Shown in pieces: positions 1 through 37,556 of a stretch of DNA of 37,556 bases. The position numbers and the translations under genes are program-made. Where the stretch lies: NCBI GenBank assembly GCA_026003395.1, contig BPHE01000019.1, positions 1-37,556 on the forward strand, in the 5' to 3' direction. The notes beneath the pieces are model-generated. The model saw nothing but the letters and a program-made list of their open reading frames with translations, did no database searches and had not been told where the DNA came from. The stretch is from Vicingaceae bacterium. GTDB lineage: Bacteria > Bacteroidota > Bacteroidia > Flavobacteriales_E > Vicingaceae. Positions within the stretch are counted from its first letter, which is position 1, and each line of letters starts with the position of its first letter.

Positions 1-1
1 C

Positions 2-2029
2 ATTAATCCTGCCCTGGCTTCAAGATTTATGAAAGACAAAGAGAATGACCCTGAAAAAAAGAAAGTGATCAAAAGAGTGGCTATTATGGCAGGCTTTGCT
101 TTATTGTTTCTTTTGTTCGGTTGGAAGTCTGCAACCAATTTATTGATAATCCTTGCTGTAATTGATTTGTTTTATTCTCTGTGGTTCTACAAAAGAGTTA
201 AAAAGTTTCAATATAATTTCCTTCCAAGGTTAGAGAATGCCTATGCGCGTTTTTTGGGTTTTGCCTTACGAAAGAAAAATCCAAGGTATTTCTTCTTTGG
301 AACAATATTTTTGTTGCTTTTTTCTTTCTTTTTACTGGCGAAATTTACGCCTAAAGTACTTTTTTTCCCTGAAAATGAACCACAGTTTTTCAATGTCTTT
401 GTAGAATTGCCCATTGGTACAGATATTACCGTAACAGATAAATATACAAGAGAAGTAGAGAAAAGAGTGTACGATGTTATTAAAAAATATGAAGAGGATA
501 CCGTCATCGATGGGAAAAAAGTTAAACATAATTTTTTGATAGAATCTGTAATAGCCAAGGTAGGGAAAGGAACTTCCGATCCTTCCGACGGACCTCAAAT
601 GAGTGCAACTCCCCACAAAGCAAGAGTGACTGTGTCTTTTGTGGATTTCGAAAAACGCAGGGGAATTTCTTCTTCAAAAGTGATGGAAGATGTGCGTAAG
701 GCATTGGTGGGTATTCCCGGAGTAAGAATTATTGTGGAAAAAAACCGGATGGGCCCCCCACGAAAAAAACCAATAAATATTGAGATATCCGGCGATAACT
801 ATGATTCACTGATAGTAACTTCCGAGAGATTGAGGTCTTTTATTGAAAGCAAAAAAATAGCAGGTATAGAGAAGCTAAAATCCAATATTGAAGTATTGGT
901 TCCTGAGTTGCTTGTCGAAATTGACAGAGAAAAAGCCCGCAGGTTTAATCTATCTACCGCACAGATTGGTCAGGCCTTGAGAACCTCTCTTTATGGAATG
1001 GAGGTTTCAACCTACAAAATTGACGAAGATGATTACCCCATTCAAATTCGCTTGTCAGACGAATACCGATATAACCCGCAATTATTGCTCAATCAAAATA
1101 TCACTTTCAGGGATCAAAGCAACGGTCAAATCAGACAGGTCCCTCTTTCTGCCGTTGTTTCAACAATTAAAAGATCAACCTATAGTGCAGTAAACAGAAT
1201 TAATTTAACCCGTGTTATTACAATTTCATCAAATGTTTTAGAGGGTTACAATCCAAATGAAGTGGTAAACAATATCAAGAAGGAAGTTTTCAGCGAATTT
1301 AATGCCCCGGATGGTATTACCATTAAGTTTACCGGTGAGCAGGAAGATCAAGCCAAAGAGATGGCATTTTTGTCAAAAGCATTGATGATAGCCGTGTTTT
1401 TGATATTTCTTATTATTGTTGCCCAATTTAATAGTGTTTCTACTCCCATCATCATTACCACATCGGTGGTATTCAGTTTAATCGGTGTATTATTGGGTCT
1501 TGTCATTTTTCAAATGGATTTTGTTATCATAATGACAATGATTGGTATCATTTCATTGGCGGGTGTGGTCGTTAATAATGCCATTGTTTTGATTGATTTT
1601 GCCAACCTTGAGATTAGCAGGCGTAAAGCCGAACTGGAAATGGATGAAGACGATCAGTTGCCGTTAAGTGAATTAGCCAAGGTATTGGTGAAAGCCGGTC
1701 AGTTGCGTTTGCGTCCTGTATTGCTTACGGCTATTACAACTGTGCTTGGGTTGGTGCCCCTTGCCACAGGTATGAACATCAATTTCTTTACTCTTGTGTC
1801 GGATTGGGATCCTCAAATTTGGTTTGGTGGAGATAATGTGGCTTTCTGGGGACCTATGTCCTGGACAGTTATATTTGGTCTCACATTTGCCACTTTCCTA
1901 ACCCTTGTGATTGTTCCCGTGATGCTTTATTTATTGTATAAAATAAAATATCGCTTTTCAAAAAATAACGGATCTAATGGAATACAAAGAAATGCTGTTA
2001 AAGAAGAACTATTTGAGCTAAATTCATGA
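2..2029 (+). CDS. RND-family efflux permease, C-terminal part (5' truncated by window)
   Basis: This is an inner-membrane proton-driven RND (AcrB/CusA-type) transporter. The reading frame is open to the window edge: the residues before the first internal ATG (position 29) read INPALASRF, which matches the conserved stretch in the middle of RND pumps, so the true start lies outside. What remains is about 675 residues of a family usually 1000-1150 long. Visible parts are a hydrophobic pair near residues 28-65 and 95-112, the porter-domain opening PENEPQFFNVFVELPIGT, a second porter/docking region, and a C-terminal membrane bundle with GVVVNNAIVLIDF and RLRPVLLTA, typical of the family. The C-terminal GPMSWTVIFGLTFATFLTL segment resembles Bacteroidota RND pumps. 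The membrane-fusion and outer-membrane partners are not visible and would lie upstream. The substrate cannot be told. Confidence 0.93.
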   Translation: MNPALASRFMKDKENDPEKKKVIKRVAIMAGFALLFLLFGWKSATNLLIILAVIDLFYSLWFYKRVKKFQYNFLPRLENAYARFLGFALRKKNPRYFFFGTIFLLLFSFFLLAKFTPKVLFFPENEPQFFNVFVELPIGTDITVTDKYTREVEKRVYDVIKKYEEDTVIDGKKVKHNFLIESVIAKVGKGTSDPSDGPQMSATPHKARVTVSFVDFEKRRGISSSKVMEDVRKALVGIPGVRIIVEKNRMGPPRKKPINIEISGDNYDSLIVTSERLRSFIESKKIAGIEKLKSNIEVLVPELLVEIDREKARRFNLSTAQIGQALRTSLYGMEVSTYKIDEDDYPIQIRLSDEYRYNPQLLLNQNITFRDQSNGQIRQVPLSAVVSTIKRSTYSAVNRINLTRVITISSNVLEGYNPNEVVNNIKKEVFSEFNAPDGITIKFTGEQEDQAKEMAFLSKALMIAVFLIFLIIVAQFNSVSTPIIITTSVVFSLIGVLLGLVIFQMDFVIIMTMIGIISLAGVVVNNAIVLIDFANLEISRRKAELEMDEDDQLPLSELAKVLVKAGQLRLRPVLLTAITTVLGLVPLATGMNINFFTLVSDWDPQIWFGGDNVAFWGPMSWTVIFGLTFATFLTLVIVPVMLYLLYKIKYRFSKNNGSNGIQRNAVKEELFELNS

Positions 2030-2411
2030 GAGTCTTATACAAGCATACTGATGGTAAAGCCATTTCCGGCAGATGATGTTAAATTTTTGAAGTTGATGTT
2101 CTATTCACAATTGTCATAATTTATGCAATTGTTTAATCATAATTTTGTCTTTATGTCATAGAGTTTTACTATCGTGTTTGTAATTTGACAATATTATCTT
2201 ACGAGAATTAAAAATTCTCTAAAAATAACAACAATATCCATCAATGAAAAAAATCAAATTATTGGCTGTTTTTAGCAGAAACATTTTCAGAAAGTGATTC
2301 GCAAAACAAGTACTTCATGTTAAACTGCACATTTATTTCGCATTTTGATGATTTGTTTGTTTTTACTTTCATTAATTTTATGAAATAAATTTTTAAGTTC
2401 GTGCAGATTTT
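2030..2411. other. 382-nt intergenic gap with two inverted repeats and no convincing gene
   Basis: This A+T-rich gap separates the RND permease from the glycosyltransferase. It holds two dyads: ACAATTG/CAATTGT flanking CATAA/TTATG at 2107-2132, and GAGAATT-AAA-AATTCTC at 2203-2219. Neither is followed by a T tract, so neither looks like an intrinsic terminator. TAATTTTG at 2140-2147 fits the Bacteroidota -7 pattern TAnnTTTG, but no TTTG lies 19 bases upstream. A 17-codon open frame at 2244-2297 starts like a signal peptide (MKKIKLLAVF) and then stops; it may be a decayed gene start or chance. No tRNA-like fold is seen. Confidence 0.6.
2107..2132. repeat. Near-perfect 26-nt palindrome (possible operator)
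   Basis: The arms ACAATTG and CAATTGT enclose a second inverted pair, CATAA/TTATG, around a central T, so the whole element folds on itself apart from one unpaired T at 2114. It lies just upstream of a TAATTTTG box (2140-2147). Its position would suit a repressor or activator site, but no regulator is encoded nearby and chance is possible in A+T-rich DNA. Confidence 0.4.
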
Positions 2412-3359
2412 ATGCATAAGGGCAAAAAAATACTTGTGGTAGTGCCTGCTTACAATGAAGAGAAATTGATAGCAGGTGTTTTGAAAACTATTCCGGAATG
2501 GGTGGATGCCATTGTAGTGGTGGATGATGCAAGCAAGGACAGAACTTCAGAGATTGTTAACTCTCTCAAGGAAAAAGATAGCAGAATAGCATTGATAGTG
2601 CATTCCGAAAACAAAGGGGTAGGAGCTTCTATTGCTGATGGATATAAATGGGCGCTTAAGAACGGGTATGATGTGGCTGTTGTTATGGCCGGAGATGGAC
2701 AAATGGATCCTGCCGATTTACCTTCCATTCTCGATCCGGTGGTCAGTGGTGAGGTTGATTATTCAAAGGGAAATCGGTTTTTTACCGGTGAGGCATATCA
2801 AAAAATGCCAAAAATTCGATATTTTGGAAATGCTGTTTTATCGTTGTTGACTAAAATTGCTTCGGGATATTGGCATATTGCCGATTCTCAATCGGGATAT
2901 ACAGCCATAAACAAAAAAGCTTTGCAGTTGATAGATTGGGATAAAATGTATCCACGCTATGGTCAACCCAATGATTTGTTGGTGCGGCTAAATGTTTATG
3001 ATTTAAAAGTGAGAGATGTGCCTGTGAGGCCGGTTTACAACATCGGAGAAAAATCAGGTATCAAAATCCCTAAAGTTATTTTTACTATTTCTTGGCTTCT
3101 GTTGAAATTATTTCTATGGAGGTTAAAAGAAAAATACATCATCAGAAATTTTCATCCTTTGGTTTTCTTTTACTTTTTTGGAGTTATCTTTAAAATATTG
3201 ACAATTGTGTTGTTTGTCCGTTTGTTTTATATGTGGCATCTGACAGGTCATATTCCCCCGATTAATGCTCTTGCCGCATTGTTTAGTTTTATGAGTGCGT
3301 CTTTGTTTTTGCTTTTTGCCATGTGGTTCGATATGGAATATAATAAGCATCTGAAATAA
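2412..3359 (+). CDS. Family 2 glycosyltransferase, DPM1/polyprenyl-phosphate sugar transferase type
   Basis: Predicted to transfer a sugar from a nucleotide donor to a polyprenyl phosphate at the cytoplasmic face of the inner membrane, feeding glycan or lipid glycosylation. The N-terminal GT-A fold is clear: VVVPAYNEE at residues 9-17, the nucleotide-binding VVVDDASKDRT at 36-45 and an acidic GDGQMD at 94-99, equivalent to the DxDGQ motif of dolichol-phosphate mannose synthases. SQSGYTAINKKAL and the following acceptor-loop region also match. Two hydrophobic helices close to the C terminus (about 250-275 and 283-305) suggest membrane anchoring, unlike minimal DPM1 enzymes. The sugar cannot be inferred. 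tatC starts 33 nt after its stop. Confidence 0.85.
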   Translation: MHKGKKILVVVPAYNEEKLIAGVLKTIPEWVDAIVVVDDASKDRTSEIVNSLKEKDSRIALIVHSENKGVGASIADGYKWALKNGYDVAVVMAGDGQMDPADLPSILDPVVSGEVDYSKGNRFFTGEAYQKMPKIRYFGNAVLSLLTKIASGYWHIADSQSGYTAINKKALQLIDWDKMYPRYGQPNDLLVRLNVYDLKVRDVPVRPVYNIGEKSGIKIPKVIFTISWLLLKLFLWRLKEKYIIRNFHPLVFFYFFGVIFKILTIVLFVRLFYMWHLTGHIPPINALAALFSFMSASLFLLFAMWFDMEYNKHLK

Positions 3360-3392
3360 AAGAATTGCCTTAATTTGCATACATTTTCATTT

Positions 3393-4184
3393 ATGGCAGA
3401 CAGCAATCAACAATCATTTCTAAGTCATCTGCAAGCCCTGCGCAAGCATCTGATACGGTCTATTGTGGCCGTATTGGCCTTGTCTATCACTGCTTTTATA
3501 TACAAAGACATTGTTTTCGATTTGATCATACTGGGGCCTACCCGGCAAGATTTTTGGACCTATGAAATGTTTTGCCGTTTATCAAATTTATTGGGACTGG
3601 GTGATGCTTTGTGCATCGGAAAAACCATTGATTTTAAATTGGTCAACATCACCATGTCGGGGCAATTTACCATGCATTTGTTTATTTCATTGATAGCGGG
3701 TGTTGTGGCAGGTTTTCCATATGTTTTCTGGGAGTTTTGGAGGTTTGTTAAAGAAGGCCTTACACCTGAAGAGATAAAATTTGCCCAAGGAATAGTTTTT
3801 TGGGGTTCTGTTCTTTTCTTGTTGGGGATATTATTCGGTTATTATGTAATCACACCTTTGTCTGTGCAATTTCTTGCAAATTACAGAGTAAGTGAAATGG
3901 TAGAGAATACAATTTCTTTACAATCATACATATCATCTGTGGCGTGGATCACCTTGTCATGCGGAATTGTTTTTTTATTACCTATGTTTGTATACTTTCT
4001 GAGTAAGATTGGTTTGGTCAATGCGTCTTTTTTAAAGCATTACAGAAAACACGCCATTGTGGTTATACTGGTTATTGCTGCAATTATCACTCCACCGGAC
4101 GTAACCAGCCAAATTTTGGTATCTTTACCATTGTTTTTATTGTATGAAATCAGTATTTTGATTGCCAAAAAAGTAAATTCATAA
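3393..4184 (+). CDS. tatC: Sec-independent protein translocase subunit TatC
   Basis: TatC is the multi-spanning receptor of the twin-arginine translocase, recognising RR signal peptides of folded cargo in the inner membrane. The protein (263 aa from the ATG at 3393) begins with the cytoplasmic FLSHLQALRKHLIRS segment typical of TatC and has about six hydrophobic spans, with the conserved FWEFWRFVKEGLTPEE loop and FLLGILFGYYVITPLSVQF. The in-frame TTG at 3375 would add six residues but is less likely. TAATTTGC at 3371-3378 resembles a shortened -7 element. TatA/B are not in the window. An AhpD-like gene follows after 10 nt, so the two are probably co-transcribed. Confidence 0.95.
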   Translation: MADSNQQSFLSHLQALRKHLIRSIVAVLALSITAFIYKDIVFDLIILGPTRQDFWTYEMFCRLSNLLGLGDALCIGKTIDFKLVNITMSGQFTMHLFISLIAGVVAGFPYVFWEFWRFVKEGLTPEEIKFAQGIVFWGSVLFLLGILFGYYVITPLSVQFLANYRVSEMVENTISLQSYISSVAWITLSCGIVFLLPMFVYFLSKIGLVNASFLKHYRKHAIVVILVIAAIITPPDVTSQILVSLPLFLLYEISILIAKKVNS

Positions 4185-4194
4185 TCGATAAGTT

Positions 4195-4554
4195 ATGCAT
4201 CCCGATGTAGAGAAATTTAATGACTACCGCAAGAGAATGAACGACAGGATATTGCAAGAAAACAATCTTTTGTTAAAACGTTTTTTTGCTTTGGATAAAA
4301 TTGCATATGAAACCGGAGCGCTGGACGTAAAGACAAAAGAGTTGCTTGGTCTGGTTGCTTCTCTTGTGTTGCGTTGTGACGATTGTGTAAAGTATCATTT
4401 GGAACGCTGTTTTTTGGAAAAAACTACGGACGAAGAAATTTTTGAAGTGTTGGCAATAGCCAATCTCGTTGGTGGAAGTATAGTTATACCACATACACGC
4501 AGAGCTGTTGAGTATTGGGATGCATTGAAAATTCACTACCGTGAAAATTCATGA
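4195..4554 (+). CDS. Carboxymuconolactone decarboxylase/AhpD-like CxxC protein
   Basis: A 119-aa all-helical protein of the AhpD/CMD superfamily. The core KTKELLGLVASLVLRCDDCVKYH carries C61-x-x-C64 and H68, the redox-active cysteine pair and histidine of the AhpD-type peroxidase partners, so thiol-disulfide or peroxide chemistry is more likely than true carboxymuconolactone decarboxylation. The C-terminal VLAIANLVGGSIVIPHTRRAVEYW region is also typical. No signal peptide, so cytoplasmic. Its stop overlaps the next start as ATGA, which couples it to the DUF5686 gene. The physiological substrate is unknown. Confidence 0.85.
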   Translation: MHPDVEKFNDYRKRMNDRILQENNLLLKRFFALDKIAYETGALDVKTKELLGLVASLVLRCDDCVKYHLERCFLEKTTDEEIFEVLAIANLVGGSIVIPHTRRAVEYWDALKIHYRENS

Positions 4555-7016
4555 GAGGACGTTTTAGGTACATAGCATTCTTGGTTTTATTATTATGTTT
4601 ATTTGAAAAAGTTGAAGGACAACAAACAGTTGTTTTTGGAAAAGTGATCGATAAGTCCACGGGAGAACCCTTACCGTTTGTCAATATCTATTTTAAAAAT
4701 TCCAAGATTGGCACCACTTCCGATATGGAAGGAAATTATTACATCGAAACCTATTATGCCACAGATAGTCTGGTGGCATCTTTCATAGGTTATATCCCCC
4801 AAAGCAAGAAAGTAAAAAAAGATGTCAGACAGCAAATTAATTTCGAATTAGAACCCGGGGCCATACAAATGGAAGAGTTTGTAGTGAAATATACAGGCAA
4901 TCCGGCCGAAGAAATACTGGAAAGGGTGATTGAAAATAAACCGGCCAATAACCGTGAAAAATATGAAACGTATCAGTATGAAGTGTACAATAAGGTGGAA
5001 TTTGACTTAAACAACATCCCACAGGAATTGAAAGAAAAAAAAATATTCAAACAAATATCTTTTATTTTCGATAATATCGATAGCAGTGAAAAAAAACCAT
5101 ATTTACCCATTTTTATTTCTGAAGCCATTTCGCAGTATTATTACCGGAAAAATCCCAAAACTCAAAGAGAATATATCAAAGCCACAAAAGTATCGGGAAT
5201 TAAAAATGAGAGTATTAATCAATTTCTTGGCGACATGTATCAAAATGTAAATATTTATGATAATTACCTGAATATTTTCGGAAAAAATTTTGTCAGTCCT
5301 GTAGCTGACGGAGGGCTGCGGTTCTACAAGTATTATTTGACTGACAGCAGCTGGATAGACGGATTATGGTGTTATAAAATTGAATTTAAGCCACGTTACA
5401 GAATGAGTCCCGTATTTGAAGGAGAGATGTGGATACATGATACAACATATGCTGTTAAATCAGTAAAGGCATACATGAATAAAAACGCCAATATCAATTT
5501 TATCAATGAGTTTTATGTAGAACAGGAATATGTTTTTTTGGAAAAAAAATATTGGATGCTTAAAAAAGACCGCCTGATTGTGGATTTTCAAATTACATCC
5601 AACGATAAAGTAATGGGAATGTATGGACGTAAAACCACTTCATATAAAAATATTTTGGTCAACCGACCGATACCGGACCAGATATTTGGTGGTGTCGACG
5701 ACATTATTGTTGAACCTGATGCCGATAAAAAAGACGAAAAATTCTGGGACCGGCAACGTCATGAACAGCTCTCTGAACAAGAAAAAGCTATTTATGATAT
5801 GGTGGATAGCTTAAAGAATGTGCCTATTGTCAGATCAACAATCGAAATAGTCAGTATGATATTGACAGGATATAAAGAGTGGGGGAAATTTGAAATTGGG
5901 CAATATTTTACTTTTATTAGTTACAATAGAGTAGAAAATTGGAGGTTTAAATTTGGAGGACGAACAAGCAATCAATTCAGCCGCTGGATTGAATTTTCAG
6001 GTTATGGTGCTTATGGCACCGGAGATAATGAGTGGAAATATATGGGAGGCATGAGGGTCCGGCTTTCCAAAAATCCTTTTCGTGTCATGGGCGTTTCATA
6101 TAAAAAAGATTTGGAACAATTGGGGCAAAGTCCCAATGCTTTTCAGGTAGACAATATCTTAGCATCATTTTTGCGTAGAAGCCCCAATATAAAATTGACC
6201 ATGGTCAATGAATTAAAATATTATTTCGAAAATGAATGGTTTCAGGGGTTTACTACTACATTGTTCTTCAGAAACCGGATTTTGTCGCCCAGAGGCATAC
6301 TTTCATATGAAAAATATGCGTCCGATCAAAGTATAGTTTCTGTTAACAGCATTACAAATACAGATGTTTCTTTATATCTGCGGTTTGCATACAAGGAAAA
6401 ATATGTGAGCGGGGAATTTACCAGAATGAGTTTAGGTAGTAAATATCCTGTCTTGGAGGCTCAAATTACACGAGGTTTGAAGAATATTCTATCGGGGCAA
6501 TACGATTATTGGAGATTCGACATAGGATTAAAAGACGAGTGGAGAATAGGTGTTTTGGGCAATACTGAATGGAGGATAGGAGTCGGACAAATATTGGGGA
6601 AATTGCCTTACCCGTTGTTGGAACTGCATCAAGGCAATGAAACTTATTTTTATGACCCGATGGCCTTTAACCTTATGAATTATTTTGAATTTGCCAGTGA
6701 TCGGTGGGCTTCCTTGATGATAACGCACCATTTTCAAGGATATTTTTTTAATCACATTCCGTTGCTTAGACGTCTGAAATGGAGGGAAGTGGCTACTTTT
6801 AAAGGAGTTATTGGCTCACGTCGCCAAGACCACATGCAAGAATTAATTATCCCTTCCAATATGTTCACTTTGGAACACCCTTATATGGAAGCGTCTATTG
6901 GGGTGGAAAATATTTTTAGATTGTTTAGAATCGATGCTTTATGGAGAATGACTCATTTGAATAATCCGAATATTGCCAAATTTAACATTAGAACAACTTT
7001 TGAAATAGGATTTTAA
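4551..7016 (+). CDS. DUF5686 / carboxypeptidase-regulatory-like domain outer-membrane protein
   Basis: An 821-aa exported protein of a family common in Bacteroidota. An N-terminal signal peptide (about residues 1-23, ending VEGQ) is followed by a CarboxypepD_reg-like beta-sandwich ([21 protein letters not shown]... about 27-110), the same module that opens SusC-type TonB receptors. The rest matches the long DUF5686 region, with alternating aromatic/polar strands towards the C terminus that end in a terminal aromatic (TTFEIGF), consistent with an outer-membrane barrel. There is no TonB plug, so it is not a SusC receptor. It overlaps the CxxC gene by 4 nt and lies 1 nt before lptB, so it sits in an envelope operon. 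Its function is unknown. Confidence 0.85.
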
Positions 7017-7017
7017 T

Positions 7018-7779
7018 ATGGAATATCAAAGTATTTTAAGGTCTGAAAATTTGCTCAAAAAATATAAATCACGCACTGTCGTCAACAATGTTTCGGTAGA
7101 AGTACGTCAGGGAGAAATAGTTGGTTTATTGGGGCCAAATGGAGCCGGTAAAACCACAACTTTTTATATGATAGTGGGACTGATAAAACCCAATGCAGGG
7201 AAAATCTTTCTGGATAATCAAGATATTACAGATTTGCCCATGTATAAAAGAGCCCGGAGAGGCATAGGTTATCTTGCCCAGGAAGCATCCATTTTCAGAA
7301 AATTGTCGGTCGAAGACAACATCATGGCAGTATTGGAAATGACTTTGAAAGACAAACATCAACAGAAAGACAGATTGGAAGAATTACTTGAAGAATTTGG
7401 ATTGAAACACGTTAGAACAAACCGTGGGGATTTATTGTCAGGGGGAGAACGTCGAAGGACAGAAATTGCCAGATCGTTGGCTTCCAATCCAAAATTTATT
7501 TTATTGGATGAACCATTTGCCGGTGTAGATCCCATTGCGGTGGAAGATATACAAGAAATTGTGGCAACATTAAAAACGAAAAATATAGGAATATTGATAA
7601 CAGATCATAATGTGCATGAAACTTTGTCGATAACAGACAGGGCGTATTTGTTGTTTGAAGGAAAAATTTTAAAACATGGCACAGCTGAAGATTTGGCAAA
7701 TGATGAACAAGTCAGAAAAGTATATTTAGGTAAAAACTTTGAATTGCGTAAGCCGGGAAAAACCACTACAGAGAATTAA
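7018..7779 (+). CDS. lptB: LPS export ABC transporter ATP-binding protein LptB
   Basis: LptB is the cytoplasmic ATPase that, with LptF/LptG, extracts LPS from the inner membrane and drives it along the LptC-A-D bridge. All ABC motifs are intact: Walker A GPNGAGKT (39-46), signature [13 protein letters not shown] (from about 139), Walker [13 protein letters not shown] and the switch histidine in DHNVHET. The [10 protein letters not shown] and [13 protein letters not shown] wording is diagnostic of LptB against other ABC ATPases. At 253 aa it is slightly longer than the Escherichia coli protein (241). lptC is found about 20 kb away (27585-28139), so the export genes are dispersed here. Confidence 0.96.
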
Positions 7780-7789
7780 TTTGGATTTT

Positions 7790-7845
7790 CTGTCTGACTT
7801 GTTTATGCAATTTTGTATATTAGGAGAATAATTTCACTCAGACAG
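7790..7845. repeat. 8-bp inverted repeat spanning the lptB-aroB gap
   Basis: CTGTCTGA (7790-7797) and TCAGACAG (7838-7845) are perfect reverse complements with a 40-nt spacer, lying in the 134-nt gap between lptB and aroB. The loop is long and no T tract follows, so this is at best a weak transcript structure or a split operator. Confidence 0.3.
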
Positions 7846-7913
7846 TTTATTTGTCTATATCAAAACATAAAATTGTATCATTCCATAAAATTTAAATAAC
7901 ATTGCCGGCGAAA

Positions 7914-8987
7914 ATGGAACTCGCAAAAGAACATAACGTATTCATTGGCAAGGAAGTATTTGAGTTTTTCGAAAAATATTTTCTCGATGCCCGTAATTAT
8001 TCGGATTGTGTAATCCTGACAGATGTAAATGTTGCCGAAAAGTGTTTGCCATTGCTTTACGAAAATGTTCCTGTTACTGAAAATGTCCCTGTGATTGTAT
8101 TGCCCGACGGAGAAGAAAATAAAAATATCCAAACCTGCATACATATATGGAATACATGGCTGGAACACGAATACGACAGGAATGTGTTAGTGGTGGTTTT
8201 GGGAGGGGGGATGGTATGTGATTTAGGGGCATTTTGTGCATCGGTCTACAAAAGAGGAGTGGATTATGTGCTTTTTCCAACTACACTGATGGCCCAATGT
8301 GATGCTGCGATTGGTGGAAAAAATGGTGTGAATTTCAAGCATTATAAAAATCAGTTGGGGACATATCAATTGCCCGAAGCTGTATTTATTTATCCTGAAT
8401 TTTTAAGGACTCTTTCTAAACGCCAAATGATCAATGGCTTTGCAGAAATGATCAAACATGCGCTGATACAAGATCCCGGATATTGGCATTTTCTTCAAAC
8501 TATGCCATTGGGGGAATTTGAAAAGCTACAACAAGCTATTTTATTCTCTGTGAAAATAAAACAAAAAATTGTCTCGGGCGACTTTCTCGACAGAGGCATG
8601 CGTCAAGCATTGAATTTTGGTCATACTGTCGGACATGCTTTAGAAACTTTAGCTATTGAAAAAAAAGCAGACATTTATCATGGAGAAGCAGTAGCAGCTG
8701 GGATGATCATGGAGTTGTATTTTTCTTACAAATTTTGTGGATTGGAGTGGGACACTCTCAATGAAGTTGCTGTATTTATTGCCCAATTGTATCCTTTTAT
8801 CGAACTCGATGAAAATGATTTGATCCGCTTGTTTGAAATTATCAAAAAAGATAAAAAAAATAATAACGGTCAAATACGATTATCGCTCATAGAAGCCATT
8901 GGTTTTCCTGTAACTGGAGTTAATATCAAAGATTTTGAATTGTTTGTAGAGGCCTATGCATATTATTTAAATGTTTATGGAAAGTAA
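7914..8987 (+). CDS. aroB: 3-dehydroquinate synthase
   Basis: AroB converts DAHP to 3-dehydroquinate, step two of the shikimate pathway, using NAD+ and a divalent metal. Diagnostic parts are the NAD-binding LGGGMVCDLGAFCASVYKRG, the substrate loop DAAIGGKNGVNFKHYKN, the metal ligand region NGFAEMIKHAL and the histidine cluster NFGHTVGHALE and YHGEAVAAGM. The ATG at 7914 gives 357 aa, within the family range; a TTG at 7902 would add four residues. Near residues 50-61 a short duplication reads ENVPVTENVPVI and is encoded by two 18-nt near-copies. It converges on the minus-strand barrel gene 10 nt downstream. Confidence 0.96.
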   Translation: MELAKEHNVFIGKEVFEFFEKYFLDARNYSDCVILTDVNVAEKCLPLLYENVPVTENVPVIVLPDGEENKNIQTCIHIWNTWLEHEYDRNVLVVVLGGGMVCDLGAFCASVYKRGVDYVLFPTTLMAQCDAAIGGKNGVNFKHYKNQLGTYQLPEAVFIYPEFLRTLSKRQMINGFAEMIKHALIQDPGYWHFLQTMPLGEFEKLQQAILFSVKIKQKIVSGDFLDRGMRQALNFGHTVGHALETLAIEKKADIYHGEAVAAGMIMELYFSYKFCGLEWDTLNEVAVFIAQLYPFIELDENDLIRLFEIIKKDKKNNNGQIRLSLIEAIGFPVTGVNIKDFELFVEAYAYYLNVYGK

Positions 8988-8997
8988 ACTGATGCAT

Positions 8998-9702
8998 TTA
9001 TGATTTAATCATGATCCCAACCAGCCATTGTGGCATATCAGGATAATAAAATGATTTTTTAATAAGATTATTCAAACGGTATTGACCATAAATTCCGAAA
9101 TTTTTAATAAAAAGAGCGGTTTTAATTCCGTATTGCAAATCTTCAATATAAATCAGATTGCGGTAATAAACTTCTGTTTTGGATCCCCCATAATAGTTAA
9201 CGCTTGTATGTGTATCGACAGTATAGACGGATGTGGCAAAGTTCCATCCGGCATATCCTGAAATATCCATGAATAAATAAGGTTTTTGTTCTTTTCTCTT
9301 GAAAACCAAACGATTGTTGAATTGTAAATTAATCGTGTTGATGTTGAGTTGTTGCCTTTGATGTAAATTAGTGTTTGGGAAAATTTTATTGGAATCTTGA
9401 ACCAATTTATAAGTATTATACTCATAATTTAACTCAAAACCGGGCAGATAAATTTTCGAAATATCAAAAAAGTATTTTAAACCAAAATGAAATTGATGAC
9501 TGGAAACAGGTTTGATTTCGGCACCCGGAGCGTTTGGCTGGGCAATGATAAATCCCCAACCTAAGGTAGTTTCCCATTGATTGGTCAGGTCACTTTCATC
9601 ATCTATGTTGATTGTTTTTGGAGGGGTGAAATCAATATCATCTTGTGCCCACAAACTGAAAGCAATAGTATTTAAAATGACGCCAAATAATAATTTCTTC
9701 AT
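8998..9702 (-). CDS. Putative outer-membrane beta-barrel protein, unknown function
   Basis: A 234-aa exported protein: MKKLLFGVILNTIAFSLWAQ is a clean signal peptide, which fixes the start at 9702 rather than the upstream in-frame TTG. The mature part alternates polar and aromatic residues in short strands (for example HQFHFGLKYFF, LNINTINLQFNNRLVF, GIYGQYRLNNL), with glycine and tyrosine turns, as in 8-10-stranded outer-membrane barrels. I do not recognise a named family. It is divergent from the threonine aldolase, with only 44 nt between the starts, and converges with aroB, so it is probably a single-gene transcript. TACTTTTG on its strand (9734 to 9727) is a good -7 candidate. Confidence 0.75.
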   Translation of the reverse strand: MKKLLFGVILNTIAFSLWAQDDIDFTPPKTINIDDESDLTNQWETTLGWGFIIAQPNAPGAEIKPVSSHQFHFGLKYFFDISKIYLPGFELNYEYNTYKLVQDSNKIFPNTNLHQRQQLNINTINLQFNNRLVFKRKEQKPYLFMDISGYAGWNFATSVYTVDTHTSVNYYGGSKTEVYYRNLIYIEDLQYGIKTALFIKNFGIYGQYRLNNLIKKSFYYPDMPQWLVGIMIKS

Positions 9703-9746
9703 ACTTTTGGATTTGTTTATTGAAAGCAAAAGTAAGGAAATTTAAA

Positions 9747-10787
9747 ATGAAATTTATAGATTTACGAAGTGACACGGTGACAAAGCCGTCCGGAGAAATG
9801 CTGGAATTTATGTTGAAAGCCGAGGTGGGGGATGATGTGTTGGGTGAAGATCCTACGGTAAGAGAGTTGGAAAAGATGGCCGCCGACATCACCGGAAAAG
9901 AAGATGCACTTTTTTGTCCATCGGGAACAATGGCCAACCAAATTGCCATAAAAGTATGGACGTCAAGCCCCGGAGAGATGATTGTCCACGAATACAGCCA
10001 TGTGTTGTTATATGAAGGCGGAGGTCCGGCGTTTCATTCGGGTTTGACTGCCAAAACCATCAAAGGGGGCAATGGGTTGTTTGATGATACTGCAGTAGAA
10101 TCATTGATCAATCCCGATGATATCCATTTTCCTCCAACCCAATTGATTGTTGTGGAAAATTCGTGTAATAAAGGAGGAGGAAGTGCTTGGCCTATTGAAA
10201 ACGTAAAAAAAATAAAAGATTTATCCGAAAAGCATGGGTTAAAAGTGCATTTAGACGGTGCTCGATTATTCAATGCATGTATAGCAGCAGGTTATAGTGC
10301 CCGGGATTTTTGTTCTTACGTCGATTCGGTGAGCATTTGTTTGTCGAAAGGACTGGGTGCTCCTCTTGGAAGCGTATTATGTGGAAATGGGCAATTCATC
10401 AAATCTTCGCGTAGAATCAGAAAACTTTTTGGTGGAGGGATGAGACAGGCAGGATATATGGCTGCCTGCGGCATTTTTGCCTTGCAAAACAATATTGATC
10501 GTTTGGAACAAGACCACAAACATGCATACAAGTTGGCAGAAACGTTGCAAAAGCTTAAATTGGCCGATGAGATAAAACCCGTGCAAACAAATATTATTTT
10601 ATATCGCCCTTCTGTAGAGTCATCAATTTGGATAAATTTGTTGGAAAAATTCTCCATTGGTTATACCCGTATGGGTGAATGGTTCAGATGGGTGACGCAT
10701 TTAAATATTACCGTTGAGGATATTCAGGACTTAAAAAATAGATTAAATTCCATAAAAAATGAAATTTCCCAAAAAAATTTTGCTTAA
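9747..10787 (+). CDS. Low-specificity L-threonine aldolase
   Basis: A PLP-dependent enzyme cleaving threonine or allo-threonine to glycine and acetaldehyde (fold type I). The start MKFIDLRSDTVTKPS at 9747 matches the family N terminus; a TTG nine codons upstream is less likely. Other motifs are GEDPTVRELE, FCPSGTMANQIAIKV, the aromatic/histidine loop VHEYSHVLLYEGGG, LKVHLDGARLFNA and the Schiff-base lysine K201 in CLSKGLGAPLGS. Length (346 aa) is normal. Its 3' end overlaps the next gene, an LpxD-type acyltransferase, by 29 nt in another frame, so the two are translationally linked although metabolically unrelated. Confidence 0.93.
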   Translation: MKFIDLRSDTVTKPSGEMLEFMLKAEVGDDVLGEDPTVRELEKMAADITGKEDALFCPSGTMANQIAIKVWTSSPGEMIVHEYSHVLLYEGGGPAFHSGLTAKTIKGGNGLFDDTAVESLINPDDIHFPPTQLIVVENSCNKGGGSAWPIENVKKIKDLSEKHGLKVHLDGARLFNACIAAGYSARDFCSYVDSVSICLSKGLGAPLGSVLCGNGQFIKSSRRIRKLFGGGMRQAGYMAACGIFALQNNIDRLEQDHKHAYKLAETLQKLKLADEIKPVQTNIILYRPSVESSIWINLLEKFSIGYTRMGEWFRWVTHLNITVEDIQDLKNRLNSIKNEISQKNFA

Positions 10788-11697
10788 GGATCTTGCCAAG
10801 TTATTGGGAAGGCCTTATGTCGGTGATGGTGATATGCCGGTGGAAGGCATAAACGAAATTCATCGGGTAGAACAAGGAGACATTATGTTTGTGGATCATC
10901 CCAAATACTATAAAAAAGCATTGGAATCTCCTGCCACATTTATCATCATCAATCAAGAAGTTGAATGTCCGCCCGGAAAAGGACTGATCATCAGCCCGTC
11001 CCCTTTTGATGATTATAATTTCATAGTAAGTTATTTTTTCGACAGGGAAATCAACATTCACAAGATTCATCCGACAGCAAAGGTCCATCCTTCTGCTATC
11101 GTGCATTCAACAGCGGTTATAGGACCCAACTGTATAGTGGAAGCCGGATGTGTAATCCATCCGAATGTAACGTTATATGAAAACGTCATTATAAAATCCT
11201 ACAGCATCATACATGCATCAACAGTGATTGGATCAGATGGGTTTTATTATAAGCGGAAAGAGGGCAGCCAATACGTAAAATTGAACAATTGTGGTGGTGT
11301 AATCATTGAAGAGAATTGCGAAATAGGAGCCAATTGCACAATAGACAAAGGGGTATCGTCCTACACCAAGATAGGAAAAGGCACAAAAATCGACAACTTG
11401 GTTCATATTGGCCATGATACGGTCATCGGTGAGAATTGTTTGATTGCTGCACAAGTAGGAATAGCCGGATGTGTTACTATTGGCAACAGGGTCACACTTT
11501 GGGGACAAGTCGGCATCACAAGCGGCATTCATATTGGTGACGATGCGGTGGTTTATGCCCAATCGGGCGTAGATAAATCCATTGATGGAGGAAAAAAATA
11601 TTTTGGATCACCGGCCGGCGAAGCATCTCAAAAATTCAGGGAATTGGCAGGAATAAAACAGTTGTTGGAGTGGTTTAAAAGTGAAAAAAGATTATGA
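10759..11697 (+). CDS. lpxD: UDP-3-O-acylglucosamine N-acyltransferase-like protein (LpxD type)
   Basis: LpxD adds the N-linked hydroxyacyl chain to UDP-3-O-acyl-GlcN in lipid A synthesis. The 312-aa protein has the N-terminal uridine-binding domain (about 1-98, with INEIHRVEQGDIMFVDHPKYY) and a left-handed beta-helix of hexapeptide repeats (about 100-285). Conserved elements are IGANCTIDKG and the catalytic histidine H219 in VHIGHDTVIG, followed by the C-terminal helix SQKFRELAGIKQL. It is shorter than typical LpxD (about 340 aa). Many Bacteroidota have two LpxD-like genes, the main one beside lpxC, so this may be the secondary paralogue. It starts inside the threonine aldolase gene and overlaps the phosphatase by 4 nt. 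Confidence 0.85.
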   Translation: MKFPKKILLKDLAKLLGRPYVGDGDMPVEGINEIHRVEQGDIMFVDHPKYYKKALESPATFIIINQEVECPPGKGLIISPSPFDDYNFIVSYFFDREINIHKIHPTAKVHPSAIVHSTAVIGPNCIVEAGCVIHPNVTLYENVIIKSYSIIHASTVIGSDGFYYKRKEGSQYVKLNNCGGVIIEENCEIGANCTIDKGVSSYTKIGKGTKIDNLVHIGHDTVIGENCLIAAQVGIAGCVTIGNRVTLWGQVGITSGIHIGDDAVVYAQSGVDKSIDGGKKYFGSPAGEASQKFRELAGIKQLLEWFKSEKRL

Positions 11698-12908
11698 AAA
11701 CACGCAAACACAATCTTTCCCAGTATAAGTTGAATGTATTAAAAGATTTGACATTTGCCATAAACAACAATGCCACCAAGGAAGAATTGATCGATTTCTT
11801 TTTAATGGAGGTGGCTCATCGATTGGGGATTCAAAGAATTTTGTTGTATATTAAAAATAAAGGAGAGTGGGAAAATGTTATACGAAGAAATGTTGACGAA
11901 AAACTCGCCAAACAGATAAGACCCGAAGTGGATCTTCCCGAAACCAAGGACATAGTGGTCATTAGCCCTGAAAAATATCCGGATTTGAAAGATTTCGATA
12001 TCATTATTCCGGTTCATCATAACGATGAAATTCTTGCATATTTGATCATTGGGGACATTATGCCGGAAATTCTAGGGTTGAGTCCGAGTATCAAACATTT
12101 GGCGTTTATTCAAACATTGTTGAATATTATCATTGTTGCGATTGAAAATAAACGGCTTTCAAAAGAAAGCATGCAACAAGCCATTCAAAAAAAAGAAATG
12201 GACCTTGCCTCTGCCATGCAGCAAAAATTAATTCCATTGGAATTGCCCGGAGATGAGTATTTTTCTGTGGCAAGTTTGTATGTTCCGCATCAATTTATAG
12301 GGGGAGATTATTTTGACTTTTTTCGCATCAGTCATGATACATTCTTGTTTTGTATTGCCGATGTTTCGGGCAAGGGCATACCTGCTGCATTGATTATGTC
12401 AAACCTTCAAGCAGCCATAAAAATTATCATACAGTATACGCAAGATTTGGAGGAAATAGTCAGAAAACTCAATTCATTGATTTATGAAAATACCAAAGGA
12501 GAAAAGTTCATTACCTTTTTTATTTGCAAATATTCTTTGACCGAAAACAAAATGGAATACATCAATTGCGCCCATTTCCCGCCGATATTTATAGATAAGG
12601 ACGAGTTGCATTATTTAAACAGTGGAGCCATCATGCTGGGGGCATTTCCTGATATGAAAGAAATAGAAACAGGTTCTGTTTTGACTTCACCGGGAGCCAT
12701 TTTAATTGCATATACCGATGGTGTTTGTGAACTTCAGAATAATGAACAACAGCCATTTGGTATAGAAAGATTGGCCCGGATTGTTTTTGACAACAGGCAT
12801 CAACCAATTAATCAAATTGTAAAAAAAATTGAAGATGCATTATGGAATTATGCCGGAGAAAATGGGCCCGGCGACGATATTACTTTAATAGGCATCAAGA
12901 GAAAATAA
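11694..12908 (+). CDS. GAF-like/SpoIIE (RsbU-type PP2C) serine phosphatase
   Basis: A 404-aa cytoplasmic signalling phosphatase. Residues about 10-165 look like a GAF-type sensor domain (VAHRLGIQRILLYIKNKGEWENV...), joined by a short helix with QKKEMDLASAMQQKLIP to a SpoIIE/PP2C domain (about 195-403). Metal-binding acidic motifs are all present: IGGDYFDFF, IADVSGKGIPAALIMSNL, AYTDGV and GPGDDITLIGI. Such proteins dephosphorylate anti-sigma-antagonists or other phosphoproteins in partner-switch systems, but no STAS or anti-sigma kinase gene is near. The 4-nt ATGA overlap with the LpxD-type gene indicates coupled translation. The ligand and target are unknown. Confidence 0.9.
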   Translation: MKTRKHNLSQYKLNVLKDLTFAINNNATKEELIDFFLMEVAHRLGIQRILLYIKNKGEWENVIRRNVDEKLAKQIRPEVDLPETKDIVVISPEKYPDLKDFDIIIPVHHNDEILAYLIIGDIMPEILGLSPSIKHLAFIQTLLNIIIVAIENKRLSKESMQQAIQKKEMDLASAMQQKLIPLELPGDEYFSVASLYVPHQFIGGDYFDFFRISHDTFLFCIADVSGKGIPAALIMSNLQAAIKIIIQYTQDLEEIVRKLNSLIYENTKGEKFITFFICKYSLTENKMEYINCAHFPPIFIDKDELHYLNSGAIMLGAFPDMKEIETGSVLTSPGAILIAYTDGVCELQNNEQQPFGIERLARIVFDNRHQPINQIVKKIEDALWNYAGENGPGDDITLIGIKRK

Positions 12909-12911
12909 CCT

Positions 12912-14042
12912 TCAAAAGTAATATTTCCGGTAAATCAATTCAGGTAAAAATCCCCATCGGGTTGCCAGTTTGACAATTGGTCTGATTTTCTTGATCAAAG
13001 CATAATAAGTGGGATAATCGAGAAAAGTTTTGTTGGGAGCTCTCATTATTTTTTCAAAATCTACGGAGCTTATATCTAATTTTTGACAAACATATTCAAC
13101 AATCTCGGAGCGAAATGGATAGGGAGTTTTTAAAATTTCAAGAGCTTCTGCCCTGCTTATGACACCATTGAGAATCATAGCAGATAGTTCGGTTTTTCTT
13201 TTGTCAATATTGAATTTTTTTGGTAAATAATATGATTGAACAAAATGTGTGAAAATGGATTCATGATGATGACCACCATAATCATGCCAATGAAGTTTTT
13301 CTTTTAGCTCTTGTTTTGCGTGTGGTTTTTTATAATCAAAATAATTTAAAAACGGAACTACTTTAATTCCTCTCAAGATATTGAAATAAAAAAGATCAAA
13401 GAGCGTGAAGTTTGGGTATTTTTTTAGTTTTTTCCGGTTAAAAATTTTATAAACCGAAGAAATATACCGTCCATCCATATATGTCCAACCAATAGGCATC
13501 AAGAATTCATTGCGAAAAGAATGCCCGTTTAAAACATATTTTATCCCTTCTTTTGCTGCTGTTTTTATCAATACTGAATGTATCGCCACATCGGCAGGGA
13601 TGTCCACATCCGGTACGGACGCTTTCAAAAAGGCAACCTGAAGCGCTTTAAATTCTTCCCAATCCAGAACATAGGTCACAAGAGGCACATTTAGTTTGTT
13701 GCAGGCATTTTTGATATTCTTCACTGCTTCAACGGAATTCCAGCCCGTATCGCAGTGTACTGCCAGGGGTTTTAATCCACATTCCACTGCCTTAAGCAAT
13801 GTGTATGTACTGTCTGTGCCTCCACTTACTCCGACAACACAATCAAACTCCTTTTTTTTTCCTGAGGATTTAATTTCTTTAATGAGATTTTCCAACAATG
13901 GCGAGTATCCATTGATGATGGGGTATTGCCGGTCGAGCCATTCATAGATTTTTACATAATGACACACGCCGTTTTCGTCGAAAGTAATACCGGGTATTGT
14001 GGTATCTAAAACAGTTTTGCTGCAAATCCTTGGACGATTCAT
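12912..14042 (-). CDS. N-acetyl sugar amidotransferase homologue (WbpG/PseA-like), cysteine motif degenerate
   Basis: This resembles the PP-loop amidotransferases that, with HisH/HisF-like partners, convert an acetamido group of a nucleotide sugar to an acetamidino group in surface polysaccharide or glycan synthesis. The ATP-binding PP-loop SGGTDST (73-79) is intact, followed by LAVHCDTGWNS and LNGHSFRNEF. The N-terminal cysteine ribbon expected as CxxC...CxxC here reads CSKT (C7, T10) and CHYV (C27, V30), so the second cysteine of each pair is gone. No HisH/HisF-type gene or polysaccharide locus is nearby. It overlaps the MazG-like gene by 4 nt and is last in the run. An altered substrate is plausible. 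Confidence 0.8.
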   Translation of the reverse strand: MNRPRICSKTVLDTTIPGITFDENGVCHYVKIYEWLDRQYPIINGYSPLLENLIKEIKSSGKKKEFDCVVGVSGGTDSTYTLLKAVECGLKPLAVHCDTGWNSVEAVKNIKNACNKLNVPLVTYVLDWEEFKALQVAFLKASVPDVDIPADVAIHSVLIKTAAKEGIKYVLNGHSFRNEFLMPIGWTYMDGRYISSVYKIFNRKKLKKYPNFTLFDLFYFNILRGIKVVPFLNYFDYKKPHAKQELKEKLHWHDYGGHHHESIFTHFVQSYYLPKKFNIDKRKTELSAMILNGVISRAEALEILKTPYPFRSEIVEYVCQKLDISSVDFEKIMRAPNKTFLDYPTYYALIKKIRPIVKLATRWGFLPELIYRKYYF

Positions 14043-14386
14043 CGGGTTAATTTCTTATTATTTTTATGTCGTGTTTTATCCCTTTGGTATTTTTTATTCA
14101 GATTATTAAGAAACGCTTCGCTCAAATTAATGCCGGTTTGATTGGCTATGCATACCAAAACGAACAAGACATCGGCGAGTTCGTCGGCCAACTCTTTGTT
14201 TTTTTCTCCCGGTTTTGAATTTTGTTCTCCAAATTGTCGGGCCATAATTCTGGCTACTTCTCCCACTTCTTCGGTCAGTAAAGCAAGGTTGGTCAATTCA
14301 TTGAAATATCTGACCCCACAGTTTTGTATCCATTGGTCTACTTGTTTCTGGACCTCCTCGAGCGTAATGTTTTCTTTACTTTTCAT
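14039..14386 (-). CDS. MazG-like nucleotide pyrophosphohydrolase
   Basis: A 115-aa all-alpha NTP pyrophosphatase, probably a housekeeping enzyme removing aberrant nucleotides. The conserved EE-x-GE motif (LTEEVGEVARIMARQFG) and the second acidic motif (ELADELADVLFVLVCIANQTGI) that bind Mg2+ are intact. Size and sequence fit the small single-domain MazG-like class common in Bacteroidota rather than two-domain MazG. The basic C-terminal tail KTRHKNNKKLTR is unremarkable. It directly abuts dtd upstream and overlaps the amidotransferase homologue as ATGA downstream, so all three are co-translated. Substrate preference cannot be told. Confidence 0.88.
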   Translation of the reverse strand: MKSKENITLEEVQKQVDQWIQNCGVRYFNELTNLALLTEEVGEVARIMARQFGEQNSKPGEKNKELADELADVLFVLVCIANQTGINLSEAFLNNLNKKYQRDKTRHKNNKKLTR

Positions 14387-14839
14387 TTATTCTTTGTTTT
14401 TTGAATCAATTATTATTGTTACCGGTCCGTCATTAATAAGCTTTACTTTCATATCTGCTCCAAAAATGCCTGTTTGGATGTTTTTTCCAACATAAGCAGA
14501 TAGCATTTTACAAAAATTTTCAAATAACCGGGCGGCTATTTCGGGTGGTGCCGAACGTACAAACGAAGGTCGATTGCCTTTTTTTGTAGATGCATACAAC
14601 GTAAATTGGCTAACAGCCAACACATCTCCGTCAATATCCATTACAGATAAATTCATTTTGCCTTCATTATCAGAAAAAATTCTCAATCGGGAAATTTTAC
14701 CTGTCATCCGGGTCAGGTCTTGTTCATTATCTGATGCTTCAAAAGCACACAGCAAAAGAAGGCCTTTGCCGATGCTTGCAATGGTTTTTCCTTCGACATC
14801 CACCGAAGCACTCAATACTCTTTGTATTACTACTCTCAT
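14387..14839 (-). CDS. dtd: D-aminoacyl-tRNA deacylase
   Basis: Dtd hydrolyses D-aminoacyl-tRNAs (and mischarged glycyl-tRNA), recycling tRNA and keeping protein synthesis homochiral. The 150-aa protein has the hallmark N terminus MRVVIQRVLSASV, the catalytic SQFTLYAST motif and the C-terminal NDGPVTI (family NGPVT) that forms the cross-dimer active site with the Gly-cisPro pair. Length is normal. It sits 5 nt after rsgA and abuts the MazG-like gene, in a run of translation and nucleotide housekeeping genes. Confidence 0.96.
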   Translation of the reverse strand: MRVVIQRVLSASVDVEGKTIASIGKGLLLLCAFEASDNEQDLTRMTGKISRLRIFSDNEGKMNLSVMDIDGDVLAVSQFTLYASTKKGNRPSFVRSAPPEIAARLFENFCKMLSAYVGKNIQTGIFGADMKVKLINDGPVTIIIDSKNKE

Positions 14840-14844
14840 AGTTT

Positions 14845-15786
14845 TTAAGCATATTCATCCCTTCTGTATGGGTCATTGTTGTCATCAAAATAGAGATCCA
14901 AATATGACTGATAACGGGAAGGTGCAATTTTACCTTCTTCAAGCGCAGCCAACACGGCGCATCCGGGCTCGTTAATATGTCTGCAGTCGTTAAATTTACA
15001 TTGGTTAAGGTAAATACGCATCTCCGGGAAATAGTGCGAAAGATGTTGCTTTTCAATGTCTACCGGGGCAAAAGCGCGTAATCCCGGCGTGTCAATAAGT
15101 TGTGCTCCAAAAGATAAACGGTACATTTGTGCAAAAGTTGTGGTGTGTTTGCCTGTGAGATGTTGTGCAGATATTTCTCCGATTCTGACTTGAAGTTCCG
15201 GGGCAATGGCTTTTAACAAGGATGATTTGCCTGTGCCTGAATTACCGGTCATGACACAAACTTTGTTTTTCATTTTTTCTTTGACGATCTCCAGTCCTGT
15301 ATGTGTAACGGCAGAGACCGGGATGCATTCGTAGCCAATCGATTCGTAAACATCTTTCCAATAAGAGAGCTCCATTTGGTCGTCTTCATCATACAGGTCA
15401 ATTTTATTAAACACAATTGCGGCAGGAATTCTGAACGATTCTACAGCCACAAGCAGACGGTCAATAAAGGCAGGCAATACTTTGGGCAATTTGATGGTAA
15501 AGAAAATTAAAGCAAGGTCAACATTTGAAGCAATGATATGATAACGTCGCGATAATTTTGTGGCTTTGCGTAAGATATAATTTTTTCGAGGATAGATTTG
15601 GGTGATGACTCCTTTTTGTTTTTCTTCATTCCATTCAAAAGCCACGTGATCGCCTACGGCTATGGGATTGGTCAATTGATGCTCATCAAGCCGATATTTG
15701 CCTTTTAAGACACAAATGTATTGTTTGAGATCCTCTCCTTCAATCCAATGTAAGTTGCCGGTTGTTTTTACGACTACACCTTTCAT
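14845..15786 (-). CDS. rsgA: Small ribosomal subunit biogenesis GTPase RsgA
   Basis: RsgA is a circularly permuted GTPase that checks late 30S subunit maturation. Order of motifs confirms the permutation: N-terminal OB fold (about 1-70), then G4 NKIDL, G1 GNSGTGKSSLL and G3 DTPG, followed by the zinc-binding CKFNDCRHINEPGC. The switch-preceding region FAQMYRLSFGAQLIDTPGLRAF is typical. It is 313 aa, as expected for Bacteroidota. It follows thyA by 15 nt and precedes dtd by 5 nt. Confidence 0.96.
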   Translation of the reverse strand: MKGVVVKTTGNLHWIEGEDLKQYICVLKGKYRLDEHQLTNPIAVGDHVAFEWNEEKQKGVITQIYPRKNYILRKATKLSRRYHIIASNVDLALIFFTIKLPKVLPAFIDRLLVAVESFRIPAAIVFNKIDLYDEDDQMELSYWKDVYESIGYECIPVSAVTHTGLEIVKEKMKNKVCVMTGNSGTGKSSLLKAIAPELQVRIGEISAQHLTGKHTTTFAQMYRLSFGAQLIDTPGLRAFAPVDIEKQHLSHYFPEMRIYLNQCKFNDCRHINEPGCAVLAALEEGKIAPSRYQSYLDLYFDDNNDPYRRDEYA

Positions 15787-15801
15787 AATTCAAACAAAAA
15801 A

Positions 15802-16596
15802 TTACACGGCAACTTCGGCTCTAATATGCGGATGTGGATCATATCCCTCCAATTGAAAATCATCATATGTAAAGTCAAAAATATTTTTTATCTCAGGGTT
15901 TAATTTCATTTTTGGCAATGGTCTGAAATCGCGTGAAAGTTGCAATTTGGCTTGTTCTATGTGGTTTAGATATAAATGGGCGTCTCCAAGAGTATGGATA
16001 AATTCTCCGGGTTGGAGGTTACAAACTTGTGCCACCATCATGGTCAACAATGCGTATGATGCTATGTTGAAAGGCACACCCAAAAATGTGTCTGCACTTC
16101 TTTGATACAATTGACAGGATAATTTACCGTCGGCTACATAAAACTGAAACAAAATATGACAGGGAGGCAAGGCCATTTGATCGATTAGTGCAACATTCCA
16201 GGCGCTAACAATTAACCTGCGTGAATCAGGATTGGTTTTTATTTGTTCGATGACGTTGGTTATTTGATCGATGTGTCCGCCATGGTAATCAGGCCAGCTT
16301 CTCCATTGATAACCATAAACAGGCCCCAAATTTCCGTTTTCATCGGCCCATTCATCCCAGATGGTCACACCGTTTTGATGTAAATATGCAATGTTGGTTT
16401 CTCCTTTTAAAAACCACAATAATTCGTGAATGATCGATTTTACGTGTAATTTTTTGGTGGTTACCAAAGGAAATCCCTTTTGTAAATCAAACCGCATTTG
16501 ATAACCAAAAACACTCAAAGTGCCTGTGCCGGTCCGGTCATTCTTTTTAACACCATTTTCCAGAATGTGTTTCAATAATGCATGATATTGTTCCAT
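15802..16596 (-). CDS. thyA: Thymidylate synthase
   Basis: ThyA methylates dUMP to dTMP using methylene-tetrahydrofolate. At 264 aa it has exactly the length of the Escherichia coli enzyme and the same catalytic cysteine position (C146 in [12 protein letters not shown]). The phosphate-binding RRLIVSAWN, the conserved [20 protein letters not shown] and the C-terminal [11 protein letters not shown] are present. No dihydrofolate reductase gene, the frequent partner, is in the window. It lies 14 nt downstream of a PrcB-like gene and heads the thyA-rsgA-dtd-mazG run. Confidence 0.97.
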
Positions 16597-16610
16597 AGTT
16601 TCTTTGATTT

Positions 16611-17081
16611 TTAATTGCTGTTTTCGGGAATGTATTCAACCCTGAATGGTTTATCTTTCCTGTTTATTTTTATCAATAAATATTGGTTTGTGATCACCGG
16701 AGTTACCGGTGAATCGATTTTTCTCTTTTTGCTTTTGAGATATAAATACAATATCACTTCATTTCTTTTTTCTTTCACATCTTTAAATCGCAAAATAGAT
16801 CCGCCGTGTGAATCTCTGCCTGAAGCAAAAAATAAAACAGCGTGTCTGTCGAAATCGATTAACGGTATGGGTTTGTCTGAAGGTTCTACGCTGTGAATGC
16901 TATCCCAAACATTTTTAAATTCAATTTGATTGTCAAGGACTCTATTTTGTGGTTTGACGTATCCTGAGGCATAAGTACCTTGTTCTATAATTTCATATTG
17001 AAATTTATTTTTGTTGGAAATACCAAAGTTTCTGCAATTGAACAAAAACATTACCGTTATCAATAACCAAAGATGCTTCAT
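16611..17081 (-). CDS. PrcB-like (PrcB_C) envelope protein, copy 1
   Basis: A 156-aa exported protein. Residues 1-16 are a short hydrophobic signal ending FLFNC, a loose lipobox with C16 as the possible lipidated residue. The mature part has the order seen in PrcB C-terminal-like domains: a central 'needed residue then W' helix (FKNVWDSIH), a PxxDF strand ([16 protein letters not shown]), a Gly-Gly turn (SHGGSILRF) and paired strands ending in [14 protein letters not shown]. It is clearly paralogous to the next gene upstream (about 17153-17627), sharing this layout and spacing. The family link is by pattern and is moderately certain; its role in the envelope is unknown. It is 14 nt upstream of thyA. 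Confidence 0.65.
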
Positions 17082-17152
17082 ATTAATTTACAAAATTGCA
17101 TAAAATTCGCCTAAATATCAATTCTTTAAAATCTTTTAGAAGCCGCTTTTGT

Positions 17153-17572
17153 TCAATCGGGTTTATCAATTTTAATTATTTTGACAGGTTTATTTGTTCT
17201 GTTTATTTTGACTAAAAAATATAAATGTGTCAAAACTTCAGTAACAAAGTCGTCAGGATTGGGTGATTGCATAAAAACATGCAAGATAATTTCTTTTTCA
17301 TTTTCTTCAACATGGTGTAATTTCAATGTATATCCACCATGATTGAAAGGGCCATAAGAATAGAAAACAACCATGTTTTTATTAAAATCGATTTCCGGTA
17401 GAGGTTCCGGCATGTCTTGGTTCAAACTGTCCCATATTTGTTTAAATGTTTTGTCGGATTGTATTATTCGAAATTGTGCTTGATCAAAGGCATACGCATT
17501 CATGCCTTCTTTAATGATTTCAAAATGCAAAGGGGGAAGGTTGTTGATGGCAGTTTTTGAATCATTTTTCAT
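17153..17572 (-). CDS. PrcB-like (PrcB_C) lipoprotein, copy 2, with signal peptide out of frame
   Basis: The open frame from the ATG at 17572 gives 139 aa with no export signal, yet it is paralogous to the exported gene downstream (FKQIWDSL, PEIDFNKNMVVFYSYG, NHGGYTLKL, LVKINRTNKPVKI). Reading the same frame further upstream gives YLRILLFFACSS just before that methionine: a lipoprotein signal with lipobox FFAC, but the frame closes at a stop (17624-17626) and has no ATG. An ATG for MKRFLF lies at 17627-17625, one base out of frame, across two T runs. Removing one T from them restores MKRFLFYLRILLFFACSS. So either a frameshift mutation has cut off the lipoprotein start or there is a one-base sequence error. 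Confidence 0.7.
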   Translation of the reverse strand: MKNDSKTAINNLPPLHFEIIKEGMNAYAFDQAQFRIIQSDKTFKQIWDSLNQDMPEPLPEIDFNKNMVVFYSYGPFNHGGYTLKLHHVEENEKEIILHVFMQSPNPDDFVTEVLTHLYFLVKINRTNKPVKIIKIDKPD

Positions 17573-17642
17573 ACTGCTGCATGCAAAGAATAAAAGTATT
17601 CTGAGATAAAAATAAAAATCTTTTCATGGCAGTTAAATGTGC

Positions 17643-17774
17643 TTACATCAATCCCATGGGTGTTTTGATTCCTTTTTTTCCATTGCACTTCCGCTGTGAT
17701 GCGCATGATTGGAGCAAACCGGCCAATAAAATTAGAAGCAGGAAAAAACCTAACAATCTTTTACTTTTTTTCAT
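17643..17774 (-). CDS. 43-aa small lipoprotein
   Basis: A short gene not otherwise obvious. The ATG at 17774 overlaps the end of the GNAT gene by 14 nt in another frame. The product has a basic start (MKKSKR), a hydrophobic stretch (7-21) and a good lipobox LLQSC, giving lipidated C24 and a 20-residue basic tail containing KCNGKKGIKTPMGLM. A signal peptide with lipobox arising by chance in the correct operon slot is unlikely. The stop is 15 nt from the intended start of the downstream PrcB-like lipoprotein. I do not recognise a named family; a lysis-type or stress lipoprotein, or a small partner of the PrcB-like proteins, are possible roles (inference). Confidence 0.65.
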   Translation of the reverse strand: MKKSKRLLGFFLLLILLAGLLQSCASQRKCNGKKGIKTPMGLM

Positions 17775-18330
17775 ACATCATAAGTTTTGCATTGCATATA
17801 CAAGGACATCCGCAAATGGGACATTCATAACTTTTTTGCAAGCTCTCGTGTTTCCAAAAGTAGGCAATTTTTCCCAAAGTTTTATATCCCATTCCGGAAA
17901 GCATATTGGCCATGATGTTGCCCGGATAATCCCAAATGAAAGAAAACACCGGTGTTATATTTTCATGTATAAATGATTGATGCAACCGCACTGACAGCAT
18001 CTTCCCAATACCTTTATTTCTCATAAGCGGATAAACACATAAATGTTTTCGCCATCCAACTATTTTATTGTCGTTTAAATTGAGATTTATTTCCGTTTCA
18101 GCCAAATGTTCATGCAGTATTGTTTTGAAATCTTTCCATGCAATTTTCCGACCGACGGCTATTCCCGCCAATTGATTCTGATATACAGCTTTTAAGGCAA
18201 TGTACGGTTGGGTGGGAAAGTTTATCAGTTCGTTTTTAGAAATATAATTTTTCCCGAGGCAAACATTGCATAGTGTATATATCTCATCCAAATCTTCATT
18301 TTGGACAGGATATATTTCACATTTCTCCAT
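17761..18330 (-). CDS. GNAT-family N-acetyltransferase with C-terminal cysteine cluster
   Basis: A 189-aa acyl-CoA-dependent acetyltransferase. The acetyl-CoA-binding motif A is visible as CVYPLMRNKGIGKMLSVRLHQ (the R/Q-x-x-G-x-G loop), followed by a typical strand and helix and the GYKTLGKIAYFWKHESL ending. Two cysteine features are unusual: C21-x-x-C24 near the N terminus and a tail with C170, C173, C175, C177 and C179 in ECPICGCPCICNAKL, suggesting metal binding. The substrate is unknown. It is the first gene of a long minus-strand run and overlaps the small lipoprotein gene. Confidence 0.8.
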   Translation of the reverse strand: MEKCEIYPVQNEDLDEIYTLCNVCLGKNYISKNELINFPTQPYIALKAVYQNQLAGIAVGRKIAWKDFKTILHEHLAETEINLNLNDNKIVGWRKHLCVYPLMRNKGIGKMLSVRLHQSFIHENITPVFSFIWDYPGNIMANMLSGMGYKTLGKIAYFWKHESLQKSYECPICGCPCICNAKLMMYEKK

Positions 18331-18382
18331 ACGATTTTAACATTATTCCTCTTTAGGAAAAATCAAAAATTTGTCTATTTAC

Positions 18383-18416
18383 AAAAAAAGGGAATGCATT
18401 GCATTCCCTTTTTTTT
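18383..18416. terminator. Strong bidirectional intrinsic terminator
   Basis: A-tract, then GGGAATG, loop CATTG, CATTCCC and an eight-T tract. The stem is G+C-rich at its base and has A/T tracts on both sides, so it can stop transcription on either strand. On the minus strand it lies 14 nt beyond the stop of the PpiD/SurA-like gene and insulates the trmB operon from the GNAT gene. Confidence 0.9.
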
Positions 18417-18430
18417 CCGGTATAGGTCCA

Positions 18431-20527
18431 TTAATAAAATTTGATTCTTTTATCCACGACATTTGCTTTTTCACGCAATGCTTCATAAACCTCAAATTGC
18501 ACTCTGTTTTGCATGCCGGACATGATTCTTTTCTGAATGGCATCGGGGTCGGTCATCTCAGGAGCTTCAATAATGTCAGAAACATATACGGCAAATGTAC
18601 CGGTGTTTCCTTTAATGGGTTTGGACAATTGACCTTTGTCAAGTGAAAATATTTTTCCCTGCAAAAAGGGCTCCCGGCCAACATTAGGAATAGAATAATT
18701 GGCAAATGTGATACCAAAGGCATTCTCTACAGGCAATTTCAACTGTCCTGATAGTTCTTGTAAAGAAGTGTAGGTGCCGAATTCTTGAGAAAACATTTGA
18801 TATTTTTTCTCTTTTAACACTTCACGTTTCACGTCTTCTTTGACAAATTCCAAGGGGGCTATGCCTTTTTCGTATACTTCTTTAATCACTGCTACTACAA
18901 TTTTGTTGTCGAAACGCATGGGTTCGCTAATTTCATTTTTATCGTTGTTGAAAGCCCATCTGACCAATTCACGTGCTCCTGCAATGTCATTGATAAGACG
19001 ATCGTTGGGTTTGACATTTGCTTCGCGCAGGATATATCCTTTTTCTTTGGCAATTTTTTCGAATGATTCGGCATCGGTGACTTCAAAGGAAAAGCTGGAG
19101 GCCTCGTTATATGCCTGTTCAAAAGTTTCATTGCCCGGTTCAACTCTTCTTTCTATGATGCCCACGAGTGCTTTTCTGACGGGTTTACCGATATCTTCGA
19201 CCCTGATTAAATGAACTCCAAATTCTGATTTAACAATTTTCATTTCGCCCTTTTTGGCAGAAAAGCAAGCGTCGTTAAAGGGTTTTACCATGACACCTTC
19301 TGTAAACCAGCCCAAATCGCCTCCTTTTTGGGCAGATCCAAAATCTTGCGAAAATTCTTTTGCGAGATCTTCAAATTTGGCTTTTCCTTGTTCTATTAAT
19401 TTTTTTAAACTGTCGGCTTTTGCAAATGCAGCACTATCGCCTTGCTCCTCAATATTGATTAAAATATGCCGTGCTTTGACACTGTCGGGAGCTTCTTTAA
19501 ATTTAATTACTTTCGCTATTTGATATACATTGCCTTCCATGACCGGGGGCAGCACTGTGCCTTCTGGCTTGTTGAAAGCAACAGTGTCAAAAGCCAAAGG
19601 CAATCCTTTTCCGGGAGAATAATATTGTGGATTCATGGGGTTGTCGGAATTGTTGAGTATAAACAATGTGTCTTCTTTAGGGTCTTTTATGGCTGCCCAT
19701 TCTTCTACAATATCTTCAGCCCATTTACGTGCTTCCTCAAAATCTTTCTGAGTAGGATAGATGTCCCAACTGACGTATAAAATTTCTCTTGATTCGTCTT
19801 GTTTATACAAATTTTTGTGTTCGCTGTAATATTCTTCAATTTCATCATCACTGATACTGACAAGTGAATCGGGCAATGATTCGTATCTTTTCACTACATA
19901 TTGAATGTTCATTTTTTTGTTGTTGTTGACATGATCGATTTTTGCTTCTATAGAAGTGGCATATAGACCTTTTTTGATCAATGTATAGTATTTGTTTCTC
20001 AAGCGTTCTTTTGCAATGAAATCTTCAAATTGCAACCATTGGGCTTTTGCTTTTCCGGATGGGTCTTGATCCATGTTTTTCAAAAATCGTATAACGTCTT
20101 GTGTGTTAAATTCTCCGGTTTGAGGATTGGTAAATGCTTGTTTTACTTGCGGGTGAATGTTTTTTCCTTGAATCATGTCAAAAAGTTCTTCGGGGCTCAC
20201 ATCCAGACCTAATTTGGCAATTTCTTTGTCGATCAGCTTTTCGGTAAGAATTTGATACCAAACCTGTTCTCTGATGGTTTGAACAACGTCTGCAGTGGCC
20301 GGTTGTTGCTGTCTTTCTTCATAATTGGCAACTTCGCGATTGACGCGGTTTTCAAACTCCAAGACCGATATTTCTTCTCCGGCAATTTCTCCCACACTTC
20401 TGTCTTGAGAATTAAAAGCACCACGGTTGCTTAAGAAATCGTTAAGAATAAAAGCAAGCAACGATCCGCCTATCAATACCAGCAAGAGAATTGAAAATTT
20501 TTCTCTGATTTTTCCTATTAATGCCAT
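18431..20527 (-). CDS. Membrane-anchored peptidyl-prolyl isomerase, PpiD/SurA-N type
   Basis: A 698-aa periplasmic folding factor anchored by one N-terminal span (residues about 13-30, LLLVLIGGSLLAFILNDF). A SurA-N-like chaperone region follows, then a parvulin domain at about 350-450 (KARHILINI, then FEDLAKEFSQDFGSAQKGGDLGWF and FGVHLIRVEDIG), which catalyses prolyl cis-trans isomerisation. The C-terminal third resembles a second, degenerate parvulin-like fold. This architecture matches PpiD, the chaperone at the Sec exit site, in Bacteroidota size. It is the last gene of the trmB-ATL-CNNM run but is separated from the CNNM gene by 112 nt with a TATATTCG box (20559 to 20552), so it may have its own promoter. 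Confidence 0.9.
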   Translation of the reverse strand: MALIGKIREKFSILLLVLIGGSLLAFILNDFLSNRGAFNSQDRSVGEIAGEEISVLEFENRVNREVANYEERQQQPATADVVQTIREQVWYQILTEKLIDKEIAKLGLDVSPEELFDMIQGKNIHPQVKQAFTNPQTGEFNTQDVIRFLKNMDQDPSGKAKAQWLQFEDFIAKERLRNKYYTLIKKGLYATSIEAKIDHVNNNKKMNIQYVVKRYESLPDSLVSISDDEIEEYYSEHKNLYKQDESREILYVSWDIYPTQKDFEEARKWAEDIVEEWAAIKDPKEDTLFILNNSDNPMNPQYYSPGKGLPLAFDTVAFNKPEGTVLPPVMEGNVYQIAKVIKFKEAPDSVKARHILINIEEQGDSAAFAKADSLKKLIEQGKAKFEDLAKEFSQDFGSAQKGGDLGWFTEGVMVKPFNDACFSAKKGEMKIVKSEFGVHLIRVEDIGKPVRKALVGIIERRVEPGNETFEQAYNEASSFSFEVTDAESFEKIAKEKGYILREANVKPNDRLINDIAGARELVRWAFNNDKNEISEPMRFDNKIVVAVIKEVYEKGIAPLEFVKEDVKREVLKEKKYQMFSQEFGTYTSLQELSGQLKLPVENAFGITFANYSIPNVGREPFLQGKIFSLDKGQLSKPIKGNTGTFAVYVSDIIEAPEMTDPDAIQKRIMSGMQNRVQFEVYEALREKANVVDKRIKFY

Positions 20528-20639
20528 TGTAAAATAATTTTAAACGGGCTGCGAATATACTAAAGTTCCTAAAACCAATAACTTTTTTTGACAACAAGTT
20601 TGCAACTCAAAGTGTAAAAGGTATTAAGAATTTTTGCAA

Positions 20640-21887
20640 TTAATCGTTGATTTTTAGCAATACTAAATCAATGGTTTTATTGTTGACTTGTTTGACGATG
20701 ATGGTATAATTGTCAATAACAATTCTATCGTTGGGTTTAGGGATAGATTGCATATGATGTAAAACAAGCCCGGCCAGTGTGGAGTAATTTTCATTTTCAG
20801 GAATTTCCCAACCATATTTTTTGTTAAGATAATCAACTTCCAGACGTCCGGATAAAAGGTATTCGTTGTCTGAAATTTTCTTTTCGGTCAATTCTTGTTC
20901 GTCATGTTCGTCTTCTATTTCTCCAAAAATTTGTTCAACGATATCTTCTATAGACACTATGCCTGCCGTTCCTCCAAATTCATCAAGCACCACTGCTATG
21001 CTCTTCCTTTGTTTGATTAATTGTTTGAGTGCATTTTGGGCACTCATGGTTTCGGGCAAATAAATGGTGCTTTTTAGCACCTGTTTGATACTTTCAGGTT
21101 TTTTATACATTTCAAAAGAATGCACATAACCAATGATGTTGTCGATGTTGTCTCTATAAACCAATATTTTAGAGTAGCCGGTTTCAATAAATAACTTTTT
21201 TAATTGTTCGATGGGTTGATCTATTTCAATGGCGCAAATTTCTGTCCGGGGAACCATACAATCGCGTATTTTCAGGTTGGTAAACTCAAGTGCGTTTTTC
21301 AATATTTCAAGTTCGTTGTATAAATTTTCTTCTACTTCTTCGTTGATATTTTCTATCATGTGATCAAGGTCGTGTTTGGAAAATATTCTTTTGTTTTCTT
21401 GTTGATGGTTGCCTGTGATTTTATAGATTAGCAAGATAAATTGATTTACTAAAAAAACAATAGGATAAAAAATTATGTAAAAAAGAAACATCAATGGAAA
21501 GAAAGTTTGCAAAGCCGCATCTGATTGCAAACCGAATATAATTTTGGGAATAAATTCAGCAAAAACCAGGACAATGGCTGTGGAAGCTATGGTAGTGATT
21601 ATCAATTGCAGGTAATTTTCTTTAATCCATTGCTGCACGACAGGATCAAACAATTCATTGAATGACAATCCGAAAATTACAAGAGCAATGTTATTTCCTA
21701 CCAGGAATGTTGTGATTAGGGGGGCAGGGTCGTCAACAAATTTTGAGAGCACTCTGCCATACCATTTCCCTTGTTGATTGTCGATCTCTATTTTCAAACG
21801 GTTGGCTGTGATAAAAGCCATCTCCATGCCCGAAAAAAATGCCGACAAAACAAGGCCTAAGATGATCAGAAAAAATGTTGTGGTCAT
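20640..21887 (-). CDS. CNNM/CorC-HlyC family membrane protein (DUF21-CBS-CorC_HlyC)
   Basis: A 415-aa inner-membrane protein. The DUF21 domain has about four hydrophobic spans (1-160) and a conserved SGMEMAFITANRLKIE start. A tandem CBS pair (about 200-320; RDCMVPRTEICAIEIDQPIEQL, then AVVLDEFGGTAGIVSIEDIVEQIFGEIEDEHD) and a C-terminal CorC_HlyC domain (about 335-415) follow. CNNM/CorC proteins are linked to Mg2+ transport or sensing, and the Bacteroidota gliding protein GldE has the same domain order. No other gld genes are near, so a GldE name is not justified. It starts 1 nt after the alkyltransferase-like gene, a tight operon. Confidence 0.92.
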   Translation of the reverse strand: MTTTFFLIILGLVLSAFFSGMEMAFITANRLKIEIDNQQGKWYGRVLSKFVDDPAPLITTFLVGNNIALVIFGLSFNELFDPVVQQWIKENYLQLIITTIASTAIVLVFAEFIPKIIFGLQSDAALQTFFPLMFLFYIIFYPIVFLVNQFILLIYKITGNHQQENKRIFSKHDLDHMIENINEEVEENLYNELEILKNALEFTNLKIRDCMVPRTEICAIEIDQPIEQLKKLFIETGYSKILVYRDNIDNIIGYVHSFEMYKKPESIKQVLKSTIYLPETMSAQNALKQLIKQRKSIAVVLDEFGGTAGIVSIEDIVEQIFGEIEDEHDEQELTEKKISDNEYLLSGRLEVDYLNKKYGWEIPENENYSTLAGLVLHHMQSIPKPNDRIVIDNYTIIVKQVNNKTIDLVLLKIND

Positions 21888-21888
21888 T

Positions 21889-22224
21889 TTAAATCAATTC
21901 TTCAAGAGGGTCCCAGAAATATTTTTCAAAGTTAACAATTTTGTCATTCACAACCTTTATGCCTTCTTTTTCCAATAATTGTTGCATGCGTTCGGGCGTT
22001 TCAAAATGCCATTTGCCGGTGAGCATGCCATTCCGGTTGACCACTCTGTGGGCAGGCACAGGATTGGCTGCCTGATGACTCGCATTCATAGCCCAACCAA
22101 CCCAACGTGCTCCTTTGCTTGTGCCAAGGCATCTGGCTATAGCGCCATAAGTGGTCACCCTGCCGGGAGGGATTTTTCTTACAATCTCCCATACCAATTC
22201 AAATGTCAGTGAGTCCTTATTCAT
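21889..22224 (-). CDS. Alkyltransferase-like protein (ATL; MGMT family without the active cysteine)
   Basis: A 111-aa protein of the O6-alkylguanine-DNA alkyltransferase fold. The motif normally PCHRV reads PVPAHRVVNRNG, with A58 in place of the alkyl-accepting cysteine, which is the hallmark of ATL proteins. These bind O6-alkylguanine lesions and flag them for nucleotide excision repair instead of repairing them. The ATG at 22224 is preferred; the TTG at 22236 would overlap trmB. It lies 1 nt from trmB on one side and 1 nt from the CNNM gene on the other. Confidence 0.9.
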   Translation of the reverse strand: MNKDSLTFELVWEIVRKIPPGRVTTYGAIARCLGTSKGARWVGWAMNASHQAANPVPAHRVVNRNGMLTGKWHFETPERMQQLLEKEGIKVVNDKIVNFEKYFWDPLEELI

Positions 22225-22225
22225 C

Positions 22226-22897
22226 TTACCAACCAAAACAGAGATATTTAATTGTTTTGTTTTCCTTTAAAAACATTTTTTCGTAGTGTGTTTGTATGGA
22301 CTTCAAATAAACTGGCAATTGACTATTTTGATTGTCTGCATATAAATCCGGAGTATTCTGATATATACGCATGCCTGTTTTTTCTATTTGATTCATAGTA
22401 TATTCATATAACAAATCGCTGTCTGTTTTAAGGTGTATTTTACCCTCGGGCTTAAGAATTTCTTTATACATCATCAAAAAACGGTCATATGTTAGACGTT
22501 TTCTTTCTTTTTCTTTTTGAGGATCGGGAAAGGTCAACCAAATTTCGTCCACTTCGTTACGGGCAAAAAAACTATTCAAAAAATCTATTCTTGTTCTCAA
22601 AAATCTGACATTTTTCAATCCTTTTTCCAGAGAAGCTTTTGCTCCATACCAAATTCTGGCACCTTTTATGTCGATGCCGATAAAATTTTTGTCCGGAAAA
22701 TTTTCTGCCAGGCCGACTGTATATTCCCCTTTGCCGCAACCCAACTCCAGAATCAATGGCGACATTCGTTTAAATTCTTCTTGATTCCATTTGTTTTTCA
22801 AAAAATAATCTTTGTTAAACACTTCTTCAAAAGAAGGTTGAATGACATGTGGCATTTGATAATTCTCTGCAAACTTTTTCAATTTGTTTTTTGGCAT
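22226..22897 (-). CDS. trmB: tRNA (guanine-N7-)-methyltransferase
   Basis: TrmB makes m7G46 in the variable loop of tRNAs with S-adenosylmethionine. The SAM-binding motif LELGCGKGEYTVGLA, the acidic FIGIDIKGARIWYG loop and the diagnostic TFPDPQKEKERKR motif are present, with the correct 223-aa length. It is the first gene of the minus-strand run. TATCTTTG on its strand (22937 to 22930) is a perfect -7 box, about 33 nt from the start, although the -33 position has TTTT instead of TTTG. Confidence 0.95.
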   Translation of the reverse strand: MPKNKLKKFAENYQMPHVIQPSFEEVFNKDYFLKNKWNQEEFKRMSPLILELGCGKGEYTVGLAENFPDKNFIGIDIKGARIWYGAKASLEKGLKNVRFLRTRIDFLNSFFARNEVDEIWLTFPDPQKEKERKRLTYDRFLMMYKEILKPEGKIHLKTDSDLLYEYTMNQIEKTGMRIYQNTPDLYADNQNSQLPVYLKSIQTHYEKMFLKENKTIKYLCFGW

Positions 22898-22929
22898 ATG
22901 TTGATTCGTTCAAAATTTTACAAACGCTG

Positions 22930-22937
22930 CAAAGATA
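22930..22937 (-). promoter_or_regulatory. Candidate Bacteroidota -7 element for trmB operon
   Basis: On the minus strand the sequence reads TATCTTTG followed by CAGCG, matching TAnnTTTG exactly. The expected -33 TTTG about 19 nt upstream is TTTT, so only half of the consensus is met. Placed 33 nt before the trmB start. Confidence 0.45.
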
Positions 22938-23056
22938 GGGCTAATTTCAGCACATGAAAAATATCGCCCTTCAACATCCGGTGATTTTCATTTTGAACAC
23001 GTTGATAAAATTACCTTTTTTTTTGATTTACTTTGTCACAGTTTTAAAAGGATTGT

Positions 23057-24250
23057 ATGGATCGCGAAGAAAATATTTTTGACAATACGCAAATAGCTTT
23101 TGAATATAAAAACGATGACGAATTGAAGAAAGCCATATGGATTTTCCGATTGATCGGTTATCCATGGTTGGTCAGATTTGGGTCAAGTTTGACACTTTGG
23201 GCCGTCGAAAATAAATTGCCTGTAAGATGGGTTTTGAAAAATACACTATTCAGCCAATTTTGTGGAGGAGAGAATTTGCAAGAGACCTTGCAAACAGTTG
23301 AAAAAATTTACCGGTATAACGTAGAATCCATTTTGGACTATGGAGTGGAAGGCAAGCAGGTCGAAGAAGAATTTGACCGAACTGCCTCAGAGATAAAAAA
23401 AAATATTCTTCTTTCAAAACAAAACAAAGCTATTCCGTTTGCCGTTTTTAAACCTACCGGTCTTATTCGTTTTTCTTTGCTGGAAAAACTGAGTATACGT
23501 GAGAAATTAAGCAAAGAGGAAGAGGATGAATGGACTCGTGCACGTGAAAGGTTTATATCGGTTTGCAAGTATGCATATGAAAACAATGTGAGTGTTTTTG
23601 TGGATGCAGAAGAATCCTGGATTCAAACGCCTGTAGACAATCTTGTTGAGGAGTGCATGTTGATGTTTAATAAAACCAAACCGGTGGTATATAATACCTT
23701 GCAGATGTATCGCACCGATCGACTCGATTATTTAAAGCAATCGATAGAATGGGCAAAACGTAACAACATTTACTATGGCGTTAAACTTGTTAGAGGCGCC
23801 TATATGGAAAAAGAACGGGAGCGGGCAGAAAAACTCGGCTATAAATCGCCCATACATCCATTTAAAGAAGCCACAGACAATGCTTTTAATCAGGCCTTGC
23901 ACATCTGCGTTGAAAACAGGGATGTTGTGGCTGTTTGTAATGCGACACATAATGAAAAAAGTTGCTTATTGCTGATAGAGTTGATGAAAAAAAACAATGT
24001 GGATAAACAAGATCCAAATTTTTATTTTGCCCAATTATATGGAATGAGCGACCACATCTCGTTCAATCTTGCAGCCCGTCAATACAGGGTGGCTAAATAT
24101 CTGCCATACGGCCCGGTGGAAGATGTCGTCCCTTATTTGATTCGTCGTGCACAAGAAAATACCTCGGTAGCAGGTCAACAAAGCAGAGAATTGTCATTGT
24201 TGTTGAAAGAATGGAAAAGGCGTAAACAAACCCGGAATAAGCATAAATGA
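23057..24250 (+). CDS. putA: Proline dehydrogenase
   Basis: A flavin-dependent enzyme oxidising proline to pyrroline-5-carboxylate on the cytoplasmic side of the membrane. The 397-aa protein is the monofunctional type. Typical motifs are VFVDAEESWIQ, the substrate loop YGVKLVRGAYMEKERERA, FAQLYGMSDHISFNLA and the terminal RRAQENTSVAGQQSREL, where the arginines bind the carboxylate. The P5C dehydrogenase gene is not in the window. The ATG at 23057 follows an AAAGGA-like stretch. It ends in an ATGA overlap with coaX. The symbol putA is used for the PutA-type PRODH domain; prodh is equally suitable. Confidence 0.93.
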   Translation: MDREENIFDNTQIAFEYKNDDELKKAIWIFRLIGYPWLVRFGSSLTLWAVENKLPVRWVLKNTLFSQFCGGENLQETLQTVEKIYRYNVESILDYGVEGKQVEEEFDRTASEIKKNILLSKQNKAIPFAVFKPTGLIRFSLLEKLSIREKLSKEEEDEWTRARERFISVCKYAYENNVSVFVDAEESWIQTPVDNLVEECMLMFNKTKPVVYNTLQMYRTDRLDYLKQSIEWAKRNNIYYGVKLVRGAYMEKERERAEKLGYKSPIHPFKEATDNAFNQALHICVENRDVVAVCNATHNEKSCLLLIELMKKNNVDKQDPNFYFAQLYGMSDHISFNLAARQYRVAKYLPYGPVEDVVPYLIRRAQENTSVAGQQSRELSLLLKEWKRRKQTRNKHK

Positions 24251-24984
24251 AAACACTTTGTATCGATTTCGGAAATACAAGAATCAAATGGGCAGTTTTT
24301 CAAAATGATCAACCGCTCGGTAAAGTATTTGACTGTGAATATGACATTGAAAAATTTTCCAAAAAAATATCAAACGCATCGTTTGATAAAACTATTTATG
24401 CAAGTGTCAAGAAAGATTCTGAGATCATGCCGTTTCTGAAAAAAATCAATACTTCATCGGAATCTAAATCCATAAAAGACCTACAAAAATTCAATTTTAC
24501 GAGCGATTATGATTTATCACAAATAGGGCAGGACAGAATGGCTGTGATTGCTGCCGGTGTTGAGGCGTATCCAAATAGACCATTGCTCTTGATAGATGCA
24601 GGAACTTGCATAACATATGATTTTGTTAATGAAAAAAATCATCATTTGGGGGGTATGATCAGTCCGGGAATAACCATGCGAGCAAAGTCGTTCCCTGCAT
24701 TTACTTCAAACCTTCCGGATATTTCGGGGAAAATTGGAGATTTGACTTATTCGTTCCCGGCTAAAAATACTTTTCAAGCCCTTTGGCTTGGATCGGTCTA
24801 TTCTGCCGTGTTGGAGGCAACTAAAATGACAGATGAGTTTTTTAGGCAATATCCTGACGGAATTTGCGTTATCAGTGGTGGCGACTCAAAATATTTTGAA
24901 AACCACCTTAAAAATGCCATCTTTGCACCTGCAAATTTTTTATTGAAAGGAATTTATGCATTGTTTAAACTTAATGAATTTTAA
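24247..24984 (+). CDS. coaX: Type III pantothenate kinase
   Basis: CoaX phosphorylates pantothenate, the first committed step to coenzyme A. It is an ASKHA-fold kinase; the phosphate-1 motif CIDFGNTRIKWAVF, the pantothenate-binding GQDRMAVIAA, the phosphate-2 motif LIDAGTCITYDF and the GGMISPGITMRAKSF loop are all present. The 245-aa length is normal. It overlaps proline dehydrogenase by 4 nt and the next gene by 11 nt, beginning a five-gene run coaX-OMP-TPR-lptC-small protein. Confidence 0.95.
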   Translation: MKTLCIDFGNTRIKWAVFQNDQPLGKVFDCEYDIEKFSKKISNASFDKTIYASVKKDSEIMPFLKKINTSSESKSIKDLQKFNFTSDYDLSQIGQDRMAVIAAGVEAYPNRPLLLIDAGTCITYDFVNEKNHHLGGMISPGITMRAKSFPAFTSNLPDISGKIGDLTYSFPAKNTFQALWLGSVYSAVLEATKMTDEFFRQYPDGICVISGGDSKYFENHLKNAIFAPANFLLKGIYALFKLNEF

Positions 24985-26263
24985 AATAATTCTTCCGGTC
25001 TCACTCTTTTTCTTGACTGCGGTTGCAATGGCTCAATCTTACAATCAGTTTATGTATTCTCCGGTCGGATATGGCTATGAGATTAATAATTCATCTTCAT
25101 TTAACAATTCTATCGGAATAGAAGGTCTTAACCAAATTGGTGATAACATAATTTCTCCGGCCAATCCTGCAATAACATCATTCTATTCTTTGGCATTGTT
25201 TGATCTCGGTATATTGAATATGCATTCGTTTTCAAAAAACAACAATGTCAATACATATAATTTCGATGCACTTGTCAATCATTTTGGTTTCGGGGCACCT
25301 ATTGTAAATAAAAAAATCGGGTTCGGTCTTGGGTTGCAACCTTTGACCAGGAGCGGATACAACTTTATCGATACTGTCGACGATCCGTTGTATGGAAAAA
25401 TACGGTTTAAAAACACCGGGCAAGGAGGGTTCACTCAGGCGTATTTCAATCTTGGATTCAACAAAACCATTGACAGTATTCATACTTTTGCACTGGGTGC
25501 AGGATTTAGGTATGTGTTTGGAAATGTTTTCAAAATTCAGTCAAAAGAATTTCTTGAAATTCCCAATGTTTACAACAGCCGCTTCATTCAGTCGGTCAGC
25601 CCTTACGATTATTATTTTAATTATGGCCTGAATTACATCAATCATAAGTTTCTGAAAGGTAAATTAAAATTGGCAATTACCTGGCAACCGTCGACACAGA
25701 TAAAATCAGAATACGATCAGTTATTATACACATACAAAGGGTCGGAAAGTACAGAAAGTATCAAAGATACTGTGCTTTATCTCAATCAAACCAATTTTCC
25801 GGTGACTTTTGCCCGGTCATATGGAGCCGGAATTACTTGGGAGAACGACCATCTTGCAATTTTTGGAGAATATAAAACTGAAAAATGGAATGGAGTCAAA
25901 ACAGTTTTTAACGAAACAATGGCAGACAACCATCGTCTGACGGCCGGTTTATCCTGGCTTCCCGACGCAAACAGCATCAAAAGAATAAAAACATTCCGTT
26001 ATTCAGGCGCATTTAAATATTTTAATGGATTTTACACCTTGTATCAAAAGCCGTTTGAATCATATTCTTTAAATTTGGGCCTTTCAATACCTGTCAGAAT
26101 GTCGAAAAATCAGGCAAATTTTACCAAAAACTACATCAATGTCGCCTTAGAGATTGGGAAACGGGGGTTTAGGGATGTCGGTTATCCCGGAGAATTTTTT
26201 GTGAATTTTTATCTTGGCATAAATATTGCCGACAAATGGTTTATAAAACGCAAGTATTATTAA
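24974..26263 (+). CDS. Outer-membrane beta-barrel protein (FadL-like appearance), unknown function
   Basis: A 429-aa exported protein. MNFKIILPVSLFFLTAVAMAQ is the signal peptide, favouring the ATG at 24974 over the one at 24956; it starts inside the end of coaX. The rest has many alternating aromatic strands, Gly-rich turns and a periplasm-to-surface barrel pattern (for example NSIGIEGLNQIGDNIISPANPAITSFYSL, recalling the N-terminal 'NPA' segment of FadL-type proteins). It ends with the strand GEFFVNFYLGINIADKWFIKRKYY. I can assign no substrate. The placement beside coaX is familiar from other Bacteroidota, so it is probably a conserved genus-wide outer-membrane protein. Confidence 0.75.
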   Translation: MNFKIILPVSLFFLTAVAMAQSYNQFMYSPVGYGYEINNSSSFNNSIGIEGLNQIGDNIISPANPAITSFYSLALFDLGILNMHSFSKNNNVNTYNFDALVNHFGFGAPIVNKKIGFGLGLQPLTRSGYNFIDTVDDPLYGKIRFKNTGQGGFTQAYFNLGFNKTIDSIHTFALGAGFRYVFGNVFKIQSKEFLEIPNVYNSRFIQSVSPYDYYFNYGLNYINHKFLKGKLKLAITWQPSTQIKSEYDQLLYTYKGSESTESIKDTVLYLNQTNFPVTFARSYGAGITWENDHLAIFGEYKTEKWNGVKTVFNETMADNHRLTAGLSWLPDANSIKRIKTFRYSGAFKYFNGFYTLYQKPFESYSLNLGLSIPVRMSKNQANFTKNYINVALEIGKRGFRDVGYPGEFFVNFYLGINIADKWFIKRKYY

Positions 26264-26274
26264 AATTTAGAGTT

Positions 26275-27576
26275 ATGAAAAAAATATGGTTAATAGCAGC
26301 ATTAGGTTTAATCGGAAGTTTTCAATTACAAGCCCAAGGGAAATATGGTAAAACACCGCAAGACAGCATCCGGTGTATAGAAGGATTGTCGCTTTACAAA
26401 GATTTTATAAAATCAAATCCTGCTCAAGCACGCAATTATTGGATTATTCCTTTTAGTTTATGTCCTGCTTCCAGCGAAAAGATGTATCTTGACGGAGTGG
26501 ATATTTATGAAGCCCTTATCAAAAATGAAAAAGACAAAGCCAAGAAGGAAGCATACATCGATACAATCTTATTGATTCATGACAGGAGAATAGAAAATTT
26601 TGGCAAAGAAGAGATGATATTGGGTTATAAAGGAGCCGATTTATATAAATACCGTCCTGAAAAGGTGGAAGAGGCCTATGAAATGTTAAAGAAAAGTGTG
26701 AGCGGTATGGGTAACAAGAGTTTGATTGCAACGATACAATATTTTATGATGGCCAGCATCGACATGGAAAAGAAAGGGAAAATATCTCCTTCGGAAGTGG
26801 TTGAAAATTTCAATACTACAGCATCAATAGCCGAATGGAACATTCAAAATAATCAGAAATATAGTCAATATTATAAAACAGCGCTTGAAAACATAGAAAA
26901 ACTGGCGGCACCTTATCTCAACTGCGAAACTTTGGTGGGAATAGTGGAAAAAAACTTCGAAGCCAATCAAAACAATATCGAGTGGCTAAAAAAATGGGCG
27001 TCGATGATGGATTCAAAGGGGTGTACCGAAAGTAATTCCTATATTAAACTGGCAGAAAGTTTATACAAATTGGAGCCAAGTGCCGAAGCTGCAAAAAATA
27101 TGGCAATGGTATATTTTGGCAAAAAAGATTATTCTCAAGCTTTGAGCTATATCGATAAAGCAATTGAACAAGAAAGTGATCCTGCCACCAAAGCCGATTA
27201 CTATATCAAACAGGCAGTGATTTATTTAAAAATGGGAAACTATCCGGCGGTAAGGACAGCTGCCCAGAAAGCACTCGGACTCAATGCTTCTCTTGGCCAG
27301 GCATATTTGTTGATTGGAGATGCCTATGCGGCTTCAGCTTCATCTTGCGGAGATGATCCTTGTGCTCGTGGAATGGTTTATATAGCAGCCGTTGAAAAAT
27401 ATCAGAAAGCAAAGGCAGTGGACGCATCCGTTTCTTCAGAAGCACAATCGCGAATCAATAGTTATTCGGCATATTTCCCCAAAAAAGAAGATTGTTTTTT
27501 TCAAGGGTTGAAAGATGGCGATAGTTACACAGTTGGTTGTTGGATCAACGAAACGGTTACAGTAAGAACAAAATAA
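26275..27576 (+). CDS. Exported TPR-repeat protein
   Basis: A 433-aa periplasmic or outer-membrane-associated protein. MKKIWLIAALGLIGSFQLQAQ is a signal peptide, so the ATG at 26275 is chosen over the frame opening at 26236. The N-terminal two thirds is helical without a recognised name, and at least two TPR-like helix pairs occur near residues 265-350 (AAKNMAMVYFGKKDYSQALSYIDKAIEQ and ATKADYYIKQAVIYLKMGNYPAVRTAAQKAL). Cysteines in SSCGDDPCARG and near the C terminus could form disulfides. TPR modules suggest a protein-protein adaptor role. It is between the outer-membrane protein and lptC. Confidence 0.8.
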   Translation: MKKIWLIAALGLIGSFQLQAQGKYGKTPQDSIRCIEGLSLYKDFIKSNPAQARNYWIIPFSLCPASSEKMYLDGVDIYEALIKNEKDKAKKEAYIDTILLIHDRRIENFGKEEMILGYKGADLYKYRPEKVEEAYEMLKKSVSGMGNKSLIATIQYFMMASIDMEKKGKISPSEVVENFNTTASIAEWNIQNNQKYSQYYKTALENIEKLAAPYLNCETLVGIVEKNFEANQNNIEWLKKWASMMDSKGCTESNSYIKLAESLYKLEPSAEAAKNMAMVYFGKKDYSQALSYIDKAIEQESDPATKADYYIKQAVIYLKMGNYPAVRTAAQKALGLNASLGQAYLLIGDAYAASASSCGDDPCARGMVYIAAVEKYQKAKAVDASVSSEAQSRINSYSAYFPKKEDCFFQGLKDGDSYTVGCWINETVTVRTK

Positions 27577-27584
27577 ATCTATTT

Positions 27585-28139
27585 ATGTCAGAAAAATGGA
27601 TAGCCCCGGTTTCTATTATTTTTGCCGGGGTTATTTTTTTTGCTTGTACTTATGATAAATCAGAATTGGAAAAGTATGTAAAAGAAAAATATCCTGCAGA
27701 AGAGGCGGTTAATGTCACATTGGATTACACCGAATTTGGAGAGCCAAAAATTAAAGTAAAAGCAGGTAAAATGACGCGTTATGAAAAACCTGAAAATTTT
27801 ACTTTATTGACTCAGGGAGTGAATGTTTTGTTTTTTGATAGTGCCGGAAATGTTCAATCTGAAATAAATTGTGAAATTGCAGAGCTATACCAGGATAAAG
27901 CATTGATGATTGCCAAACATAATGTGATAGTGAAAGATTTGTTTGAAAATAAGCAGCTTAGAACCGAGCAGTTGATTTGGGATCAAAAAAAGGAAATCAT
28001 ACACACTAATAGTGAAGTTGAAATAATTACGGCTGATGAAATTATACGTGGTGAAGGTTTTGAAGCCGATCAAGAATTTACAAAATATAAAATCAAAAAA
28101 ATTAATGGCACAATAAAAGTTACTGAAGATGAATCCTAA
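27585..28139 (+). CDS. lptC: LPS export periplasmic protein LptC
   Basis: LptC is the membrane-anchored periplasmic jaw that receives LPS from LptB2FG and passes it to LptA. The 184-aa protein (start 27585; the earlier TTG at 27537 is inside the TPR gene) has an N-terminal hydrophobic anchor ending in the lipobox-like VIFFAC, so it may be a lipoprotein here. The beta-jellyroll pattern follows (KIKVKAGKMTRYEKPENFTLL, INCEIAELYQDKALMIAKHNVIV, TEQLIWDQKKEIIHTNSEVEI). Identification is by pattern and context and is fairly secure. Its end overlaps the small membrane protein gene. Confidence 0.85.
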   Translation: MSEKWIAPVSIIFAGVIFFACTYDKSELEKYVKEKYPAEEAVNVTLDYTEFGEPKIKVKAGKMTRYEKPENFTLLTQGVNVLFFDSAGNVQSEINCEIAELYQDKALMIAKHNVIVKDLFENKQLRTEQLIWDQKKEIIHTNSEVEIITADEIIRGEGFEADQEFTKYKIKKINGTIKVTEDES

Positions 28140-28344
28140 ATCAATGATCAAATACCACAAGATGATGATGTGGATATGGCTTGCTCTGGCCATTATGTCT
28201 TTGTCGGTTGTAATCTCTTTGACGATGGCCGCAGGAATAAAAGAAACCTGGTTGTATTATTTATTGCCTGTTTTTTGTTTTATTTTATTTCTTATTAGAA
28301 GGTCGTTGGTAGAAAAAATTAAAAAAGAACATCATTTGGAATAG
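28129..28344 (+). CDS. Small two-span membrane protein, unknown function
   Basis: A 71-aa protein with two predicted membrane spans (about 13-35 and 42-57) and a basic C-terminal tail (RRSLVEKIKKEHHLE). The start at 28129 overlaps lptC by 11 nt in another frame; an ATG at 28144 is a possible alternative. It ends the coaX-lptC run. Small membrane proteins in this position next to lptC are known in other Bacteroidota, but no function has been assigned that I can name. Confidence 0.65.
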   Translation: MNPKSMIKYHKMMMWIWLALAIMSLSVVISLTMAAGIKETWLYYLLPVFCFILFLIRRSLVEKIKKEHHLE

Positions 28345-28451
28345 GTTCTTTGTGAAGTAAGGTAAAAAATAGTTTAATTTTTCGGGTTTTCAGTTAATCA
28401 TTTTGAATTTTAGGATTTTCATCGTGATTTTTCCGCAATTTCTCTAATTTA

Positions 28452-28482
28452 TTGAGGTATTCAGATTTAATCGTTAAATTTG
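28452..28482 (+). promoter_or_regulatory. Bacteroidota-type promoter of the SBBP/PKD gene
   Basis: TTG (28452-28454), a 20-nt spacer and TAAATTTG (28475-28482) fit TTG-N19/20-TAnnTTTG. It is about 20 nt before the start codon at 28503 and gives the big secreted-protein gene its own transcript. Confidence 0.7.
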
Positions 28483-28502
28483 TTGAATGCAACTCAAAAT
28501 GA

Positions 28503-31500
28503 ATGAGACCGCATTCATTAAAATTATGTTTTCTACTCACAACATTTTTTCTGACAAAATCTGTTTTGTCGATACGGCATGATTTTTTTCAACAAAACAA
28601 TCTTTCAATAAAAAGCGAAAAATTTGGCGGATTTGTCGAGAATCTTGGTCAAATGATGGATATAAACGGTAATCCGGCTCAAGATGTTCTTTTTGCAAGT
28701 TATTCGGCCAATATGAATTTATGGATTACCAAGAGCGGGATAGTATTTGAAGTGGTGAAAATAGAAGAAGAAGCATCTGAAAATATTTCCCAAGAAAATA
28801 TTTTCAACAGACATGAAGAGGAGGAATTTAAAATCAACAGCGAAATTATTGAGTTGATACTGAATAATGGAGAAATAAAAAGTGAGAATATTGAAAAATT
28901 GAATCCTTTTGAAGGATCCAAAAACTTTTTTTATCCGCATTGCCGTGATGGAATTTATGGCGTGAAAGAATACGGAGCATTGGTCATTAAAAATGTATAT
29001 GAAAAAATTGACTGGGTGCTTTATTTTACGGAAGATAGACAGTTTAAATACGATTTTGTTATACATCCGGGTGGTGATTACAAAGCAATAGAATTGCTTT
29101 ATCGTTCAAAAAAGCCCTTGAAAATAAATAAAATGGGCGAGTTGGAAATTAATACCATGATGGGGCTATTCAAGGAAGCCAGTCCAGTAAGTTTTATTGG
29201 AAGCTCAACGATAAAAACCAATTTTATTATTCATCGGCAACATTCCCGGTTATTCAATAATGACAAAGGATTTGAGACATTCGTAAAGTTTGAACCGGAA
29301 GGATTGAAAAAAAATCCGGATAAAAAGTTAATCATTGATCCACAAATAATCTGGTCAACATTTTTTGGCGGTTCTCAGCTGGATGGTCCTCAATGCATTG
29401 ATGTGGATGCTAATGGGAATGTCTATGTAGCAGGATATGTAACATCTGCCAATTTCCCATTGGTCAACACAGACAGCTATTTTCAAAAAACTTATGCAGG
29501 CACGGGAGATGTTTTGATAATGAAATTTGATAATACGGGAAAACTGCTTTGGAGCACTTTTTATGGAGGCACTTTGACTGATGTTTCAACCTCGATTGTG
29601 TTTGATAAAAATGGTTATATTTATTTGACCGGTTATACAAAATCAAACAATTTTCCGGTATTACAAAAACCCGGTTCTTTTTTTCAGGCAAATAAAGGGT
29701 CTGATTGGGATGCATTTATATTGCAGTTTTCAACCAATGGCACATTGGTTTGGTCTACATTTTTAGGAGGAAATGCTGAAGAACGGGCATATAGTATTGA
29801 CGTTGACAATAACGGAAATATTTTTATCGCCGGTTCTACGTATTCCACCGATCTTCCTGTAAATTCTATTCCGGGTTATCCTCAGAGTGCTCATGCAGGC
29901 AATACCGATATTTTTGTGTTTAAATTTGACAATATCGGAACTAAATTGTGGGGCTCTTATTATGGCGGAATAAATGACGAAAGCGCTTTCTCTATTGAAT
30001 GTGATCAATTTGGCAATTTGTTGGTTGCCGGCTACACAAATTCCCCCGGGTTATATACAAAAAACATGGGAAACTTTTATCAAGATACTTTATCCGGAGG
30101 TGATGATGCATTGATTTTGAAATTTTCTCCTTCCGGAAACATTCTTTGGGCAACTTATTTTGGAGGAAGTGCCGATGATTATGCCCGATCACTTAAAATT
30201 GGTCTATCGCAGGAGATTTACATAGAAGGTTTGACTACTTCTAATGATTTACCCCTTAAAAGTTCGGGAAGTTTTATAGATAGTACGTTAAATGGTGGAC
30301 AAGACATATTTTATGTAAAATTTTCAGCTAATTCTCAGTTAGTTTGGTCTACTTATTTTGGCGGCAACAATAAGGAATGGATCAGTTCTTTTCGTACCAT
30401 TGCTATTGACCAATGTGGAAGGGTTTACTTTAGTTTCAACACCAATTCACAAGACGTGCCATTGAAAGATGTATGCCTGTCTTTTATTGACAGCACCTTT
30501 GATGGTACAAGAGATATAGTGATTGCCTCATTTGACCGTTACGATTATTTTTTGTGGAGTTCTTATATTGGTGGGGATGGGTTTGATTTCAGAGAAAGCA
30601 TTGTCATGGATCAAAACGATAATCTATACATAACGGGAGAGTGGGTAAATGCCAAGGATACTAACACCTATCCATTGAAAAATCCGGGCAATGGCGCTTT
30701 TTATGATAATACACCTAATGGCAAAGATGATGGGTTTATCTTGAAGTTGTACTTTCCCAAAGACGTTATTCAGGCGACATGCAATGGACCTGTATGTGAG
30801 GGACAAAATTTGGAACTGAATGCTTCGTTGGTTTATAATCATGCATGTTCTGTAATGTGGACAGGTCCGGCAAGTTTTACTTCCGGTTCATTGACCATAT
30901 CCATTCAAAATGCATCTTTGCAAGATTCCGGGGTTTATTTGGTTATGTCCCGGGAGTTTTGTGCTTATGATACCGTTCATGTGATTGTTCACCAAAATCC
31001 GTTAGCGTCGATAAATGCCATTGACTCCGTTTGTGAAGGGCAAAATATAGTTTTGAGCGGACAGGGTGGAAGTTTTTATGAATGGTCAGGTCCAAATAAT
31101 TTTTTTTCACAGTCGCAGCAGATATTTTTAAACAACGTGAATTTAAATAATGCCGGCAGTTATATGTTAATTGTCACAGATAGCAATACTTGCTCCGATA
31201 CCGCTTATCAAAATATCACCGTGTTTCCTAAACCTGTAGCCAATTTCTCTGCCAATGATGTTTGTCTCGGTTTATCAACTTCTTTTGTTGACCTCTCTTC
31301 CGTTGCTTCAGGAAACATCACGCAATGGAACTGGAATTTCAATCCCGGTTCGTCCAACCTGCAAAATCCGTCCAACACTTTTGCCAATCATGGTGCCTAC
31401 AATGTGCAGCTTATCGTTACGACCGACAATAATTGCTCCGACACGGTAACCAAAACGGTTAACGTTTGGCCCCTCCCTGTGCCGGATTTCTCTGCTCCGG

Positions 31501-32507
31501 ATGTTTGTCTGGGAGTGACCACGCCTTTCTCTGCCAATGTCTCTATCCCTTCCGGTTCCATTACCGGATATGCCTGGAATTTTGGTGACAATTCCTCGGC
31601 TTCCGGCAGCTCTGTGACGCATACCTACGCCGCCGACGGAACCTATAATGTGAAACTTACCGCTACTTCCGACAAGGGATGTGTCGATTCGATCACCAAA
31701 CCGGTCAACGTATGGCCTCTCCCTGTGGTGGATTTCTCTGCCGATACCACCAATGGTTGCAGCCCGGTGTGTGTCAATTTCTCTGCGAATGTGTCCATTT
31801 CTTCCGGAACAATCAATGCTTATCTCTGGAATCTCGGTAATGGCAGCAACGCTTCTTCGCCCAATCCTACGGCCTGCTATGAAAATGCGACGGCTTCCCC
31901 AAAATCCTTCTCCGTCTCTTTGTCGGCTACTTCCGACAAAGGGTGTGCTTCGTCCATCACCAAAAACAATTTTGTTACGGTCTTCCCAAATGCCCTGGCC
32001 GATTTCTACTTCTCCCCCGACCAACAATCCATCTTCAGCCCGGATTTTCAATTCTACAACCAATCGTTTGCGGCCAATCAGTTTGTTTGGAATTTCGGCG
32101 ACGGTTCTACTTCCAACCTGCCTAATCCCACTCATACCTATAACGACACGGGCACGTACACCATCACATTGCTGGCTAACAATGCATGGGGATGTGCCGA
32201 CACCATTGCAAAATCTTTGAGGGTTTTGCCCGAGTTTGCCATCTATGTGCCCAATGCCTTCACGCCCGATGGAGACAAGCACAACAATACCTGGAAGGTA
32301 TATGGCTTTGGGATTAAAAATATTACCATTTATGTGTTTAACAGATGGGGGGAACTTATTTGGCAAACAGATAATATTCATTTAAGTTGGGACGGCATGG
32401 TAAACAATATAGCTGCCCCAACAGGTGTTTATCCATACAGAATCATAGTGGAAACATACAAAGGATATGTTTACGAATATTTTGGATCAGTTCATTTGAT
32501 AAGGTAA
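28503..32507 (+). CDS. Secreted SBBP-repeat / Ig-like / PKD protein with type B T9SS C-terminal domain
   Basis: A 1334-aa cell-surface or secreted protein. Signal peptide at about 1-23. Residues about 38-275 are the DUF7948-type N-terminal domain (FVENLGQM...), 276-750 hold seven or eight SBBP beta-propeller-like repeats (WSTFFGGSQLDG..., repeated 'W-S-T-Y-F-G-G' blades), 758-905 two Ig-like segments with paired cysteines, and 910-1240 four PKD domains (for example YAWNFGDNSS, FVWNFGDGSTSNLPNPTHTY). The last ~90 residues (VPNAFTPDGDKHNNTWKV... to SVHLIR) are the gliding-motility-associated type B C-terminal domain, which targets proteins through the type IX secretion system. Probably an adhesin or S-layer-like surface protein. 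The PKD block has different base composition (see findings). Confidence 0.92.
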   Translation: MRPHSLKLCFLLTTFFLTKSVLSIRHDFFQQNNLSIKSEKFGGFVENLGQMMDINGNPAQDVLFASYSANMNLWITKSGIVFEVVKIEEEASENISQENIFNRHEEEEFKINSEIIELILNNGEIKSENIEKLNPFEGSKNFFYPHCRDGIYGVKEYGALVIKNVYEKIDWVLYFTEDRQFKYDFVIHPGGDYKAIELLYRSKKPLKINKMGELEINTMMGLFKEASPVSFIGSSTIKTNFIIHRQHSRLFNNDKGFETFVKFEPEGLKKNPDKKLIIDPQIIWSTFFGGSQLDGPQCIDVDANGNVYVAGYVTSANFPLVNTDSYFQKTYAGTGDVLIMKFDNTGKLLWSTFYGGTLTDVSTSIVFDKNGYIYLTGYTKSNNFPVLQKPGSFFQANKGSDWDAFILQFSTNGTLVWSTFLGGNAEERAYSIDVDNNGNIFIAGSTYSTDLPVNSIPGYPQSAHAGNTDIFVFKFDNIGTKLWGSYYGGINDESAFSIECDQFGNLLVAGYTNSPGLYTKNMGNFYQDTLSGGDDALILKFSPSGNILWATYFGGSADDYARSLKIGLSQEIYIEGLTTSNDLPLKSSGSFIDSTLNGGQDIFYVKFSANSQLVWSTYFGGNNKEWISSFRTIAIDQCGRVYFSFNTNSQDVPLKDVCLSFIDSTFDGTRDIVIASFDRYDYFLWSSYIGGDGFDFRESIVMDQNDNLYITGEWVNAKDTNTYPLKNPGNGAFYDNTPNGKDDGFILKLYFPKDVIQATCNGPVCEGQNLELNASLVYNHACSVMWTGPASFTSGSLTISIQNASLQDSGVYLVMSREFCAYDTVHVIVHQNPLASINAIDSVCEGQNIVLSGQGGSFYEWSGPNNFFSQSQQIFLNNVNLNNAGSYMLIVTDSNTCSDTAYQNITVFPKPVANFSANDVCLGLSTSFVDLSSVASGNITQWNWNFNPGSSNLQNPSNTFANHGAYNVQLIVTTDNNCSDTVTKTVNVWPLPVPDFSAPDVCLGVTTPFSANVSIPSGSITGYAWNFGDNSSASGSSVTHTYAADGTYNVKLTATSDKGCVDSITKPVNVWPLPVVDFSADTTNGCSPVCVNFSANVSISSGTINAYLWNLGNGSNASSPNPTACYENATASPKSFSVSLSATSDKGCASSITKNNFVTVFPNALADFYFSPDQQSIFSPDFQFYNQSFAANQFVWNFGDGSTSNLPNPTHTYNDTGTYTITLLANNAWGCADTIAKSLRVLPEFAIYVPNAFTPDGDKHNNTWKVYGFGIKNITIYVFNRWGELIWQTDNIHLSWDGMVNNIAAPTGVYPYRIIVETYKGYVYEYFGSVHLIR

Positions 32508-32602
32508 AGCCCAATGACCATATTTAAAGTAAATTTTGTGTTTATTCCCGGCAGATGTTTTTTGAAAAATATAATGTTGATTCTAATGAAAACAATAACC
32601 GT

Positions 32603-34621
32603 CTATTGTTCCAACAATGTAAAAAACTCATCTTCCGAAAGAATCTTCACGCCAAGTTCTTTAGCTTTTTCAAGTTTGGCCGGTCCCATATTTTCACCAG
32701 CAACAATAAAATCGGTTTTTTTACTGACCGAGCTGCTAACTTTGCCACCATTCAATTCAATAAGGTCTTTAAGATCTTCTCTTGAAATTTTATGAAACAC
32801 ACCACTGATGACAATAGTTTTCCCTTGTAATTTACCGGATTTTTGGGATAACAGTTTTTCATCGATTGAAAACTGTAATCCTGCTTTCTTTAGTTCTTGT
32901 ATAATTTTTTGGTTATGGGGGTCTTTAAAAAAAGCAATGATACTGTCGGCAATAATTTCACCAATGTCTTCGGTTTGCATCAATTCTTCTTTGGTTGCAT
33001 TCATTAAAGCATCCAAACTACCAAACTTTCTGGCTAGTTTTTTGGCTGTTGTTTCTCCAACATGACGTATGCCCAAAGCAAACAAAACACGTTCAAAAGG
33101 AACATTCTTACTTTTTTCTATTGCTTCGATCAAGTTGGTTGACGATTTTTCTGCCCACCGTTCGAGCTTCAGCAAATCCTCTTTTTTCAAGTGATAAATA
33201 TCGGCAATGGTTTTAATCAAATTTTTTTCGAACAACAATTCAACGGTTTCTTCGCCCAGACCTTCGATATTCATAGCTTTTCGTTGGGTAAAATGAATGA
33301 TTTTGCCTTTTAATTGTGGGGGGCAATCCCATTCATTTGGACAAAAAACAAGAGATTGACTTTCGTCACGTTTCAATTTGCTTCCACAGGCGGGGCAATG
33401 AGTTACAAAATGTATTTTGGGTGAACCCGGTTTTCGTTTTTCTGCTTTGATTTCAACAATTTTGGGAATAATTTCTCCTCCTTTTTCCACAACAACTGTA
33501 TCTCCAACGTGAAGATCCATTTTTTCCAACTGATCGGCATTGTAGAGAGAAGCTCTTTTGACAACCGTGCCGGCCAACAATACGGGTTTAAGATTGGCAA
33601 CAGGCGTAATAATACCGGTTCTCCCTACCTGAAAGTCGACCGAAATCAATTCTGTTTCTGCTTGTTCGGGCTTATATTTAAAAGCTATGGCCCATCTTGG
33701 GGCTTTGCTGGTAAAGCCCAAGATTTCTCTTTGACGGATAGAGTCCACTTTTATAACCACTCCGTCCACTTCGAAAGGCAATTCATTGCGACGGGTTTCC
33801 CAATATTGGATAAACTCTTTTATTTCTTGCAATGAATGGCAAAGTTTTATATAATTTTTTTCAAAATTTGGCACATTAAAACCCCATTTACGGGCAAGTT
33901 GAAGTGTTTTGAAATGGCTATCCTCATTAAGTGAATCGGAAATGATGTAATAAATCACGCCTTCTAATCTGCGTCGTGCGACCTCCGCAGAATCCTGAAG
34001 TTTTAGTGTTCCTCCTGTGGCATTACGTGGATTGGCAAATGGTGGTTCGCCTATCTCTTCCCTTTCTTTGTTGATGCGCAAAAATTCCTTTTTGGGCATG
34101 TAAATTTCTCCACGCGCATATAATTTTTCCGGATAATCTTGATGTAATTTCAGAGGGATGCTTCTCACAGTTTTTACGTTGTTGCTGATATTGTCACCCC
34201 TTATGCCATCCCCGCGGGTGATGGCTTTGACAAATATTCCGTTTTCATACAAAATACTTATGGCAATACCGTCATATTTAAGTTCGCAAGTGTATAATGG
34301 TAGTTTTCCCAATGTTTTCACCACTCTGTTGTGAAATTCATTTAATTCTTCCGGTGAATAAACATTATCCAAAGAATACATCGGATACTCATGTGATTCT
34401 GTTGGGAATTCCTTAGTAATAGAACCTCCCACACGTTTTGAAGGAGAGTTTGGGTCGTCAAATTGTGGATATTTTTTTTCAAGTTCAATCAACTCATGCA
34501 TTAATTGATCAAACTCATAGTCGGAAATGGTCGGTTGATTGAGAATATAATAACGGTAATTATGTTCTTCAATTTCTTTTCTTAATTGCTCGATTCTTTG
34601 TTTGGCCTGATGAATATCCAT
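32603..34621 (-). CDS. ligA: NAD-dependent DNA ligase LigA
   Basis: LigA seals nicks in replication and repair with NAD+. Domains in order: Ia (about 1-70, NYRYYILNQPTISDYEFDQLM), adenylation with catalytic lysine K115 in CELKYDGIAI, OB fold (IAFKYKPEQAETELISVDFQVGRTG), a four-cysteine zinc finger (CPACGSK... and FCPNEWDC), helix-hairpin-helix repeats (ALGIRHVGETTAKKLARKFGSLDAL) and a C-terminal BRCT domain (LQGKTIVISGVF... to VKILSEDEF). At 672 aa it is standard. It is convergent with the adhesin gene, 95 nt apart, and divergent from the hydrolase. Confidence 0.98.
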   Translation of the reverse strand: MDIHQAKQRIEQLRKEIEEHNYRYYILNQPTISDYEFDQLMHELIELEKKYPQFDDPNSPSKRVGGSITKEFPTESHEYPMYSLDNVYSPEELNEFHNRVVKTLGKLPLYTCELKYDGIAISILYENGIFVKAITRGDGIRGDNISNNVKTVRSIPLKLHQDYPEKLYARGEIYMPKKEFLRINKEREEIGEPPFANPRNATGGTLKLQDSAEVARRRLEGVIYYIISDSLNEDSHFKTLQLARKWGFNVPNFEKNYIKLCHSLQEIKEFIQYWETRRNELPFEVDGVVIKVDSIRQREILGFTSKAPRWAIAFKYKPEQAETELISVDFQVGRTGIITPVANLKPVLLAGTVVKRASLYNADQLEKMDLHVGDTVVVEKGGEIIPKIVEIKAEKRKPGSPKIHFVTHCPACGSKLKRDESQSLVFCPNEWDCPPQLKGKIIHFTQRKAMNIEGLGEETVELLFEKNLIKTIADIYHLKKEDLLKLERWAEKSSTNLIEAIEKSKNVPFERVLFALGIRHVGETTAKKLARKFGSLDALMNATKEELMQTEDIGEIIADSIIAFFKDPHNQKIIQELKKAGLQFSIDEKLLSQKSGKLQGKTIVISGVFHKISREDLKDLIELNGGKVSSSVSKKTDFIVAGENMGPAKLEKAKELGVKILSEDEFFTLLEQ

Positions 34622-34667
34622 GTTTTTAGTTTTCTTTAAATTCGCATAAAATTAACAAAATCATCTT

Positions 34668-35402
34668 ATGAAAACACCGGTTTTGATAATGTTTATTTTT
34701 TGTTCTGTAAATCAAATTTTTGGACAGACAGAAGAGAAAGTTATTTTACATGCCAAAGATTCATTGGAAGTTACGGCATATTGGTGGCTGCCCCGTGAAA
34801 ATGATTTTAAAAATGTCTTTGTATTGTGTCATCAAGCCGGATGGAATCACAGGGAATATGATGAAATCAAACATCAATTATTGCAAATGGGTTTTGCTTG
34901 CCTGATTCTGGATCAACGTTCAGGCGGGGTTTTTAAAAATAAACCCAACGAAACGCATAACAAAGCATTGCGAAAGGGAAAGTCCACTCGTTATTTGGAT
35001 GCAATACCCGATATAGAAGCAGCCATAGAATTTGCTTTTAAGAAAAACAACAATAGGCCCATAATTCTTTGGGGCAGTTCATATTCTGCATCATTGGCAT
35101 TGATAATAGGTTGTCAAAACGAAAAAGTGATGGGTGTGATAGCTTTCAGTCCGGGAGAATATTTCGGGCAAGATTTTAATGTGAAAAAACACATTCACAA
35201 TTGCGAAAAACCTGTTTTTATTACAGGTTCTAGAGATGAAGAGCAGGCGGTTTTGGATTTTAAACAAGTATTGCCAAAAGCAGTTTTTTTCATACCCATC
35301 AAAGATGGCAGGCATGGTTCTTCTGCTTTATGGAAAAGTACTCCCGGACACGAAGAATATTGGGAGAAACTAATGGAGTTTTTGAAAGATAATATACATT
35401 AA
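34668..35402 (+). CDS. Exported alpha/beta-hydrolase with GxSxS nucleophile elbow
   Basis: A 244-aa periplasmic hydrolase. The signal peptide ends IFGQ (about residue 20). The Ser-Asp-His triad is inferable: S138 in WGSSYSASLAL, D190 in TGSRDEEQ and H216 in DGRHGSSAL. The elbow is G-x-S-x-S instead of the usual GxSxG. FVLCHQAGWNHREY forms the oxyanion strand and the DQRSGG loop is typical of a dienelactone-hydrolase-like esterase. The substrate is unknown. The downstream glycosylase starts 3 nt after its stop. A TAAATTCG box lies at 34637-34644. Confidence 0.85.
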   Translation: MKTPVLIMFIFCSVNQIFGQTEEKVILHAKDSLEVTAYWWLPRENDFKNVFVLCHQAGWNHREYDEIKHQLLQMGFACLILDQRSGGVFKNKPNETHNKALRKGKSTRYLDAIPDIEAAIEFAFKKNNNRPIILWGSSYSASLALIIGCQNEKVMGVIAFSPGEYFGQDFNVKKHIHNCEKPVFITGSRDEEQAVLDFKQVLPKAVFFIPIKDGRHGSSALWKSTPGHEEYWEKLMEFLKDNIH

Positions 35403-35405
35403 GCG

Positions 35406-36029
35406 ATGAAGTTAACAAGAGAATATTATTTGCAAGAAGATGTTGTGTCATTGGCAAAAGATCTATTGGGTAAAGTGATTTATACAAATATAGAAGGAAG
35501 TATTTGCGCCGGTATAATTACTGAAACAGAGGCCTATGCGGGCGTAAACGACAGGGCTTCTCATGCATATAATAATCGTTTGACCGAACGTACCAAAATA
35601 ATGTATATGATCGGAGGAACGGCATATGTTTATCTTTGTTATGGTATTCATTACCTTTTTAATATTGTTACAAATCGTAAAAACATACCCCATGCTGTAT
35701 TGATTCGTTCAATATTGCCATATGAAGGAATAGATTTAATGTTAAAGAGGCGTAATTTGAAAAATTTTGATTTAAAAAAATTTTCAGGTCCGGGCAATGT
35801 TACACGTTCTTTGGGAATTGATATCAGTCACAATGGAATTGATCTGTGCGATTCAGATGAAATTTGGATTGAAGATCATCAAATTCGCGTGCATGATGAC
35901 AATATACTTGTAACTCCCAGAATCGGGGTTGATTATGCCGGAGAAGATGCTAAACTGCCTTACAGGTTTGTTGTCAAGAATGCAGCAACCTTGTCAAGGT
36001 CCAGTAAATACCGAAAAATATTAAAATAA
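35406..36029 (+). CDS. DNA-3-methyladenine glycosylase (AAG/MPG family)
   Basis: Excises alkylated purines such as 3-methyladenine, 7-methylguanine and hypoxanthine, starting base-excision repair. The 207-aa protein has the catalytic glutamate E42 in ITETEAYAGVNDRASHAYNN, the intercalating tyrosine region VYLCYGIHYLFNIVTN and the FSGPGNVTRSLGID motif of AAG glycosylases. It is the MPG type, not AlkA or Tag. With the ATL protein (21889-22224) the window carries two alkylation-damage functions. Its last 56 nt overlap the small membrane protein encoded on the other strand. Confidence 0.93.
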   Translation: MKLTREYYLQEDVVSLAKDLLGKVIYTNIEGSICAGIITETEAYAGVNDRASHAYNNRLTERTKIMYMIGGTAYVYLCYGIHYLFNIVTNRKNIPHAVLIRSILPYEGIDLMLKRRNLKNFDLKKFSGPGNVTRSLGIDISHNGIDLCDSDEIWIEDHQIRVHDDNILVTPRIGVDYAGEDAKLPYRFVVKNAATLSRSSKYRKILK

Positions 36030-36162
36030 AAATCAACACCGTAATGGCAGAACGTTTGTCCAAACCGTATGCACGGTGATCATATTTATATGCCCAAATC
36101 AAATAAATGATGAAAACAATGAAAAACGAAACGGCAAACGCTATGCGACCGGGTGTGAACAT
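35974..36162 (-). CDS. Small two-span membrane protein, unknown function
   Basis: A 62-aa protein with two hydrophobic spans (about 5-23 and 39-55) joined by a charged loop (YKYDHRAYGLDKRS), a topology like many small Bacteroidota membrane proteins. It starts 5 nt after the stop of the exported protein upstream, which supports it as a real gene, but its C terminus overlaps the end of the glycosylase gene by 56 nt on the opposite strand. The homology is not identified. Confidence 0.6.
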   Translation of the reverse strand: MFTPGRIAFAVSFFIVFIIYLIWAYKYDHRAYGLDKRSAITVLIFILIFFGIYWTLTRLLHS

Positions 36163-36167
36163 AACAA

Positions 36168-36605
36168 TTAATTCACTTTAGATTTTTCAACAACCCAGGT
36201 GTCATTTTCTTTGACTAATAACACTTCCAGTTTTACGGGATTGTCTTTTCTGAAAGAGCCGGTTATCTCAATTTTATCTTCTTTGATGGGTTTGATTTTT
36301 AATTGGAAATAACTATCTAAACTTCCTTTGTAAAACTGTTTGAAAGTATTGATTTCGTCAAATGTCAGAATCTTCACCCTCTTTCCGAATTTAAACAAGA
36401 TTAAATTATCCGGAATCTGATCGGTTTTAATGATAATGATGGGTGTTTCTCCACTTTTTTCGCTTTCTGTATAAATATCTTTTAAAGCATTGAGATCGAT
36501 TACTCGCTGCAAACAAATAGTCAGGTCTTTGGTCGATTGACTTTTTACGGTTAAGATGCTAAAAACGAAAAAAAACAAAATTAAAAAGTTGCTTGCCGGT
36601 TTCAT
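36168..36605 (-). CDS. Exported protein of unknown function
   Basis: A 145-aa protein with a signal peptide (about 1-22, ending VKSQ) and a compact mixed alpha/beta mature part: an N-terminal helical cap, a TPIIIIKTDQIPDNLILFKFGKRV strand region and a long C-terminal beta hairpin (YFQLKIKPIKEDKIEITGSF...LEVLLVKENDTWVVEKSKVN) of a type seen in lipid- or ligand-binding NTF2-like folds (a guess only). I do not recognise the family. It has a consensus promoter directly upstream (36626-36656) and probably co-transcribes the small membrane protein. Confidence 0.7.
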   Translation of the reverse strand: MKPASNFLILFFFVFSILTVKSQSTKDLTICLQRVIDLNALKDIYTESEKSGETPIIIIKTDQIPDNLILFKFGKRVKILTFDEINTFKQFYKGSLDSYFQLKIKPIKEDKIEITGSFRKDNPVKLEVLLVKENDTWVVEKSKVN

Positions 36606-36625
36606 TTTATAATAAATTCAATTAA

Positions 36626-36656
36626 CAAAAATAAATTTTTGCTTTGAACCTGCAAA
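36626..36656 (-). promoter_or_regulatory. Consensus Bacteroidota promoter for the exported-protein gene
   Basis: On the minus strand TTTG (36656-36653), exactly 19 nt of spacer, then TATTTTTG (36633-36626): a perfect match to TTTG-N19-TAnnTTTG. It lies 20 nt before the start codon at 36605, inside the 60-nt gap after the 116-aa gene. Confidence 0.8.
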
Positions 36657-36665
36657 AATTATTCC

Positions 36666-37016
36666 TTAAAAATTCTTGATTAGTTTCATTTGCATACGGG
36701 CAATGGCAGGATTGACGGGGGGAAGATTCAGAATGGTGAGTTTCCAGGCAATTTCACTTAATACCCAATCCTCAACCACCGAACCGTTTTTTTCGATAAA
36801 AATACGACGAAAATGCAATTTTTGAGGTAGATTGGATTGTTTGATAGCAGATATAGAACGGGATACCGCCTCACGAATGTGTTGTTCATCGTTAATACCA
36901 AAAAAATTGGAAATCTCGCTGGCAAAATAAATCAGGTTTTTACTTTCAATTAAGTCGATCCAATCATTTTGATAATCCATATCATCAAAAATAACAGAAA
37001 GTGAATAGCATTTCAT
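36666..37016 (-). CDS. 116-aa protein of unknown function adjoining a DnaJ-type chaperone
   Basis: A cytoplasmic, mixed alpha/beta protein with no signal or membrane span. It begins 4 nt after the chaperone stop, so it is co-transcribed with it. Visible pieces are YQNDWIDLIESKNLIYFASEISNFFG, a helical stretch with HIREAVSRSISAIKQ, KLHFRRIFIEKNGSVVEDWVLSEIAWKLTILNLP and the C-terminal PPVNPAIARMQMKLIKNF. It is not CbpM (different sequence), although the position next to a DnaJ/CbpA-type protein suggests a modulating or client role. I cannot name the family. Confidence 0.65.
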   Translation of the reverse strand: MKCYSLSVIFDDMDYQNDWIDLIESKNLIYFASEISNFFGINDEQHIREAVSRSISAIKQSNLPQKLHFRRIFIEKNGSVVEDWVLSEIAWKLTILNLPPVNPAIARMQMKLIKNF

Positions 37017-37020
37017 ATCA

Positions 37021-37556
37021 TTAAACTTTTGTGGTTTTCTTTTCTTTCATCATTTTTAATTTTTCGAATAATTCTTTTTCTTCGGAAGTCAGATTTGAAG
37101 GAATTACAACGTTTATTTCAACATACATATCTCCGTATTGTCCGGGTTTATCATACACCGGCATTCCTTTTCCTCTCAAACGCAATTTTTTTCCTGGTTG
37201 TATACCCGGAGGTAATTTTATTTTCACGGGGCCGGTAAAAGTATTTACTTCAATTTCTCCTCCTAAAACAGCGGTGTAAATATCAATGTCGATTTTTTGA
37301 TAAAGATCGTTGTTTTCTCGTCTGTAAAGGAAGTGTGGTTGAACATGTAAATGAATGTAGAGGTCGCCATTTTCTCCTCCATTTATTCCGGGAGCTCCTT
37401 TCCCTTTCACTTTCAAAACCTGACCTTCGTAAGCACCGGGTTTTATATTTATTTTGATTTTTTCACCGTTGATATTGATTATTCTGGATGTTCCATGAAA
37501 TGCTTCTTCCAGTGTGAGAGTAATATCCGTTTTGTAATCCTGTCCTTTGAAAGCAC
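37021..37556 (-). CDS. DnaJ/CbpA-type co-chaperone, C-terminal part (5' truncated by window)
   Basis: The frame is open to the window edge and encodes at least 178 residues of the DnaJ C-terminal peptide-binding domains: LTLEEAFHGTSRIININGEKI, IKPGAYEGQVLKVKGKG, then the second barrel GGENGDLYIHLHVQPHFLYRRENNDLYQK and the end FTGPVKIKLPPGIQPGKKLRLRGKGMP. No CxxCxGxG zinc repeats precede domain I within view, so a CbpA-like (type II) J protein is more likely than DnaJ itself. The J domain would lie outside the window. It stimulates the Hsp70 DnaK. Confidence 0.93.
   Translation of the reverse strand, partial: AFKGQDYKTDITLTLEEAFHGTSRIININGEKIKINIKPGAYEGQVLKVKGKGAPGINGGENGDLYIHLHVQPHFLYRRENNDLYQKIDIDIYTAVLGGEIEVNTFTGPVKIKLPPGIQPGKKLRLRGKGMPVYDKPGQYGDMYVEINVVIPSNLTSEEKELFEKLKMMKEKKTTKV

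Follow-up and report, generated by a model that had tools for sequence, protein, structure and literature searches.

Structure of the locus

The window, which is the whole stretch of 37,556 nucleotides that was analysed, contains a short open reading frame on its minus strand at positions 17643-17774. The frame begins with the ATG at 17774-17772, ends with the TAA at 17645-17643 and translates into a protein of 43 amino acids, MKKSKRLLGFFLLLILLAGLLQSCASQRKCNGKKGIKTPMGLM. The sequence-only reading expected routine gene calling to miss so short a frame, although common gene callers accept open reading frames down to about 90 nt. Residues 1-23 (17706-17774) constitute a putative lipoprotein signal peptide, in which the start MKKSKR, with its basic KKSKR cluster, is followed by FFLLLILLAGLLQS, containing the hydrophobic core and leading into the lipobox Cys (LLQSC, with the cut between Ser and Cys). 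A helix is predicted for residues 2-25, and the same layout is found in all 35 rows of the family profile A2. Cys24 (codon 17703-17705), which would be the lipid-anchored first residue of the mature lipoprotein, is invariant both in those 35 rows and in A4. The conserved C-terminal tail, KCNGKKGIKTPMGLM, comprises residues 29-43 (17646-17690) and carries the invariant Cys30 (17685-17687) and Gly41, as seen in A2, in A4 and in column counts from 71 members. In the AlphaFold model of the 43-residue protein, the signal helix is confident and the tail is of low confidence (pLDDT 61-68, pTM 0.34).

The upstream neighbor, also on the minus strand, is a GNAT-like open reading frame of 189 residues (17761-18330), which lies outside the conserved unit. 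As the sequence-only reading had it, this frame and the small gene overlap by exactly 14 nt, and 15 nt separate the stop codon of the small gene from the ATG at 17627, where a PrcB-like lipoprotein apparently begins; the reading's description of the lipobox and of the tail was likewise accurate. The GNAT-like protein has a weak match to Acetyltransf_7 that, like all its domain matches, is below the cut-off, and it possesses a Cys-rich C-terminal tail, ECPICGCPCICNAK.

The downstream PrcB-like gene (17153-17572, minus strand) is 139 residues long as called and contains a PrcB_C domain (PF14343, 31.9 bits; NF033596, E 4.8e-22, below the cut-off). Its frame is open only from 17572, and the start and signal-peptide segment (17573-17627, minus strand) are in another frame. 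In relatives the gene has its signal peptide in frame. The break, which falls in an A/T-rich stretch, would be either a natural frameshift or an assembly error, and is independent of the small gene. A second, more divergent PrcB-like lipoprotein of 156 residues is encoded at 16611-17081 on the same strand (NF033596, E 2.3e-13, below the cut-off) and is grouped with the first by BLAST. The two are diverged PrcB-like lipoprotein genes in tandem.

Conservation and distribution of the small gene

A single-sequence protein search of 60 related genomes found about 20 near end-to-end matches with E values of 1e-9 to 1e-5. Two profiles, A1 with 15 rows and A2 with 35 rows, were then run over 296 Bacteroidia genomes. 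A full-length match to A2, defined as E below 1e-7 and reaching model position 38 or beyond, was counted from the match table in 66 of the 296 genomes, belonging to 16 GTDB families, and the gene is nearly always present in a single copy. A full-length profile match (E below 1e-6) is present in 29 of the 46 genomes that represent the window's own family. The relatives found in a named-genome search, which gave 35 loci, are mostly metagenome bins of Flavobacteriales, Vicingaceae and Chitinophagales. In a phylum-wide sample searched with A1 there was no full-length match outside the class. Within the genomes searched, the predicted lipoprotein family is confined to the class Bacteroidia.

The protein and profile searches bear out the sequence-only proposal of a real, conserved small lipoprotein gene, as the frame, the lipobox and the tail are all kept in the relatives. 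The frame ends directly after the tail in every intact member that was read, and the stop codon itself varies among TAA, TGA and TAG. All four codons are used at the conserved Gly, Thr and Pro positions. For 42 closer pairs the dN/dS ratio is about 0.13, and in the tail pS is 0.77 compared to a pN of 0.27, with synonymous sites near saturation, figures that are biased towards conservation both by the regular expression used to gather the 78 distinct members and by the identity filter used to choose the dN/dS pairs. The bias of collection by motif is absent from the profile searches, in which the motif was not used.

Could the locus hold no protein gene at all? A conserved RNA or DNA element, or a chance reading frame downstream of the GNAT gene, would fit the shortness of the frame and its 14-nt overlap with another gene. 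However, it is the amino-acid sequence that is conserved while synonymous sites change freely, and the frame stays intact with a fixed position of the stop over many families and many genomic contexts, all of which makes this explanation extremely improbable. The 43-residue frame is a real coding gene for a predicted tiny lipoprotein and, judging from the substitution pattern, is kept by selection as a protein.

The gene has nevertheless been damaged in places. One genome of the window's family (G003) carries a decayed copy with a broken frame and a Cys to Trp change, and another of the same genus (G016) has a decayed copy with a Cys to Tyr change and no clear start. These damaged copies show that the gene is dispensable in some lineages. 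The profile search of the 296 genomes found the family to be absent from most Bacteroidia families. The decayed copies and this absence show that the putative lipoprotein is not universally needed.

Anatomy of the family

Members of the family are 36-55 residues long, and the predicted mature parts of the 78 distinct members have 19-25 residues. The mature part consists of the lipid-bearing Cys, a short linker, the motif [KR]-C-x-G, a basic stretch and, at the exact C-terminus, [TV]-x-[MF]-G-x-[ML]. The lipid Cys, the tail Cys and the Gly are essentially invariant across the family. Column counts were made for the 71 members with the commonest tail length. In the first half of their tails the columns read C (70 of 71), [NDG], G (64), any residue, [KR], G/A/K, [IVT] and [KR]; the end reads T/V (55/16), P (62), M/F (68/3), G (71 of 71), any residue, M/L (64/7) and stop. 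The tail terminates exactly at MGx(x)[ML] in the collected members. Some lineages have two or three extra tail residues, KDCRGHRHHVKTDMGGYL, and others have the variants GCDGNRKSKVPFGYM or TCSKKGKTKVNMGYM. Copper binding by an MxxM arrangement was considered and rejected, since some lineages have Phe or Leu in place of the Met residues.

The net charge of the mature part is +2 to +8, with a median of +5 (78 members). Acidic residues at positions +1 to +5 after the lipid Cys are absent from 73 of the 78 members, and five members have one. In this they differ from the surface-exposed Bacteroidota lipoproteins described in PMC12578637, in which two or more acidic residues lie close to the Cys and the acidic export signal falls within a few residues after it. 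The lipopeptide is expected to face the periplasm because it has no acidic surface-export signal after the Cys, and the product is likely a periplasm-facing outer-membrane lipopeptide.

Two sets of loci lie at the edge of the family. In two genomes of family f34 the proteins at the locus centers L051 and L052 are probable distant members, whose tail is NGx(x)[IL] and not MGx[ML]. In family f52, where searches did not find the present tail, the locus centers L062 and L072 encode small lipoproteins with CSSxxxCGGxGG that may be a counterpart.

The weaker profile matches, which end at model position 27-28, belong to a different tiny lipoprotein, in which a signal peptide is followed by SCKSHEKCPAY. 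This second family (signal peptide, then SCKSxEKCPAY[SG]; 39-50 residues; loci L153-L172) is widespread in the Bacteroidia sampled. The window's genome has a copy of it on contig C2 (167290-167364, minus strand; genome G000), and in several genomes the genes are near ung- and osmC-like genes, as identified by sequence. An hhalign comparison of the two families gives a probability of 97.5, with an alignment that is mostly signal peptide. The C-x-S-x-x-K-C spacing is common to both and suggests a possible kinship between the families.

Gene neighborhood and the relationship to PrcB

The sequence-only reading had seen in three exported proteins and a Cys-rich acetyltransferase an envelope module. 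This proposal is not supported. Of the 78 distinct members compared, only the one in the window has a GNAT gene that runs in the same direction and overlaps the small gene, and the module built around it was rejected on that ground. Most members lie directly behind a co-directional gene, and genomes of the window's family usually have pdxJ (identified by sequence), the small gene and a PrcB-like gene in that order. Elsewhere the upstream genes include those for a class I/II aminotransferase, an arginase-family protein, a CNNM-type transporter (by sequence), a SpoU methylase, a C1 peptidase, RlmN, Lnt, a family S49 peptidase and others. The downstream genes outside the window's family are equally varied, and the neighbors are unrelated and mostly housekeeping.

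PrcB is a subunit of the dentilisin complex of Treponema denticola (NF033596/PF14343), and resembles the small protein in being a lipoprotein and, in part of the window's family, in being encoded by the adjoining gene. The small lipoprotein might be a partner of the PrcB-like one, and the two might serve a surface protease complex in the way that PrcB serves dentilisin. A PrcB-like gene is directly downstream in about 20 of the 78 members, all of them apparently in the window's family or close to it. In a clean subset of that family, PrcB accompanies the small lipoprotein in all 8 genomes that have the latter and is missing from all 6 genomes that do not. Yet PrcB is a separate, larger protein, and the two genes are also found apart. 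In the window's family, three genomes have the lipoprotein and no PrcB match (G015, 97% complete; G033 and G036, 87%), and two have PrcB and no lipoprotein match (G028, 95% complete, and G576). PrcB is present in 25 of the 296 Bacteroidia genomes; those among the 25 that lie outside the window's family all lack the small lipoprotein, and the sampled genomes outside it that have the lipoprotein are without a PrcB match. Co-occurrence and adjacency are therefore limited to a subclade within the window's family, and shared descent can explain the co-occurrence because the pattern follows genera. A functional partnership with PrcB is consequently quite unlikely. Since the lipoprotein and PrcB are each found alone, and the neighbors vary, the module is local to the subclade and is not the functional unit of the family. 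A link to type IX secretion could not be judged from occurrence, as SprA_N is present in 289 of the 296 sampled genomes.

Comparison with known families

The window's protein has no match in Pfam at E values up to 1. The best Pfam match of 35 members has an E value of 0.0015, the matches being scattered over several families and none above its gathering score. Taken together, Pfam and NCBIfam matched essentially nothing beyond the signal peptide, and a profile search of the Protein Data Bank gave no match. A search of the open literature with the tail strings and the KCPAY strings found no relevant paper. The putative lipoprotein family is one without a Pfam or NCBIfam model, and has a clean diagnostic tail.

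The PG1828 family of Porphyromonas gingivalis (NF050142) also consists of tiny lipoproteins from Bacteroidota, and its signal peptide is similar. However, the window's protein does not match its model, and individually scanned members score about 15-20 bits (maximum 20.4, cut-off 50) in alignments that end within a few residues past the lipid Cys, leaving the MGx[ML] tail outside. The SCKSxEKCPAY family, which includes the other small lipoprotein of the window's genome, comes closer to NF050142 and is weakly related to it (best E 3e-7, below the cut-off). BamH-BamK of the Bacteroidota BAM complex are accessory lipoproteins of an outer-membrane machine, and have signal-peptide similarity in HMM scans. 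They are, however, large and surface-exposed, with acidic export signals (PMC12578637), and the HMM matches here cover only residues 1-27 or so.

A very small basic lipopeptide could also be secreted or act on its own, either as an entericidin-like lipoprotein toxin or as a pheromone processed from its precursor. The size fits, and one member has a weak match to entericidin B (E 0.091) in the signal region only. Against this, the members' neighborhoods contain no paired antidote gene and no adjoining export or processing gene, and conservation is strong over 16 families. Such a role is very unlikely.

LptM (YifL), from the LPS translocon of E. coli, provides a functional parallel: it is a very small outer-membrane lipoprotein, and the mature part of the present protein would similarly act as a peptide on a partner. 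LptM promotes the oxidative maturation of LptD, and is described as conserved in Enterobacteriaceae (PMC10567701). An assembly factor of this type would use Cys30 in disulfide exchange, or would stabilize an oxidizable form of a β-barrel (LptD or another) folding at BAM. The single invariant Cys, the precedent of LptM and the nature of the protein, which is tiny, single-copy and apparently periplasm-facing, are consistent with such a factor. On the other hand, there is no homology to LptM beyond the signal peptide, the best match to its model NF047847 (16 bits, E 0.0098, cut-off 27.7 not reached) being confined to residues 1-22, and the taxa differ (PMC10567701). Furthermore, LptD is expected in nearly all Bacteroidia, whereas the small lipoprotein family is not. 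This role, which is a more specific form of the docking-peptide explanation described below, is rather improbable.

Proposed function

The best explanation, which we prefer tentatively and at somewhat less than even confidence, is that the gene encodes a tiny outer-membrane lipoprotein, a lipid-tethered peptide that docks on a partner through its C-terminal tail. By established lipoprotein biology, the signal of 23 residues would be cut by signal peptidase II, Cys24 would be acylated, and the product of 20 residues, C*ASQRKCNGKKGIKTPMGLM, would travel to the outer membrane by the Lol route. The length, the Gly and the final hydrophobic residue of the basic tail are nearly fixed, and the tail would be too short for an enzyme. 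It may instead be a docking peptide, the free C-terminus of which binds an outer-membrane or periplasmic partner protein, while the invariant Cys30 could form a disulfide with that partner or with another copy of the peptide. Such a peptide would be similar in style to LptM and other small accessory lipoproteins. As the small gene lacks fixed neighbors, the gene for the candidate partner probably lies elsewhere, and the partner is probably widespread in the class. Some observations count against docking: the final Met is replaced by Leu, and the Met of MG by Phe, in some lineages, and the f34 relatives have a different ending. Given these substitutions, docking would have to tolerate change in the tail.

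A bolder form of the docking-peptide explanation, which is doubtful, is that these lipid-tethered peptides of about 20 residues serve an outer-membrane machine as conserved accessory subunits throughout the Bacteroidia. Recognition of the partner would run through the free [TV]-x-M-G-x-[ML] C-terminus, and the single Cys would lock it; together with the SCKSxEKCPAY peptides, the family would constitute a hidden superfamily of mini-lipoproteins.

At a minimum, the locus represents a protein family that lacks a model and has a cleanly diagnostic tail. Gels, proteomics and annotation easily overlook a conserved peptide of about 20 residues, and several outer-membrane machines of Bacteroidota have been solved only recently, with unexpected subunits. 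If the small lipoprotein is a true subunit or assembly factor, it would offer geneticists a simple way into envelope assembly in the Bacteroidia.
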